Assembly (NCBI GenBank): GCA_017450485.1 | Contig: JAFSTN010000015.1 | Location: 1 to 64,000 of the forward strand | Direction: 5' to 3' | Source of the DNA: Lachnospiraceae bacterium | GTDB taxonomy: Bacteria > Bacillota > Clostridia > Lachnospirales > Lachnospiraceae | DNA: 64,000 bases | Shown here: positions 1 through 64,000 of the stretch, one piece after another | How positions within the stretch are numbered: position 1 is the first letter of the stretch | Layout of the letters: every line of letters starts with the position of its first letter | Program-made: the position numbers and the translations under genes | Notes under the pieces: generated by a model | Database searches by the model: none | Seen by the model: only the letters and a program-made list of their open reading frames with translations | Told to the model about the DNA's origin: nothing

Positions 1-1904
1 ATCACATTGCCTTCTGCATCCTTTACCTCTGTCAGGTTGACGAGCGACTTGGCCTCTGTATGATCAAAGCTCGTGATCCATGTCGAATCAAGCGCATCCT
101 TCTGTGCCTCGGTAAGGTCTGTCTTCGTGTCAGTCGTGCCTTTAATAACCGTCCAACCATCATTTTCAAGATTGGTAATCTCGTTTGTGTCCAGATTATA
201 ACGAGTCTGTGTGGAGCCGCCATTTGCTTTTGCATAATCAACAAGCTTCTGGGCAAGAGATGTTGTAACAGTTACGGTCTCGTTCTGGCTATTAACATAG
301 GTAACAACACCTGTATCAGTATTCACAACGAATGTAACGTTTTCAATGCCGTCAAACGCTTCATTTTCGGAAAGCGTTACCTTACTGTTGCCTTCGCCAA
401 GTGTATACACAGTCTTGGATGCAACAGTCTTACCTTCAAGAGCCTTCTCGGCGATGGTATCCGCAAGAGAACCTGTAAGGGTATGCTCTACGCCATCCTT
501 GTCCTTATATGTAACTACAGTCTCTTCCTTTGATGTATTTCCGTTGACCTGAACCTTCTCATAGGAAACGCTGAACTGAATACCCTTAAGATCATCAACG
601 TTCTCAAGATCGGAAGCCTTGATTCCGGTATCTGTTCCTGCGATCACATACTTGATGTCCTTGGTGTCAGTGTTATCCAAGATGATCTGATCCTCTGCAG
701 ATACAGTTTCGTTGTTTACATACGAATGAGTTGTCGTCTCAGTCGTTCCATCCGCTTTGGTAGTAGTCTTTGTTACAGTAGTAGTTACTGTACCATCCTC
801 GGCAACTTCCTTAACTACTTCATAGGAATTATTTCCGTCGGTCTGAATCTTGCCGGTAGTAGTATCAAGATAATATGTCTTCGCCTTATTCTGTGCTGCG
901 CCTACTATGATGTCATACAGATCACCTGTCACTTCTGTTTCGGTAGTGACTTTATTACCCTCAGAATCGGTAGTAGTGGTGGTCTTTGTTACAGTTACGG
1001 TTTGACCATCAGCTGAAGTGGTCACAGTGAATGAATCGTTCTCAGTAACGCCATACTGTGTGACATCGGTCTTGCCGGTCACGTTGCCGTCTGCATCGGT
1101 GGTGTTGATGTATGCTGTTGTTTCTATATCTGATACGGAGAGAGTAATAACCTTCTTGGTTGTATTGAATCGGGAATCTGTCTCGGTAACGGTATTGCTG
1201 GGATCGCCGTTAGCATCCTGACCATCGACACCGTTCTGGTTGGCCTTCTGGTCAGCCATTTCCTGCTCGATGTCAGCCTTAATAGCCTCAGCTACTTCCT
1301 TGCTGTCGGTCGTAACTGTGGTTTCTGTCGTAGTCTCATTGGTATAGTAGGGATCCGGATCGTTATCTCCATCTTTGAAATAGAAATAACCGCCCTCATC
1401 TATATTCATAGAGGGAATCTGGCTTACGGGAACCTTAACCACTTCACCGTTAGCGTCATACTGGATGTTGCCATCAGCGTCAAGCCGTACCGCATATGGC
1501 TCGGTAACTTCTCCGCTCGCAACAGATTCTGCGAAGTCGTCCGTGGGTCTCATCTCACAGTAATCGCCATTGGTCACATCGTATGTAGTCTCTGTATAGG
1601 TTACGACAGTCTCGGAAGAGGTTCCGGTAGAGGCATCAAGATCCTCAGTATATGTAGTGATTGTCTCGGAAGTAGTGGAATAATCCGTCTGTACTTCCGG
1701 CTTAACCTCTTTATTCTCCTCTACACCATAATCCAGGTCTGTAGCATTATCGGCTACCTGCTCGGGATCCGGGCCTGTAGTATCCATAGAGGTCTCATTC
1801 TCTGCGGCCTCTGCTACCATGGTGCTTCCGGCGAATACCATCGCACCTGTCATCATACAGAAGATACCTTCTCGTATACATTTAGGGATGTTCTTTGATT
1901 TCAT
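1..1904 (-). CDS. Thr-rich secreted protein (3' end outside window)
   Basis: The frame is open from ATG at 1904 to the left edge, so at least 634 residues are seen and the C-terminus is missing. The start has AAAGGAGAG eight bases upstream. The protein begins with a basic stretch and hydrophobic core ending in a likely signal-peptidase site near VAEA/AENE. The mature part is extremely rich in Thr, Ser, Asp, Glu and Val, with recurring motifs such as TETTVTTDS, TKTTTKADGTTET and DADGNVTG, and no obvious catalytic motif. It is probably an exported cell-surface or matrix protein built from degenerate beta-rich repeats. No family was recognised. It follows a dyad-rich upstream region and appears monocistronic on its 5' side. 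Confidence 0.8.
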   Translation of the reverse strand, partial: MKSKNIPKCIREGIFCMMTGAMVFAGSTMVAEAAENETSMDTTGPDPEQVADNATDLDYGVEENKEVKPEVQTDYSTTSETITTYTEDLDASTGTSSETVVTYTETTYDVTNGDYCEMRPTDDFAESVASGEVTEPYAVRLDADGNIQYDANGEVVKVPVSQIPSMNIDEGGYFYFKDGDNDPDPYYTNETTTETTVTTDSKEVAEAIKADIEQEMADQKANQNGVDGQDANGDPSNTVTETDSRFNTTKKVITLSVSDIETTAYINTTDADGNVTGKTDVTQYGVTENDSFTVTTSADGQTVTVTKTTTTTDSEGNKVTTETEVTGDLYDIIVGAAQNKAKTYYLDTTTGKIQTDGNNSYEVVKEVAEDGTVTTTVTKTTTKADGTTETTTHSYVNNETVSAEDQIILDNTDTKDIKYVIAGTDTGIKASDLENVDDLKGIQFSVSYEKVQVNGNTSKEETVVTYKDKDGVEHTLTGSLADTIAEKALEGKTVASKTVYTLGEGNSKVTLSENEAFDGIENVTFVVNTDTGVVTYVNSQNETVTVTTSLAQKLVDYAKANGGSTQTRYNLDTNEITNLENDGWTVIKGTTDTKTDLTEAQKDALDSTWITSFDHTEAKSLVNLTEVKDAEGNV

Positions 1905-1942
1905 AGCTACTCTCTCCTTTTAGTTATGAATCCTACTTAATT

Positions 1943-1993
1943 AGTTTCGTGAGTGTTACGAAACTTTACGAAAGCAACTTAAACGTTTAAGTT
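1943..1993 (-). promoter_or_regulatory. dyad-rich upstream region of the secreted-protein gene
   Basis: Two inverted repeats lie 40-90 bases upstream of the start at 1904. One is AGTTTCGT / ACGAAACT (1943-1950 and 1958-1965, loop of 7). The other is the perfect 18-base palindrome AACTTAAACGTTTAAGTT (1976-1993). The motif ACGAAA recurs several times between them. This looks like operator or attenuator DNA; no convincing -35/-10 pair could be fixed. The factor is unknown. Confidence 0.45.
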
Positions 1994-2172
1994 TCGTTCT
2001 CCTCACAGGTGTACCTAATAGATAAGACCTATTATAACGGCATAAAAGTCCAAAAGTTTATATGTATTTTTCCACAAAGTAAGTGCTACGCATTTGTGCG
2101 AAATGACTGGATTTATATTGGTTATGCTAATGATAGCGTCATGATGCCAACCGGGCTACAATATGTTGATAG

Positions 2173-2200
2173 ACAAAAATGGGCGGTTATTGCCGCCCAT
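2173..2200 (-). terminator. terminator of the Rpn-like gene
   Basis: An 8-bp stem, ATGGGCGG pairing with CCGCCCAT (2179-2200, six-base loop), is followed on the minus strand by ATTTTTGTCT. It lies 30 bases past the stop of the Rpn-like gene. Confidence 0.75.
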
Positions 2201-2229
2201 TCAAAAAAATATATTTTTTTAGTGAATAA

Positions 2230-3096
2230 TCAGGCCAAACCTGCCGCTCTAAGCTTCGCTTCGGCCTCCGCAAGCTTTGCTTCAGCTATATCTGCTCGCT
2301 TACGTTCCCGTTCGGTATTCATCCGCTCTTCTGCGCGACCTTCTGCGCGACCTTCTGCGCGACCTTCTTCAAGGCCTATCTCTCGGCCCTCTGCTCGGCC
2401 TTCTTCAAGCCCGGCTACTCTCATTTGCTGCATTATTACACTTTCTCTCATATACTCGGACTTCCACTCCTCTCTCTTACGGGCCACCATAACTGCTTCA
2501 TCTATTCTGGACGTCAGCTCATCCGTCGCCTCTCCGGTCGCAACATATCGATAGAATCTTTTTACAGCCTCAGGCACATCATCGCCATCGTATGTGCAGT
2601 TATAAAACCTTCTTTCGGTCCCATCTTCCAATACTAAACCGGGAACCTCCAAACACTGTTCTACAAAAGAGTACAATGCCCGGTTTTGTCCAAATGGATC
2701 AAATGTACATATAAATAAGATGTAACTGTCCGGTAAAGAATCATACATCTCTCCTCGATCGAGATAGTCGGTATCAATCAATGCCTGATAGAACCGGGTT
2801 CTTTTGGGTAATTCAAGTTTATTTATAGATTTCTTATTTTTGTTCTGTATCTCGGTATCATAAATTGCCGAATCACTCCTCGTATAAATATCCAAACGAA
2901 TCGGCTTACCTCCGGAAGTGTGTCTGATCTCCTTCTGAGCCTCAACTTCTTCCAGATCCCCGATTGAAAACTGCAAAAGACACTCCAGCACGTCATGACA
3001 TAACTCCATGTCGGACATTGTCACTCCGAACATGAAGTCATCGCTGTATGTCAACTGTTCATACGGCTTAATTGTTACTTTTTCAGAAATACTCAT
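2230..3096 (-). CDS. Rpn/PDDEXK-family nuclease-like protein
   Basis: About 288 residues. The N-terminal two thirds match the Rpn/transposase-like PD-(D/E)XK family seen in many Clostridia: an opening with KPYEQLTYSDDFMFG, a core with RLDIYTRSDSAIYDTEIQN (the Asp and ExQ catalytic pattern), and ELPKRTRFYQALID. Members are annotated as recombination-promoting nucleases or putative transposases; none here is flanked by terminal repeats. The C-terminal 80 residues are charged, with EGRAEGRAEGRAEER repeats and an Ala/Glu-rich coiled coil. ATG at 3096 is chosen because AAAGGAG lies nine bases upstream; an in-frame upstream Met at 3123 has no such site. Own terminator downstream. Function in this cell unknown. 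Confidence 0.8.
   Translation of the reverse strand: MSISEKVTIKPYEQLTYSDDFMFGVTMSDMELCHDVLECLLQFSIGDLEEVEAQKEIRHTSGGKPIRLDIYTRSDSAIYDTEIQNKNKKSINKLELPKRTRFYQALIDTDYLDRGEMYDSLPDSYILFICTFDPFGQNRALYSFVEQCLEVPGLVLEDGTERRFYNCTYDGDDVPEAVKRFYRYVATGEATDELTSRIDEAVMVARKREEWKSEYMRESVIMQQMRVAGLEEGRAEGREIGLEEGRAEGRAEGRAEERMNTERERKRADIAEAKLAEAEAKLRAAGLA
2328..2363. repeat. 12-bp tandem repeat, three copies
   Basis: CTTCTGCGCGAC occurs three times in perfect tandem and encodes the EGRA/AEGR repeats near the C-terminus of the Rpn-like protein. Being a multiple of three it can change copy number without a frameshift. Degenerate copies follow to about 2410. Confidence 0.85.
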
Positions 3097-3217
3097 GGAA
3101 AATCTCCTTTCAATGAATAACAAGGAAATTCTCCGGACAAGGAATTGCTATACGTTAATTGTAAAACAGCAGGAATAATGTGGGCAATTGACGTTTTAGC
3201 CAAAAAAGGAGGTCAAA

Positions 3218-3258
3218 AAAAGCCGAAAGAGAGGGGGCGGATCATAGACCCGCCCCCT
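3218..3258 (-). terminator. terminator of the 561-residue orphan gene
   Basis: A 9-bp GC-rich stem AGGGGGCGG / CCGCCCCCT (3232-3240 and 3250-3258) lies just past the stop at 3272. A T-run follows on the minus strand about ten bases after the stem, so the geometry is not ideal. Confidence 0.6.
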
Positions 3259-3271
3259 GAATAATACCGGA

Positions 3272-4957
3272 TCATTGCCCCAGCAGAGCCTTTACCTCAT
3301 CATAATGGCGGTAGAAGGCGATATAGGCACCGCAGAAATGCTGGACATCATCGATACGGATACGAAATCCGTCGTGGCGTACGAAAAACGATCCCTTAAT
3401 AGAGCCGGGGTTAGACAGATACATCACATATTCGGGATAACCGTAGCCGTTGAGCATATGCTCGGCACGCTTGAATATGGTCCTGGCAAGTGCCTGCGCA
3501 TCGAATTTCCGAAGGTACTTAACATCAGCGTGTTCATCCACGATACGTTTGTATGTCTCGAAGCCTGCCATCAGCAGTTCCAGATAGGTATGATATGTGG
3601 TGGGCTGGTGATAGATCACGTTCAGGTTATCTGCCATATTACGCAGGGCGAACTCATAATACTTTTCTTCTTTAATATACAAAGTAAGCTCATTGACCGC
3701 GTATGCCACCCAATGATCCCGGTACACGGTATAATTCGCATCTATGAAATGATCTACCGCACGCCTGGCTGCTTCCAGCCACAGCGATGACCCGGTCAGG
3801 GTACGCAGTCTGCAGAGTGCGAACGTAGCTTCTCCGTCATAGTAGACAGTCCTGGTCTCTTCCTTAAGTTCGCGGGTATCGGCATGAAGCACATGAACAT
3901 ATGTACCGTCCGGTTTCATCATACGCAGTATGCCGCGTCCGAGTTCCTCGCAGAGATGCTTATACTCATCCGTCTCATACAGCTTCATATACTGGGTGAG
4001 CGTGATGATCGCCACGCCGTTTCCGCCAAGTTTGATCTCATTCGCACCACGCTCTACCAGATAAGCGGTTCCGTCACCGAAATGCCTGATCTGAGTGATC
4101 ATATATCTGATCGCGGACTGGGTGGCCTTGTAGACCTCCGGGTTTTTCTCTATCTCACTTGAGCATATCAGGCTCCACAGTGTCGATGTATGCCGCAGGA
4201 TATTATATCCGGATATGATCTTGTTCGGGATGGGATAAACCCCGTATGTAAAAGCTCCGTCGGGATGCAGCTGGTTTGTCAGATAACGCACTCCCGACAT
4301 GATTATATCGTGGATCACCTTTTGATCCACTTCATCAAGCACGCGCCGGCCCACATGCATCCCGTCGTGATACAGTGTATAAGTGCGCTCTCTGTCATCC
4401 ATAAACCATCCCGCCGTGTCGAAGAGGATCAGTTTCGCGGGTGTCTTCAGGATGACGTCGTCATCCCTTTTCATCGTATATTCATTGAAAGTGCGCAGAT
4501 CCAGAACCTTGCCCTTGTAATTAAGGAGGCGGTTTCCGTTGATCTCGCCCTCCGTATATGCATATCTGAACTGCTCATCCAGCGATATTCCGCGACGGAA
4601 GAATTCATTGTAAGTCGCAAACATCCGGTTAACGGCTGTCTGGGGATCCACGATCTCCGATCTGATCACTGTTTCCAGTTTGATCCAGCGGGGCTCGAGA
4701 TCGAACTTCTTCACTCCCGTGACTGCAGCTTCACGTGCCGCTTCCAGGGCTTCTGTCAGTGTCGCTCCGGTCGCATGGAATACACGTGCGCGCTCTTTGG
4801 TATCACACACTGCCACGAAGACCGCATATACCTTGTCCTCTCCTATGAGATTGGGTGCAATATCTGCCTGGAATTCTTCGACCGAGCGGTCGGAAAAAGC
4901 ATGATCAACCAGCTTGGACAGTCTGGCTGACAACTCCTTATCATAACTCTTCCCCAT
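3272..4957 (-). CDS. conserved hypothetical protein, probable alpha/alpha-barrel
   Basis: 561 residues, no signal peptide, no clear transmembrane helix. The first ~110 residues form a separate alpha/beta-looking segment (EDKVYAVFVAVCDTKERARVF). The rest is helical with recurrent aromatic and His-rich segments (GVRYLTNQLHPDGAFTYGVY, TYHTYLELLMAGFETYKR). This resembles alpha/alpha-toroid enzymes acting on sugars (epimerase, lyase or unsaturated glycosidase folds), but no named family was recognised. ATG at 4957 has CAGGGGGAAAT upstream. It has its own promoter (TTTACA, 17, TATAAA) and terminators on both sides, so it is a single-gene unit. Function unknown; the barrel assignment is inference. 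Confidence 0.75.
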   Translation of the reverse strand: MGKSYDKELSARLSKLVDHAFSDRSVEEFQADIAPNLIGEDKVYAVFVAVCDTKERARVFHATGATLTEALEAAREAAVTGVKKFDLEPRWIKLETVIRSEIVDPQTAVNRMFATYNEFFRRGISLDEQFRYAYTEGEINGNRLLNYKGKVLDLRTFNEYTMKRDDDVILKTPAKLILFDTAGWFMDDRERTYTLYHDGMHVGRRVLDEVDQKVIHDIIMSGVRYLTNQLHPDGAFTYGVYPIPNKIISGYNILRHTSTLWSLICSSEIEKNPEVYKATQSAIRYMITQIRHFGDGTAYLVERGANEIKLGGNGVAIITLTQYMKLYETDEYKHLCEELGRGILRMMKPDGTYVHVLHADTRELKEETRTVYYDGEATFALCRLRTLTGSSLWLEAARRAVDHFIDANYTVYRDHWVAYAVNELTLYIKEEKYYEFALRNMADNLNVIYHQPTTYHTYLELLMAGFETYKRIVDEHADVKYLRKFDAQALARTIFKRAEHMLNGYGYPEYVMYLSNPGSIKGSFFVRHDGFRIRIDDVQHFCGAYIAFYRHYDEVKALLGQ

Positions 4958-4988
4958 ATATTTCCCCCTGCGTGTCAGCTAAAACACG

Positions 4989-5017
4989 TTTATAGTTTAT
5001 CAAATCAGACCTGTAAA
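4989..5017 (-). promoter_or_regulatory. promoter of the 561-residue orphan gene
   Basis: TTTACA (5012-5017) and TATAAA (4989-4994) on the minus strand with a 17-base spacer, about 30 bases upstream of the start at 4957. Confidence 0.65.
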
Positions 5018-5027
5018 GACAACTATA

Positions 5028-5057
5028 GTAAAAATCCCCTGCCCGGAGGCAGGGGAT
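5028..5057 (-). terminator. htrA terminator
   Basis: A perfect 10-bp stem ATCCCCTGCC / GGCAGGGGAT (5034-5057, four-base loop) followed on the minus strand by TTTTTACT, 53 bases after the htrA stop. Confidence 0.85.
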
Positions 5058-5109
5058 AAGAGGGAAAAGAGTGAAACACTTCGTAATAAGCCATTTATAT
5101 TCCAAGACT

Positions 5110-6519
5110 TTATTCGGGACTGTCACCTAGTGTAACTTCAACATCTTTGGTAGCATATCCGTCATCGGCACGATATTCTACCGTAACAGTTACCGTCTCG
5201 CCTTTTTTATATTTGGAAAGATAATCCGTCAGTTCCTCACCGGTTGTAACGTTCTTTCCATTAACAGCCGTTATTATATTTTCTTTTTCCAGGCCGGCCT
5301 TCTCTGCTCCCGAACCGGGTGCCACGTTGGCAATATATACTCCCTGAGGCAGGCCGTAAGTTTCGCTGATCTCCTTAGTTACATCCACGATGTTGACACC
5401 GAGGTATCCGCGCTCATCAGCATCCACCGTATCGCGCGCTTCCTGGTTCATCATGTCTTCCACTTCTCCGGTGACCTCGGAGATAGGGATGGCCAGTCCC
5501 ATGTTCTCGGCTATGGCACTATTCATCATGGCGGTATTGATGCCTACCAGCTCGCCCTTCATATTGAAAAGTGCACCGCCGGAGTTACCGAGATTGATAG
5601 CGGCATCTGTCTGGATATATGCGTTGTCGTCCTGATCATTCTGATCGGCGATCTTACGATTGAGTGCGGATACTATACCTGTAGTAACCGATTGTCCGTA
5701 TCCCAAAGCGTTACCTATCGCCACAACCTGTTCACCCAGTCTCAGGTCATCCGAGTTGCCCACGGTAGCTACGCTTATTTTGGAAAGAATCTCCTCAGAC
5801 AGGCTACTGACCGGTACGGATATGACTGCGATATCACGGTCTGAATCATAATCTTTGACATTAGCATAAATCACGTCATCCTTATCTATGTCCTCAGCAT
5901 CCTCTTCCCAGCTGAATACCACTGACAGCGACTGATTATCCTCTATGACATGATAGTTGGTGAGTATCAGAAGTTCCTTATCGGTCTGGCCGATGATGAC
6001 ACCGCTACCGGCCCCGCTGTTGTCCTGCTCGTATATGCGTCCCGTCCAGAAATCACGAAACTCTGTAACATTATGATTCGTGATCGCTACAACGCTGGGC
6101 ATGCACTTCTCAACGATCGTAGCCACATCCATCTGTCCCGATGAAGACGTGGTAGGAAGATCGTTTTTAAACAGCTTATCCTTCTCTTCATCGGACTTGG
6201 TCAGTTCAACGTGCTCGCTTTCTTCAGCCTGTGTTGCATCGGTTACCTCATCAGTGAACTTATCGATCACACGTCCTATGGGACCACGGGCATTCAGATA
6301 TGCGTATGTCACTCCTGTGCCCACCAGCAATCCTACCAGAGTGAGCGCGATGCAGGCAGTTACGATCTTTCCTGTACTCCTGTGCGGCTTGGTCGGTGTA
6401 TTGACCATATCCGGGCCTGCACCGTATCCTCTGTACTCACCATATCCGGATGTAGGCGGAACTACATACGGATTCTGCTCCTGATTCACATTTCCATATT
6501 CATTCTCATTCTCATACAT
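5110..6519 (-). CDS. htrA: HtrA/DegP-like membrane-anchored serine protease
   Basis: 469 residues. A Tyr/Pro/Gly-rich cytoplasmic N-terminus (about 1-45) precedes one transmembrane segment (about 50-75), an acidic linker, a trypsin-like S1C protease domain and a C-terminal PDZ domain (about 370-465). The catalytic triad is visible: His190 in LTNYHVIEDN, Asp229 in DSDRDIAV, Ser313 in NLGNSGGAL. The family degrades or refolds misfolded proteins outside the membrane. ATG at 6519 has GAGGAGGTAAGTATT before it. It follows mfd on the same strand after a 280-base gap holding a large hairpin, and ends in a strong terminator. Confidence 0.95.
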   Translation of the reverse strand: MYENENEYGNVNQEQNPYVVPPTSGYGEYRGYGAGPDMVNTPTKPHRSTGKIVTACIALTLVGLLVGTGVTYAYLNARGPIGRVIDKFTDEVTDATQAEESEHVELTKSDEEKDKLFKNDLPTTSSSGQMDVATIVEKCMPSVVAITNHNVTEFRDFWTGRIYEQDNSGAGSGVIIGQTDKELLILTNYHVIEDNQSLSVVFSWEEDAEDIDKDDVIYANVKDYDSDRDIAVISVPVSSLSEEILSKISVATVGNSDDLRLGEQVVAIGNALGYGQSVTTGIVSALNRKIADQNDQDDNAYIQTDAAINLGNSGGALFNMKGELVGINTAMMNSAIAENMGLAIPISEVTGEVEDMMNQEARDTVDADERGYLGVNIVDVTKEISETYGLPQGVYIANVAPGSGAEKAGLEKENIITAVNGKNVTTGEELTDYLSKYKKGETVTVTVEYRADDGYATKDVEVTLGDSPE

Positions 6520-6579
6520 AATACTTACCTCCTCACCCGACCTCTCTCAACATCCTTCCGAAACGGATGCAGTAGTGGT

Positions 6580-6675
6580 CTCGGATTCACCTTTACCGAT
6601 CCGAGGGACTTATATGTCATCCGCTGCGAGGACTAACGGGCCGCAGCGAGGATGATCGTATAAGTCGCTCGGATC
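6580..6675 (-). other. large multi-helix hairpin in the htrA leader, with an alternative pairing
   Basis: From 6598 to 6675 the DNA folds back on itself in four paired segments: GATCCGAG/CTCGGATC, ACTTATA/TATAAGT, TCATCC/GGATGA and GCTGCG/CGCAGC, separated by small internal loops. A second copy of CTCGGAT at 6580-6586 can pair with the same ATCCGAG at 6599-6605, so two mutually exclusive stems are possible ahead of htrA. Part of the inner sequence resembles hairpins at 10362-10500 and 45023-45160. It could be a structured leader or a regulator-binding site. Direct evidence is base pairing only. Confidence 0.6.
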
Positions 6676-6743
6676 TTATGAAACTAATATATCCATCATT
6701 CGTGTAGGAAATGTGCCCTAATTGTGTTTTTTTTGTGAACTAT

Positions 6744-6792
6744 ATTTCACGAATCACAGATTCGTGAAATGGGCAGATCATTCTGATCTGCC
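6744..6792 (-). terminator. two tandem stem-loops after mfd
   Basis: GGCAGATCA / TGATCTGCC (6772-6792, three-base loop) begins eight bases past the mfd stop. It is followed by a perfect 12-bp stem ATTTCACGAATC / GATTCGTGAAAT (6744-6770). Neither is followed by a clear T-run on the minus strand, so this may be 3'-end protection or weak termination rather than a standard intrinsic terminator. Confidence 0.55.
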
Positions 6793-6799
6793 GGAGAAA

Positions 6800-9700
6800 C
6801 TACCGAAGAGGCTCGAAAACCTCATAAATGAGCTTTTCCGCCTGCATGAGCAGATTGCGGGATTCTTTTTCGACCAGAGACTCGGTCTGATATTTATATG
6901 TAAACATCGGCGTTCCTTTTGCCGCAAAAGACAGCCTGCCCTTCATGGACGCTATGACCACGGGTATGTTTTCCACTCTGACCGGAGCATCCTGTCTCAT
7001 ATACACGATGATCTGTCCGCCGCCACCCTTGATCCCGTCTATACCGAGAGTCTTGGCTGCAGCCTTGAGCAGAGCGATACGCAGCAGGTTATCTGCACAC
7101 TCCGGCACTATGCCGAACCGGTCCATGAGCTCATCCTGCATATCCTTATATCCTGCTTCATCGGTGATGGTGGCTATACGCTTATAGATATCGAGTTTCT
7201 GCATCTCGTTCATGATATATCCGTCGGGTATATATGCATCCACTTCCAGATCGATCTGTGTCTCGAAGTCAGGCTTGACCTCCTCGCCCTTGCGTGTACG
7301 TATAGCCTCGGCCAGCAGCTTGCAGTACATATCATAACCCACAGACTGCATGTGCCCCGATTGGCTGGCTCCGAGGAGATTGCCGGCTCCCCTGATCTCC
7401 AGGTCCTTCATGGCTATGCGGTATCCGCTGCCGAAGTCGGTGAACTCACGAATGGCTTCGAGTCTTTTCTCAGCTACCTCCTTGAGCATCTTATCCCTGC
7501 GGTACATCAGGAATGCGTAGGATGTACGATTCGATCTGCCCACGCGTCCTCTGAGCTGATAGAGCTGAGCGAGCCCGAGCTTGTCCGAATCATGGACAAT
7601 CATCGTGTTCACGTTCGGTATATCCATGCCGGTCTCTATGATGGTCGTAGATACCAGCACATCGATGTCGCCAGCCACGAAATCATACATGATACGCTCG
7701 AGCTCCTGTTCGTGCATCTGACCGTGAGCAAACTCCACCCTTGCCTCGGGCACGAGTGCCCTTACCTGGGCGGTCACATCCGCGATATTGGCCACGACAT
7801 TATATACGTAGTAGACCTGTCCGCCGCGGGATACCTCGCGGACGATTGCCTCGCGTACTATCTCTTCATTATATTCGCAGACAAAAGTCTGTATCGGGCG
7901 ACGTTCCTCCGGCGGTTCCTCGAGTATGCTCATATCCCTGATCCCGATCAAGGACATATGCATGGTACGTGGAATGGGCGTAGCTGTCAGTGTCAGTACA
8001 TCCACGGTCTGCCGGAGCTTCTTGATCGCTTCCTTATGTGACACACCGAAACGCTGCTCCTCATCCACGATGAGCAACCCCAGGTCCTTGAAGCCCACAT
8101 CCTTGGACAGCACCCGGTGTGTACCTATGACCATATCGACCATCCCGTTCTTCAGATCGTTTATGACTTTTTTCTGCTCGGCAGGCGTCCGGAAGCGGCT
8201 GAGCAGCTCAACTCTCACCGGGAAATCCTTCATGCGCATAGTGAATGTATTGTAATGTTGCTGTGCCAGTATCGTAGTGGGCACCAGATACACGACCTGT
8301 CTGCCTTCCTGCACGGCTTTGAACGCAGCCCGGATCGCGATCTCGGTCTTACCGAAGCCCACATCACCGCATATCAGTCTGTCCATGATGCGATCGGATT
8401 CCATATCACCCTTGGTCGCTTCGATCGCACGTATCTGATCCTCTGTTTCCTCATAAGGAAAAAGCTCCTCGAATTCCCGCTGCCACACTGTATCCTGACC
8501 GTATTTATACCCGCGAAGGCTCTGTCTGGCGGCATAGAGCTGCACCAGATCCTCGGCTATCTCGTCAACAGCCTCACGTACCTTGGAGGTAGTCTTTGCC
8601 CACTCCTTGGAGCCCAGCTTGTTGAGTTTCGGCGCTTTCGCCGAACCGGATGCGTATTTCTGAAGCACATCCAGACCTGTAGCGGGGACGTACAGATTAC
8701 CACCTTCACGATAACCTATCTTGATGAAATCCTTCACGACTCCGTCCACGGTGATCTGATCTATACCCTGATAGACTCCGAGCCCGTGTCTCTCATGAAC
8801 CACATAGTCTCCAACCTTGAGTTCGGTGAAGTCATGCACTGCCTTGGACGGATCGATATTACTCTTTCTGCGCTTACGCTTATGCTCCGCCCCGAATATA
8901 TCCGTCTCGGAGATGACTATGAACCTGCTTTCCGGATACTCGAATCCGCTCAGGATCCGCCCGTAGAAGCACTCCACCTCTCCGGGTGCGATCTCTCGGG
9001 ACGAATCCTCGGTATAGAGCGCGGTCAGCCCCTCATCCCGCAGATCCTCGGCCAGCCTCCTGGCCCTGGTTCTCGATGCAGACAAGAGCAGCACTCTGTA
9101 TTTCTTGATTCGGTAGGATTTCAGATCCTTAACCAGAGCATCGAAGCTCTTATTATATGAAGCTATGCTTCTGGCGCCGGCATCATATCTGCCTGCCACA
9201 TTAAGCCCTGCATCTCCCTGTCCGATGGACGAGAGCATCGCCGTGTAGCGGTCAGCCATACGTGCCGCGGTATTCTCATGAGAAATGATCAGTCCGGCCT
9301 GCCCGGGGAGTATATATCCCTTTTCCAGACGGTGAGTCATACTCTGGACAAACTCCTCCTCCGTTGCCGATGCATGCTCCGCGCATCTGGCCGGTTCATC
9401 TATAAAAATGATGCTCTGATCTCTGTCGAAAAATGAAAGAACAGAATCTATATCATCATAGAAATATCCTATATAGCCCTCAAGGTTCACCGCTCCGCGG
9501 CTAAGCCCCAGCTCCAGCAGCTGTTCCCTGAGTTCGGCCGCCCGTTTGCGTACACGTGCCGCCTCCTCTGTCCTGAACTGCGACCTGAGCACTTCCGAAT
9601 ACTCCTGAGCCTCCTTCGATATCCTGTCCAGGCCCTTTCGAAGCTGAGCGGCATCCATGACCAGCTCGGTAGCGGGATATATGGAGATGCGGTCTGTCTT

Positions 9701-10339
9701 GAGAATGGACCGCTGCGTCTGTACATCGAAGCTCCGGATCGAGTCCACCTCATCTCCCCAGAGTTCTATACGATAAGGGTTATCCTCGGTGATGTCATAT
9801 ATATCCAGGATTCCTCCGCGCACGGAGAATTCACCCGGATTCTCGACCATATCCCTTTTCTCATAACCGAGCTTCACCAGCATGGCAGTGATCGCGTGCA
9901 TATCCAGAGTCATCTGTGTGGAGATACGTACCACTCCGTCCCTGATGATATCGGGACATACACACGGCATCATGAGTGCGCTCCACGTCGTGATCATCGT
10001 CATGGGGCGATTCTCCATCAGGGCACGCAGACACATCAGGCGCTGTCGCTCGATCTGGTTGCCCGAGACGTCTGCCTCGTAGAATATCATGTCTTTCGCG
10101 GGGAATATATATGTATTACGATCGTAGAAAAGATAGTCCTCACAGAGCTCACGGCATCTGGCATCGGAGTACGTGATGATCAGACGCGTACGGAATCCGT
10201 CTCCGAGAGCATAGACCATGTTCAGCTTCTGGGAACCCACACAACCTGTAACGTCGATTGCCCCGGCGCGTTTCGCCAGGGTAGTCTTCATTTCGTTATA
10301 TTGTGGTAATTCTCTCACCGGAGCAAGTAATGCTCTCAA
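6800..10339 (-). CDS. mfd: transcription-repair coupling factor Mfd
   Basis: 1179 residues, the normal length for the family. It displaces RNA polymerase stalled at DNA lesions and recruits UvrA. The N-terminal UvrB-homology part is followed by the CarD-like polymerase-interaction domain (LKVGDYVVHERHGLGVY, about residue 500), then the RecG-like superfamily 2 motor. Visible motor motifs are Walker A CGDVGFGKTE, the helicase box IVDEEQRFG, and TATPIPRTMHMSL; the TRCF C-terminal domain ends the protein. It lies downstream of pth, as in Bacillus, separated by a 180-base gap with a long hairpin. Confidence 0.98.
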   Translation of the reverse strand: MRALLAPVRELPQYNEMKTTLAKRAGAIDVTGCVGSQKLNMVYALGDGFRTRLIITYSDARCRELCEDYLFYDRNTYIFPAKDMIFYEADVSGNQIERQRLMCLRALMENRPMTMITTWSALMMPCVCPDIIRDGVVRISTQMTLDMHAITAMLVKLGYEKRDMVENPGEFSVRGGILDIYDITEDNPYRIELWGDEVDSIRSFDVQTQRSILKTDRISIYPATELVMDAAQLRKGLDRISKEAQEYSEVLRSQFRTEEAARVRKRAAELREQLLELGLSRGAVNLEGYIGYFYDDIDSVLSFFDRDQSIIFIDEPARCAEHASATEEEFVQSMTHRLEKGYILPGQAGLIISHENTAARMADRYTAMLSSIGQGDAGLNVAGRYDAGARSIASYNKSFDALVKDLKSYRIKKYRVLLLSASRTRARRLAEDLRDEGLTALYTEDSSREIAPGEVECFYGRILSGFEYPESRFIVISETDIFGAEHKRKRRKSNIDPSKAVHDFTELKVGDYVVHERHGLGVYQGIDQITVDGVVKDFIKIGYREGGNLYVPATGLDVLQKYASGSAKAPKLNKLGSKEWAKTTSKVREAVDEIAEDLVQLYAARQSLRGYKYGQDTVWQREFEELFPYEETEDQIRAIEATKGDMESDRIMDRLICGDVGFGKTEIAIRAAFKAVQEGRQVVYLVPTTILAQQHYNTFTMRMKDFPVRVELLSRFRTPAEQKKVINDLKNGMVDMVIGTHRVLSKDVGFKDLGLLIVDEEQRFGVSHKEAIKKLRQTVDVLTLTATPIPRTMHMSLIGIRDMSILEEPPEERRPIQTFVCEYNEEIVREAIVREVSRGGQVYYVYNVVANIADVTAQVRALVPEARVEFAHGQMHEQELERIMYDFVAGDIDVLVSTTIIETGMDIPNVNTMIVHDSDKLGLAQLYQLRGRVGRSNRTSYAFLMYRRDKMLKEVAEKRLEAIREFTDFGSGYRIAMKDLEIRGAGNLLGASQSGHMQSVGYDMYCKLLAEAIRTRKGEEVKPDFETQIDLEVDAYIPDGYIMNEMQKLDIYKRIATITDEAGYKDMQDELMDRFGIVPECADNLLRIALLKAAAKTLGIDGIKGGGGQIIVYMRQDAPVRVENIPVVIASMKGRLSFAAKGTPMFTYKYQTESLVEKESRNLLMQAEKLIYEVFEPLR

Positions 10340-10361
10340 TTCTCACTCCTTATTTCTCTGC

Positions 10362-10500
10362 GGTCTCGACATATATATAATTCCGTCACAGACGCGCTTT
10401 CGCTCATACTCCGACGTAGCGGATGCTAGGCTCGTGAAATACCTCGCCAAGCACCAACGTCTCCGGATGGTCTGTGCGGAACTATATATATGCCGAGACC
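10362..10500. other. long intergenic hairpin between pth and mfd
   Basis: Arms 10362-10393 and 10470-10500 pair over about 29 bp (GGTCTCG/CGAGACC, CATATATATA/TATATATATG, TTCCG/CGGAA, CACAGAC/GTCTGTG), with single-base mismatches or a bulge between segments. The 76-base interior contains TTTCGCT and GTAGCGGATGCTAGG. Similar blocks occur inside the hairpin at 45023-45160 and, in part, at 6598-6675, while the outer stems differ. No open frame fills it. Candidate structured RNA or mobile miniature element; the strand is uncertain because of the symmetry. Confidence 0.65.
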
Positions 10501-10521
10501 TGATCAAAATGACTCGGTTAC

Positions 10522-11085
10522 CTAACAATTATACTTCGATATCGCCTTATCCACACCCTCTGTAAGGATCGCGACCACCGTATCCGCAGCACGTTCCTGC
10601 ATCTTGTGCAGCGTCTGCGCATCCTCCCCGGTCACGTGTCCCAGGACATGCTTCACGAGATCGCCGCCGGCTTCACGGTCCCCGACTCCGATCTTGATGC
10701 GTGTGAATCCGTCGTTTCCGAGTCGTGCGATGATGCTCTTGAGTCCGTTATGTCCGCCTGCGGATCCGCTTTTGCGGGTTCTTAGTCTGCCCACATCCAT
10801 GGAGATATCATCCGATATGACGATCAGTTCATTATCGGTATCAACCTTGTAGTGGCGGCACAGAGGCTGGATGCAGTCTCCGGAAGCGTTCATATATGTC
10901 TGAGGCTTGAGCAGGATAACCCGCGTCCCCTCTATGTTTCCTTTTCCGTAGAGGCCCTTGAAAAGCCTGCGCCTGAGTGGTATATCGTAGCGCCCGGACA
11001 GGATATCGATCGTATCGAATCCGGCATTATGTCTGGTGTGTGCGTATTTGGTTCCGGGATTGCCGAGTCCGGCTATCACGTACAT
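10522..11085 (-). CDS. pth: peptidyl-tRNA hydrolase
   Basis: 187 residues, normal length. It releases peptides from prematurely dropped peptidyl-tRNA and is essential in most bacteria. The family signature is complete: GLGNPGTKYAHTRHNAGF at the N-terminus holds the substrate-binding Asn and catalytic His, followed by LKPQTYMNASG, the Asp-containing VISDDISMDVGRLR and SAGGHNGLKS. It lies between spoVG and mfd on the same strand, a shortened version of the Bacillus spoVG-glmU-prs-ctc-pth-fin-mfd order. Confidence 0.97.
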   Translation of the reverse strand: MYVIAGLGNPGTKYAHTRHNAGFDTIDILSGRYDIPLRRRLFKGLYGKGNIEGTRVILLKPQTYMNASGDCIQPLCRHYKVDTDNELIVISDDISMDVGRLRTRKSGSAGGHNGLKSIIARLGNDGFTRIKIGVGDREAGGDLVKHVLGHVTGEDAQTLHKMQERAADTVVAILTEGVDKAISKYNC

Positions 11086-11148
11086 ATCCTTTGTCTCCCG
11101 ACCGGTATGCCGGCCCTGCTGTCAGTCCTGCTAATGTCAGCCCGTTTA

Positions 11149-11187
11149 CAGTAAAACCCCCGGACACGATATCCGCGCCCGGGGTTT
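11149..11187 (-). terminator. spoVG terminator
   Basis: AAACCCC pairs with GGGGTTT (outer stem 11154-11187, extra inner GC pairs) 20 bases past the spoVG stop; on the minus strand the stem runs into TTTTACTG. pth follows, so readthrough is possible. Confidence 0.65.
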
Positions 11188-11205
11188 CGTTGCTTAGAGT
11201 TGTGG

Positions 11206-11469
11206 TCATTCCGTTACTTCAGCTTTGCTGTAAGCATCCAGAATCAGATCCTGTAGTCTGTTCCTGGTTTCGGAATTGATCGGATGGGCTATATCCCTGT
11301 ATTCACCGTTTGCACCTTTTTTGCTGGGCATTGCGATGAATAAGCCTCGATCGCCCTCGATGATCTTGATATCATGCACTACCATCTCATCATCAATCGT
11401 GATAGACGCAACTGCACGCATCTTACCTTCGCCGTCAATCTTCCTCACTCTCACATCCGTTACTGTCAT
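11206..11469 (-). CDS. spoVG: SpoVG family regulator
   Basis: 87 residues from ATG at 11469 (GGAGAG seven bases upstream; the longer in-frame start at 11520 lacks a site and adds residues outside the family). SpoVG is a small nucleic-acid-binding regulator of the Firmicutes. The typical start [11 protein letters not shown], the core [19 protein letters not shown] and [15 protein letters not shown] are all present. It lies between glgD and pth. Presence of spoVG does not by itself prove sporulation; no other sporulation-specific gene was seen in the window except possibly the CotH-like and SleB-like genes. Confidence 0.96.
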
Positions 11470-11488
11470 GGTCTTCTCTCCTGTTTCC

Positions 11489-11515
11489 GGGATGTCCGCA
11501 CATCCCTGAATTATA
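11489..11515 (-). promoter_or_regulatory. spoVG leader hairpin and -10 element
   Basis: A perfect 7-bp stem GGGATGT / ACATCCC with a four-base loop (11489-11506) sits just upstream of the spoVG ribosome site. A TATAAT (minus strand, 11510-11515) lies immediately upstream of it, so the RNA would start within or next to the hairpin. No good -35 was found. Confidence 0.4.
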
Positions 11516-11553
11516 GTCAACAGACTCTCGTCCGCTAACTACATCAGAAGGCA

Positions 11554-12672
11554 TCAGATCACGTATCGGTCATTCTGTTCAGTAACTATCTGTATGCCGC
11601 CTTCGCCTTTATAGTACGAATTCGCGCGTATGGTACAGTGACTTTCGACGATGCAGTTCTCTATGTGGGTATTGTCACCTATATACACATCGTTAAGTAC
11701 TATAGAATTCTTTATATAGCAGTTGCTGCCAATGTATGCTTTCTTGAATACGACTGAATCCTCAACTACGCTGTTGACGATACAACCACAGGAGATAAGC
11801 GAGTTATGTACTGCTGCTCCGACATTGTACTTTGCCGGCGGATGGTCATCGACCTTGGAATAGATGTCCGGATACTGCTTAAAGAAATAATCACGTATCT
11901 CGGGACGCAGGAAATCCATATTGGTCCGGAAGTAATCATCCACAGAAGCGATATTGCTCCAGTAGTCTGTCATCTTGTAGCCGCAGATATGCTTCATATC
12001 CTTGTAGCGTACGAGTACATCATTGACGAAATCGTATCTGTCCTCTTCGATGCATCTCTCGATCATCTCTATCAGGAGACGTCGTCTCATGACATAGATA
12101 CCGCAGGATACCGTGTTGGACTTAGCTACTACGGGTTTCTCCTCGAACTCTTCGATCCTGTCATCCTTACCTATCTTGACCGTGCCGAATCTCTCAAGAT
12201 TGAAGTCCGAAGGCATATCTTTGCATACAACCGTTATATCAGCTTTCTTGTCGATATGATACTCGAGAAGCTTGTTATAGTCAAGCTTATATACACAGTC
12301 ACCCGATGATATCACAACATAGGGCTCATGGCTGCTCTTCAGGAATGAGAGGTTCTGAGCTATCGCATCAGCCGTACCGCGGTACCAGGCATTGCTCTCT
12401 GCCGTTACCGATGGTGTGATCACGAACAGTCCGCCCTGCTTACGTCCGAAGTCCCACCACTTGGATGAACTTAAGTGCTCGTTTAAGCTTCCGGCATTGT
12501 ACTGTGTGAAAACAGCTACCTTATTTATATGAGCGTTGGACATGTTACTCAGCGCGAAGTCTATACTTCTGTAGCTGCCTGCTATGGGAAGTGCGCATGC
12601 CGCACGCTTGGTCGTAAGTTCTCTAATACGGTGGTTATTACCGCCTGCCAGAATTATTCCTACCGCTCTCAA
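11554..12672 (-). CDS. glgD: GlgD, regulatory-type glucose-1-phosphate adenylyltransferase subunit
   Basis: 372 residues. GlgD is the second, usually non-catalytic subunit that pairs with GlgC in firmicute ADP-glucose pyrophosphorylases for glycogen synthesis. It starts [20 protein letters not shown], a changed version of the GGxGxRL nucleotide loop of GlgC, consistent with loss of catalysis. It has [18 protein letters not shown], a left-handed beta-helix C-terminus ([21 protein letters not shown]), and lacks the extended GlgC tail. The start codon is TTG at 12672, overlapping the glgC stop by four bases (TTGA), with AGGTGATG upstream, so translation is coupled to glgC. Confidence 0.94.
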
Positions 12673-13943
12673 CGCTCATCACCTGCCTTTATCAAAGTCT
12701 TGCCGCTCGCAAGAGATCCGCCCGGATAATCCGAGGCAACAGTCTTGCCGAATACGACAGAGTTCTTACCGATGCTGACTCCCTGAGGGATAAAGCTCTT
12801 CTCGCCGATCGTGACCATACCGTGGTTATAGATATGGGGATCGGTCTCGTTCTCGACTTCATCACCGATACCCATCTTGACGCCGTCGGAAATGACATTA
12901 TTCTCAGCTACGATGCCCTTGTATATCTCGCAACCACTACCGATAACGGTATTATTCATGATGATGGAGTCACGGACTATGGTGTCCTTACCGATGGTAA
13001 CACCGCAACCGATAACGGAATTATATACCTTACCGTATATCTCACAGCCCTCTCCTATGATACTGCGCTCCGTAACGCTCTCACTTGACAGGTACTGGGG
13101 AGGCAGGATCTCGCTGCGGGTGTAGATCTTCCAGTATTCCTCATAAAGGTTAAACTCAGGCACTATGTCGATCAGCTCCATATTTGCTTCCCAATACGAG
13201 CTGAGAGTTCCTACGTCCTTCCAATAGCCGTTGAACTCGTATGCGTAGAGCGGTGAGCCCTTCTGATGACAATAGGGAATGACATGCTTACCGAAGTCAA
13301 GCGCGGGCTGGCTCGCATTGGTCACAAGCGCTTCCTTCAATGTCTTCCAATTAAATATATAGATACCCATGCTGGCCAGATTACTTCTGGGATTCTCGGG
13401 CTTCTCCTCGAAATCGGTGATACGGCCGTTTCCGTCGGTGATCATGATACCGAATCTCTTCGCCTCCTCCATGGGAACAGGCATAACGGCTATGGTGACA
13501 TCCGCATTGTTTTTCTTGTGATAATCCAGCATGACCTCATAATCCATCTTATAGATATGGTCACCCGAAAGTATCAGCACATAATCCGGATTATAGGTCT
13601 CCATGAACTCGAGGTTCTGATATATCGCGTTGGCCGTACCGGTATACCACTCACTGTTTGAACTCTTCTCATAGGGAGGAAGTACAGTGACACCGCCGAT
13701 ATTACGGTCGAGATCCCACGGAATACCTATACCGATGTGGGTGTTAAGCTTAAGCGGTCGATACTGAGTCAGTACACCCACCGTATCCACTCCGGAATTG
13801 ATACAGTTACTAAGGGGAAAATCGATGATCCTGTACTTGCTTCCGAAGGATACCGCAGGCTTGGCCATCTTGGAAGTAAGCACTCCAAGTCTGCTTCCCT
13901 GACCTCCGGCAAGCAGCATGGCGATCATTTCTTTTTTGATCAT
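12669..13943 (-). CDS. glgC: glucose-1-phosphate adenylyltransferase GlgC
   Basis: 424 residues from ATG at 13943, chosen for the AGAGGTGATGTT ribosome site; the longer frame to 14036 has no site and a non-family extension. It makes ADP-glucose from ATP and glucose-1-phosphate, the first step of glycogen synthesis. The active-site loop [15 protein letters not shown], the sugar-phosphate segments [11 protein letters not shown] and [10 protein letters not shown], and a C-terminal beta-helix ([11 protein letters not shown]) are intact. Four-base overlap with glgD. No glgA, glgB or glgP is in the window. Confidence 0.97.
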
Positions 13944-14035
13944 AACATCACCTCTGGTTCCTGGTCTGAGACCATATTTTTGAATAGTTACCAAAAAAAA
14001 TAAAAATCTCAAACAATTTATGTGTATTTTAACCA

Positions 14036-14064
14036 ATTATAACACCTGCTCCGCAAAATGTGAA
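14036..14064 (-). promoter_or_regulatory. glgCD promoter
   Basis: TTCACA (14059-14064) and perfect TATAAT (14036-14041) on the minus strand with a 17-base spacer, giving a leader of about 85 bases that contains a small GGTCT/AGACC stem. murC runs divergently from the same gap. Confidence 0.75.
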
Positions 14065-14118
14065 TGTTTTTTACCCCTTTTGTGCACCTTTATGTGCAGT
14101 TTGTGATAAATTATAGAT

Positions 14119-15522
14119 ATGTGTGAATTCGACTTAAACCAACCCAAAAACGTATACTTCATAGGCATAGGCGGTATCAGCATGAGCGGGCTCGCGGAGC
14201 TTCTGCTCTCCAGAAGCTTCACCGTCTCGGGTTCCGACGCCAGACGGTCTCCGCTCACCGAGCGGTTGGAGAGTCTGGGAGCTGTCATCAATTATGATCA
14301 GTCCGTCAGCCACATATCCGATGATACAGATTTGGTCGTATATACCGCAGCTGTCCGTCCGGGCAATGCCGATCTCGATGATGCCCGCGCACGCGGGATC
14401 ACGGTTCTGTCCAGAGCGGAACTTCTGGGACTGGTCATGAAGACCTATCAATGTCCGATCGCAGTCAGCGGTACCCACGGCAAAACCACCACGACCTCGA
14501 TGATATCGGAGATACTTCTCCGGGCCGGCACCGATCCTACCCTGTCAATAGGCGGTATCCTGCCTTCCATAGGAGGCAATTTCCGCATAGGGTCCGGACA
14601 GCACTTCGTGACCGAGGCCTGTGAATACACCAACAGTTTCCTTCATTTCTATCCTCAGATCGGTATCATCCTAAACATTGATGCCGACCATCTGGACTTT
14701 TTCAAGGATCTGAGCGATATCAGGCACTCGTTTCACGAGTTCGCGAAGCTCATCCCGAACGAAGGTTTACTTATACTAAATGGCGATATCCCGAATCTGC
14801 ATAAGTTCGTGGACGGTCTCACCTGTCACATCATTACTACGGGACGTGACGAGACCAGCGACTATTTCGCCAAAGACATAGTTCTGGACGAAAATGCCCA
14901 CGCCACATATACGATCATGCACGGCACCGAAGACAAAGGGCGCCGATGCTCTCTGGGCGTACCGGGGCTTCATAATGTATATAACTCACTCGCAGCAGTA
15001 GCTCTGGCGGATTATCTCGGCGTCAATTCCGACACCACGATCGCAGCACTGTCGGAATTCAGAGGATCGCAACGCCGCTTTGAATATAAGGGCGATGTAG
15101 AAAGCGCCGATCATACCGGTCCTTTCCATATATATGATGATTATGCTCATCATCCGACCGAGATACGCGCGACCATCGAAACAGCACTCAAGGTTCCGCA
15201 CAACGAGCTCTGGGTCATCTTCCAGCCTCACACTTATACCCGTACCAAAGCTCTGATGACCGACTTCGCCGATGCGCTGGCTCCGGCTGACCACGTTATC
15301 CTGACAGACATATATGCGGCCAGAGAAAAGGATGATCTCGGCATAAGCTCAGCTACTTTGATGAAACATATCCGAAGCCGGGGTACTTCCTGCCATCACA
15401 TATCGGACTTTCATGACATCGAAAAGTTCGTTCTGCAAAATTGCACAAAAAATGATATGTTGATAACAATGGGAGCCGGTGATGTCGTAAACATCGGGGA
15501 AGCACTCATAAACAGATCGTAA
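14119..15522 (+). CDS. murC: UDP-N-acetylmuramate--L-alanine ligase
   Basis: 467 residues. MurC adds L-Ala to UDP-MurNAc in peptidoglycan precursor synthesis. Seen are the UDP-binding start FIGIGGISMSGLAELLL, the ATP loop SGTHGKTTTTSM, the central EACEYTNSFLHFYP and NIDADHLDFF, and the C-terminal YDDYAHHPTEI and FQPHTYTRTKAL. There is no Shine-Dalgarno sequence upstream of ATG 14119: the preceding bases are AT-rich and hold an extended -10-like TGTGATAAA at 14102-14110, so the mRNA may be leaderless or nearly so. Divergent from glgC. Confidence 0.97.
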   Translation: MCEFDLNQPKNVYFIGIGGISMSGLAELLLSRSFTVSGSDARRSPLTERLESLGAVINYDQSVSHISDDTDLVVYTAAVRPGNADLDDARARGITVLSRAELLGLVMKTYQCPIAVSGTHGKTTTTSMISEILLRAGTDPTLSIGGILPSIGGNFRIGSGQHFVTEACEYTNSFLHFYPQIGIILNIDADHLDFFKDLSDIRHSFHEFAKLIPNEGLLILNGDIPNLHKFVDGLTCHIITTGRDETSDYFAKDIVLDENAHATYTIMHGTEDKGRRCSLGVPGLHNVYNSLAAVALADYLGVNSDTTIAALSEFRGSQRRFEYKGDVESADHTGPFHIYDDYAHHPTEIRATIETALKVPHNELWVIFQPHTYTRTKALMTDFADALAPADHVILTDIYAAREKDDLGISSATLMKHIRSRGTSCHHISDFHDIEKFVLQNCTKNDMLITMGAGDVVNIGEALINRS

Positions 15523-15659
15523 TCCACAATATCCACATACCGGGGACGGCAGATGTCCACAACCGGATGTGGATATTTTTTATCTTGAAAAAGCTGAATA
15601 ACGTGCTTTTTCGATCCTGCGGTTTTTTATCCACACATACAGTCATGTATTGTGGATAA
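15520..15659 (+). promoter_or_regulatory. cluster of six DnaA-box-like sites; overlaps the murC terminator
   Basis: Two perfect DnaA boxes face each other: TTATCCACA at 15627-15635 and its reverse complement at 15651-15659. Near matches are TAATCCACA (15520-15528), ATATCCACA (15529-15537), ATGTCCACA (about 15553-15561, two mismatches) and an inverted ATATCCACA (15568-15576). The box at 15529 and its inverted partner form the stem of a likely murC terminator, ATATCCACAT / ATGTGGATAT, followed by TTTTTTAT. The dnaD promoter begins 32 bases beyond the last box. Confidence 0.7.
15529..15582 (+). terminator. murC terminator
   Basis: A 10-bp stem ATATCCACAT (15529-15538) with ATGTGGATAT (15567-15576), a 28-base loop and a T-rich tail. 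The stem arms are also DnaA-box-like. The large loop makes efficiency uncertain. Confidence 0.5.
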
Positions 15660-15690
15660 CCCTTATTTCCCAATTCGTGAGTTTTACCAT

Positions 15691-15718
15691 TTGGCATATC
15701 ACGGATAAGTGCTATAAT
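15691..15718 (+). promoter_or_regulatory. dnaD-operon promoter
   Basis: TTGGCA (15691-15696), 16-base spacer, perfect TATAAT (15713-15718); predicted RNA start near 15725, about 50 bases before dnaD. Confidence 0.75.
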
Positions 15719-15774
15719 CACAATCGCTATAGGTAATACCTATATCGCATGATTAAACGAGTGGTGAAAAGAAT

Positions 15775-16608
15775 ATGGGAAATTTCAGAATCTATCGGGA
15801 TAACTATGCTGATTTCACGGTTGTATCCAATTGCTTTATTGACAAGTATATGGAGGACGCCAACGATGCTCAGCTTAAGATATATCTCTACCTGATGCGT
15901 ATGCTCCAGGCGGCCACGGATACCGGCATATCCGATATCGCCGACCGCTTCAACTACACTGAGAAGGATGTTATGCGTGCACTGCGCTTCTGGGAGAAGA
16001 AAGGGATACTTCAGCTGGACTATGATCCATCCAAGTCACTGACAGGAGTACATATGCTCCCGCTGTGCACATCGGATGAAGACGAAGAAACAGATGACAG
16101 GGTAACCCGTACCGCCAAATCATCGAACAAAGATACGGCAGCAGCTGTGAGCCCGACACCGGCTCAGCTGACGGTCGTATCACCTCAGGTTACCGCCATT
16201 CCTTCCGTCACATATGACAAGCCTCAGTTCACGAAGGACGATATGGCCCGCTTCAAGTCATCACAGATTTTCTTCATTGCGGAGCAATACCTTCAGAAAA
16301 CTCTGTCACCGGCTGATATTAATACATTGCTGTTCATTTCCGGGACGCTTCATTTCTCGGATGATCTGACGGATTATCTGTTGCAGTACTGCATCGAGCA
16401 TGGCAAGACCGGCCACAGATATATCGAGACAGTCGCTATCGACTGGGCTCAGTCAGCCATAACCACGCCCGAGCAGGCCAAGGCATATGTACAGAAGTAC
16501 GATGCCCCCAAGAAAAAAGCAAATGCCCAGCGTGACAACAAGTTTAACCAGTTTACGCAGAACACATATGATTATGATGCTCTCGAGAAAGCACTGATCA
16601 GCAACTGA
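15775..16608 (+). CDS. DnaD-domain replication protein
   Basis: 277 residues. The N-terminal 100 residues look like a DnaD/DnaB-type winged helix (KIYLYLMRMLQAATDTGISDIADRFNYTEKDVMRALRFWEKKGIL). After a Thr/Pro-rich linker follows the conserved DnaD/DnaB2 helical domain (EQYLQKTLSPADINTLLF, ending HGKTGHRYIETVAIDW and a YDYDALE-like tail). Such proteins act with the helicase loader during replication initiation. The stop is one base before the loader's start, so the two are translated together. The upstream DnaA boxes suggest control by the initiator. Whether it is the functional DnaD or DnaB of Bacillus cannot be decided from sequence. Confidence 0.9.
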   Translation: MGNFRIYRDNYADFTVVSNCFIDKYMEDANDAQLKIYLYLMRMLQAATDTGISDIADRFNYTEKDVMRALRFWEKKGILQLDYDPSKSLTGVHMLPLCTSDEDEETDDRVTRTAKSSNKDTAAAVSPTPAQLTVVSPQVTAIPSVTYDKPQFTKDDMARFKSSQIFFIAEQYLQKTLSPADINTLLFISGTLHFSDDLTDYLLQYCIEHGKTGHRYIETVAIDWAQSAITTPEQAKAYVQKYDAPKKKANAQRDNKFNQFTQNTYDYDALEKALISN

Positions 16609-16609
16609 T

Positions 16610-17584
16610 ATGCCGCTTACTACAAACCAGTTCAGAAATCTCATACGAGAATACGATCAGCGAAGAACCGAGGCGCAACGCATACATGCGGAACGTATGG
16701 ATGAGATCAGGGCACGTGTTCCGGGATATTCCGAGCTTGAGGATGAAGCCACCGATACCGCCATGCGCTACGCAAAGATATCCATTGCAGACCCGGATAC
16801 CGATCTGGGGCCGATGGATGCCGAGCTCGACCGCATAAACCGGCGCAAGGAGGAGCTTCTCAGGGAGAAAGGTTATGATCCTTCGTATCTTGCAGTACCT
16901 TACAGGTGCCGGGACTGCGAGGATACCGGATATATAGGCGGACGCAAATGTCACTGTTTCAAGCAGGCCGAGCTGCACGTCCTCTATGACGCGCTATATG
17001 ACAAATCGAACCTTCACAGTCTCATCGAGACCGATAACTTCGACTCGATGCGTGAGGATCTGTACAGCGGAGAGGATCTGGCCCGTTTCCGCGAGGCTCT
17101 TCGTGTATGCCGGGACTATATTTCGCGCTTTGATACAGATTACAGCAACCTGCTCTTTGTGGGCAGTGTGGGTACAGGGAAGTCTTTTCTTTCTTCCTGT
17201 ATTGCCCACGAGCTGCTTCTGAGCGGTCATTCCGTACTGTATTTCTCCTCATCGGATTTCTTTGACACCTGCGCACACAACGCTTTCAGGCGCGGGGACG
17301 ATGATGCACTTGATACCGATAATGACCTCTACGACTGCGATCTGCTCATAATAGATGACCTGGGCACAGAATATGCCAACCAGTTCGTCAGTTCCGAGCT
17401 TTTCAGCTGTCTGAATGCCCGGCACAACAAGCGCAGATCAACTATCATAAATACGAATCTGTCTCTGAAGCTCTTGCAGGAGAGATATTCCGACAGAGTA
17501 TTTTCCCGCATTACGGGTTATTATACTATACTGAAGCTGACAGGTCCTGATCTGAGGATGAAGCTCAGGACAGCCAACACTTAA
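16610..17584 (+). CDS. DnaC/DnaI-type helicase-loader ATPase
   Basis: 324 residues. The N-terminal part holds a coiled region and a zinc-binding cluster (YRCRDCEDTGYIGGRKCHC, about 98-120) typical of DnaI-like proteins. The AAA+ domain has Walker A VGSVGTGKSFLSSCIAHELL, Walker B LLIIDDLGTEY and the Arg-rich sensor segment SDRVFSRITGYY. It is predicted to load the replicative helicase (here dnaB at 37865) onto DNA. It lies directly after the DnaD-like gene and 14 bases before prs. Confidence 0.93.
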   Translation: MPLTTNQFRNLIREYDQRRTEAQRIHAERMDEIRARVPGYSELEDEATDTAMRYAKISIADPDTDLGPMDAELDRINRRKEELLREKGYDPSYLAVPYRCRDCEDTGYIGGRKCHCFKQAELHVLYDALYDKSNLHSLIETDNFDSMREDLYSGEDLARFREALRVCRDYISRFDTDYSNLLFVGSVGTGKSFLSSCIAHELLLSGHSVLYFSSSDFFDTCAHNAFRRGDDDALDTDNDLYDCDLLIIDDLGTEYANQFVSSELFSCLNARHNKRRSTIINTNLSLKLLQERYSDRVFSRITGYYTILKLTGPDLRMKLRTANT

Positions 17585-17598
17585 CATCGGAGGGCCAT

Positions 17599-18801
17599 AT
17601 GCCTAAGAGGGAAGAAAAAAGAAATCTGCAAACCATACCGGTCGGTTCACTGGGGCTGATCCCGCTTGCGGGATGTAAAGCTTTCGGCGAGAAAGTTGAC
17701 TACTATCTGGTCAAATGGCGTACCGAACGCGAGAATGAGCATCATGATTCGCTTGCCTTTTCCGGATATCAGCGTAGCAGCTATATCATAGACGCGAAAG
17801 TTCCCCGTTTCGGATCGGGCGAAGCAAAAGGCATGATCATGGAATCCGTCCGGGGATCCGATCTGTACATCCTTGTAGATGTAGCCAATTATTCACTGAC
17901 CTACTCATTATGCGGTCACGAGAACCACATGTCCCCGGATGATCACTATCAGGATCTGAAACGTATCATAGCCGCCGTAGGTGGTAAGGCCAGACGTATA
18001 ACGGTCATCATGCCTTTCCTGTATGAGAGCAGACAGCATAAGCGTACTGCCAGAGAGTCCCTGGACTGTGCGCTGGCACTTCAGGAAATGGTCAACATGG
18101 GAGTCGACAATATCATCACCTTCGACGCTCATGATGCCAGAGTCCAGAATGCCATTCCTTTGAACGGTTTTGAAACGATCATGCCGGCATACCAGTTTAT
18201 AAAGGGACTTCTCGGATCTGTGAAAGATCTGCAGATAGATGCCGAGCATATGATGGTAGTCAGTCCCGATGAAGGCGGTATGAGCCGTGCCATATATGTT
18301 GCGAATGTGCTCGGGCTGGATATGGGGATGTTCTATAAGAGACGCGACTACACTCAGGTGGTGGACGGCCGTAACCCGATAGTTGCTCACGAATTCCTCG
18401 GATCCAGCGTAGAGGGCAAGGATCTGATAATCATAGACGATATGATCTCATCGGGCGAAAGTGTTCTGGAAGTGGCTTACGCCCTCAAGAAGAGAGGGGC
18501 CGGCAGAATATTCATATTCGCTACATTCGGTCTCTTCACCGCCGGACTGTCCAAGTTCGACGAGGCCTGTGCCGACGGATATATCACCAAAGTGCTTACC
18601 ACCAACCTCATATACCAGCGGCCGGAGCTCCTGGCTCGTGACTGGTATATCAGCTGCGACCTAAGCAAATACGTCGCCTATATCATAGATACGCTCAATC
18701 ACGATTCATCGATCAGCGATCTGTTGAACCCTGTTGAGCGTATACAGACTATCATAGCCAAGTACAATAACGGAGAACTGTCCGACGGTCATGACGAATG
18801 A
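17599..18801 (+). CDS. prs: ribose-phosphate pyrophosphokinase, long form
   Basis: 400 residues, longer than the usual ~315. It makes PRPP from ribose-5-phosphate and ATP for purine, pyrimidine, His and Trp synthesis. The catalytic YESRQHKRTARESL region, FDAHDARVQ, the VVSPDEGGMSRA segment and the PRPP loop IIIDDMISSGES are visible; the loop differs slightly from the classical DDxxxTGGT. The extra length is in the N-terminal ~60 residues and the C-terminal tail. ATG at 17599 follows GGAGGG. It is the last gene of the dnaD-loader-prs unit. In Bacillus prs lies beside spoVG; here it is a few kilobases away. Confidence 0.93.
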   Translation: MPKREEKRNLQTIPVGSLGLIPLAGCKAFGEKVDYYLVKWRTERENEHHDSLAFSGYQRSSYIIDAKVPRFGSGEAKGMIMESVRGSDLYILVDVANYSLTYSLCGHENHMSPDDHYQDLKRIIAAVGGKARRITVIMPFLYESRQHKRTARESLDCALALQEMVNMGVDNIITFDAHDARVQNAIPLNGFETIMPAYQFIKGLLGSVKDLQIDAEHMMVVSPDEGGMSRAIYVANVLGLDMGMFYKRRDYTQVVDGRNPIVAHEFLGSSVEGKDLIIIDDMISSGESVLEVAYALKKRGAGRIFIFATFGLFTAGLSKFDEACADGYITKVLTTNLIYQRPELLARDWYISCDLSKYVAYIIDTLNHDSSISDLLNPVERIQTIIAKYNNGELSDGHDE

Positions 18802-18813
18802 CATGATCCGGGA

Positions 18814-21360
18814 TTAATAGATATAAGTTAAGAACCTATAGCCGTTAGCCTTGAAGGTGTTATCGGCATCAGTTATATTCTCTTTGCGAAGCTCGCCAGT
18901 GACCGGATCAAAGAGCACGATCTGTGATTCATTGAACCCGGTCACGAGCATCGCAGTCTGATCGTTCATGACCGCAAGTACCGGTATATCCTGATTCACA
19001 TAGTACAGTACCGAATCAAGATTACATCCGGTCAGATTAAATACCGTGCAATCACTGAGATAACTGCTCAGTATCTCTTGTACATTTCTGCCCTGGTTCA
19101 GCAGCACACGTGTATTTGTGGTCACACCCTCAAATCTGAGCATCGCATCCACACATACCGCCAAGCTCTCGTCCGGTTCCGTCTTCTCAGGAGCCGTGAT
19201 AGCCATTATCTGATTACGACTGACTCGTCCGGTCCTGTACCAGATACACTGTCCGCGTCCGTCCATAACCACACCGGCCAAATCATAAGCCCGGTTCACG
19301 GCATTGGATACCTCCAGATAATTACCCATGAAGCCCCGTAACCCGTAGACGTAATAATGCTCGGTCGTATCGGTCTCTTCACGCACCAGCTCTTTCGTCC
19401 CCTCATATGCTATTTCCCTGGGAATCAGATGCATGATATCTTCGTCATTCATCGCATCCTTCATGCTGATCTGTGCGATCGTTTCCAGTGCGTCCGTGAC
19501 TACCCATACTATTCGGTTGTCATTTCCTGCACTTTCCACCGTGCTGACTATCTGATCATCCGATATCGGTTCATAGAGTCCGGTGTTTTCGTTCTTCCGG
19601 GTTCGCGTCATATTCATCAAACCCTCGGAAAAAGAGCATCCCATTACATAGATGCCTTCCTCGGAATAGGTCTTGAGAACCTCCCCCGATGCGTTGCGTA
19701 TGATAACCTTATACATCGGGAACACAAACGATCCGTCTATATCCGTTACGACATCACGTGCTTTTGCCAGGCCGAACACCATATCCTCGTTCATGAATCC
19801 GAGTGGCATGATGTACTCACCATACCCCGCTTTGATATCCTCACTCAACCCTGTGGACAGATTAAGCAATCTAAGCTTCGTCGACGAGAACACACCTCCA
19901 TCGATCTGCCACAACAGCATCTGACCGCTATCAGACACTCTGTATGCGTCATCGGACAGAGACGAGGCCATCCTACTCATAGTACCATCGGTCGTATCAA
20001 CCTCATAGACATCTCTCTCCAGCATGAAATACACATGCCCCTTACGATCTATATAGGAGAGCTCGTCCATACCGGCCATAAGTATTGACGCCGGTCGGGT
20101 ATAATCCACGAACCCCATTTCTTCATATGTATTATGGGCGCTTTCATATCGATATATAGCTACTCCGACATGCCCCTCATGCACTCCGCGGTTCATATAT
20201 CCGTACACGATGAAAACAATATCTCCGCTCTCGTTCACACTTAGGATATGTATCCGGTGATCACGGTGAGCGCTGCGCAGATCAGTCAGATCATCCGTAT
20301 AAAATGTGAATATCCCGTTAACTTTTTGCTCGGGGATATTGACGCTGATAAGCTTGCCTTCATCCGCAAACGCAAATATATTGCCATCATCACTTTCAAC
20401 CAGCTCCAGATCCTGCCCTGCAAGTCCCAGCTCTATCTGGTTCTCCGCATATATATCCCTGGACTGGTCGGGTATCTGCGAGCAATATCTCTCCCAATTG
20501 AGCAGGTATATCCGATCGGTAGTATAACGGATACGGAAATACTCGCTCACATTGCATATTGCCTCACCTGACTCCTCCGAAACGGCTATCTGATAATCCA
20601 CACGGAAATATCCTGTAGCCGGGGTAAGCTCGGATACGGTTATCCTTGGTTCTCCCAATCGACGGATATTCAGATTGCCCCAGGTGACCTGTTTGAAGCT
20701 CGAGTGTATATCGGCATACATATAGCTGCTGTTATCACCCGACGAGTTCGACTCCAGATACTTGGTCAGTTCGGTAGCCCGGTCCTTATCAAATGTTCTG
20801 TCGGAGAAATCATATACATAGGCAAGCTTCTCATCTATATGCACATCTTCTGACCAGACGAGTCTCGTGTAGTATCTGACTGTCCTCTCCGTGCCGATAT
20901 TGAGCACAAAGATAAGCATATACTCATCCCCGCCCGTGATCAGATCCTTGATGGAGAAATTTCCGTATATGCATCCCGTACTGTCCGGTGAACCCGCATG
21001 AATCTCGGTTTTTTCCACCAGACGGCTGCCGTCTATGCTTCGCACTTCATAATGCATATCACCTATCTGTGCACCATAGGTATCAATACAGAAATCTATA
21101 CGCCTGTCACTGCCGACTACGGTCAGTGTGTCGCGCATAAACGATGTCTCCATGGGTTCCATGTACCCATAGAGATAGTTAACGTCCATATCACCTATGT
21201 GCATATGGATGACAGGCAGTGTCGGTTCAGCCATAACCGTGGTCATATCCACGTTCCCCTGGCTCAATAGGTGACTGAAACAGAAACAGGCCGCCACAAA
21301 AATGGCGGCCAGATATACTGCTTTTATTATGTTTGCAAATACCTTTTTATTTTGTAACAT
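18814..21360 (-). CDS. large exported protein with a degenerate C39-like C-terminal domain
   Basis: 848 residues from ATG 21360; a TTG three bases earlier is also possible. The start lies inside the last codons of atpC (14-base overlap), so translation is probably coupled. One N-terminal hydrophobic segment (about 10-32) serves as signal or anchor. The large middle is beta-rich with repeated strand-turn units (about 300-600), propeller-like. The last ~100 residues (NLDSVLYYVNQDIPVLAVMN, MLVTGFNESQIVLFDPVTG) resemble the C39-like papain fold. The usual His before the VxGY-type motif appears replaced, so it may be an inactive binding domain. No function assigned; position at the end of the ATP synthase operon is notable. 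Confidence 0.8.
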   Translation of the reverse strand: MLQNKKVFANIIKAVYLAAIFVAACFCFSHLLSQGNVDMTTVMAEPTLPVIHMHIGDMDVNYLYGYMEPMETSFMRDTLTVVGSDRRIDFCIDTYGAQIGDMHYEVRSIDGSRLVEKTEIHAGSPDSTGCIYGNFSIKDLITGGDEYMLIFVLNIGTERTVRYYTRLVWSEDVHIDEKLAYVYDFSDRTFDKDRATELTKYLESNSSGDNSSYMYADIHSSFKQVTWGNLNIRRLGEPRITVSELTPATGYFRVDYQIAVSEESGEAICNVSEYFRIRYTTDRIYLLNWERYCSQIPDQSRDIYAENQIELGLAGQDLELVESDDGNIFAFADEGKLISVNIPEQKVNGIFTFYTDDLTDLRSAHRDHRIHILSVNESGDIVFIVYGYMNRGVHEGHVGVAIYRYESAHNTYEEMGFVDYTRPASILMAGMDELSYIDRKGHVYFMLERDVYEVDTTDGTMSRMASSLSDDAYRVSDSGQMLLWQIDGGVFSSTKLRLLNLSTGLSEDIKAGYGEYIMPLGFMNEDMVFGLAKARDVVTDIDGSFVFPMYKVIIRNASGEVLKTYSEEGIYVMGCSFSEGLMNMTRTRKNENTGLYEPISDDQIVSTVESAGNDNRIVWVVTDALETIAQISMKDAMNDEDIMHLIPREIAYEGTKELVREETDTTEHYYVYGLRGFMGNYLEVSNAVNRAYDLAGVVMDGRGQCIWYRTGRVSRNQIMAITAPEKTEPDESLAVCVDAMLRFEGVTTNTRVLLNQGRNVQEILSSYLSDCTVFNLTGCNLDSVLYYVNQDIPVLAVMNDQTAMLVTGFNESQIVLFDPVTGELRKENITDADNTFKANGYRFLTYIY

Positions 21361-21751
21361 CAATTCTGGTCATTGCTCGTCTGAGAGCAAGCTCAGCCCT
21401 TGCTATATCCGTGCCTTCCAGTACATCCCTGATCCGGGCTTCGGCTCTGTCCTTTGCCTCTCTGGCCCTGTCAACATCTATCTCGGAAGGCCACTCGATG
21501 ATCTCGGCAAGTATGGTCACCCTGTCAGGCAGAACCTCTACGAAACCGGCATGGAGTGCCGCGTTCCTGGATTCACCGTCAGAGGTAATGGTCAGGACTC
21601 CCGGGGCTATTATCATGGATATCGGGATATGTCCTTTATATATACCCACTTCACCCTCTATAGTATTGAACTCGACCATATCCACATCTCCGGTGTAGAA
21701 CTCACGATCCGGAGTAATGATCTTTAAGTTGAATTTATTATCTGCGGCCAT
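21347..21751 (-). CDS. atpC: ATP synthase epsilon subunit
   Basis: 134 residues. It is part of the F1 central stalk and an inhibitor of ATP hydrolysis. The beta-barrel N-domain (LKIITPDREFYTGDVDMVEFNT, GEVGIYKGHIPI) and the C-terminal helical hairpin (RAREAKDRAEARI) are present. GGAGG lies upstream of ATG 21751. Last subunit gene of the operon; overlaps the following exported-protein gene. Confidence 0.97.
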   Translation of the reverse strand: MAADNKFNLKIITPDREFYTGDVDMVEFNTIEGEVGIYKGHIPISMIIAPGVLTITSDGESRNAALHAGFVEVLPDRVTILAEIIEWPSEIDVDRAREAKDRAEARIRDVLEGTDIARAELALRRAMTRIDVTK

Positions 21752-21786
21752 ATGTCCTCCAAAGACTGCCTATAATCCTGACCTGA

Positions 21787-24098
<2,312 letters not shown>

Positions 24099-24131
24099 AG
24101 CGTTTACCTGTCCTTTACGTCAGTACTGTGA

Positions 24132-25637
24132 TTACTTGAACTGGCTCTTGAATTCATCAACTGCCTTGCGGATCTTCGGGTCGAGCTCGTCCGATATAAC
24201 CTTGCTCTCGGCGATCTCTCTGGGGATCTCCGGATACTTGGTATCGATAAACTCAAAGAACTCTTTCTCAAATCTCGTAACATCGGCCGTAGGTACATCA
24301 AGCAGCAGCTTGTTGGTAGCTACGAAGATGATCAGAACCTGATACTGAACCGGCATGGGCTGATACTGAGGCTGCTTCAGGATCTCCTTGATCCTCTCGC
24401 CCTGTGCCAGCTTCTCTCTGGTATCGTCATCCAGCTCGGAACCGAACTGCGCAAAAGCGGCAAGCTCTCTGTACTGAGCCAGCTCCACACGGATCGGAGC
24501 AGCTATCTTCTTCATAGCCTTGATCTGAGCGGCACCGCCGACACGGGATACCGACAGACCGGCATTGATAGCCGGACGGAAGCCGGAATTGAACATCTCG
24601 GTCTCCAGATATATCTGACCGTCTGTGATGGAGATAACGTTCGTAGGAATATATGCCGATACGTCACCGGCCTGAGTCTCGATGATAGGCAGAGCCGTAA
24701 GTGATCCTCCGCCGTACTCCTCGCTCATACGGGCTGCTCTCTCAAGCAGTCTCGAATGCAGATAGAATACGTCACCGGGATAAGCCTCACGTCCCGGAGG
24801 ACGCTTAAGCAGCAGGGAGAGTGTTCTGTATGCAACCGCATGCTTACTTAAGTCATCATATATAACCAGTACATCCTTGCCCTGCTCCATCCACTCTTCG
24901 CCGATAGCGCATCCCGAATAAGGAGCTATATACTGAAGGGGAGCCATCTCGGATGCCGTAGCCGCTACTACGGTCGTGTAATCCATGGCACCGTATTCCT
25001 CGAGTGTCTTCACGATATTGGCTACCGTGGAAGCTTTCTGACCTATGGCTACATATATACAGTTAACATTCTGCCCCTTCTGATTGATGATCGTATCGAT
25101 AGCCACAGCAGTCTTACCTGTCTGTCTGTCGCCGATGATCAGCTCTCTCTGGCCTCTTCCGATCGGAACCATCGAGTCGATGGCCTTGATACCGGTCTGA
25201 AGGGGAGTATCAACTGATTTACGGGTAATAACACCCGATGCCACACGTTCTATCTTGCGGTATGTGTCTGTCTGGATCGGTCCCTTGCCGTCTATGGGCT
25301 GTCCGAGCGCATTTACTACACGTCCGAGCATGCAGTCACCGACCGGTACCTCTACCACCCTGCCGGTGGTCTTGACCGTGTCACCTTCACTGATATTGCC
25401 GGCGTTTCCGAGAAGAACCGCACCGACGTTATCTTCCTCAAGGTTCATGACCATGCCGTATACTTCACCGGGAAACTCGAGAAGTTCTCCCTGCATAGCC
25501 TTTTCCAATCCATGCACACGAGCGATACCGTCTGCTACCTGGATGACCGTACCCACTTCGGACACTTCCAGAGTAGCCGAATATCTGCTTATCTGTTCTT
25601 TGATAACAGAACTTATTTCTTCCGGTCTCAAATTCAT
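24132..25637 (-). CDS. atpA: ATP synthase alpha subunit
   Basis: 501 residues, normal length. Non-catalytic nucleotide-binding F1 subunit. Walker [16 protein letters not shown], Walker [17 protein letters not shown], and the signature [14 protein letters not shown] are visible. AAAGG precedes ATG 25637. Confidence 0.98.
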
Positions 25638-25672
25638 AGATCCGTACGCACCTTTCTATTTAATCCTATCTG

Positions 25673-26218
25673 TTATACCTGTGCCTGCAGGAGACTCCTG
25701 GTAAGTTCATTGAGTCTGGTCCGGACAGTGGAATCAACCACTCTGTCGCCGATCCTGATCGTCATGCCGGCGATCACCTGCTCGTCTATGAGATAGTGCA
25801 TCTCCATAGTCTTGTAATCGGTGGTCTCCAAAAGCTTCTTCTCCACCGCTGTCTTCTGCGTGGCATTCAGTTCCTTTGCTGTAGTCACCCAGGCCACTCC
25901 GATCCCCTCATACTCCTTAACGGAATTGATGAAATCATCAAATATGGCTTCTATCTGAGTATACCGGTCCTTTTCTATCACGATACGGATCAGCCCTACT
26001 ATCTCGGGATCGGCTTTACCCGCAAAAGCTTCTTCGGCAAGCTTCAGCTTCTCTTCCTTGAGTACACGCGGATGAGACATAAGCTCACCGAACTGAGGAT
26101 TCTCTTGCAGGATAGTCTTAATGGCTTCTATCTCTTCTTTCCATTCACCGGCTTTGTTCTGTTCGATGGCGAGTTCAAACAAAGCATCAGCATATGTGGA
26201 TGATACTAATTTAGCCAT
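25673..26218 (-). CDS. atpH: ATP synthase delta subunit
   Basis: 181 residues. Peripheral-stalk subunit joining F1 to the b subunits. The helical N-domain (YADALFELAIEQNKAGEW) and the C-terminal signature (DEQVIAGMTIRIGDRVVDSTVRTRL) match the OSCP/delta family. ATG 26218 lies inside the end of atpF (13-base overlap). Confidence 0.96.
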   Translation of the reverse strand: MAKLVSSTYADALFELAIEQNKAGEWKEEIEAIKTILQENPQFGELMSHPRVLKEEKLKLAEEAFAGKADPEIVGLIRIVIEKDRYTQIEAIFDDFINSVKEYEGIGVAWVTTAKELNATQKTAVEKKLLETTDYKTMEMHYLIDEQVIAGMTIRIGDRVVDSTVRTRLNELTRSLLQAQV

Positions 26219-26721
26219 GTGGACTGTCCCATCTGATCAAGGGTATCTTCGATGATCTGATCCTGAACAGTCGTGTCGATATTCTGACTTACAACCTTTC
26301 CAGCCATCATGGATGCCAGAACGACCATCTCTTTCTTGACGTCATCGGCCGCCTTCTTCTTTTCAAGCTCGGCTTCTCCCCGGGCTCTGTCTATGATAGC
26401 AGCGGCTTCAGCACGGGCCTCGTCCAGAATGCGCTTCTCATTATCGAGTGCTTTCTTGCGGGCCTCGGCAAGTATCCCCTCGGCTTCTCTGTCGACCTTG
26501 GTCAGCTTCTCCTCATACTCTGCCTTCATCGCACGCGCCTTCTCCATATCGGCAGCGGCATCGTCCAGTTCGCCCTGTATCTTCTCCTGACGCTTCTTAA
26601 GCATATCTCTGACAGGATTGAAGAACAGGTAGCTGGCCAGTAAAAACAGCACGAAGACAGCTATGATCATAAGCCCGGCATCAGCTAAAAGCTGCATGTC
26701 CAGATCGAATAATCTTGTCAT
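26206..26721 (-). CDS. atpF: ATP synthase b subunit
   Basis: 171 residues. One N-terminal membrane helix (about 12-32, IIAVFVLFLLASYLFF) is followed by a long charged coiled coil (KKRQEKIQGELDDAAADMEK) and a short C-terminal delta-binding tail. Peripheral stalk of Fo. Normal length. Confidence 0.97.
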   Translation of the reverse strand: MTRLFDLDMQLLADAGLMIIAVFVLFLLASYLFFNPVRDMLKKRQEKIQGELDDAAADMEKARAMKAEYEEKLTKVDREAEGILAEARKKALDNEKRILDEARAEAAAIIDRARGEAELEKKKAADDVKKEMVVLASMMAGKVVSQNIDTTVQDQIIEDTLDQMGQSTWLN

Positions 26722-26758
26722 GGGTCATTGCCTCCTTTCGTAAAATAATAGAGGCTAC

Positions 26759-27028
<270 letters not shown>

Positions 27029-27043
27029 TTATATTGTGAACCA

Positions 27044-27760
27044 TTAGTCGGTATTGCACGCATTGGTGATATATGTCATCGTCAGCATACAGAATACGTA
27101 TGTCTGTATTGCTCCCGAGAACAGATCGAGATATACATGCAGGGCTGCAGGCCAGATAACAGCGATCTTACCCAGCAGACCGTACACCAGAGTAGTCATT
27201 ACCAGGCCCGAGAGCACATTCGCAAAGAGACGCAACGACAATGAGATCGGGACTGCGCAATCTCCGATGATATTGATCGGAGCCCAGATCGGCCAGGGAT
27301 CGCATAATCCCTTGATAACGCCTTTGACCTTCTGATACTTGAATTGATTGTAATGGATCAAAGTGAAAGTGATGAGACCGAGTGCCAGAGTAGTTCCATA
27401 GTCGGCTGTGGGCGGTCTCAACCCGAACAGGCCGGAGATATTGCTGAGCAGAATGAACAGAAATATCGTACCGATATAGTTGCGGAATTTCGGCGACCAC
27501 TTGCCCATAACGCCTTCAACCATCCCATCGAGCTTCTCGACTATCAGCTCTATGATGTTCTGGAAAGTGCCGGGGACTTCAGCCGCTTTGTTCATGGTGA
27601 TCCTGGCCGCTATAAAGAAACCTATAAGAACCAGGAAAACGATCAGTATACATACATGTGACGTAGTGATCCACACGGTCTGGCCGAACAGAGTATACGA
27701 AAATACCCCGTGGATCATAAAGTCCAGATTCTCTGCCGAGAGCAGAATGCCCTGCTCCAT
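27044..27760 (-). CDS. atpB: ATP synthase a subunit
   Basis: 238 residues, several membrane helices. Stator ion channel of Fo. The essential Arg is in ISLSLRLFANVLSGLV; the last helices hold YLDLFSGAIQTYVFCMLTMTYI. GGAGGTGAGGAT precedes ATG 27760. Confidence 0.97.
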   Translation of the reverse strand: MEQGILLSAENLDFMIHGVFSYTLFGQTVWITTSHVCILIVFLVLIGFFIAARITMNKAAEVPGTFQNIIELIVEKLDGMVEGVMGKWSPKFRNYIGTIFLFILLSNISGLFGLRPPTADYGTTLALGLITFTLIHYNQFKYQKVKGVIKGLCDPWPIWAPINIIGDCAVPISLSLRLFANVLSGLVMTTLVYGLLGKIAVIWPAALHVYLDLFSGAIQTYVFCMLTMTYITNACNTD

Positions 27761-27764
27761 ATCC

Positions 27765-28181
27765 TCACCTCCGTCTGTATATTCTGTCTGAAATCTTGTG
27801 TACCGTCGGCTGCATATATGCCGCAGGCTTCATACCTATGTATCCGAGAAAGGCTGCGAACGGGCTGCCTATCTTAGTCAGAAAGAGAATCACTATAAGC
27901 ACGATCAGTGCCAGATATCTGATGATATATCCGGCTCCCACGCGTCTGGCTGCCGCTTTCTCATCGGGCAGGTCCAGCGATCTGTCAAGAGCGGACCATA
28001 TATGATAGGAACATATACATGACAAAACCGCTCCCATCCACAGTCCTATCGAATAACCCGCTTTATCCGGTACGAACCATACTCCGATCAGTTCACACAG
28101 AGCTGCAAAAGCGATGATCCCGACCCACATCTCTGTCACTATGGCGGGCAGATGCACTCTGCCGTGCTCAGTCTCTGTCAT
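27765..28181 (-). CDS. atpI: AtpI-like membrane protein of the ATP synthase operon
   Basis: 138 residues with about four hydrophobic segments (EMWVGIIAFAALCELIGVWF, SIGLWMGAVLSCICSYHIW, GYIIRYLALIVLIVILFL and a weaker last one). Weakly conserved proteins of this size and topology in this position are AtpI, thought to help assemble the c-ring. Its start overlaps the atpZ end by 14 bases and its stop is four bases before atpB. Assignment rests mostly on position and topology. Confidence 0.75.
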   Translation of the reverse strand: MTETEHGRVHLPAIVTEMWVGIIAFAALCELIGVWFVPDKAGYSIGLWMGAVLSCICSYHIWSALDRSLDLPDEKAAARRVGAGYIIRYLALIVLIVILFLTKIGSPFAAFLGYIGMKPAAYMQPTVHKISDRIYRRR

Positions 28182-28431
28182 CTGTGGGTTCTTCCTCTGC
28201 GGTTACATGCTCAGCCATATCACGATGTCTGACATCACCGCTTTCTCTCATAAGCCTGCGAGCCAGCCGGTATACATTACTTGCGCCTGCTGCCGCACCG
28301 ACGAAGAACATTGCGATGAATATCCACGAGGTGCCAAGCTTGCCGTCAAGCCACCGCCCCACCATCGAACACAGAAAAATGGGGACGATCATATCTATAC
28401 CGAACTGAGTGATCGTTATAAGTGCTTTCAT
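28168..28431 (-). CDS. atpZ: AtpZ-like small membrane protein
   Basis: 87 residues from ATG 28431; upstream in-frame Mets to 28584 lie beyond the promoter and are rejected. Two membrane helices (ITQFGIDMIVPIFLCSMVGRWL and WIFIAMFFVGAAAGASNVYRL) match the AtpZ/AtpI family (N-ATPase AtpR-like hairpins), which may bind divalent cations or aid assembly. The charged tail is cytoplasmic. First gene of the operon; the -10 ends 12 bases before the ATG, leaving a leader of only about five bases and no ribosome site. Confidence 0.8.
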   Translation of the reverse strand: MKALITITQFGIDMIVPIFLCSMVGRWLDGKLGTSWIFIAMFFVGAAAGASNVYRLARRLMRESGDVRHRDMAEHVTAEEEPTDDRD

Positions 28432-28443
28432 AACAACTCTTAC

Positions 28444-28472
28444 ATTATACATTTTTATCCGCATAATGTCTA
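28444..28472 (-). promoter_or_regulatory. ATP synthase operon promoter
   Basis: TAGACA (28467-28472) and perfect TATAAT (28444-28449) on the minus strand, 17-base spacer. The predicted start is about five bases from the atpZ ATG. It lies back to back with the promoter of the DUF402 gene. Confidence 0.75.
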
Positions 28473-28475
28473 CGC

Positions 28476-28504
28476 TTGACTTAAATCGCCCATAAGCGTA
28501 ATTT
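28476..28504 (+). promoter_or_regulatory. promoter of the DUF402 gene
   Basis: TTGACT (28476-28481), 17-base spacer, TAATTT (28499-28504). ACGCTT at 28472-28477 and AAGCGT at about 28494-28499 form a dyad across the spacer. Confidence 0.6.
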
Positions 28505-28544
28505 ATTAGAAAACAGTTCTGCACACATCCGCGGAGGTAAGCGT

Positions 28545-29018
28545 ATGTCCTATCCGAAAATCTATCGTAAACGTCTGATACCATCCGAGTGCGTACTGTT
28601 GGACCGCGACATCATCCATCAATGGGATTCCGATATGATAGTCACATCCTGGAATACCATCCGTCCGAAAAAAGAACTCCATCACGGAAAAAGCGTATAT
28701 TATCTCAAGGAAGGCTGGAAAATAAGCCGTTTTAAGCGTGCTGACGATTCCCTGATGTACACATACTGCGACATCATATCTATCGATCGTGATGATAAAG
28801 AAGATGCCCTGACCGTTACCGACCTGCTGGCCGACGTCATCATATATCCTGACGGCTTCGTTAAAGTAGTGGATCTGGATGAACTGGCTCAGGCTGTCCG
28901 CGAAGGACTTATGACCGGAGAAGAGCTCAATACATGTCTGATCACTCTGAACTCTCTGCTATCACACATATATAAAGGTGAGCTGGATCAGCTCACCTCT
29001 CCTTTGGATCAATATTGA
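28545..29018 (+). CDS. DUF402 domain protein
   Basis: 157 residues from ATG 28545 with GCGGAGGTAAGCGT upstream. The family fold is a small beta-barrel; some members are nucleoside-diphosphate or triphosphate hydrolases. Typical features are YRKRLIPSECVLLD near the N-terminus, WKISRFKRADDSLMYTYCDI and IIYPDGFVKVVDLDEL. Divergent from the ATP synthase operon and convergent with the CwlO-like gene; its last codons hold a hairpin that probably terminates the opposite gene. Confidence 0.85.
   Translation: MSYPKIYRKRLIPSECVLLDRDIIHQWDSDMIVTSWNTIRPKKELHHGKSVYYLKEGWKISRFKRADDSLMYTYCDIISIDRDDKEDALTVTDLLADVIIYPDGFVKVVDLDELAQAVREGLMTGEELNTCLITLNSLLSHIYKGELDQLTSPLDQY
28972..28998 (-). terminator. terminator of the CwlO/SleB-like gene, inside the DUF402 coding end
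   Basis: Perfect 10-bp stem AGGTGAGCTG / CAGCTCACCT (28976-28998, three-base loop) followed on the minus strand by TTTATATATG. It lies within the last codons of the opposite gene. It may also act for the plus strand, where the tail is CTCCTTTGG. Confidence 0.65.
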
Positions 29019-29047
29019 CCGGTCTCCCCGGCAGTACTCCCGAAGCA

Positions 29048-30262
29048 TCAATAGAAATAATGTCCGCCTATGACATATTTGGGTGAAACTCTCGAGGTAG
29101 GTGTCCTGAAATACAGGCAGCTGCCTATATTGTTGACACCGCTCATCGCTGCATCGGCTGCACGGTAACAACTCTCCGTTGCCGAATCAAGAGAGAGCGC
29201 CAATGCCAGTCGTCCGCTGGATGCCGGAGTGAACTGTCCGCGCTGATAGATTACGCCGACGATGGTGTCGGGGAAAACCGAACTCATCACCCTGTTCATG
29301 ACCACCGCACCCACGGCCACTTGTCCCACATACTCTTCGTTTCCCGCTTCGCACCATATGAGATTTGCGAGAAGTTTGCGGTCTCCGCCGGTATACTCGA
29401 CACCCGAGATATCTCTCCATTCGGATTTAGCGGCCTGCTGTGTGATCTTACGCTCCTCTTCCAGTTTGGCCTCGAGCACCTCTATGTCTTCTTCCTGCTT
29501 GGACAGCCGGGCTTCATAATCCTTAAGTCTGGCCTCAGCACTTTCTATCTCATCACCGTAGTTGCGTACCTGTTCCGAAGTTGCATCGACCATGCTCTGT
29601 ATGTCGGATTGTTGTTTCGCTACAGCATCTTCATACTCATCGAGCTCTTCTTTCTCCTGTTCGAGCTCGACCAGTTCTTTTTCATATTCGGCCTGAGTAT
29701 CCTTGAGCGCCTTCCCCGTCTCGACCAGATTGTTGATATTGTTCTGATTATACTCGGCAAACATCTCCATATAACTGTTTCTGTTGATGTAATCCGAGTA
29801 CGTGGCTCCGCCGCGCAGGAGAGCCATATACATCGTATCTCCGCTCTCGTAGATATATTTGATCTGCGACTTCACCAGTTCATATTGCTCATCGGCCTTG
29901 TCTTCGAGTATATCTATCTGAGTGGCAAGTTCTTCTATCCGCCCCCAGGTCACGTCTATCTCATACTTTTTGGTGTTGATCTGGGCCTCGAGTCTCTCCA
30001 GGATATCGGCTGCCGTCTCAAGCTTGCTGTTGAGCTCATCGAGGGACCCCTGCAGGGCTGCCTGCTCGCTTGTCAGATCATCAATCTTTCCGGCAGTTTC
30101 CTCGATCTTGTTTTTGGTATCCTCATATGCATCACGCGCTTCATCCAGCTGTCCCTGAGTAGATTTTGAAGCGTATACAGGCCAGGCAGGGGTCATCATC
30201 AGGCTCCCCGCTATCATACAAGCGCACATTGCATATGCGATTGTCCTGTGTGATCTGTTCAT
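29048..30262 (-). CDS. secreted coiled-coil cell-wall hydrolase (SleB/CwlJ domain)
   Basis: 404 residues. Signal peptide (about 1-31, ending PVYASKS), then a CwlO/PcsB-type coiled coil of some 230 residues (rich in Glu/Lys/Gln, DEARDAYEDTKNKIEETAG). The C-terminal Hydrolase_2 domain of SleB/CwlJ type shows LLANLIWCEAGNEEYVGQVA with the likely catalytic Glu, AVVMNRVMSS, and GQFTPASSGR. This architecture fits a vegetative peptidoglycan hydrolase whose coiled coil may be controlled by a membrane partner such as FtsEX; that is inference. Last gene of the GH18-sua5-rpiB set. Confidence 0.9.
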   Translation of the reverse strand: MNRSHRTIAYAMCACMIAGSLMMTPAWPVYASKSTQGQLDEARDAYEDTKNKIEETAGKIDDLTSEQAALQGSLDELNSKLETAADILERLEAQINTKKYEIDVTWGRIEELATQIDILEDKADEQYELVKSQIKYIYESGDTMYMALLRGGATYSDYINRNSYMEMFAEYNQNNINNLVETGKALKDTQAEYEKELVELEQEKEELDEYEDAVAKQQSDIQSMVDATSEQVRNYGDEIESAEARLKDYEARLSKQEEDIEVLEAKLEEERKITQQAAKSEWRDISGVEYTGGDRKLLANLIWCEAGNEEYVGQVAVGAVVMNRVMSSVFPDTIVGVIYQRGQFTPASSGRLALALSLDSATESCYRAADAAMSGVNNIGSCLYFRTPTSRVSPKYVIGGHYFY

Positions 30263-30284
30263 ATGATCGGATTGGAAGTTATGA

Positions 30285-30716
30285 TCAATCAGCCTCTATC
30301 TTGCCGATACGTCTAACGTGTTTTTCTTCTCCGGAGAATTCGGTGTTCAGGAAAACATCCACGATATCCATTGCCAGACCTTCTCCTATATCCGCGGCTC
30401 CGAGCGCCAGCATATTGGCATCATTATGAAGCCGTGTCATTTTGGCCAGATAAGTATCCGTGCACAATGCGCATCTTATGCCGCGGACCTTGTTGGCCGT
30501 GATCGATATGCCTATGCCGGTCGTACAGATCACTATGCCTCTGTCGCACTCTCCGGAAGCAACAGCCTGCGCCGCCGCTCTGCCATACTCCGGATAATCA
30601 CATGAGCTCTTGTCATGGCAGCCGAAGTCCCTGACTTCATATCCGGCTGCTTCCAGATGCTCTATAACCTTGGTCTTCAGATCATATCCGCCGTGGTCAC
30701 TTCCTATAGCTATCAT
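30285..30716 (-). CDS. rpiB: ribose-5-phosphate isomerase B
   Basis: 143 residues from ATG 30716 (AAAGGACAGAAGAA upstream; the family begins MIAIGSDHGGYDLK). It interconverts ribulose- and ribose-5-phosphate. The active Cys is in VICTTGIGISITANK, with Thr where Gly is common after Cys, and the phosphate-binding HNDANMLALGA is present. It lies 22 bases before the CwlO-like gene and after sua5. Confidence 0.94.
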   Translation of the reverse strand: MIAIGSDHGGYDLKTKVIEHLEAAGYEVRDFGCHDKSSCDYPEYGRAAAQAVASGECDRGIVICTTGIGISITANKVRGIRCALCTDTYLAKMTRLHNDANMLALGAADIGEGLAMDIVDVFLNTEFSGEEKHVRRIGKIEAD

Positions 30717-30755
30717 TTCTTCTGTCCTTTCCGATAAGTACATCTATATTATTGA

Positions 30756-31805
30756 TCATACACTGACTAGTGTGTGTCCCGCCGCTTTGAGCAGGCGGTT
30801 CATGATCGCGTCATCCAGCATACCTCCCGCCGGCCTCTCCGCGTATATCCTTTCCACTTCCTCATCATCCATATGTCTGAGGGTGTCAAACAGCCTGTGA
30901 GCATAAGTCTCACTGTCGCCGTCTGCACCCATGCCCAGCTTCACATCTGCACGATAGCGGTCAAGATGCTCATCCGAGGCGATCACTCCGGTCCGGCGAC
31001 CTTCCTTTGAGTCATGTTGAGTTCTTTCATTAATATAAGTGATCACATCCCGTGCGGTGCCGTCGACGACCGTCATCTCTCCGCGCGGAGCGTAATGTCT
31101 GTACTTCATCCCGGGGGCTTTGGGGGCCTGACCGGAATCATCTCTGATGAGTGCAGTGTCCATCGTCACATCCGGAAGAATCTCCCGCAGCATATCAAGA
31201 GTCACGTATCCCGGCCTGAGAATCACCGGAGCAGCCTCGGTCAGATCGACTATGGTCGATTCCAGGCCTATCCGGGAATCATCCCCGCACAGTATCATGT
31301 CTATCCTGCCATCCATGTCCTGGATCACGTATCCGGCGGAAGTCGGTGACGGTTTTCCCGACAGATTCGCACTCGGAGCAGCCACATAACCGCCTGCTGC
31401 CCTGATAAACTCGCGTGCCACGGGATCCGAAGGAAATCTGACCGCAACCGTATCCAGCCCACCCGTTGTAGCATGGGGCACTTCATCGGATTTATGCATG
31501 ATCATGGTCAGCGGCCCGGGCCAGAACCTGCGTGCAAGCAGATATACCGCATCGGGTATATCAACCGCTATCCTCTCCAGGGATGCCATATCCGCTATAT
31601 GTACTATAAGCGGGTTGTCGGACGGTCTGCCCTTGGCGGCATATATGGCAGCAGCCGAATCGGCTGACAGAGCATCACCGCCGAGCCCGTATACCGTCTC
31701 AGTCGGAAAAGCGACCAACCCTCCCGATCTGATGACATCACCTGCCCGCTGTATGATCTCCGGATCCGGATAATTGGGATCTATCGTAGCAATAAGGGTA
31801 TCCAT
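30756..31805 (-). CDS. threonylcarbamoyl-AMP synthase, Sua5 type
   Basis: 349 residues, the long Sua5/YwlC form. It makes threonylcarbamoyl-AMP for the t6A modification of tRNAs that read ANN codons. The YrdC-like domain shows GGLVAFPTETVYGLGGDAL, KGRPSDNPLIVHI and APSANLSGKPSPTSA; the C-terminal Sua5 domain follows PKAPGMKYRHYAPRGEM. The gap to GH18 is six bases. Confidence 0.95.
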   Translation of the reverse strand: MDTLIATIDPNYPDPEIIQRAGDVIRSGGLVAFPTETVYGLGGDALSADSAAAIYAAKGRPSDNPLIVHIADMASLERIAVDIPDAVYLLARRFWPGPLTMIMHKSDEVPHATTGGLDTVAVRFPSDPVAREFIRAAGGYVAAPSANLSGKPSPTSAGYVIQDMDGRIDMILCGDDSRIGLESTIVDLTEAAPVILRPGYVTLDMLREILPDVTMDTALIRDDSGQAPKAPGMKYRHYAPRGEMTVVDGTARDVITYINERTQHDSKEGRRTGVIASDEHLDRYRADVKLGMGADGDSETYAHRLFDTLRHMDDEEVERIYAERPAGGMLDDAIMNRLLKAAGHTLVSV

Positions 31806-31811
31806 ATCGGT

Positions 31812-33539
31812 CTAACCATGCAGATAATCAGCTATTACATCCCATATATCGGGAGTCTCCATGCCTATTCTCCAGGATGCAACTCCGGCGATATTATGCG
31901 CATCCATGACACTTAATTTAACCTTGATGGAATCAGCGTCCTCCAGCCATACCTGGTGCAGTACTCCGTCGGAAGTGTATTCACCGTAATTCTGACATGT
32001 GGTCTCATCCCACTCGGTGGCTATATTGTGATCGGCTATATAATTTGCAGCAGTCACCATATCCACGGCCTGGGACGACACTTCCGCGCCGGACGTATCC
32101 CATATTCGGGTATAGAAAGGTATACCGTTGATAACCTTAGCCGGATCGACTTCGCTGATGGTATTCTCGAGTCCCCGAGTCACATAGCCTATGCTGGCCA
32201 CCGAACCGGCTTCAACGGATCCGGCATAATGCTCGTCATAACCCATGATGATCACGTAGTCCGCATAGACTCCCTGCTCAGCCCGGTTATAGAAGTCCGT
32301 ATTGCCTATCGGCACATAATTATCCACCGACAGTATCACCTGTGCCTTACGGCACTCAACCGACAGTTCCCTGATGAACTGGATAAAATGTACTCCGCAC
32401 TCGGGAGTCAGTCCCTCGAAGTCGATATTGATGCCGTCCAGATCATATGCGGCCGCCACCCCCATCAGGTTATTGATAAGAGTTCTTCGCGTAGTCGTTG
32501 AACTCAGTATTGTATATGTATCTATATCAATACTTACGAAATTGCTTACAAGCCCCCACACCTGTATACCCTTTTCATGCAGACTCTGAACATATGATAC
32601 CGAGCCGTAATCCGAAAGACCGCCCTGATTATCAGCCAGACCGAACCAGGTGGGCGAGACCACATTCACGTCATGCGCATTTGCCATAAACTCCCACAGA
32701 GTATCATTGCCCGCGGGACCCGCTATCGAATGCCAGGTCAGATTCACCTTTTCATCCAGCGAGATGGAAGTAAACTCCGGCTCCTCATATGAGGTGAACG
32801 GTATGGGAGTTTCGGTGTCATAGTTATCGAGACGTTTGTTTTCCACATAACCTATTATTCCGTCCTGGGTTCTGACGCCCGACCACTCTTCCATGGTATC
32901 GAGTATGTACACAGTATCGCCTTCGGCCACATCCGTCAGCACATCGCTCTTGTTTCCGCCGCGGTATCTGATCTGGGTGTCCTTTTTAATAGAAGCGATA
33001 TCTCTGGGCGACCAGTCGGTATATACCTGCATGCGTTTCGGATCTTCATAATAATGATACTCGTAATTCGTATACATCTGTACGAAATCACAGGCCAGGA
33101 ACAATGTATCCCCGTCATACAATGCGGGCACATAAGGAGTGCTCTGAGAAGCTCCGTCTATCGAATATCCCGGTTCGGAGATATGTACGGTAGTGATGGT
33201 CAGAGGCTCCACATAGATGATCAGGCCTTCACCTTCATCGAGATAGAACCGCTGATTAAACCTGCTCCTCACGGTATCAATATCAAAATAACAATACCCG
33301 TCTATATATTTTGCCTTGAAGTCCTGAATCTCATCGCCGATGATAACAGCCACCTCATCCGGAGAGCTGAGACCGTAATACTCGTTTAAGTCCATTCTCT
33401 CATGCGAATAGGCAAAGTGTTCCTTTACCATCGAGTAGCCGTATACTCCTCCTATTATCAGGATCAGAAGTATGGCAATGATCGGGGGTATCGCTTTCGC
33501 GAAGCTGTGGTTTTTGTTCTTTTTCTTCTTTTTACTCAT
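31812..33539 (-). CDS. membrane-anchored GH18-family glycoside hydrolase
   Basis: 575 residues from ATG 33539; a GTG at 33545 is also possible. A Lys-rich start and one membrane helix (about 17-38) anchor it outside the cell. A copper-amine-oxidase-like/SH3-like region (about 60-250; DTQIRYRGGNKSD, GDTVYIL) precedes the glycosidase domain. The GH18 motif is intact: LDGINIDFEGL with the catalytic Glu, plus VIIMGYDEHY and the final Trp in VASWRIGME. Such proteins (YaaH/SpoIVH relatives) cleave N-acetylglucosamine-containing polymers such as peptidoglycan. First gene of a four-gene unit. Confidence 0.92.
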   Translation of the reverse strand: MSKKKKKNKNHSFAKAIPPIIAILLILIIGGVYGYSMVKEHFAYSHERMDLNEYYGLSSPDEVAVIIGDEIQDFKAKYIDGYCYFDIDTVRSRFNQRFYLDEGEGLIIYVEPLTITTVHISEPGYSIDGASQSTPYVPALYDGDTLFLACDFVQMYTNYEYHYYEDPKRMQVYTDWSPRDIASIKKDTQIRYRGGNKSDVLTDVAEGDTVYILDTMEEWSGVRTQDGIIGYVENKRLDNYDTETPIPFTSYEEPEFTSISLDEKVNLTWHSIAGPAGNDTLWEFMANAHDVNVVSPTWFGLADNQGGLSDYGSVSYVQSLHEKGIQVWGLVSNFVSIDIDTYTILSSTTTRRTLINNLMGVAAAYDLDGINIDFEGLTPECGVHFIQFIRELSVECRKAQVILSVDNYVPIGNTDFYNRAEQGVYADYVIIMGYDEHYAGSVEAGSVASIGYVTRGLENTISEVDPAKVINGIPFYTRIWDTSGAEVSSQAVDMVTAANYIADHNIATEWDETTCQNYGEYTSDGVLHQVWLEDADSIKVKLSVMDAHNIAGVASWRIGMETPDIWDVIADYLHG

Positions 33540-33574
33540 GATCACCGGTATCCGTTTTTATTTTCGTCTACTGT

Positions 33575-33603
33575 ATTTTAGCAGACATTCCCTCTATCGT
33601 CAC
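33575..33603 (-). promoter_or_regulatory. promoter of the GH18-sua5-rpiB-hydrolase unit
   Basis: GTGACG (33598-33603), 17 bases, TAAAAT (33575-33580) on the minus strand, with an extended TGC before the -10. Confidence 0.6.
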
Positions 33604-34115
33604 GAGCCAGATGATAAATCCTGCAGGGGGCTTCCCTCGGAAAAACAGAATCTGATAAACCGCCGTGATTCGGATAGGAGTGTCACGGAGGAAGTATACG
33701 TGATATAAACCATGCGACATAACAGAAGGAATGCCTGCATTGCAGATGTACCGACCGTATCTGGCGGGAACGAATATGCGTGCAAAAACATACGCGTACC
33801 CTGATAAACCTGTGTAATCGAAAAAAAATCGATACGGATACTGATTATGAATGTAACGTTTGATATGTTTGGGCGTTGGATTGATTCAGACAAGCACGAA
33901 TGTCGAGCTTGAATGACATCCTGCAGTCTCCTGCAGGAAACGTGAGAGATCAGAAGAAATCCCACAATTGCTAAATGAAAAACGAGCGGTAAAATTATTT
34001 ACCTTTTATGAATAGATATCCTGCCTCCCTTCCGATACGGATTGGCCGGATACATCTGTGGGACATATCATATACGCTCCCAAAAGCGCCGTCAAGTACT
34101 TTTTTCTTTTTTTGC
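33604..34115. other. 512-base gap without a recognised gene
   Basis: No reading frame with a ribosome site or family resemblance was found on either strand. Structure seen: a 7-bp stem CCTGCAG / CTGCAGG (33920-33937) and a terminator-like GGTAAA / TTTACC with TTTT after it (33988-34007, plus strand). An unannotated small RNA is possible; signatures of RNase P RNA, tmRNA and SRP RNA were looked for by eye and not found. Confidence 0.4.
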
Positions 34116-34144
34116 TTGATTTACGAATTAATGAGTGCTATCAT
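34116..34144 (+). promoter_or_regulatory. rpsF operon promoter
   Basis: TTGATT (34116-34121), 17 bases, TATCAT (34139-34144), about 60 bases before the rpsF ribosome site. Confidence 0.65.
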
Positions 34145-34166
34145 AAAGGCTCGTGATATAAACTAT

Positions 34167-34182
34167 CCTTGCTCCCGCAAGG
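34167..34182 (+). promoter_or_regulatory. rpsF leader hairpin
   Basis: A 6-bp stem CCTTGC / GCAAGG with loop TCCC sits just upstream of the AAAAGGAGG site. Many bacteria control rpsF-ssb-rpsR by binding of S6:S18 to a leader hairpin containing a CCG element; CCCG is present here at the loop, but the fit to that motif was not established. Confidence 0.4.
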
Positions 34183-34210
34183 GGGCCAGAGACCAAAAGG
34201 AGGAAGAAAA

Positions 34211-34504
34211 ATGCACAAGTATGAATTAGCCGTTGTGCTCAATGCGAAGCTTGAAGAAGATGACAAAGTCGCTTCTCTTGACAAAGTGAAAGCATTGATC
34301 GAGAGATTCGGCGGCCAGATCACAAATGTGGACGACTGGGGCAAGAAGAAGCTTGCCTACGAGATCCAGAAGATGAATGAAGGTTTCTATTATTTCATTC
34401 AGTTCGATGCAGAAGCTACTGCACCCTCTGAGATCGAAAGTCGTATCCGCATCATGGACAATGTCATCAGATACTTGATCGTTCGAGCTGACGAGGAAGA
34501 ATAA
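34211..34504 (+). CDS. rpsF: 30S ribosomal protein S6
   Basis: 97 residues from ATG 34211 (AAAAGGAGGAAGAAAA upstream); a longer in-frame start at 34169 runs through the leader and is rejected. The core YELAVVLNAKLEEDD, FGGQITNVDDWGKKKLAYEI and GFYYFIQFDAE matches S6. First gene of the conserved rpsF-ssb-rpsR operon. Confidence 0.97.
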   Translation: MHKYELAVVLNAKLEEDDKVASLDKVKALIERFGGQITNVDDWGKKKLAYEIQKMNEGFYYFIQFDAEATAPSEIESRIRIMDNVIRYLIVRADEEE

Positions 34505-34519
34505 TCAGAGAGGTATAAG

Positions 34520-34972
34520 ATGAACAGAGTCATATTAATGGGACGTCTCACCAGAGACCCCGAAGTACGTTATTCACAGGACGGAACTATTTCCAATGCA
34601 AGATATACGCTGGCAGTGGACAGAAATGTCAGCCGAAACGCAAATGACGACCAGCCTACCGCTGACTTCATCGGATGTGTATGTTTCGGCAGAACTGCGG
34701 AGTTCGTAGAGAAGTATCTCAAGAAAGGTACCAAGATCGCCGTGGAAGGTCGTATCCAGACCGGCAGCTATACGAACAAGGAAGGCCAGAGAGTATACAC
34801 TACGGATGTCATTGTAGACAGGCATGAGTTCTGTGAGAGCCGCGGAGCTTCCCAGGAGGGTTCGGGCAGTACGTACGAGGCACCCGCAGCTAACGGAGCA
34901 GGCGGAGCCGATCCGGGCAGCGATTTCATGAACATCCCCGACGGGATAGACGAAGCCCTGCCATTCAAATAA
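34520..34972 (+). CDS. ssb: single-stranded DNA-binding protein
   Basis: 150 residues. OB-fold N-domain beginning MNRVILMGRLTRDPEVRYSQ, with ADFIGCVCFGRTAEFVEKYL and GRIQTGSYTNKEGQ. A Gly/Ala-rich linker leads to the acidic tip DGIDEALPFK, a slightly altered form of the usual DDDIPF partner-binding tail. Fifteen bases after rpsF. Confidence 0.97.
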   Translation: MNRVILMGRLTRDPEVRYSQDGTISNARYTLAVDRNVSRNANDDQPTADFIGCVCFGRTAEFVEKYLKKGTKIAVEGRIQTGSYTNKEGQRVYTTDVIVDRHEFCESRGASQEGSGSTYEAPAANGAGGADPGSDFMNIPDGIDEALPFK

Positions 34973-35009
34973 TTAGTTTTTTTACTGTGATTCAGATAGG
35001 AGGCTTATA

Positions 35010-35273
35010 ATGGCTTACAATAAGACCGACAAAGCTGATGCACCCATGAGACGTAAGGGCGGCATCCGTCGTAGAAAAAAGGTTTGCGTTTTCTGTGGTA
35101 AGGAAGGAGAGATCGACTACAAGGACGTAGCTAAGCTCAAGAGATACGTATCCGAGAGAGGCAAGATACTTCCCCGCAGGATCACCGGCAATTGTGCCAG
35201 ACATCAGAGAGCTCTGACTACTGCTATCAAGAGAGCTCGTCACATTGCACTGATGCCCTACATCCAGGAATAA
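35010..35273 (+). CDS. rpsR: 30S ribosomal protein S18
   Basis: 87 residues, about ten longer than Bacillus S18 because of an N-terminal extension. [20 protein letters not shown] and the C-terminal [21 protein letters not shown] are typical. AGGAGG precedes the ATG. A strong terminator follows. Confidence 0.98.
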
Positions 35274-35281
35274 TCAGGATC

Positions 35282-35315
35282 AAAACCGGTCGGGATCATC
35301 CCGGCCGGTTTTTTT
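35282..35315 (+). terminator. rpsR terminator
   Basis: AAAACCGG and TCGGGA pair with TCCCGG and CCGGTTTT around a three-base loop, followed by a run of T. The T-run overlaps the -35 of the gdpP promoter. Confidence 0.9.
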
Positions 35316-35342
35316 GACCGCATATAAGACGGGTGGTATAAT
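35314..35342 (+). promoter_or_regulatory. gdpP-rplI-dnaB promoter, leaderless geometry
   Basis: TTGACC (35314-35319), 17 bases, perfect TATAAT (35337-35342). The gdpP ATG begins seven bases after the -10, at the expected RNA start itself. Confidence 0.8.
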
Positions 35343-35348
35343 CGAACT

Positions 35349-37415
35349 ATGTCTAAAATCAGAAATTTGAAATACAAAGGCGGGGTTAAACGCTTCTTTT
35401 TGATGCTTTATATCCTGGCCGCAGTGCTCGTTACCATCAACGTAGCGATCGCATTCATAGACAAAAAAGCCGCGCTTATCCTTGCTGTCTTTACCATCAT
35501 GTATATTGCCACCGTGGCATATTCGATAGTAAGGAACAGGAGCATCCTCCTTAACGAGATGGTCAGTTTCGCCACTCAATACGGGCAGGTGCAGCGACGG
35601 CTCCTTCGGGATCTGAAGCTTCCCTATGCATTACTCGATGATTCAGGTCGTGTTGTCTGGACGAATGATGCCTTTAAGGAAGCTTTCGGTGTGGACAGAG
35701 ATTTCAAAAAGTCTCTTGCCTCGCTTTTCCCTGCTGTCAAGTCTGAGGACCTACCTGCTGATGACGATGAAGAAAACGAATCCACCGTATCGGTGGATCA
35801 TGACGGCCGCAACTATCGCATCAACATGCGCCGCATATCCATGACGGATATGGTATCCAACAGCGACGTGGTAGATGCCTCGGATTCATATTCCGGATAT
35901 CTGATCGCATGCTTCTTCTATGATGACACGGCACTCAAGATCGCCCTCCAGGAGATCGATGACCAGAGCGTAGCCGTAGGTCTTATCTATCTGGATAACT
36001 ATGACGAGGCCCTCGAGAGTGTCGAGGAAGTCCGCAGAAGCCTGCTGATCGCGCTGATAGACCGTAAGATCAACAAGTATATCTCCGCACTGGACGGTAT
36101 ATGCAAAAAGATCGAGAAGGACAAGTTCCTCGTGATCATGCGCAAAAAAGCGCTGGAATCCCTGCAGGAAAACAAATTCGATCTGCTTCAGGATGTCAAG
36201 ACCGTCAATATCGGTAATGAAATGGCGGTGACTCTGTCAATGGGTATCGGACTGGACGGCCTCAGCTATGCCCAGAATTATGAATTCGCGAGAAATGCCA
36301 TCGATATGGCACTCGGCCGCGGCGGTGACCAGGCTGTAGTCAAGACCCCGGATGCTCTCAACTATTACGGCGGTAAGAGCCAGCAGGTAGAGAAGTCAAC
36401 CAGAGTCAAAGCCCGCGTCAAAGCACAGGCCCTGATGGAGATCATATCGGTCCGTGATGAAGTATATATAATGGGACACCGCAACGCGGATGAAGACTGT
36501 TTCGGCGCAGCCGTCGGCATGTACAGGATCGTCAAGAACATGGATAAGCCCGTACATATCGTGCTCAACGATATATCTGCATCACTGCAGCCCCTTGTAG
36601 ACCTCTTCATGCAGAATCCGGAGTATGAGGACGGAACCATCATATCCGGTACGCGTGCACTCGAATGGGTCAGCTCCAATGCCGCCCTGATCATTGTGGA
36701 TGTCAATAAACCTTCCATAACCGAGTGCCCCGACCTGATCAAATACTGCAAGTCCATCGTTGTACTCGATCACCACAGACAGGGACAGGAAAATGTCGAA
36801 AATGCCACCTTGTCCTATGTCGAAGCTTACGCTTCGAGTGCATGCGAGCTGGTCAGCGAGATACTCCAGTATACAGGCACCAACACCCGTATCCGTCCCG
36901 AAGAAGCAGACTGTATGTACGCCGGCATGGTCATCGACACCAATAACTTCACTTCCAAGACCGGCGTCAGAACATTCGAAGCAGCAGCATATCTGCGCAG
37001 GAACGGTGCCGACGTAGTCAGAGTCCGCAAGCTCTTCAGAGATGATGCGTCAGTATACAAGGCACGTGCCGATATAGTCAGTCAGGCCGAGATATACCAC
37101 GATTATTTCGCAATATCCACTTATTCAGACGAAGATGCCGAGAATCCTCTGGTCATAGGCGCACAGGCAGCTAACGAGCTTCTGAACATCAGAGGCATCA
37201 AAGCCAGCTTCGTGCTCACCGAGACAGGTAATATGATCAACATCTCAGCCAGAAGCATAGATGAAGTCAATGTGCAGATCATCATGGAGAAGATGGGCGG
37301 CGGCGGACACATGAACATGGCCGCATGCCAGCTGAATGTTCCCCTTGAGGAAGCCATCGGCGCTCTCAAATCCACACTCGACATGATGATATCAAACGGA
37401 GAAATAGACCTATGA
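35349..37415 (+). CDS. gdpP: GdpP-type c-di-AMP phosphodiesterase
   Basis: 688 residues. Two N-terminal membrane helices (about 15-55), a PAS-like domain ([19 protein letters not shown]), a degenerate GGDEF domain (about 190-330) and a C-terminal DHH-DHHA1 phosphodiesterase. The metal-binding motifs are [21 protein letters not shown] and [22 protein letters not shown] closes DHHA1. The family degrades c-di-AMP, which controls potassium and turgor. No ribosome site precedes the ATG; the promoter implies a leaderless mRNA. Overlaps rplI by four bases. Confidence 0.95.
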
Positions 37416-37861
37416 AAGTAATTCTTTTACAAGATGTCAAAAGTCTCGGCAAAAAAGGCGAGATAATAAACGTAAGCGACGGTTATGCCCGAAATAAGAT
37501 CATTCCCGGCAAGCTCGGAGTGGAGGCGACGCCCGCCAATCTCAACAATCTGAAGCTCCAGAAAGCCAATCAGGAAAAAATAGCAGCCGAGAACCTGGCT
37601 GAGGCTCAGGCTCTGGCCGAGAAGATAGGCCGGCTGGAAGTAAAGACCTCCATAAAGACCGGTGAGGGCGGACGCAGCTTCGGTTCGGTGTCTTCCAAGG
37701 AAATAGCCGACGGTCTTAAATCCCAGCATGGTCTCAATATAGACAAAAAGAAGATCGTGCTCCCCGAGCCTCTCAAGACCCCCGGATATGCTGAAGTTGT
37801 CATCAAGCTTCATCCCGAAGTGCAGGCCAAACTGCGCGTCAGGATCGATGAGGTCAAGTAA
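37412..37861 (+). CDS. rplI: 50S ribosomal protein L9
   Basis: 149 residues, normal length. N-domain [20 protein letters not shown] with [16 protein letters not shown], long connecting helix, C-domain [19 protein letters not shown]. Starts inside the gdpP stop (ATGA). Confidence 0.98.
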
Positions 37862-37864
37862 CAG

Positions 37865-39229
37865 ATGCCCGAAATGGACGAGAATCTGATCAAGCGAATA
37901 ATGCCTCATGACGATGAGACCGAGAGGGCTCTGCTGGGTGCATTCCTGATGGACCAGGAGCGCATCCCCGCAGCCAGCGAGTATGTCACCGAGCAGGATT
38001 TCTATAACAGGCAGTATGCCGCCGCCTTCAGTGCGATCGTAAGTCTGTACAACAGCGGACAGCCCGTAGATCCCGTTACATTGCACAATAAGCTCGCCGA
38101 GATGGATGTGCCTCCGGAAGTGACTACGATGGAGTTCATCGCATCTATCGTAAATGCGGATGCCGTATCCAGCAGCGCTGTCAGCTATGCGCGCTCAATC
38201 GCGGACAAGGCCACTCTGCGCAGGCTGATACGTATCAATGAGGAGATCGCTTCTACGTGCTATGCAGTCAAAACTCCTCTTCAGGATATTCTGGATGAGA
38301 CTGAGAAAAGAATATTCAATCTCATCCAGTCCCGCTCTACATCCGAATTTGTCCCCATCAGAGAGATCGTGTCCAATGCCATGGACCAGATAGAAGTTGC
38401 CTCCAAGACCAAGGGCGGTCTTACGGGCATTCCGACAGGTTTTACCGATCTGGATATGAAATTGATGGGATTGCAGCCTTCCGATCTGATCCTCGTAGCA
38501 GCCAGGCCTTCCATGGGTAAGACCGCATTCGTACTGAATATAGCCGAGCACATGGCTCTGCATCTGGATAAATCCGTAGCGATATTCAGTCTGGAAATGC
38601 CCAAGGAACAGTTGGTCAGACGTATGATCGCCATGAACTCGCGTGTAGATTCACAGAACCTGCGCAGCGGTCAGCTGACCCCCGGCGAATGGCATGATAC
38701 CATCAGATCGGCCGGTATCATAGGTGCATCCAAACTCATTATAGATGACACCTCCGGTATAACTGTATCGGAGCTCCGCAGTAAAGCCCGTAAGTTTAAG
38801 CTCGAGCACGATATCGATATAATCATGATCGACTATCTACAGCTGATGACCGTATCCGGACAGAGCAAAGCAGATTCCAGGCAGCAGGAGATATCCGAGA
38901 TATCGAGAGCATTAAAAGGCATCGCACGAGACCTCAAGATCCCCGTGATCGCACTGAGTCAGCTGTCCCGCCAGGTGGAATCCAGATCGGACCACAGGCC
39001 CATGCTCTCCGACTTAAGAGAGTCCGGTGCCATCGAGCAGGATGCGGATGTCGTAATGTTTATATACCGTGATGATTATTATCATGAGGACTCGGAGAAA
39101 AAGGGTATATCCGAGATCATTATCGCAAAGCAGAGAAACGGTCCCATCGGTACGGTAGAACTCGCATGGCTGCCTCAGCTCACGAAGTTCCAGAATCTGC
39201 AGCACGAGCGTTCATCCAATAACGAATAG
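37865..39229 (+). CDS. dnaB: replicative DNA helicase DnaB
   Basis: 454 residues (the protein called DnaC in Bacillus). The N-terminal helical domain shows PHDDETERALLGAFLMD; the RecA-like motor has Walker A VAARPSMGKTAFVLNIA, Walker B IDIIMIDYLQLM, and LSRQVESRSDHRPMLSDLRE. It is the likely target of the loader at 16610. Four bases after rplI. Confidence 0.98.
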   Translation: MPEMDENLIKRIMPHDDETERALLGAFLMDQERIPAASEYVTEQDFYNRQYAAAFSAIVSLYNSGQPVDPVTLHNKLAEMDVPPEVTTMEFIASIVNADAVSSSAVSYARSIADKATLRRLIRINEEIASTCYAVKTPLQDILDETEKRIFNLIQSRSTSEFVPIREIVSNAMDQIEVASKTKGGLTGIPTGFTDLDMKLMGLQPSDLILVAARPSMGKTAFVLNIAEHMALHLDKSVAIFSLEMPKEQLVRRMIAMNSRVDSQNLRSGQLTPGEWHDTIRSAGIIGASKLIIDDTSGITVSELRSKARKFKLEHDIDIIMIDYLQLMTVSGQSKADSRQQEISEISRALKGIARDLKIPVIALSQLSRQVESRSDHRPMLSDLRESGAIEQDADVVMFIYRDDYYHEDSEKKGISEIIIAKQRNGPIGTVELAWLPQLTKFQNLQHERSSNNE

Positions 39230-39251
39230 AACATCTTAACACCATATAGAA

Positions 39252-39282
39252 CAAAAACAGGGGACGGTATTACCGTCCCCTG
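39252..39282. terminator. bidirectional terminator between dnaB and the ferredoxin gene
   Basis: Perfect 11-bp stem CAGGGGACGGT / ACCGTCCCCTG (39258-39282). On the minus strand TTTTTGTTC follows, so it ends the ferredoxin transcript; the plus-strand tail is less T-rich. Confidence 0.85.
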
Positions 39283-39306
39283 ATCTCGTATACTCTCTTA
39301 AGCAGC

Positions 39307-39477
39307 TTATTCCTCAGCGATAGCGCCTACAGGACACTGGCCTGCACAAGCACCGCAGGAAATGCACTTCTCGGGATCGATCTCGAATTTACCGTCTCCC
39401 ATGCTGATAGCGCCTACAGGACACTGAGCCTCGCATGCACCACAAGCTACACAAGAATCACCTATAACAAATGCCAT
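39307..39477 (-). CDS. small 2[4Fe-4S] ferredoxin
   Basis: 56 residues, a clostridial-type low-potential electron carrier. Both cluster motifs are complete: CVACGACEAQCPVGAI and CISCGACAGQCPVGAI, the two halves being near repeats. AAGGAGGAAGGTAATT precedes ATG 39477. It has its own promoter and terminator, downstream of pflA. The electron partners are not identifiable here. Confidence 0.96.
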   Translation of the reverse strand: MAFVIGDSCVACGACEAQCPVGAISMGDGKFEIDPEKCISCGACAGQCPVGAIAEE

Positions 39478-39517
39478 AATTACCTTCCTCCTTATCAGTA
39501 AAGCTTATTGCGTATCT

Positions 39518-39546
39518 ATATTACTATATAAACTGTCCAAAATCAA
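39518..39546 (-). promoter_or_regulatory. ferredoxin promoter
   Basis: TTGATT (39541-39546), 17 bases, TAATAT (39518-39523) on the minus strand; the -35 overlaps the pflA stop codon. Confidence 0.55.
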
Positions 39547-40340
39547 CCGGCTGTGGAATCCAACATTACCGAGTCATCATGAGGGATATTCAGCTCAGCA
39601 CGCCTGTCTTTAATTCCCTGCAGGATCACTTTTTTCTTCTCTATCAGATCCTTCTGCGACATCGCCGGTGTATCTCCCAGCTTGTATTCGATACCCAGCT
39701 TCTCATACTTGGACTTGCCCATAGTGTGATAAGGAAGTGCATCGAGAGCTTTCAGGTTATGGAACTGTCCTATGAAATATCCGAGCTTATACAGATACTC
39801 ATCTTCATCCGTAAGTCCGGGAACGATTACATGCCTGATCCACATATCCACATTCTTCTCATTCAGATATGCCGCAAAAGCCAGTATCCCGTCATTCGGC
39901 TGACCGGTCAGATCCTTATGCTTCTCGGGATCGATATGCTTGATGTCCAGCATTACCAGGTCGGTAAGCTCCATCAGCTTATCCATTTTCTCTATTAAAG
40001 CCGTATTACCCGGCTTAAAAGCTATACCTGAGGTATCTATATCCGTATGAATACCATGCTCCTTTGCCAGAGTGAACAGATCGATCAGGAAATCAATCTG
40101 CATCAGAGGTTCTCCTCCGGTCACGGTGATACCGCCGCTCTCATAGAACGGGCGGTTACGCTCGAAGTTATCTATGATCTCCTGCGGATCGGTCAGTGTA
40201 CCGTCAGTCATAGCCCATGTGTCCGGATTATGGCAATACGCGCATCTCATGGGACATCCCTGTACAAATACGACATATCTCACACCGGGTCCGTCTACGG
40301 TTCCGAAGCTTTCGAGGGAATGTATCTTTCCTTTGGTCAT
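39543..40340 (-). CDS. pflA: pyruvate formate-lyase activating enzyme
   Basis: 265 residues. Radical-SAM enzyme that installs the glycyl radical on pyruvate formate-lyase. The cluster motif is CPMRCAYCHNPDTW; VTGGEPLMQIDFLI is the SAM-binding segment. CAGGAGAGAGTAT precedes ATG 40340. It follows the pfl genes with a terminator between, suggesting lower expression by readthrough. Confidence 0.97.
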   Translation of the reverse strand: MTKGKIHSLESFGTVDGPGVRYVVFVQGCPMRCAYCHNPDTWAMTDGTLTDPQEIIDNFERNRPFYESGGITVTGGEPLMQIDFLIDLFTLAKEHGIHTDIDTSGIAFKPGNTALIEKMDKLMELTDLVMLDIKHIDPEKHKDLTGQPNDGILAFAAYLNEKNVDMWIRHVIVPGLTDEDEYLYKLGYFIGQFHNLKALDALPYHTMGKSKYEKLGIEYKLGDTPAMSQKDLIEKKKVILQGIKDRRAELNIPHDDSVMLDSTAG

Positions 40341-40365
40341 ATACTCTCTCCTGATTCTGATTATG

Positions 40366-40395
40366 GTAAAAACGGGATCCCCTCAGGGATCCCGT
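40366..40395 (-). terminator. terminator after the pfl genes
   Basis: Perfect 10-bp stem ACGGGATCCC / GGGATCCCGT (40372-40395, four-base loop) followed by TTTTTACC on the minus strand, 26 bases past the radical-domain gene. Confidence 0.85.
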
Positions 40396-40421
40396 CTGCT
40401 CTTAAATCGTTAGCCGTGAGA

Positions 40422-40664
40422 TCAGAAGCTCTCGTGGAATGTACGGCTGATAACATCTGCCTGCTGCTCGGGAGTCAGCTTAATGAAGTTAACTGCATAT
40501 CCTGATACGCGGATGGTGAGCTGCGGATAATTCTCAGGATGCTTCTGAGCGTCTAACAGAGTCTCTCTGTTCAGCACATTTACGTTTAAATGATGGCCAC
40601 CCTTGGTAGCATATCCATCAAGTAATGAAACCAGGTTATCAACCTGTGTAGCACTTGCTGCCAT
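40422..40664 (-). CDS. separate glycyl-radical domain of pyruvate formate-lyase
   Basis: 80 residues from ATG 40664; an ATG six bases earlier lies too close to the AGGAGG site. It corresponds to the last ~80 residues of ordinary pyruvate formate-lyase or to the C-terminal part of GrcA/Yfi[39 protein letters not shown] with the radical glycine in the SGY motif, and [13 protein letters not shown]. The large core gene upstream lacks this domain, so the two proteins probably form one enzyme. It is shorter than E. coli GrcA, which adds an unrelated N-terminal part. Same operon as the core and the 66-residue protein, each with its own ribosome site. Confidence 0.93.
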
Positions 40665-40680
40665 TGTCATTTCCTCCTAA

Positions 40681-40881
40681 TTATTTGAAATCATCGAGGC
40701 CGTCCTGAAGTGTAGGTACCGAGCAGGCCAGAGGGGTACGGGAACAATCCGTACACCCCATGGTCTCTACATTCTTAAAACCTTCTACTTCGTCGCTGAC
40801 ATCGACATTTACATGTCCGACACCGCCGGCCATTCCCGCATCCAACATCTTTACCAGATCGTCTATCTGCTTGCTATCCAT
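40681..40881 (-). CDS. 66-residue paralogue of the radical-domain N-half, with a Cys motif
   Basis: The first half (QIDDLVKMLDAGMAGG, VGHVNVDV) aligns with [17 protein letters not shown] and HHLNVNV of the neighbouring radical-domain protein. The second half has no radical glycine segment; instead it has MGCTDCSRTPLACSVPT, with three cysteines, and an acidic end. AGGAGG lies eight to nine bases before ATG 40881, so it is a real, well-translated gene. It sits between the pfl core and the radical domain. Function unknown: it might stabilise the core, shield the active site from oxygen, or act in redox sensing; all are inference. Confidence 0.85.
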   Translation of the reverse strand: MDSKQIDDLVKMLDAGMAGGVGHVNVDVSDEVEGFKNVETMGCTDCSRTPLACSVPTLQDGLDDFK

Positions 40882-40920
40882 GTCATCGACCTCCTAATCT
40901 ATTCCGAACCTGTAATCTTA

Positions 40921-42957
40921 TTAGTTCAGATCTACGTTGATATCGCCTGCGAATACCTTATCTTCCTTACCGAGAGCTCCGGGAATGATAGAGAAGGTAT
41001 TGGAGATACCATCCTGTGCATGCTGGAACGGAAGCTTGGATACTGATGACAGTGAAGCAACAGCACCGTGGGAATCACGTCCGTGCATCGGGTTGGCACC
41101 AGGTGCAAAAGGCTGACCCTTCTTACGTCCGTCAGGAGTATTACCTGTAGCCTTACCATAAGTAACGTTGGAAGTAATGGTAAGAACCGACATTGTCGGG
41201 AAGCCGTCTCTGTAGGTGTGATGACGTCTGAGCATGGTCATGAAGTTCTTAACCAGATCTCTTGCGATAACGTCTACACGGTCATCATCATTACCGTACT
41301 TAGGGAAATCACCTGTAGTCTCAAAGTCAACGATAACGCCGTCCTCATCACGTACAACCTTAACCTGTGCATACTTGATGGCTGACAGGGAATCGGCAAC
41401 AACCGAAAGACCTGCGATACCTGTAGCGAAGTAACGAAGTACGTCTCTGTCATGAAGAGCCATCTGAGCTCTCTCATAGCAGTACTTGTCATGCATATAA
41501 TGGATAACGTTCAGAGTATTTACATATACGTCTGCGAGCCATTCCATCATGTCGGTGAACTTGCTCATAACGTCATCATAATCAAGGATATCGCCTTCAA
41601 CAGGACGATACTTAGGACCTACCTGCTTGTGTGATACTTCATCAACACCGCCGTTTAATGCATACAGGAGGCACTTAGCCAGGTTAGCACGAGCTCCGAA
41701 GAACTGCATCTGCTTACCGATAACCATGGAGGATACGCAGCATGCGATACCATAGTCATCACCGTGTGTAACTCTCATCAGATCATCGTTCTCATACTGG
41801 ATGGAAGATGTGGTGATGGAGATCTTAGCGCAGTACTTCTTCCATGCTTCGGGAAGTCTGGTGGACCAGAGTACTGTCAGGTTAGGCTCAGGTGAAGCAC
41901 CGAGGTTCTCAAGAGTATGCAGATATCTGAAGCTCATCTTGGTAACCATGTGACGTCCGTCAACACCTACGCCGCCGAGAGACTCGGTAACCCATACGGG
42001 ATCGCCTGCGAATATCTGATTGTACTCAGGTGTACGTGCGAACTTAACGCAACGAAGCTTCATGATGAAGTGATCAACGAACTCCTGGATCTGCTCCTCG
42101 GTGAATACACCGTTCTTGAGGTCGCGCTCTGCATAGATGTCAAGGAAGGTAGATGTACGTCCAAGGGACATAGCAGCACCGTTCTGCTCCTTAACTGCTG
42201 ACAGATATCCGAAGTAAGTAGCCTGGATAGCTTCCTGTACGTTCTGTGCGGGACGAGCGATGTCGCATCCGTAAGAAGCAGCCATCTCTTTCATCATCTT
42301 CAAAGCAACGATCTGCTCGGAGAGCTCTTCACGAAGACGGATAACATCATCTGTCATAACACGGCCGGTAGATGCCTTCTGCTCTTCCTTGTCCTCGATC
42401 AGTCTGTCGATACCGTACAGGGCGACACGACGATAGTCGCCGATGATACGTCCACGTCCGTATGCATCCGGAAGACCGGTGATAACGTGTGATGAACGGC
42501 AAGCTCTCATCTCGGGGTTGTAAGCATCGAAGCAGCCTGCATTGTGAGTCTTACGATGTACGGAGAAGAACTCGCTTATCTCGGGATCAACTTCATAACC
42601 GTTGTCTGCGCAAGCCTTCTCTGCCATACGGATACCACCGTAAGGCTGAAGTGAACGCTTGAAGGGCTTGTCTGTCTGGAAACCTACGATAGTCTCCTTG
42701 CTCTTGTCAAGATAGCCGGGGCCGTGAGAAGTGATAGTAGATACAACCTTGGTATCCATATCAAGTACGCCGCCTGCCTCGCGCTCCTGCTTCTGCAGAT
42801 CAAGAACCTGTGCCCACAGATCCTTGGTGTTCTGTGTAGGGCCTGCAAGGAAGGACTCATCTCCGTCATAAGGGGTGTAGTTCTTCTGGATGAAATCACG
42901 AACATTGATCTCGTGATCCCACTTGCCGCCTACGAATTCGTTCCATTCTGGTCTCAT
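40921..42957 (-). CDS. pflB: pyruvate formate-lyase core lacking its glycyl-radical domain
   Basis: 678 residues against about 750-760 in the family. It converts pyruvate and CoA to acetyl-CoA and formate in anaerobic sugar fermentation. The catalytic cysteine pair is present in [15 protein letters not shown], and substrate-pocket segments include [20 protein letters not shown] and [20 protein letters not shown]. It stops after [20 protein letters not shown], where a normal enzyme runs on into the radical domain. That domain is encoded separately at 40422. A clean stop, 39-base spacer and a new ribosome site argue against a sequencing frameshift. Confidence 0.96.
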
Positions 42958-43039
42958 GTAAATGCCTCCTATTATAATATTTGACTATTTGATCTCCGCG
43001 GACTTACATGCCCCACGGGGAATTGGTCTCGTAAAGATA

Positions 43040-43068
43040 ATTATATGTAATCCTCACAAAACATTCAA
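43040..43068 (-). promoter_or_regulatory. pfl operon promoter
   Basis: TTGAAT (43063-43068), 17 bases, perfect TATAAT (43040-43045) on the minus strand; leader of about 75 bases. Confidence 0.75.
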
Positions 43069-43107
43069 GGCAGATCGCTTTAAGTTTATGCACTTTTTAG
43101 AGTACAC

Positions 43108-43136
43108 TTGCATATTTTTTCCATACAAGTTATAGT
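43108..43136 (+). promoter_or_regulatory. promoter of the DUF1858 gene
   Basis: TTGCAT (43108-43113), 17 bases, TATAGT (43131-43136), divergent from the pfl promoter 40 bases away. Confidence 0.65.
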
Positions 43137-43179
43137 TAGCATTGTGTTGAAAAGTGCACTTCGATTAAGGAGAAGAAAA

Positions 43180-43386
43180 ATGGCAGAGATAAATAAGGAT
43201 ATGACTATCGGAGAGATCCTCTCCGTGGCTCCCAATGTCGCTCCCCTTCTGATGGGTGTCGGCATGCATTGCCTCGGTTGCCCCGCTTCACAAGGCGAGA
43301 CCCTCGAGGAAGCCGCTATGGTTCACGGCATCGCAATAGATGAACTCATGGCCTATCTGGACGAAAAGAAAGACACCTGGGCATAA
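43180..43386 (+). CDS. DUF1858 disulfide-type small protein
   Basis: 68 residues from ATG 43180 (AAGGAGAAGAAAA upstream; a longer frame to 43108 crosses the promoter). The family is found alone or fused to hybrid-cluster and redox proteins. Typical [18 protein letters not shown] leads to [19 protein letters not shown] with a CxxC pair that may bind metal or form a disulfide. Divergent from pflB, which together with the Cys pair suggests a role in anaerobic redox control; that is inference. Confidence 0.9.
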
Positions 43387-43397
43387 GCTCAGGTGTC
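43372..43397. terminator. hairpin at the convergent ends of DUF1858 gene and mecA
   Basis: GACACCTG / CAGGTGTC (43372-43379, 43390-43397). On the minus strand it is followed by TTTCTTTTCG, so it probably terminates mecA, although half of it lies within the coding end of the opposite gene. Confidence 0.6.
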
Positions 43398-43415
43398 CTG
43401 CATTTAAAACCTGTA

Positions 43416-44141
43416 TCAGATCTGTGACAGCTGCTGTATACCATGTCCGCCTATGATCAGCTCGCAATGCTCATCAAGGTGTGCCTGTGTAGCCAGCAGA
43501 TTTTTTTCGCTCTCTCCATACTCGGAGATGATATTGCATATACGGTTATATGCCATGACATCCATGCCGGACTGAGCGATCAACAGCAGGTACTTATTGC
43601 TGTTATTGTCTCTGTATATGGAATTCTCCCCATTGTAATCGGATGCTATCACATGTGAGAGGGATATCATATCACCCATGGACTCAAACGAGAACAGTCT
43701 CGTCAGGTTCAGATTCTCGGTTGCGTCGGGAGGAGCAGGTTTAACTTCATGACCGCCCTTACCGAACATGGACTCTGCCAGTTCCTCTATCCCCTGAAAA
43801 AGGGACATGTCATCGGTTCCGCTGATGTCTTCATCATACTTGTCCTCGATCAGATCGGGAGCAAATCTGGCAAATCTCGTATCCAGCTCTTCGGGATCAT
43901 CCACTTTGGTGACCGTGAGGATAATGCACTCGGAATTGATAGGAGTAGCCTCTATCATCAGGGGCTCCTCCTCCACTTCGAAGTCCAGCTCATCGGCAGC
44001 CTTGATCATCATATCGCGGAAAAGGCTCCTGGCCTTATCGGTACCGTATGCAAGCTCGCTTATCTTGAGCTTCCGGGCCTTCAGATCTTCACTTGTAAGG
44101 GTGCAGCGTATCTGCTGCTCATTCATTCTCTCTAATTTCAT
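43416..44141 (-). CDS. mecA: MecA adaptor protein
   Basis: 241 residues. MecA targets substrates to the ClpC protease. The N-terminal domain starts MKLERMNEQQIRCTLTSEDL with LKISELAYGTDKARSLFRDM; an acidic linker and a C-terminal domain (LTRLFSFESMGDMISLSHVI, KYLLLIAQSGMD) that binds ClpC follow. There is no ribosome site upstream; the -10 ends seven bases before the ATG, so the mRNA is probably leaderless. Confidence 0.92.
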   Translation of the reverse strand: MKLERMNEQQIRCTLTSEDLKARKLKISELAYGTDKARSLFRDMMIKAADELDFEVEEEPLMIEATPINSECIILTVTKVDDPEELDTRFARFAPDLIEDKYDEDISGTDDMSLFQGIEELAESMFGKGGHEVKPAPPDATENLNLTRLFSFESMGDMISLSHVIASDYNGENSIYRDNNSNKYLLLIAQSGMDVMAYNRICNIISEYGESEKNLLATQAHLDEHCELIIGGHGIQQLSQI

Positions 44142-44148
44142 ATGTATA

Positions 44149-44177
44149 TTTATAGCTGTAGGCTACGCTTAAGTCAA
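44149..44177 (-). promoter_or_regulatory. mecA promoter, leaderless geometry
   Basis: TTGACT (44172-44177), 17 bases, TATAAA (44149-44154) on the minus strand. Seven bases separate the -10 from the ATG at 44141. Confidence 0.75.
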
Positions 44178-44229
44178 GAGCCAAAGTAATATACTCATCC
44201 GAACCGGCATCCCGGGCTCTTACGTCCGC

Positions 44230-44988
44230 TTACAGTTCTATACCCTGCATCCCGGCAAGCTCGGTAAATACCGCACCGATCCTCTTTTTGATCACCAGCG
44301 TATTCTTGGCCGGCCGGACACTGATCTCGCTTTCATTGATCACAACCACGGTATCACCGTTAAAATAGTTAACGAATCCCGCAGCAGGATACACACTCAA
44401 AGAAGTACCGCCTATGATGAGAACATCCGCGCGTGAGATGGCATTGACGGCACCGCTCACCTGGTCATCCGGAAGGCCCTCTTCATAGAGCGTGATATCC
44501 GGTCTGATGGTTCCTCCGCAGCTGCATTTGGGGATCGGTTCATCCGAGTCAAATATATAGTAAGGAGAATATTCCTTGCCGCAGCTCATACAGTAATTTC
44601 TCAGTGCACTGCCATGGATCTCGTATACCACCTTGCTTCCGGCCTTCTGATGAAGTCCGTCTATGTTCTGTGTAACGACCGCTTTGAGCTTACCCATCTC
44701 TTCCAGCTTCGCCAGATATTTATGAGCATTATTCGGCTCTATATTACGGGTATCCAGCTTCTGCCTGTGAAACTCATAGTATACCTTCGGCTCTCGGACC
44801 AGACAGCTGTGGCTGAGCAGATACTCCGGACGATACATGTCAAACTGTACATCATGCTGGTTATACAGTCCGTCCTTGCTCCTGAAGTCCGGAATACCGC
44901 TTTCGGTGGATACCCCCGCGCCTCCGAAGAAAACTATATTATCATTTTCATCTATGACTTTCTTAAGATCTTCTATGCTATTACCCAT
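44230..44988 (-). CDS. NAD-dependent protein deacylase, Sir2 family
   Basis: 252 residues. Removes acyl groups from lysines using NAD. Rossmann motifs FFGGAGVSTESGIPDFRSKD and VVTQNIDGLHQKAG with catalytic HGSALRNYC are intact. The zinc site is CMSCGKEY and CSCGG. GGAGG precedes ATG 44988. A large hairpin lies directly upstream. Confidence 0.96.
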   Translation of the reverse strand: MGNSIEDLKKVIDENDNIVFFGGAGVSTESGIPDFRSKDGLYNQHDVQFDMYRPEYLLSHSCLVREPKVYYEFHRQKLDTRNIEPNNAHKYLAKLEEMGKLKAVVTQNIDGLHQKAGSKVVYEIHGSALRNYCMSCGKEYSPYYIFDSDEPIPKCSCGGTIRPDITLYEEGLPDDQVSGAVNAISRADVLIIGGTSLSVYPAAGFVNYFNGDTVVVINESEISVRPAKNTLVIKKRIGAVFTELAGMQGIEL

Positions 44989-45022
44989 CTGTCATTCCTC
45001 CGTTCATCTTTTTGCAATCCCA

Positions 45023-45160
45023 GGACAAGAACATATACGTGTCTATACAGGCATGTCGGAGCGGCCGGTCCTTAGGTCGCGTTCCTAAGCGACCTTAGTA
45101 CCGCTGCACGCGACTACATAGCGAGAGCGTGCCTGCAGAGACACGTATATGTTCTTGTCC
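45023..45160. other. long branched intergenic hairpin upstream of sir2
   Basis: Arms 45023-45044 and 45139-45160 are perfect 22-base inverted repeats starting GGACAAGAACATATACG. A second stem CAGGCA/TGCCTG (45048-45053, 45130-45135) continues it. The interior holds a nested GGTCGC/GCGACC stem and a competing CTTAGG/CCTAAG stem. On the minus strand the interior has CTCTCGCT and GCAGCGGTACTAAGGTCG, similar to the plus-strand interior of the hairpin at 10362-10500. No gene is inside. Candidate structured RNA family or miniature element. Confidence 0.7.
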
Positions 45161-45168
45161 GTGTCAAT

Positions 45169-45197
45169 TCAAAAGGGCGACCCCGAAGGGTCACCCT
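45169..45197 (-). terminator. terminator of the sugar ABC transporter operon
   Basis: AGGGTGACCC pairs with GGGTCGCCCT on the minus strand (45174-45197, loop TTCG), followed by TTTTGAATT. Confidence 0.8.
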
Positions 45198-45246
45198 AAT
45201 TTTATCACAAATGTATATCACGCGAATGCGTATTCACAGATCCGGA

Positions 45247-46422
45247 TTACTTACCTGCGTTCTTCTTGTTAGCCACGATATCGAATACAACCGCAGCCAG
45301 AAGCACGATACCCTTGACAACCTTCTGCCAGTTCGCATCCACGCCCGTCAGGGACATGCCCAGGTTGATGACACCGATCAGCGTAGCACCGATGACCATG
45401 CCGAGAACCTTACCGGATCCGCCGTATGCGGATACGCCGCCGACAACGCAGGCTGCGATGGCATCCATCTCGTAGTTGGTACCTGCGGTGGAGTTCGCTG
45501 ACTGGAATCTTGCCATAACTATATAGGATGTGATAACCGTAAGTACTGCCATGTTCAGGTATGCTACGAACATGATCATCTTCGTATCGATACCCGAAAG
45601 TCTGGTTGCCTCCGCGTTACCGCCTATGGTGTAGAAGTAACGGCCCATGATCGTCTTGGATGTAACGAAGCTGTAGATCAGCACGATAACCACTACCCAG
45701 ATAAGAGCTGTAGGTATACCGCCTGCCAGACCCAGCTTGTATGCAAAGAGCATGATCGCTGCGGAAGCTATAACGCTTCTTGCGATAACTGTGAGCATGG
45801 TGTCCGCTTCATAACCCTTCTTAACCTTGTTTGCTCTGGACATGATACCTGTAGCAAATACAACTATACAAGCAATGATACCTGCTACCAGACATACTAT
45901 GTTCAGTCTGCCGATAGGAGTGCTGAATACCTTGCCCGAGAAAGTGTTCAGGAAGCTTTCCGGCAGAGGTGCGATGGATCCTGTGGAAGAGTTCGCCGAC
46001 AGGAGCTTGGTACCCCAGCCTCTGAATGCAAGGTAACCGGCCAGTGTAGCGATCCACGGGGGAACATTGACATATGCGATCAGCCATCCAAGAAGGCATC
46101 CGTATACGATACCTATCAGGAGCATCAGCAGGATCGACAATACGGGGTTCCATCCGTTTATGACCATCATGATACCGCCTACGGCACCTATCAGACATAC
46201 GAAAGAACCGCACGAAAGATCGATGTTACCACCGGTAAGCATACATACCAGCATACCTGTTGCCAGGATATATACGTATGCGTTCTGAGTGATCAGCGCA
46301 TTGAAATTCATCGGCTGGAACATCTGTCCGCCCGTCCTTACGGTAAAGAAAATGTATACCAGGACAAGGACGATCAGCATAGCGTTTTTCTTTAAAACTT
46401 CAACAACTTTAGCGTTTTTCAT
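45247..46422 (-). CDS. monosaccharide ABC transporter permease (second copy)
   Basis: 391 residues, about ten membrane helices, BPD_transp_2 family (MglC/XylH/GguB type). Typical segments: MLVCMLTGGNIDLSCGSFVC, PWIATLAGYLAFRGWG, GRYFYTIGGNAEATRLSGI and the loop VVGGVSAYGGSGKVLGMVIGAT. Closely related in sequence to the adjacent permease at 46439, so the pair arose by duplication. Heterodimer formation is likely but not proven. Confidence 0.93.
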   Translation of the reverse strand: MKNAKVVEVLKKNAMLIVLVLVYIFFTVRTGGQMFQPMNFNALITQNAYVYILATGMLVCMLTGGNIDLSCGSFVCLIGAVGGIMMVINGWNPVLSILLMLLIGIVYGCLLGWLIAYVNVPPWIATLAGYLAFRGWGTKLLSANSSTGSIAPLPESFLNTFSGKVFSTPIGRLNIVCLVAGIIACIVVFATGIMSRANKVKKGYEADTMLTVIARSVIASAAIMLFAYKLGLAGGIPTALIWVVVIVLIYSFVTSKTIMGRYFYTIGGNAEATRLSGIDTKMIMFVAYLNMAVLTVITSYIVMARFQSANSTAGTNYEMDAIAACVVGGVSAYGGSGKVLGMVIGATLIGVINLGMSLTGVDANWQKVVKGIVLLAAVVFDIVANKKNAGK

Positions 46423-46438
46423 TGTTCATCCTCCTCCC

Positions 46439-47608
46439 TTACTTTTTCTTCTTATTGGACATTACGTCAAATATGATAGCCAACAGGAGAACGAGTCCCT
46501 TGACAACCTTCTGGTAGTTGGCATCTGTACCCATGATACTCATGCCCTGGTTGATAACACCCATGAGCACGGCACCTATGATGACACCGAAGATATTACC
46601 TTCACCGCCGTATGCGCTCGCACCGCCGATGAAGCAGGCAGCGATGGCGTCCATCTCATAGCCCTGGCCGAATGTGGGCTGTGCCTGTGTAGCTCTCGCT
46701 ACTGTAAGGATACCGCCCAGACCTGCCATCAGGCCCATATTGATATATGCAAAGAAGTATACCTTACGTGAGTCGATACCGGACAGGACCGTTGCTTTCT
46801 CATTACCGCCGACAGCGTAGAGATAACGTCCCATAGTGGTCTTGGTAGTGATATATGAGTATATCAGCAGGACCAGTGCGATCCATATCAGAGATGTGGG
46901 GATACCCTTGTAGTTAGCCAGCTTATAGAACAGCCATATTACTACGGCACAGATGATCACTGTCTTAACTATTACGGAAGGAAGCGCCTCAACCTCATAT
47001 CCGTTAGCTTTTGCACTGATGCGGTTACGCAGGATCACGATAACATAGATCGCTGATATCGCAATGCCTATGACCATACATGTGGTATTGAAGTTTGCAC
47101 TGCCCATAAAATCGGGGATGTAGCAATCGGCACCTCCACCGAATACGTTGAGGAATGTGGTGTTTCTGATACCCACAACGTAACCCTGCAGGAGCACGTT
47201 GGAAAGACCTCTGAATGCATACATGCCGGACAGCGTTGCTATGAACGGCGGAACCTTGAAGTATGCGATCCAGAATCCCTGCCATACACCTATGATCGTA
47301 CCGCATAACAGCATGGCGATAACAGCTACCCATACGTTCATTTCGCGGTCCATCATGACTGCACCGAGACCTCCGGCGAAGCATACTACCGAGCCGCAGG
47401 CCAGATCGATGTTACCACCGGTCAGGATACACAGCAGCATACCTGCCGCCAGCACGAACACATATGCGTTCTGAGAGATCAGGTTGTTGATATTCTGTGC
47501 AAAAAGAATCTTACCCTCTGTAGTGAAATAGAAGAATATGATCACCAGTACAAGGGCGATAACCATGGTGTATTTTTTAAGTACATCTGTAAGTTTTATA
47601 CCTTTCAT
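46439..47608 (-). CDS. mmsB: monosaccharide ABC transporter permease (first copy)
   Basis: 389 residues, about ten membrane helices. Same family: MLLCILTGGNIDLACGSVVC, FKVPPFIATLSGMYAFRGLS, GRYLYAVGGNEKATVLSGID, CFIGGASAYGGEGNIFGVI. One base after the ATPase gene, so co-translated. Sugar specificity cannot be read from sequence; the MmsAB/ChvE-GguAB group handles several monosaccharides such as galactose, arabinose, xylose and glucose. Confidence 0.93.
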   Translation of the reverse strand: MKGIKLTDVLKKYTMVIALVLVIIFFYFTTEGKILFAQNINNLISQNAYVFVLAAGMLLCILTGGNIDLACGSVVCFAGGLGAVMMDREMNVWVAVIAMLLCGTIIGVWQGFWIAYFKVPPFIATLSGMYAFRGLSNVLLQGYVVGIRNTTFLNVFGGGADCYIPDFMGSANFNTTCMVIGIAISAIYVIVILRNRISAKANGYEVEALPSVIVKTVIICAVVIWLFYKLANYKGIPTSLIWIALVLLIYSYITTKTTMGRYLYAVGGNEKATVLSGIDSRKVYFFAYINMGLMAGLGGILTVARATQAQPTFGQGYEMDAIAACFIGGASAYGGEGNIFGVIIGAVLMGVINQGMSIMGTDANYQKVVKGLVLLLAIIFDVMSNKKKK

Positions 47609-47609
47609 A

Positions 47610-49148
47610 TCACTCGCCCTTTCCTGACTGTATGATACAAGCCATAATATTTTCCTGAGTTGCCTCGGATGCCCTCATCTCACCCATGAACTTACCTTCG
47701 TTCATGATATAGATCCTGTCGCTCATGCCGATGACCTCGGGAAGCTCGGAGGATATCATGATGACTGATTTGCCCATAGCTACGAGATCATTGATGATGC
47801 AGTAGATCTCATACTTGGCGCCCACGTCGATTCCTCTGGTGGGTTCATCCAGGATCAGTATGTCGGGATCAGTGAACATCCACTTTGCCAACAGAACCTT
47901 CTGCTGGTTACCACCTGAGAGGTTGCCTACATTCTGCTCTACGGAAGGAGTTTTGGTCTTAAGCTTTTCTTTGTACTCAACGGCTATCTGATACTCTTTA
48001 TCCATATCTATGACGCCGTGCGAACTTACTCCGGTCAGATTAGCCAGAGAAGTGTTGACTCTGATGGGATTGGACAGCACCAGGCCGTTTCCTTTACGAT
48101 CCTCTGTCACATATGCGATCTTGGCATTGATAGCTTCTCTGGGGTTCTTGAGAGTCACTTCTTTGCCGCCGACCTTAAGTGTTCCCTGTATATCATAGCC
48201 GTATGAACGACCGAATATACTCATGGCAAGCTCGGTACGACCGGCTCCCATCAGTCCGTAGATACCTACAACCTCACCCTTGCGAACGTTAAGGCTGACA
48301 TTATCTACAACCTTACGCTCCGTATATACGGGATGATATACGGTCCAGTTATCCACTTCCATATTGATATCGCCGATGGTCACATTTTCTCTCTTCGGGA
48401 ATCGGTCTGTGATCTCACGACCTACCATACCCTTGATGATCCTGGCCTCGTCGATCTCCGTTGTATGTTTATCCAAGGTCTCGATGGTCGCGCCATCACG
48501 CACTACGGTGATCTTGTCTGCAACGTACACAACCTCGTTGAGCTTATGTGTGATGATGATCATCGTCATGCCCTGCTTCTTGAACTCAAGCATGAGATCA
48601 AGCAGCGCCTTGGAATCGGTTTCGTTAAGTGATGATGTGGGTTCGTCCAGGATAAGGAGCTTCGCATTCTTGGCGAGTGCCTTCGCGATCTCGACCAGCT
48701 GCTGCTTACCTGTACCGATGTCCTTGATCAGGACATGTGAGGACTCTGACAGTCCTACCATCTTCAGATATTTGTCTGCTTCTTTATAGGTTTCGTTCCA
48801 GTTGATCGCATTCTTTTTGCCGCGCTCATTACCCAGGAACATGTTCTCGCCTATAGACATCTGAGGAACCAGTGCCAGCTCCTGATGTATGATTACGATT
48901 CCCTTTTTCTCGGAATCTTTAATGGTCTGGAATTGACATACCTCGCCATTATAGATGATATCTCCCTCGTATGTTCCGTAAGGATAGATACCGCTCAAAA
49001 CATTCATCAGTGTCGACTTTCCCGCTCCGTTCTCACCGACCAGAGCATGGATTTCGCCCTCTTCAACCTGGAAATTCACGTTGTCGAGAGCCTTAACACC
49101 GGGGAATGTTTTGGTTATGTTCTTCATTTCCAATAAAACGTTAGCCAA
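47610..49148 (-). CDS. mmsA: monosaccharide ABC transporter ATPase with two nucleotide domains
   Basis: 512 residues. The first half has Walker [17 protein letters not shown] and Walker [14 protein letters not shown], with [16 protein letters not shown] in the signature position. The second has [28 protein letters not shown] and [16 protein letters not shown]. The insert [16 protein letters not shown] after the first loop is typical of the MmsA/GguA subgroup. Energises sugar uptake with the two permeases. Confidence 0.96.
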
Positions 49149-49182
49149 AAGAACCCCTCCTATCTGTATATCCCTTAGTGCA

Positions 49183-49208
49183 AGCAGGCGGGTATAAACC
49201 CGCCTGCT
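49183..49208 (-). promoter_or_regulatory. intercistronic hairpin between the binding-protein and ATPase genes
   Basis: Perfect 11-bp GC-rich stem AGCAGGCGGGT / ACCCGCCTGCT with a four-base loop and no T-run. Such hairpins after binding-protein genes stabilise the upstream mRNA and lower expression of the transporter genes. Confidence 0.65.
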
Positions 49209-49230
49209 CCATTACACTTCTTAAGCTTAA

Positions 49231-50334
49231 TTACTTAAGCTGATCCTCTGTGTAGTAACCGGAATCGATCAGGATCTCTTTGTAGTTGTTAGCATCTGCG
49301 AATACAGGATCGCAAAGGAATGAAGGAACAACCTTAACACCATTATCATATGTAGTGGTATCGTTAACATCTACAGTCTGACCATTCAGGATCTGACCAA
49401 CCATCTTTACAACCTGGCTTGCCAGAGTACGTGTATCCTTGAATACTGACATTGACTGCTTGCCGGCGATCATGTTCTTTGTATTCTCGATATCGCAGTC
49501 CTGACCGGTGATGATAGGATATTTGCCGGTGTAGTTTGCTGCAAGAGCGGTCTCAACACCGAGAGCGGTGGAGTCGTTTGAGCAAAGCCATACATCAAGC
49601 TGAGTTCCGTCTGCATAGTAAGATGAAAGGATATCCTCTGCTCTCTTCTGTGCTACGTCAGAACCCCAGGTAGGAGTTGCAACTTCTTCAAATGTCTTCT
49701 GGCCTGAAACAACGTTTAACTTGCCTGATTCGATGTAAGGCTTAAGAACGTCGTAAGCACCGTTGAAGAAGAAACCTGCGTTGTTGTCACCGGGATCACC
49801 TGCTGTGAACTCGATATTGAAAGGACCTGCAGCGTTGTCCAGATCAAGAGTATCCTTTACATATGTACCCTGAACTGTACCAACCTTGTAGTTATCGAAT
49901 GTTGCATAGTAGCTGACTGCATCATGGTTCATGATCAGACGGTCATAAGCGATAACGGGGATGTTGGCTTCCTTAGCCATGTCAAGAGCCTCACCGAGTG
50001 AAGAACCTTCGATAGCTGCGATAACTACTACCGAGCATCCGCTGGAGATCATGTTCTCAACCTGAGAAACCTGAGTCTGTACATCGTTTGAAGCGTACTG
50101 AAGGTCAACGTCGAAACCTGCTGCCTTAAGTTCTGCTTCCATGTTAGCGCCGTCCTGGTTCCATCTCTGAAGATCCTTGGTAGGCATTGAAACACCAACC
50201 TTTGCGCCTGCTGCTGATCCGGTTGCTGCTGCGCCATCGCTTGAAGCTGCAGGAGCTGCTGCTCCGCCGCAACCTGCGAGAAGAGTTACAACCATTGCAC
50301 TTGAAAGAAGTGCTGCCAAAATTCTTTTCTTCAT
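49231..50334 (-). CDS. monosaccharide-binding lipoprotein of the ABC transporter (ChvE-like)
   Basis: 367 residues. Lipoprotein signal with lipobox LLAGC (Cys22), a short Ala/Gly linker, then a periplasmic-binding type I sugar fold: GVSMPTKDLQRWNQDGANM, VIAAIEGSSLGEALDMAKE, IPVIAYDRLIMNHDAVSYY, and ITGQDCDIENTKNMIAG. AAAGGGAGG precedes the ATG. First gene of the transporter part, after a strong terminator, so it should have its own promoter, perhaps activated by the response regulator at 51607. Confidence 0.95.
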   Translation of the reverse strand: MKKRILAALLSSAMVVTLLAGCGGAAAPAASSDGAAATGSAAGAKVGVSMPTKDLQRWNQDGANMEAELKAAGFDVDLQYASNDVQTQVSQVENMISSGCSVVVIAAIEGSSLGEALDMAKEANIPVIAYDRLIMNHDAVSYYATFDNYKVGTVQGTYVKDTLDLDNAAGPFNIEFTAGDPGDNNAGFFFNGAYDVLKPYIESGKLNVVSGQKTFEEVATPTWGSDVAQKRAEDILSSYYADGTQLDVWLCSNDSTALGVETALAANYTGKYPIITGQDCDIENTKNMIAGKQSMSVFKDTRTLASQVVKMVGQILNGQTVDVNDTTTYDNGVKVVPSFLCDPVFADANNYKEILIDSGYYTEDQLK

Positions 50335-50393
50335 TTGGAATTCCTCCCTTTCTTATTTGAGACGGACACTATGTCCATCCCCTCGACGATACC

Positions 50394-50452
50394 AATATAT
50401 CACGAAGTAAATAGGACAAACTTGTCACCTTCTGCATATTTTGGTCAGGACA
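50394..50452 (-). promoter_or_regulatory. possible promoter and activator sites of the sugar transporter
   Basis: An extended -10 TGATATATT (core TATATT at 50394-50399, minus strand) has no good -35. TGTCCT occurs twice upstream (50413-50418 and 50447-50452, 34 bases apart), as could be expected for an AraC-type activator. Weak evidence. Confidence 0.35.
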
Positions 50453-50470
50453 CCCCGGGAAGTGAGGGCA

Positions 50471-50521
50471 GAAAAATAGCACAAAATTGTTATACCTATA
50501 TCTAGCGACAATTTTGTGCTA
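50471..50521 (-). terminator. terminator separating the sensor genes from the transporter genes
   Basis: Perfect 14-bp inverted repeat TAGCACAAAATTGT / ACAATTTTGTGCTA (50477-50521, 17-base loop) followed by TTTTTCTG on the minus strand, just past the stop of the sugar-binding lipoprotein. Confidence 0.8.
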
Positions 50522-50533
50522 GTCATACTATAT

Positions 50534-51601
50534 TTAGTGGTCGACGTTCAGATATACTTCACTTCTTTGATGAAATGTGCCTATTATGACCTCATCCATA
50601 TTCTTTGCGGTCACTTCTATAGGCTCAAGTTTCTCATAAGGGATCATATATATTCCGTCGGAAATGGTATCCTCGGGAACTATTCGGCCCTGGGCAACCA
50701 TCTCAACCGTCAGCTCCGCAGCACGCTGTGCCAGCTTTTCAACCGGCTTATACACCGTCATATACTGTGTACCTTCTACTATTCTCTGGCAGGCATCCAG
50801 ATCGGCATCCTGTCCCGTCACGATACAAGTTCCCGCCAGCTTATGCTCGGACAGCGCCTTTATCGTCTGTCCGGCGATCGAATCATTTCCGCACATGATC
50901 GCATCCGGTGCCGCCCCATCATGGTCTGCCAGATATCTGTTCATGTAATCAAAAGCATATTCGGGACGCCAGCCGTTACAGTAATACGTATCCTCGACAG
51001 TGATACGCCCGGGGCGGAGTCTTTTCTCGAATCCCTCGATCACAGCCGGAACATTGGTATCTGTCAGAGGTCCGTTGATCATTACGATATTACCCTCTTT
51101 ACCTATCTGGGATATGATCGAACCGGCCATCAGATCTCCGACTTTCTGATTGTCAAAGGATATATACAGATCGGTATTGGCATCGCTCACAAGCCGGTCA
51201 TAGGATATCACCTTGATCCCGGCCCTGTGTGCCTTCGCTATCACATTGGCGAGCGCCGTACAGTCAACGGCGACCACGACTATGGCATCCACTTTCTTAT
51301 CTATGAAATATTCGATCTGGGATATCTGTGCCTCGACATCACCGTTTGCATTCTGGACATTTACTTCCGCGCCGAGCTCATGTGCCCTGGCAACAAATAC
51401 ATCCCTGTCCCGCTCCCATCTCTCGATGATAAATGAGTCAAAGGTGAATCCGATCTCTATGGTTCCGTCGTCTTCTTCCGGCTGTATCTGCGTTTCGGTA
51501 TTTCCGCATGATGCGAAAGTACATATGATGACCGCACATAAGAACAGGCTCATCACTTTTTGTATTTTCTTTTTCCGTAAAGATAAACAATGCAAAAGCA
51601 T
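50534..51601 (-). CDS. sugar-binding lipoprotein, sensor-associated
   Basis: 355 residues. Lipobox TFASC (Cys32), then a type I sugar-binding fold: GFTFDSFIIERWERDRDVFV, VVAVDCTALANVIAKAHRAG, ISYDRLVSDANTDLYISFDN, VTGQDADLDACQRIVEG. It resembles the transporter's binding protein at 49231 but is encoded with the two-component system (five bases after the regulator gene), so it may deliver sugar signals to the kinase or supply the transporter. Confidence 0.92.
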   Translation of the reverse strand: MLLHCLSLRKKKIQKVMSLFLCAVIICTFASCGNTETQIQPEEDDGTIEIGFTFDSFIIERWERDRDVFVARAHELGAEVNVQNANGDVEAQISQIEYFIDKKVDAIVVVAVDCTALANVIAKAHRAGIKVISYDRLVSDANTDLYISFDNQKVGDLMAGSIISQIGKEGNIVMINGPLTDTNVPAVIEGFEKRLRPGRITVEDTYYCNGWRPEYAFDYMNRYLADHDGAAPDAIMCGNDSIAGQTIKALSEHKLAGTCIVTGQDADLDACQRIVEGTQYMTVYKPVEKLAQRAAELTVEMVAQGRIVPEDTISDGIYMIPYEKLEPIEVTAKNMDEVIIGTFHQRSEVYLNVDH

Positions 51602-51606
51602 ATCTT

Positions 51607-53205
51607 CTATCCCTTCAAGGTTTCTCTGTATTCAGTCGGAGGTACCCCGACAACTTTCTTGAATATACGGCTGAAGTAATTCGGATCTCCGTATCCGACC
51701 TCACTGCATATCTCTTTCATGGACTTATCCGGATCCTTCAGCATCTCCTTGGCCTTATCGATGCGCACACGCGTCAGGAATTCGACGAAGTTCTCTCCGG
51801 TTTTCTCTTTAAACAGCTTACTGAAATAATACGGGCTCAGATTCATGTTACGTGAGATGTCATCAAGCGAAACATCCTTGCTGTAATTCTCATCGATGTA
51901 TCTCCGTGCGTTGTCCACTATGTCATTGGACTTCTCACCGCGCTTGACGATCACGTTATGGCAGGCCTCGGCCATCTTATCCATATACCACTTACGTATC
52001 TCCTCAAGTCCGGCTGCATCCATTATCTGAGGCAGATAGTCTTCTCTGGCTTCAAAACGGTACGTCATGCCACCGCTTAAGTATGCCTCCGATTCGGCTC
52101 GCATAACGAACTCCAGACACTTGAGCCGGATATTATTGATATCTCCGGTACAGGTCTTATGCATCCATTCAAAGAAGTCCGCACATGACTGCATGCACTC
52201 ATTTACATGTCCGTCATGCAGTTCCTCGAACAGTTTTTTCTCAAGTGCTATCGGATAATCATCCGCATAATCACACCCGATCTGCAGGTCATCCACATGC
52301 CCGACACGGCCTGTCGAATTGATGAGCGCCTTGATCGCATCCTGATATGATTCCATTGCATCTATAAAAGGTACGATATCACCGATCCCGATACGGAAGC
52401 TGATCCCGGTCTCCTTATTGAGTCTCGTACTCAGCGCTCTGCATACATCGATCAGTTCAACTCTCTCATTATAGTCCATGGTCTGTGAATCGGTCGGTAC
52501 ACAGACGGGGATCTTGTTGGACATGATATTTCCCACGAAGCAGGGGAAGCTTTCCTTGATGATCTCGCAGATCGTATGGTAACTCTCCACGGATTTGATA
52601 CTCACACCGACGGCATTGGTCATATAATTGCCTTCCTGAGTATCACCGAATACGAAAGCCATCATATAACAATTGGACGTATGTATATCAAGCAGTTCCT
52701 TATATCTGTTGATATCCTCTTCGAAATACTCTCTGAACATGATGGAATAAATAAATCCGCTCTCTATGACCGGAATGACGTTTTCCATCTTTTCCTTAAT
52801 GATCAGATCGTTGCGGTGCTGCTCACGCTTTAAGTCTATCTGTCTGGTGGCACGCTCCAGGACTTCACATATCCCCTGCTTGTTAAAGGGCTTGTTGATA
52901 TATTCGAGAACACCGAGCGAGATCGCTTCCTTTGCATACATAAAGCGGTCATAAGCGCTGACCACAATAAAGATGATCGAAGGATTGTTCTTTTTGATCT
53001 CACGCATGGCCTCTATGCCGTTGATGCCCGGCATCTGTATATCCATAAAAGCTATGTCCGGTCTGAAGCGCTCCGCGAGCTCTATGACCGACCGCCCGGT
53101 CTTGGCCGTCTCTATCTCATATTCTCCCGGATATTCCGATTCTATGATGAACTTCAGTGAATCGATCACTATGCCTTCATCATCAGCCAGCATTATCCTG
53201 TACAT
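51607..53205 (-). CDS. AraC-type response regulator (YesN family)
   Basis: 532 residues. Receiver domain with the phospho-acceptor Asp55 in DIAFMDIQMPG and Lys in EYINKPF; a long middle region of about 290 residues; then two helix-turn-helix motifs of the AraC domain (DVSLDDISRNMNLSPYYFSK, KEICSEVGYGDPNYFSRIFK). Paired with the kinase at 53216 and likely activator of the sugar transporter. Confidence 0.95.
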   Translation of the reverse strand: MYRIMLADDEGIVIDSLKFIIESEYPGEYEIETAKTGRSVIELAERFRPDIAFMDIQMPGINGIEAMREIKKNNPSIIFIVVSAYDRFMYAKEAISLGVLEYINKPFNKQGICEVLERATRQIDLKREQHRNDLIIKEKMENVIPVIESGFIYSIMFREYFEEDINRYKELLDIHTSNCYMMAFVFGDTQEGNYMTNAVGVSIKSVESYHTICEIIKESFPCFVGNIMSNKIPVCVPTDSQTMDYNERVELIDVCRALSTRLNKETGISFRIGIGDIVPFIDAMESYQDAIKALINSTGRVGHVDDLQIGCDYADDYPIALEKKLFEELHDGHVNECMQSCADFFEWMHKTCTGDINNIRLKCLEFVMRAESEAYLSGGMTYRFEAREDYLPQIMDAAGLEEIRKWYMDKMAEACHNVIVKRGEKSNDIVDNARRYIDENYSKDVSLDDISRNMNLSPYYFSKLFKEKTGENFVEFLTRVRIDKAKEMLKDPDKSMKEICSEVGYGDPNYFSRIFKKVVGVPPTEYRETLKG

Positions 53206-53215
53206 ACTATCCCCT

Positions 53216-54724
53216 TTACTGTTCCGCCGCCGGTATCCGGATGATAACTTCCGTACCGGTGTCTTCGCCGTCGCTCTTTATGCTAAGCAGATCCGATTTC
53301 CCGAAATAGAGTTCCAGTCTGCCGCATACATTGCCTATACCTATGCCGTTTGAATTGCTTCCCACTCCCGAGGCAACCGCATCGGGATCATAACTCCCGT
53401 CCAGAACCTCCCTGATACGTTCCGGTGTCATGCCCTTTCCATTATCCCATACCGACAGTTCATAATGGTCTCCGGCCCTGATACAGGACACCTCTATGAT
53501 CTTCTCACGGTCTATATCACGGATCCCATAGTTTACCGCATTCTCGACTATGGGCTGCAGGATCATGCTGGGCACCTTTACACCATCCAGAGATTCATCG
53601 ACATTTTTATGATAATGGATCTCCCCTGAGAAGCGCACATTTAATATGTATATATAGTTGTCCACAAGCCTGAGCTCGTCGCCTATGGTGGTATCCTCAT
53701 CCGGCTTGCGGATATTATATCGGAAAAAGCTGGCCATGTTATCTATAAATACCGTAGTCTTCTCGGCTCCCTCCAGCATGGCAAGCTGTGCCCCGGCATT
53801 CAGTGTGTTGAATAGAAAATGCGGGTTGATCTGTGCCTGCAGATACTTAAGCTGCGCATCCTTGATCTGTGTTTCCATTTTAAGCTCGCGTTCCTTCAGA
53901 GCGCTCTCGTTACGTATGGATTCTCCGAGTTTCACCACATATTCTTTGATGGACGTCAGCATCTGTGCAAAAGTGCCCGAAAGGATACCTATCTCATCAC
54001 CGCTCTCAACCGGCTCAAGCTCCACATCAAAATCACCCTCCGACACCTGCTTCGCAGCATCGGAGAGATCTCTGAGGGGACGAATGATGTTACCGGTGAC
54101 AACCGATACCAATGCGATGGTAATGACTGATGTCAACAGGAGAATGACTGCGTTGGCGGTCTCTATATAAGTCAAGGAGGTCAGTAGTATATTATAATCA
54201 CGGTTATTCGCCTTGAACCTGGCATTGTTCAGACTGTATACGAATGTCTCCACGACATTGTATTTCTCGCATGCGGTCTCGTAATACTCACTGTATTTCT
54301 CTACGTCCCTACCTCGCTTGGCATTGATTGTATCCTCTACTATATCCAGATAGCTGGTAGACAGATTATATATGTTCTTTTCAGCCATGAGCATATCATC
54401 ATCCACAGTTTTCGTATTGAGAGTATCCAACGAATTGCGGTATGACTGGTTGGCACGATAATACTTATCCAGAGAATCTGAACTCTTGGTGTCCAGATAC
54501 TCCGTCATGGAGCTGTGCACATCGCCCATGGAAGCCAGCAGCTCATCAAGATTCAGGTTGCTGACGTAGATGCGTTCCAGATTGCCCATCATGGTGTTGA
54601 TATTGATGAACATGACGATATTCACACCCATGATGAATACCAGGGCGATAAAGAAAATGAAGATCAGCTTCGACTGTATGCTTCTGTTATTCCAATTGAT
54701 CAGCTTACTCGGTTTCTTCATCAT
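53216..54724 (-). CDS. sensor histidine kinase (YesM family)
   Basis: 502 residues from ATG 54724, within the end of the upstream binding-protein gene (about 20-base overlap); a longer frame to 54748 is unlikely. Two membrane helices flank an extracellular helical sensor (about 35-185); HAMP follows (RPLRDLSDAAKQVSEGDFDV). The His_kinase motif QINPHFLFNTLNAGAQ carries the phospho-His. The ATP site shows QPIVENAVNYGI, WDNGKGMTPERI and NGIGIGNVCGRL. The overlap with a membrane-anchored sugar-binding protein suggests they act as one sensor. Confidence 0.95.
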   Translation of the reverse strand: MMKKPSKLINWNNRSIQSKLIFIFFIALVFIMGVNIVMFININTMMGNLERIYVSNLNLDELLASMGDVHSSMTEYLDTKSSDSLDKYYRANQSYRNSLDTLNTKTVDDDMLMAEKNIYNLSTSYLDIVEDTINAKRGRDVEKYSEYYETACEKYNVVETFVYSLNNARFKANNRDYNILLTSLTYIETANAVILLLTSVITIALVSVVTGNIIRPLRDLSDAAKQVSEGDFDVELEPVESGDEIGILSGTFAQMLTSIKEYVVKLGESIRNESALKERELKMETQIKDAQLKYLQAQINPHFLFNTLNAGAQLAMLEGAEKTTVFIDNMASFFRYNIRKPDEDTTIGDELRLVDNYIYILNVRFSGEIHYHKNVDESLDGVKVPSMILQPIVENAVNYGIRDIDREKIIEVSCIRAGDHYELSVWDNGKGMTPERIREVLDGSYDPDAVASGVGSNSNGIGIGNVCGRLELYFGKSDLLSIKSDGEDTGTEVIIRIPAAEQ

Positions 54725-55724
54725 CACTGCTGAGCAGCTCCTCGGCATGAGCTGCCAGGATAACCTCCGTATCCTGCGCTATATAGGTCGTTACGTATCC
54801 GGTATCGATATACTCATTCAATGCCTCCACCGCGGAAGTGCCTATTCTCGCGGCATCAACCGACACCGTTGCTTCGAGCAGATTCTTGCTGACTGCTTCC
54901 AGGATTTCTTTTGAATCATCGAACCCATACAGCGCTACACTTCCCGCTTTGTTATAATCAACGGCTGCCTGGAAAAGACATCGCGTGTATACCGAATTGA
55001 TCGCTACCATTGCATCGGGTAGAGAACCGTTGATAAAGATATCCCTGATATCCTCCTCTGCGGTGAATGTTGTCTCGTTGTTGACATACACACCTTCGAT
55101 ATTGCATATGTCGGCTACTCCATGCTCTGCAAACTCATCATACATGCCGGAGATCACCAGATTCGCGCCACCGGCATTCTCGTTGTCCATGACCACATAT
55201 ACCGTGATCCCGTCACTCACGTCACTCTTAAGTATCTCCTCGCCGTACTGACGGCCCACGGTATAATTACTGAAACCGACGAAACACACCCGATCCGATT
55301 CTGCGCAGTCATCCAATGCGGTGACCACAGGAACGCCCTGGGAAGTCGCATATGCTATCGCTTCATTCATCTCCTCATCCGGCTCACCGTCAACTATGAT
55401 CCCGTCCACCGAAGCGTCAACCGCGATCCTGATAAGCTCATCACGATCATAATCAACCGTCAGCTGCGAGCCGAAATCTTCGACATATACTCCCAGTTCC
55501 TCGCCGCGCATACGTGCTCCGTCGTATATGTGCGCCCACAGATTTTCATCGGCGCCCTTGTGAATAAAAGCATAATGCCGGGCATAGGATCTCTGGCCCG
55601 TCCCTCCCGGTCCTCCCGCTCCGTTCATGAGTGCCTTGAGCAGCACGATACTGCCGACCGTGAGCAGAACGATCAGGATCAGAAACACCGATATCAACTT
55701 AAGCGTCATGTCCTTTTTCTTCAT
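54705..55724 (-). CDS. membrane-anchored sugar-binding protein of the sensor system
   Basis: 339 residues. An uncleaved-looking N-terminal helix (about 9-31, LISVFLILIVLLTVGSIVLL) anchors a type I periplasmic-binding fold: FIHKGADENLWAHIYDGARM, GIIVDGEPDEEMNEAIAYAT, VGFSNYTVGRQYGEEIL, YGFDDSKEILEAV. It has no ABC partner of its own and overlaps the kinase gene, the arrangement of sensor-type binding proteins that touch a YesM-like kinase. Confidence 0.9.
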   Translation of the reverse strand: MKKKDMTLKLISVFLILIVLLTVGSIVLLKALMNGAGGPGGTGQRSYARHYAFIHKGADENLWAHIYDGARMRGEELGVYVEDFGSQLTVDYDRDELIRIAVDASVDGIIVDGEPDEEMNEAIAYATSQGVPVVTALDDCAESDRVCFVGFSNYTVGRQYGEEILKSDVSDGITVYVVMDNENAGGANLVISGMYDEFAEHGVADICNIEGVYVNNETTFTAEEDIRDIFINGSLPDAMVAINSVYTRCLFQAAVDYNKAGSVALYGFDDSKEILEAVSKNLLEATVSVDAARIGTSAVEALNEYIDTGYVTTYIAQDTEVILAAHAEELLSSDDEETE

Positions 55725-55745
55725 AAATCAAACAGACCGGTATGA

Positions 55746-57593
55746 TCATTTGTACATGATCCTGTTCTGCATATCAACTATGGCCACGGCATAATTGACC
55801 GGATCCTTAATATATAAATAGAAACCCGGGTCATTGTAATCCAGACCAAACTTTTCCCGGACATCTTCCCGTTCCAGCGATCCCGCGATATGAACTCCGT
55901 TATCATCACAGACGGCAACAAACATATCGTCCTTTGTAAATTGTTTGTTTCTCAGAAAAGCCCAGCCTTTTATAAGTTTCAGATCATCCGAATCCTCAAC
56001 GGAATCAATGCATGATTCCAGTTCATTTTCAACGATCGTAAAGTCAGACTCGGATAACAATCCCATACTCGCATTTTCGATAAACAACTGCTTGTCAATC
56101 CATTCCGACCTGCGGTCAAACCACTCAAGAGCGTCCTCACATTGCTCATCAAAAGAACGGATATCATAATCCCATCTGCATTCTTCGATATCCCAGCTTT
56201 TATTCAGCTCATCTCCATCCAGTTCGTCAAATGCCGCAGCGATGCCTTCCGAAAGCTCAGGCTTTAGTTTGTTCCATTGATCGGTATATATATCCCTGAA
56301 TTCTTCATCCATCATCAAGGTTTCAAAATAGGTGACTCCGTAAAGCCGGTTCCCGCACCACTCATCACCGCTTCCATACATTGTATCAAAATCCCAGACC
56401 GGTCCCATCTTCAATTTAGAGGTCGTAGGATTCTCCGGGTCAAAGTCAAATTTGTAATAATATACATTGGCTCCCACAGGGTCACCTTCTCCCATAACAT
56501 CCCTTACCAGAAGCCACTTTGCAAATGATTCCTCGTCGATATAATCCCTGTATCGTTCATTTCCCGAATACAGGAAATCTTCAAATTCCTGGATGTAGTT
56601 TTGTATATCCAGCGCTTTAGGATCATCCGCATCTGCGATCTCGGGATATTTGAATGTATATCCCATGGTATCTATACTGTTTGACGTTTTAAAATATACC
56701 CCGTCCGCATTCCAAAAATAAGCATCATTCTCTATCAGAAAACCATTATTGCCCACCAATGATTTCATGTTTGATCTGGTAACCGCCGGAGTAAGACAAT
56801 AGCATCCTTTCCAGTCTCCGTTCATCATAAGATTGACGAAAACCATATCGTTACTGCATTCCATCCCTACCATCTGGGTGAGACGATCACCTATATAGGT
56901 ATTCAATGCATTTCCTACACTTAAGAGAACCCATTGTCGGGACTTGGCGTTTTGATCACGTGGGATAAGCGTATGTTTATGATTCAGTTTGATCCTATAG
57001 CTGACCTTACCGTTATAAGAAAAATTTGATGCATTCCCACGGACTTTGACCTGTGCATTCTCAGTTATGGTCGAATTACCGATGCCATATATGCAAACTG
57101 AAGCATCGATATACTCTGCATCCGATATTGTCGTTCCCAGAACAGTGCCGTCATTATGCGCAAAAGAATACTCTGGATCCTGCCCAGATGTTGTTTGTAT
57201 ATCTATTATGGGAAGTTTTGGTAGTTTTCTGTAATCCAAAAAAACCCGGTCAAACGAGTAGCTGTCGGTGCCGGCTGATATATCTATCCTGTATAGTCTG
57301 CCATGCTTTCCGTCCTTAAACCCCACCCCTCCGGCGACAACAGGGCACGACTCACTGTACACCAACTCATCATTATCGAATATTTCCACGTTTATCCGGT
57401 CATACTGATTCTTATCAAGACCATCCCAGGTGATCAGTATCTGTCTGTCTCCGGATGTCGCTTGACAGGCAGATGATAGTTTCAGCCCCAAATCCTGATA
57501 GGGCAGATTATCCGGCCGGTTCAGGAGTATTACACAGACGCACGACAAAATGGTAATAATAGGCAGTAGTAAAAAGTATTTATATCTGTTCAT
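55746..57593 (-). CDS. CotH-family protein kinase-like exported protein
   Basis: 615 residues from ATG 57593; a GTG at 57614, overlapping the previous stop (GTGA), is also possible. N-terminal signal or anchor (about 4-26), a Fn3-like region (about 35-125), then the CotH domain with VKVRGNASNFSYNGKVSYRI, a catalytic-like KMGPVWDFDTMYGSG and WLLVRDVMGEGDPVGANVYY. In spore formers CotH phosphorylates coat proteins; many members in gut Clostridia are extracellular with unknown substrates. Its place behind an ECF sigma and anti-sigma pair suggests envelope modification under stress. Confidence 0.88.
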   Translation of the reverse strand: MNRYKYFLLLPIITILSCVCVILLNRPDNLPYQDLGLKLSSACQATSGDRQILITWDGLDKNQYDRINVEIFDNDELVYSESCPVVAGGVGFKDGKHGRLYRIDISAGTDSYSFDRVFLDYRKLPKLPIIDIQTTSGQDPEYSFAHNDGTVLGTTISDAEYIDASVCIYGIGNSTITENAQVKVRGNASNFSYNGKVSYRIKLNHKHTLIPRDQNAKSRQWVLLSVGNALNTYIGDRLTQMVGMECSNDMVFVNLMMNGDWKGCYCLTPAVTRSNMKSLVGNNGFLIENDAYFWNADGVYFKTSNSIDTMGYTFKYPEIADADDPKALDIQNYIQEFEDFLYSGNERYRDYIDEESFAKWLLVRDVMGEGDPVGANVYYYKFDFDPENPTTSKLKMGPVWDFDTMYGSGDEWCGNRLYGVTYFETLMMDEEFRDIYTDQWNKLKPELSEGIAAAFDELDGDELNKSWDIEECRWDYDIRSFDEQCEDALEWFDRRSEWIDKQLFIENASMGLLSESDFTIVENELESCIDSVEDSDDLKLIKGWAFLRNKQFTKDDMFVAVCDDNGVHIAGSLEREDVREKFGLDYNDPGFYLYIKDPVNYAVAIVDMQNRIMYK

Positions 57594-57610
57594 AATAATC
57601 GTATTCCCGA

Positions 57611-58345
57611 TCACTTTTTAACATCAAACACTACCTCATGTCCATCGATAGTCAGGATGTAGGTTCCTGCCGGAAGATCGAGGTCCGAGATATCCAGTGT
57701 AAGAGGATCTCGTTCCGTCACGATATCTCCCAGAGCCCCGTCGGCATATGTTGTAACCGAGCCGTCCTGAGCTGTTCCGGTGATCGTATATGAAACATCA
57801 TCGACAACGCCGGGCAGACCGAGCTTAGTATCTATCCTCAGGATGCCGTTATCATACATCGCTGCCGGCTCGGTTTCTTCAGCGGCAGACGCAGCCGCAA
57901 ATGCAGCTTCGGTCATCGTATCCTCACTTGCGGCTTCAGTCTTGGCTGCATCCGCAGACTCCTGATATGCGGGTTCATCGCTCACTGCAGGCGATTCGGA
58001 TGTCTCAGCTTCATAGTACTCCGCCGGCGCTTCAGGTTCGGAGGTTTCGGCCGCAGACTCCATATCATAAGCCTCATCGCTCATCCCGGCCTCATAAGCG
58101 GCACTGTCTGACGCAGGAGCGGTCGTGGAGCTGGGGCCTCCGGTCCTGATCAATACAGGAAGTGCCACCATGACTGTCAGAAGCACAGCCGCAGCTATGG
58201 GCATACCTATGATAAGCCCCCTGTTTACACGGAACCTGTGGACTTTCTTCGCGGCGTCAGGTATGGAATGCAGTTCACAAGCCGCCTCATCTATGTATTT
58301 GGGATCGAGCCCCGAAAGGGCATCCATCAGATCATTCCCGTTCAC
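57611..58345 (-). CDS. membrane anti-sigma factor candidate
   Basis: 244 residues. Short cytoplasmic N-terminus (LMDALSGLDPKYIDEAACEL, about 5-40), one membrane helix (about 44-66), a long Ala/Glu/Ser-rich extracellular stretch (about 70-160) and a small C-terminal beta domain. The start overlaps the sigma gene's stop by four bases (ATGA), the usual arrangement for an ECF sigma and its anti-sigma. No zinc-binding HxxxCxxC motif is present, so the anti-sigma role rests on position and topology. Confidence 0.8.
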   Translation of the reverse strand: MNGNDLMDALSGLDPKYIDEAACELHSIPDAAKKVHRFRVNRGLIIGMPIAAAVLLTVMVALPVLIRTGGPSSTTAPASDSAAYEAGMSDEAYDMESAAETSEPEAPAEYYEAETSESPAVSDEPAYQESADAAKTEAASEDTMTEAAFAAASAAEETEPAAMYDNGILRIDTKLGLPGVVDDVSYTITGTAQDGSVTTYADGALGDIVTERDPLTLDISDLDLPAGTYILTIDGHEVVFDVKK

Positions 58346-58899
58346 AGTTCATATCCTTCCCGGTTCAGGTAGTCCTTAAGCCTGGCTCTCAGTCTGAAGA
58401 GCTGAGACTTGACCGCCGATTCGGACATGTCCAGCTCATTCGCTATATCAGCCAGAGAATCCACGTAGAAATATCGTCTCACAAAAACAATCCTGTCTTT
58501 CGGAGCCATCCCGGCCAGAAAACCGTTTATGTGTCCGGCCAGTAACGATCTGTCGACCATGTCCTCGGTGGAATCGGATCCGGCTATTTCAAAAAGCTCA
58601 TCAAGCGCGAGAGCGGTCTGCCCCGCCCCGCGCTTCATTGAGTGTATCTTACGATATAGAGTGAGTGCATGATTTCTGACGATCGCTGCCAGATACGGGG
58701 CGAGCATATCCGGCCGCTCGGTGGGCATACTGTTCCAGGCCGACATATAAGTATCGCTTAAGCATTCCTCTGAGTCTTCATCATTGGATACTATGTTCAT
58801 GGCGATCTTTCGGCAATAGGCTCCGTATTTGGTACGGGTTTCTGTTATTGCTCCTTCATCTCTTGCCCAGTACAGGTCAACGATCTCGTAATCCTGCAT
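58342..58899 (-). CDS. ECF-type RNA polymerase sigma factor
   Basis: 185 residues, sigma-70 family with regions 2 and 4 only. Region 2: YCRKIAMNIVSNDEDSEECL with DTYMSAWN; region 4: DRIVFVRRYFYVDSLADIAN and ELDMSESAVKSQLFRLRARL. It lies 16 bases after the VWA gene and overlaps the anti-sigma gene. An ECF-like promoter upstream of the VWA gene suggests self-activation. Confidence 0.95.
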   Translation of the reverse strand: MQDYEIVDLYWARDEGAITETRTKYGAYCRKIAMNIVSNDEDSEECLSDTYMSAWNSMPTERPDMLAPYLAAIVRNHALTLYRKIHSMKRGAGQTALALDELFEIAGSDSTEDMVDRSLLAGHINGFLAGMAPKDRIVFVRRYFYVDSLADIANELDMSESAVKSQLFRLRARLKDYLNREGYEL

Positions 58900-58915
58900 A
58901 CTTATCTTCGTCTGA

Positions 58916-60628
58916 TCACAGCTGCTCGATCAGCTCTACGAACTCCTCTTTGTATACATCATCCAGATCCAGCTTCGACATCTGCTTTCTTACATCCTTA
59001 AGGCTCACGTCTCCGATGTAGTCGCTGTCGTTCAGGATCATTCCGCATTCAGCTACATACGCTGCAAAAAGTGTATCACAATTTGGCTTTCCGGTGTAGC
59101 ATTCAGCGCTGATAGGGAAGTATATGAGCTGAGATTTATCCTCTTCGGGCTCTTTGTAGCGGACCGATACCGTCATCCACTCGTTTGAGGTAAGGCCGGT
59201 CTCGGACAGGTCTGCATTCTGATAACGAAGTGACCCGGACTCATTGTCACTGCCTTCATTCATTTTGATCTCATACATCACTGTCATGGCATGTCCGCTG
59301 CCGATCTCACCGCCGTCTTTGGTATCATCGTTGAAATCCTTTGCACTCATCTGTCTGTTCTCATAGCCTACCAGTCTGTATTCAGAAACATACTTGGGGT
59401 TAAACTCAACCTGGAACTTAACATCTTTTGCCACGGTGAAAAGTGTGGAGTTGAACTCATCGATCAGGACCTTCTTGGCCTCTGCAAGAGAGTCTATATA
59501 GGAATAGTTACCGTTGCCCTTGTCAGCAAGTGTCTCGAGAGTCACCTCATTGTAATTACCGGTTCCGAATCCCATTACGGACAGGAATACACCGCCATCC
59601 TTCTTTCTGGTTATAAGCTCCTCGAGTTCGTCCTCTGATGTTACACCGACATTTAAGTCACCGTCCGTAGCCATGATCACACGGTTGTTTCCGCCTTCGA
59701 TGAAGTACTTCTCTGCAAGCTTGTATGCCGACTTGATACCGTCTCCGCCGTTGGTGGATCCGCCCGCATCCAGATCATTGATGGCCTTCTTGATCTGGGA
59801 GTGCTTGTCTCCGGATACACCGGCTAACACTACGTCCGAAGAGGATGCATATGTAACTATCGATACTCTGTCGTCTTCATCGAGATTGTCGACCAGCATT
59901 TCAAGTCCCATCTGAAGCAGCGGCAGCTTGTCGTAGCTGTCCATGGAGCCCGATACATCTATGAGGAATACGATGTTTGATGCAACATCATCGATGTCTT
60001 CCATCTCTTTTGCCTTGATACCGAGATTGACGAGTTTGGTCTCCTTATTCCACGGGCAGTCGATTATGGAAGCGTTTACCGCAAACGTATCGTCTCTGCC
60101 GGGATCACGGTAGTCATAGCTGAAGTAGTTCACAAGTTCCTCTGTACGGATGGAACCGGCGGGTATATCGGATAACCGATATCCGTCAGTGATCATCCTG
60201 CGCAGGTTCGAGTAGCTGGCTGTATCGATGTCAGCACCGAAAGTTGACAGGGGAGAAGCCGCAACTTCCTTAAACCCGTTCTCCGCAATGCTCTTATAAT
60301 TCTCTCCATAATTAACAGCCGGTGCGTTATAGCAATCCTCACTTTCGGTTTTGGCCAAAGCCGCACTTTCTACAGGGTATTCGGGGGCTATGTAGGTTGC
60401 TGCTGCATCTTCGGTATACTCGGGTTCGGCCCATACAGGTGCTTCGGTTGTCTCCGTCATCGCTTCGGGGCTCACCTCGGGGCTCATCTCGGGATATTCG
60501 GCTTCTACATACGAGGGGGATGTTTCTGCTGCTCCGGTAGTTTCCGTCATATAGCCTGCTCCGCATCCGGTCATGGATGTAACTGCAACGGTACCGATGA
60601 GTAGTGATGTGATCATTTTCTTTTTCAT
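58916..60628 (-). CDS. VWA-domain lipoprotein
   Basis: 570 residues. Lipoprotein signal with lipobox MTGC (Cys22), a Glu/Pro/Thr-rich linker (about 25-100), a YfbK-type N-terminal module (about 110-190, FGADIDTASYSNLRRMI), the von Willebrand A domain with a perfect metal site (VFLIDVSGSMDSYDKL, DGGVFLSVMGFGTGNYNEV) and a C-terminal module (SVRYKEPEEDKSQLIYF). ACGGAGG precedes the ATG. Related proteins are surface adhesion or assembly factors. First gene of the ECF operon. Confidence 0.94.
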   Translation of the reverse strand: MKKKMITSLLIGTVAVTSMTGCGAGYMTETTGAAETSPSYVEAEYPEMSPEVSPEAMTETTEAPVWAEPEYTEDAAATYIAPEYPVESAALAKTESEDCYNAPAVNYGENYKSIAENGFKEVAASPLSTFGADIDTASYSNLRRMITDGYRLSDIPAGSIRTEELVNYFSYDYRDPGRDDTFAVNASIIDCPWNKETKLVNLGIKAKEMEDIDDVASNIVFLIDVSGSMDSYDKLPLLQMGLEMLVDNLDEDDRVSIVTYASSSDVVLAGVSGDKHSQIKKAINDLDAGGSTNGGDGIKSAYKLAEKYFIEGGNNRVIMATDGDLNVGVTSEDELEELITRKKDGGVFLSVMGFGTGNYNEVTLETLADKGNGNYSYIDSLAEAKKVLIDEFNSTLFTVAKDVKFQVEFNPKYVSEYRLVGYENRQMSAKDFNDDTKDGGEIGSGHAMTVMYEIKMNEGSDNESGSLRYQNADLSETGLTSNEWMTVSVRYKEPEEDKSQLIYFPISAECYTGKPNCDTLFAAYVAECGMILNDSDYIGDVSLKDVRKQMSKLDLDDVYKEEFVELIEQL

Positions 60629-60698
60629 AATTAAACCTCCGTAAATGAATTGCTTCTATTATGTCCTGAAGGGCTTTTTATGCGCTTCTGACTATATA

Positions 60699-60723
60699 GA
60701 CGCAAAACATCTGCGGAGGTTTC
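60699..60723 (-). promoter_or_regulatory. ECF-sigma-type promoter of the VWA-sigma-anti-sigma-CotH operon
   Basis: On the minus strand GAAAC (60719-60723) and CGTC (60699-60702) are separated by exactly 16 bases, the classic spacing and sequence of ECF promoters (GAAAC, N16-17, CGTC). The leader to ATG 60628 is about 65 bases. Confidence 0.7.
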
Positions 60724-60759
60724 GAAAAAAATAAAAATTTTTATTATGAAGCCCCGGTA

Positions 60760-62751
60760 CTATACATTAAATCTGCCGGTGGTTTCCTGTAATGATGTGA
60801 TACTGTCCATTACATCCCTGGTCTCAGACGATACATTTTCACTGGATGAGGTGATACTCTGCATGTTGTTCGAAATATCATGTACAGCCGCATCCAGATC
60901 ATTCTGTGCCGCATCGATGGATGCAAGAACACTGTTGATATCCTCGACTGCTATACGCAGGTTCCTCGCGCCCTCGCCCAATTCCCTGCTCACGTTACCG
61001 TAGTAACTTGCATCTTCCAGATAATTACCGGCGAGGGTTTCGAGATTATCGTAGTCATGGAGCACGTCATCCGTAAGGAATCCGATGATCTGTTCACTGA
61101 CCTTGGACAGAGCCTCGATATTGGTCGTAACTTCCTTAGTCAGTCCGTTAACCTTATCGATCTCACTTCCCGTAGTACTTGCAAGACTATTGATCTCATC
61201 AGCAACCACGGCAAATCCTCTTCCCGCTTCACCGGCACGTGCTGCCTCTATCGAAGCGTTTAATGCAAGCAGATTGGTCTGGCTTGCAATATTCTGAATG
61301 GCCTCAGCCACATCCATGATCTGTTCGATGACCATGACACCCTTGATCGCGCTTTCGAGCTTTTCGCGAGTTTCATGAGTCACAGTTACGGCATGGTTCT
61401 TGTGGCTTAATATCTCAGGTACCATAGCCTCGACTCTGCCGATTATCTCGGCGGTCTTTTCATTCATGCTGTTAGTGTCTTCGGCAAATGTATCGGCAGC
61501 TGACGTCACGTTTCCGCAGATGTCGCTGATCGATCTGATACTCTCAGTCTGGGAGTCTATGCCGGATTCGGTACGCTGCATGGCTTCATTGATATCGGAA
61601 ATACTGTTACTGATATCATCGATCTTACCTGTGGTGGACAGCATCCTGTCTTTAATGATCTGGGACTCGGACTGCGTCTTGTGGATCGCATCTATAAATC
61701 TGGTCTCAAGCTCGTTCATCAGATACTCGATCTCTTCTACTTCAGAACGTGCGGATGAAGATGCTTCCTCCCCGATGATCTTGTCGTTGATGAATGCCTT
61801 CATCTTCTCCATCGGAACAAGCTGTCTTTTGATGAGCGCAGTCATTATCAATATGGCAGCTATAATGGATACAAGGGCGATCACTGCAGCAAGCAGGATG
61901 AGTCTGTTGGTATTGCCCGCAACGTTTGATTTCGGAAGAGCAAGTCCCAGTATCCAGTTGCAACCCTCGACCTTCGAGGTAACGAAATAATTGGTCTCTC
62001 CGTCATAATCCCTGGTCAGGATGATCGAAGACCCGGGGGAAGTGACAAGATCCTTCAGATCTCCCATCACATCAGCGACTGCTACGGCAAAATCCTCTCC
62101 CGGCATATATTCGGCATTCTCATGCATTACATAATTGCCCGAAGCGTCGATCAGAAAACCGTATTCGCCTGAATCATAGGGAATAGTATTGACAATCTCG
62201 GAAATATAATCAAGGGTGAAATCCGCACCGAGGACTCCGGCAAGATCACCGTTACGGTATACGGGCGAAGCGATTGTTATGCACATTCCTCCTATAAGGA
62301 CATCCATATAAGGATCGGTAACGATCGTGGTTCCCGCACTCTGTGCTGCCTTATACCACCCTCTTGCAGTCGGATCATATCCTTCCGGAGCCTCTGCTTC
62401 GGGATCTGTCTGGATGAACTGCTTATCCACGGTACCGTAATAAAGGTTGAGAAGTTCACTTCTGCCCTCGGATTCGGTAGTAACGATTCTTTGCATGTTC
62501 TCTGCAGTATACTGAGCATCATCTAAAGCTTTGAGTGATGCCGCCGCAGCTATGTTAAGGCCTTTTTCAAGCTCGATCCAGCTGTTGATCGAGTTGGCGT
62601 ACTTATCCGCGCTTATCTGCTCTTCTTTCGTAAGGTGTCCGGTCAGTGTCTTACTTGATGTACTAACTATGATGGCGGTGGAAATGACCATGACTGCCAC
62701 GAGAATGATGATAACTGCGGCGGTAAGTTTTGCTACAATTGTTTTTTTCAC
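60760..62751 (-). CDS. methyl-accepting chemotaxis protein with Cache sensor
   Basis: 663 residues, starting with GTG 62751 after GGGAGGG. Membrane helix 1 (about 8-30), an extracellular dCache domain (about 35-275; [50 protein letters not shown]), helix 2 (about 282-305), a HAMP-like linker and the signalling coiled coil with the conserved tip [20 protein letters not shown] and [18 protein letters not shown]. Ligand unknown; dCache receptors often bind amino acids or other small metabolites. Confidence 0.95.
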
Positions 62752-62789
62752 GTTTTTGCCCTCCCGGCTTAGTAGGTTTAACGAAACAA

Positions 62790-62798
62790 ATTATAGCA
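62790..62798 (-). promoter_or_regulatory. extended -10 of the chemoreceptor gene
   Basis: TGCTATAAT on the minus strand, core TATAAT at 62790-62795, no good -35; about 38 bases before the GTG start. Confidence 0.55.
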
Positions 62799-62824
62799 TA
62801 TCTCTCAGTTTCTATACACTCCGT

Positions 62825-62861
62825 GTGAAAAAAAATAGCCCCGAGCGGTCATGCTCGGGGC
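62825..62861 (-). terminator. tRNA-Cys terminator
   Basis: 9-bp stem GCCCCGAGC / GCTCGGGGC (62838-62861, six-base loop) followed by TATTTTTTTTTC on the minus strand; a run of T also separates it from the tRNA. Confidence 0.9.
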
Positions 62862-62869
62862 AAAAAAAA

Positions 62870-62940
62870 AGGTGCTGAACGGATTTGAACCGATGATCAG
62901 GGAGTTGCAGTCCCACGCCTTACCACTTGGCTACAGCACC
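62870..62940 (-). tRNA. tRNA-Cys (anticodon GCA)
   Basis: 71 bases. Acceptor stem GGTGCTG / CAGCACC, D arm GCCAAGTGGTAAGGC, anticodon loop CTGCAAC giving GCA, T arm with GGTTCAAAT, and discriminator T (U73), which is characteristic of tRNA-Cys. The 3' CCA is not encoded; T-rich sequence follows at once, so CCA must be added after transcription. Confidence 0.95.
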
Positions 62941-62943
62941 ATA

Positions 62944-63015
62944 TCATATATACACTGTTGTGTCCGCTTCCACAGACACAAACAGTAGTATATATGAATC
63001 ATAGCGAAAAATCAA
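62944..63015 (-). promoter_or_regulatory. tRNA-Cys promoter overlapped by a palindrome
   Basis: TTGATT (63010-63015), 17 bases, TATACT (62987-62992) on the minus strand. A 54-base inverted repeat (62944-62997: TCATATATAC/GTATATATGA, ACTGTT/AACAGT, GTGTC/GACAC with one-base bulges) covers the -10; its inner part would form a hairpin in the 5' leader of the pre-tRNA. Confidence 0.6.
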
Positions 63016-63074
63016 ATAAAATTTGCGATTTTATCACGTATGATCTATGATCATCGTCAAATGATCACAGCATA

Positions 63075-64000
63075 TTACAGATCATAGTACATCGCGAATT
63101 CCATAGGATGAGGAAGCTTCGATACCCTGGATGCAGATGCGCGCTCGCGGGCGATCAGCTGCTGTAAGAGCCTCTCGGGGAATACACCGCCTTCGGTCAG
63201 GTAATCATGATCTGCCTCAAGTTCATTTAATGCCTCGTCCAGAGTTGCCGGAAGACCGGTAAGTTTAGCTTTCTCCTCATCTGAAAGAGTATAGAGATTG
63301 AAGTCATAAGGTCCCCATCCCATCTTTTCGGGATCGATCTTTTTCTTGATGCCGTCTAAGCCGGCCATCAGGATAGCTGCATATGCATAGTAGGGATTGC
63401 ATGTCGCATCGGGATTACGAAGCTCGAATCTCTTGGTCTCGGGAGTCTTCGCATATGCGGGGATACGGATGACCGCACTTCTGTTACTCATGGCATATCC
63501 GATAGTCACGGGTGCCTCGAAGCCGGGTACCAGTCTCTTGTAAGAGTTGGTTGACGGATTGGTGATCGCACACAGTGAACGTGCATGTGAGAGCAGGCCG
63601 CCCATGAACCAATGCGCTTCCTTGCTCAGCTGAGCATAGCCCTTCTTGTCATAGAAGACCGGCTTGCCGCCCTTGAAGAGGAGCATGTGCACATGCATAC
63701 CACTGCCTGCCTCGGATGCTAGAGGCTTGGGCATGAATGTTGCGGTGATGCCTTCTGACGCGGCTTCGTTCTTGATGACATATTTTGCAGACATGGTATC
63801 GTCGGCCAGCTTGAGCATATCGCCAAGCTCGACCTCGATCTCCATCTGTCCGCTGCCGCCGACTTCGGGATGATGATACTTCACATCCACTCCCCACTCC
63901 TTCATGACCATGCACATACGACTGCGGATGTCATTACGAATATCGGTAGGCAGCGAATTATGATATCCTGCACCGGGCATCACCTGGTAGCCGTTGTTAT
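63075..64000 (-). CDS. glnA: glutamine synthetase, type I (5' end outside window)
   Basis: The last ~308 codons are present, running from the right edge to the stop at 63075. It makes glutamine from glutamate, ammonia and ATP. Seen: VMPGAGYHNSLPTD, HHPEVGGSGQMEIEVELGD, GSGMHVHMLLFK, the ATP-binding NPSTNSYKRLVPGFEAPVTI, NRSAVIRIP and RFELRNPDATCNPY. A QxE/ExE metal-binding pattern and the Arg-rich active-site segment are conserved; adenylylation control cannot be judged. Directly downstream lies a TGATCAT/ATGATCA stem before the tRNA-Cys promoter. Confidence 0.96.
   Translation of the reverse strand, partial: NNGYQVMPGAGYHNSLPTDIRNDIRSRMCMVMKEWGVDVKYHHPEVGGSGQMEIEVELGDMLKLADDTMSAKYVIKNEAASEGITATFMPKPLASEAGSGMHVHMLLFKGGKPVFYDKKGYAQLSKEAHWFMGGLLSHARSLCAITNPSTNSYKRLVPGFEAPVTIGYAMSNRSAVIRIPAYAKTPETKRFELRNPDATCNPYYAYAAILMAGLDGIKKKIDPEKMGWGPYDFNLYTLSDEEKAKLTGLPATLDEALNELEADHDYLTEGGVFPERLLQQLIARERASASRVSKLPHPMEFAMYYDL

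Follow-up and report, generated by a model that had tools for sequence, protein, structure and literature searches.

Pyruvate formate-lyase encoded as a separate catalytic core, a free glycyl-radical subunit and a small cysteine-tailed protein in Lachnospiraceae

We describe here the pyruvate formate-lyase (PFL) locus found in a 64,000-nucleotide stretch of DNA from a Lachnospiraceae bacterium, referred to below as the window. The locus is read from the minus strand in the order core, 66-aa gene, GrcA3, pflA and ferredoxin; successive genes are 39, 10, 81 and 65 bp apart, and an AGGAG(G) ribosome site precedes each of them (Table 1). The ferredoxin gene, located 65 bp past pflA on the same strand, is assumed from gene order to be an operon member. 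Upstream of the core lies a divergent DUF1858 gene (43180-43386), and further away a tandem pair of sugar-type ABC permease genes (45247-47608) with one ATPase gene (47610-49148), these transporter genes being named by eye.

Table 1. Features of the PFL locus, given in window positions
Feature	Position	Strand	Basis
Split PFL catalytic core, 678 aa	40921..42957	-	TIGR01255 1095 bits, PF02901 730 bits
Vicinal catalytic cysteines, core residues 406-407	41737..41742	-	ACC motif
66-aa tail-carrier protein gene	40681..40881	-	NF038360 weak match, residues 2-29, E 9e-4; alignment A1
GHVNVDV stretch of the 66-aa protein	40798..40818	-	resembles radical-subunit GGHHLNVNV (beta-10-type strand)
Cys tail CTDCSRTPLAC of the 66-aa protein (Cys43, 46, 53)	40723..40755	-	
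Free glycyl-radical subunit (GrcA3)	40422..40670	-	NF038360 160.7 bits, cut-off 158
Radical glycine codon, Gly57 of the 82-aa frame, RVSGYAV	40500..40502	-	alignment to PFL
pflA, PFL-activating radical SAM enzyme	39543..40340	-	TIGR02493 291 bits, cut-off 231.75
Ferredoxin, 56 aa, two Fer4 stretches	39307..39477	-	NF058577 87.5 bits, cut-off 65

The core match to TIGR01255 spans positions 2-665 of 744 and exceeds the cut-off of 994 bits, and the gene ends with a TAA stop and contains no radical glycine. Its Cys406-407 are taken, by the ACC motif, as equivalent to C418/C419 of the E. coli enzyme (numbering as in PMC12338860). The GrcA3 frame counts 82 aa from the first ATG and 80 aa from an ATG at the third codon; the latter, at 40664, is better spaced and is the probable start. 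The preliminary description, a 678-residue core with the Cys pair but no radical domain, the domain itself forming an independent 80-residue protein, and each part having its own stop, spacer and ribosome site, was borne out in these respects, its residue count corresponding to the third-codon ATG. It had overlooked three points: the 66-aa gene forms a conserved third component, the arrangement is widely spread in the family, and a model for the free domain exists. Such domains are known to annotators, since NCBIfam holds the GrcA3 model NF038360 and the 82-aa protein of the window passes its cut-off.

Window GrcA3 scores below the cut-offs of GrcA (TIGR04365, 102 vs 170 bits) and GrcA2 (PRK11127, 107 vs 145 bits), and its top PDB chains are GrcA 6owr and PFL 1cm5. 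Like E. coli GrcA/YfiD, it consists of a stand-alone glycyl-radical domain and has the RVSGYAV loop; phage T4 Y06I is another known spare-part protein. According to the accessible passages of PMC8683613, YfiD can complete damaged PFL; it repairs an otherwise single-chain enzyme and has a 60-residue disordered N-part, whereas the radical domain of the window is a separate 80-82-aa subunit beside which no single-chain PFL was found. NF038360 names GrcA3 an autonomous cofactor, while its partner in the window is a core lacking the radical domain; the NCBI curators behind the model may have noted this partner.

In the window's own genome (49 contigs, 91% complete) a single PFL-core match was obtained, the split one, and no second core. 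A glycyl-radical match on contig C43, considered as a second PFL, proved to be class III ribonucleotide reductase. Two NrdD matches above cut-off are present in this genome (G000:C10:88495-90276 and G000:C43:40645-42498). No relative was found among viral contigs searched with the core as a single protein.

To describe relatives we used the best 80 of 532 stretches encoding a 66-aa relative, obtained by scanning a species-genome collection. On 73 of these 80 contigs the core is followed by the 66-aa gene and then by the radical gene, whereas seven contigs end before one of the three is reached; the named contigs nearest to the window are labelled Lachnospiraceae. Across the 80 loci and the window median dN/dS is 0.038 for the core, 0.055 for GrcA3 and 0.088 for the 66-aa gene (the last from 759 pairs with dS 0.2-1.5). 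The idea that a normal PFL has been broken in this strain, by assembly error, frameshift or decay to a pseudogene, has nothing in its favour but the stop at 40921; the layout recurring on all contigs that do not stop at an edge, the low dN/dS in all three genes and the failure to find a full-length PFL speak against it, and on these sequence grounds we consider it refuted.

The family survey covered 150 genomes from 149 genera, at least 90% complete, the extent of each hit being read by hand from the table. PFL1 was above cut-off in 116 of them: 65 have the full-length form, 54 the split form and 3 both, so that 51 of the 54 split genomes are without any full-length PFL1. The preliminary view that the split form is the only one thus holds for the window's own genome and for these 51. 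Kept outside the counts were G060 and G022, whose cores end at contig ends (66-aa and GrcA3 genes are present; L068, L214), fragments in G089 and G142, and split cores from beyond the 150 genomes, including that of G428 (L063). Outside the family, split cores occur in 4 of 73 genomes with an over-cut-off match (G428, G343, G367 and G387; class survey, n=147). A PF02901 survey of 299 genomes served only to choose the approach. In fifteen further genomes, reached via 66-aa-gene loci (XBB2008, D16-50, 1xD42-87, 10-1 and Parablautia intestinalis D8-82 among them), we found one split core each and never a full-length PFL1; this set was chosen by the 66-aa gene, and therefore only the absence of the full-length enzyme is news.

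A quick IQ-TREE phylogeny, with tail columns excluded, was calculated for 90 cores (59 split and 31 of the 32 full-length ones fetched). All split cores fall into one group with 99 SH-aLRT, in a tree where 29 of 87 inner branches are open and support is given as SH-aLRT, with no bootstrap. Nested in the split group are the full-length L079, L080 and L085, forming their own clade (100), and L083. The last (G096:C26:146500-150890) is a single chain consisting of core, Cys-tail remnant VTCGCEEVTCAVD and radical domain; this domain is GrcA3-like and above the GrcA3 cut-off, and L083 looks like a re-fusion. The tree is most simply read as a single split that was followed by re-fusion at least twice and by transfer to other families, although change counts alone give no direction. 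Because split cores form one clade, evolve with low dN/dS and are found in many genera, we call the split maintained, as the preliminary description had done in preference to a recent frameshift.

The 66-aa protein consists of a degenerate N-part of the radical domain (IDDLVKMLD..GxGHVNVxV) followed by a Cys tail, with no SGY glycine loop. The tail follows the pattern C-x(n)-A-C-x-[VI]-P-T-L-x-x-G-[LI]-D. In alignment A1 (30 members) D14, G22, H23 and C46 are invariant and N25, A52, C53, P56, T57 and L58 nearly so; four members were excluded from it, among them L036, which has GR for GH. The proteins of L020 and L028 end ahead of the second cysteine of the pair. The SGY loop is absent from 81 of 81 small proteins (80 loci and the window), and the Cys motif is present in all 81, partly by construction because the search and the filter used it. 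Its low dN/dS marks purifying selection, and we count the 66-aa gene as a genuine third component. No significant sequence or profile relative of the family was found in the PDB (E 0.35 and 0.54, to unrelated chains). Another small paralog family, with an N-part like that of the 66-aa protein and the sequence YHHGRCDVGSPxA, was seen on other contigs, in 3 of the 10 loci retrieved because of matches of this type (L203:2487-2762, L205:969-1163, L207:2650-2847), and a different paralog in L210; those of L203 and L207 have no Pfam match.

The Cys tail was found in 54 of 54 split genomes: in 35 in trans, as the small protein detected with the A1 profile, and in 19 in cis, fused to the core end, with no genome having both or neither. 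In two genomes (G002, G130) the trans protein is encoded away from the PFL operon, and in G012 and G026 it is cut short. Every cis tail has at least two cysteines; the strict motif is kept in 11 of 19, the other eight being looser (e.g. DCACCEPN). The trans protein occurs in 0 of 62 full-length-only genomes, a set that includes G096, the bearer of re-fused L083; no A1 match there reaches beyond profile position 33, and these matches come from the genomes' own radical domains. Outside the family, G428 (L063) has neither cis tail nor trans protein within the 3 kb covered. The cis/trans state changes seven times on the best tree, and swaps on well-supported branches give only three independent pairs, 3/3 in opposite states (p 0.25).

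What the small protein does can be approached from either of its halves. It could be an activation partner, the trans equivalent of the remnant left in cleaved PFL (E. coli residues 696-733), its cysteines being secondary. Its N-part resembles the remnant region, including the GHxNVxV stretch, whose counterpart GGHHLNVNV has a strand role (available sections of PMC8683613). The same sections report that truncated E. coli PFL, which lacks 696-733, gives no binding to YfiD by ITC and is activated 32-fold less than cleaved PFL. On the other side, 19 of the 54 systems have no strand copy, only a Cys tail fused to the core. The strand is not indispensable in those systems, because only the tail is kept there, and we regard this explanation as possible but on the unlikely side. 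Since the tail is kept with or without the strand copy, we regard it as the part that matters most, and the strand copy as its means of reaching the core.

Alternatively, the Cys tail could form a metal or Fe-S site, which would make the 66-aa protein a counterpart of the accessory subunits of benzylsuccinate synthase (BSS) and 4-hydroxyphenylacetate decarboxylase (HPAD). Those subunits are likewise small (7-10 kDa) and cysteine-containing and bind [4Fe-4S], and a 2025 paper states that glycyl radical enzymes may have more accessory subunits, so far overlooked or left unannotated (PMC12590467). Encoding in the same gene cluster also fits. The 66-aa protein, however, resembles the radical domain, and its two near-invariant cysteines would not suffice to ligate one [4Fe-4S] cluster in each chain; this and the lack of a significant profile match to any PDB chain speak against the Fe-S reading, which we hold to be less likely than the activation partner.

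A third comparison concerns class I ribonucleotide reductase R1, whose C-terminal tail re-reduces the R1 active site. Core tails such as DGCGDMACKVP and DCLDSACRIP share with it a C-terminal C-x4-C; this is an analogy and no homology is claimed. The E. coli R1 tail, DDGCESGACKI, agrees with the final 21 residues of R1 chains from the PDB. The likeness to the R1 tail suggests that the tail of the split enzyme may serve in redox chemistry or in shielding.

A second free radical domain is encoded in the own genome of the window on contig C9, away from the operon. This unlinked grcA3 is preceded by AGTAATCGTTACT. The pattern AGTAAYNRTTACT has one further occurrence in this genome of 2.6 Mb, immediately ahead of a PerR-like Fur-family gene that is followed by a rubrerythrin gene; the backward control pattern was not found. 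Two genes past the unlinked grcA3 there is a thioredoxin-like gene (L001:2684-3007, WCGPC, by eye). The palindrome is present both at the unlinked grcA3 and at the Fur-family/rubrerythrin locus in G041, G031 and G144; of their regulators only that of G031 was scored, the others being alike by eye. G031 has it in six places, the three inspected being these two and one at another rubrerythrin, and in G144 the backward control occurs in 8 places vs 2 for the palindrome. The regulator tied to the unlinked grcA3 scores 100.7 bits with Pfam FUR, and its best NCBIfam match is PerR, at 102 bits vs a cut-off of 180.

In total 17 unlinked copies were collected, 7 from the 150 family genomes (>150 bits) and 10 from the 15 genomes reached via 66-aa-gene loci. 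The exact palindrome lies within 200 bp upstream of 9 of the 17, where base shuffles put chance at about 1e-4; four of these nine had been used to define the pattern. The other 8 are without it, and among 15 operon copies none has it. Among the ten new copies five have the palindrome, two of them in genomes whose 66-aa protein is 98% identical to that of the window. The second GrcA3 of G097 (L107) is a duplicate operon piece and was removed from the 17; palindromes in G112, at ribosomal-protein genes, and in G097, near no recognised gene, were taken as chance. Five palindrome-less unlinked copies have a Crp/Fnr-family regulator gene upstream, at 136-156 bp in L105, L108, L226 and L227 and at 566 bp in L104. 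A weaker (53 bits) stand-alone match to the glycyl-radical domain, of 78 aa, was noticed at G447:C2:172120-172296.

These copies bear on the function that the preliminary description had proposed for the split, namely exchange of the radical subunit after oxygen damage. Exchange receives indirect support because a second, unlinked radical-subunit gene is common and often stands behind a PerR-type palindrome; the shared motif suggests PerR-type control of that gene. The opposing explanation is neutral gene fission, with the radical domain as an ordinary permanent subunit, no exchange, and the second copy a mere duplicate. A single origin of the split followed by two apparent re-fusions, which implies that both states are viable, agrees with it, as do 5 of the 15 genomes where no second copy above 150 bits was found. 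It explains less well why the second copy stands apart from the operon, recurs in several genera and frequently follows a palindrome common to a PerR-like/rubrerythrin locus, and it would not predict a Cys tail in all 54 split systems or the lack of the trans protein in the 62 full-length-only genomes. Neutral fission appears rather unlikely to us, though less so than the Fe-S site.

Our preferred reading, to which we give a probability of about 0.65, is a multi-part PFL composed of the core, an exchangeable GrcA3 and a Cys-tail part, with a spare radical subunit under PerR-type control. Its basis is plain from the sequence, core and radical domain being encoded by separate neighbouring genes in a genome where no full-length PFL was found. 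A parallel is found in E. coli, where, according to PMC8683613, oxygen cleaves the loop with Gly734 and YfiD provides a replacement loop and strand; truncated PFL (1-695) with YfiD is as active as the wild type once activated, and YfiD is activated by PFL-AE only when a PFL variant is present. The window core is a natural version of this cut core, and therefore its radical subunit must dock from outside. As truncated E. coli PFL binds YfiD poorly, the split enzyme needs something more; the tail protein combines a dithiol tail with a copy of the docking stretch and is therefore the obvious candidate for overcoming weak docking of GrcA3.

In the multi-part enzyme so envisaged, GrcA3 would fill the vacant strand site of the core and be activated by PflA within the complex. 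Cleavage of the radical loop by oxygen would then cost only the 80-aa subunit, and the PerR-type-controlled second copy would deliver replacements. The 66-aa protein may dock at or near the same strand site and bring its dithiol tail to the barrel mouth, where it would most likely hold the core with its vicinal cysteines in a competent state, either reduced or shielded, as long as no intact radical subunit is bound; alternatively, it may aid loading and activation of GrcA3. The complete scheme, a replaceable-part enzyme with a disposable radical subunit, a PerR-type spare and a pseudo-radical caretaker servicing the core cysteines when the radical seat is empty, is offered tentatively and with clearly less confidence than the multi-part enzyme as such, the function of the Cys tail being its hypothetical element.

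In the literature searched, which covered few subscription papers and some sources in part, we found no description of a split PFL or of the tail protein. The available part of a Roseburia genome paper lists pflD and an adjacent activase and there makes no mention of a split (PMC7478625). The free domain family GrcA3 was already known; the partner core without the domain and the third part were found in no paper of this literature.

PFL has a central place in fermentation and serves as a model for oxygen-sensitive radical catalysis. In a natural PFL whose vulnerable part forms a subunit by itself, the exchange of radical subunits can be tested directly. The finding also brings in an accessory subunit not described before, of which nature offers both cis and trans versions. 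For annotation it means that the window core passes the NCBI formate C-acetyltransferase model cut-off despite the absent radical domain, while the obligate partner of the core carries a spare-part name. Should the PerR link be borne out, PFL repair in these anaerobes would follow a regulated route.
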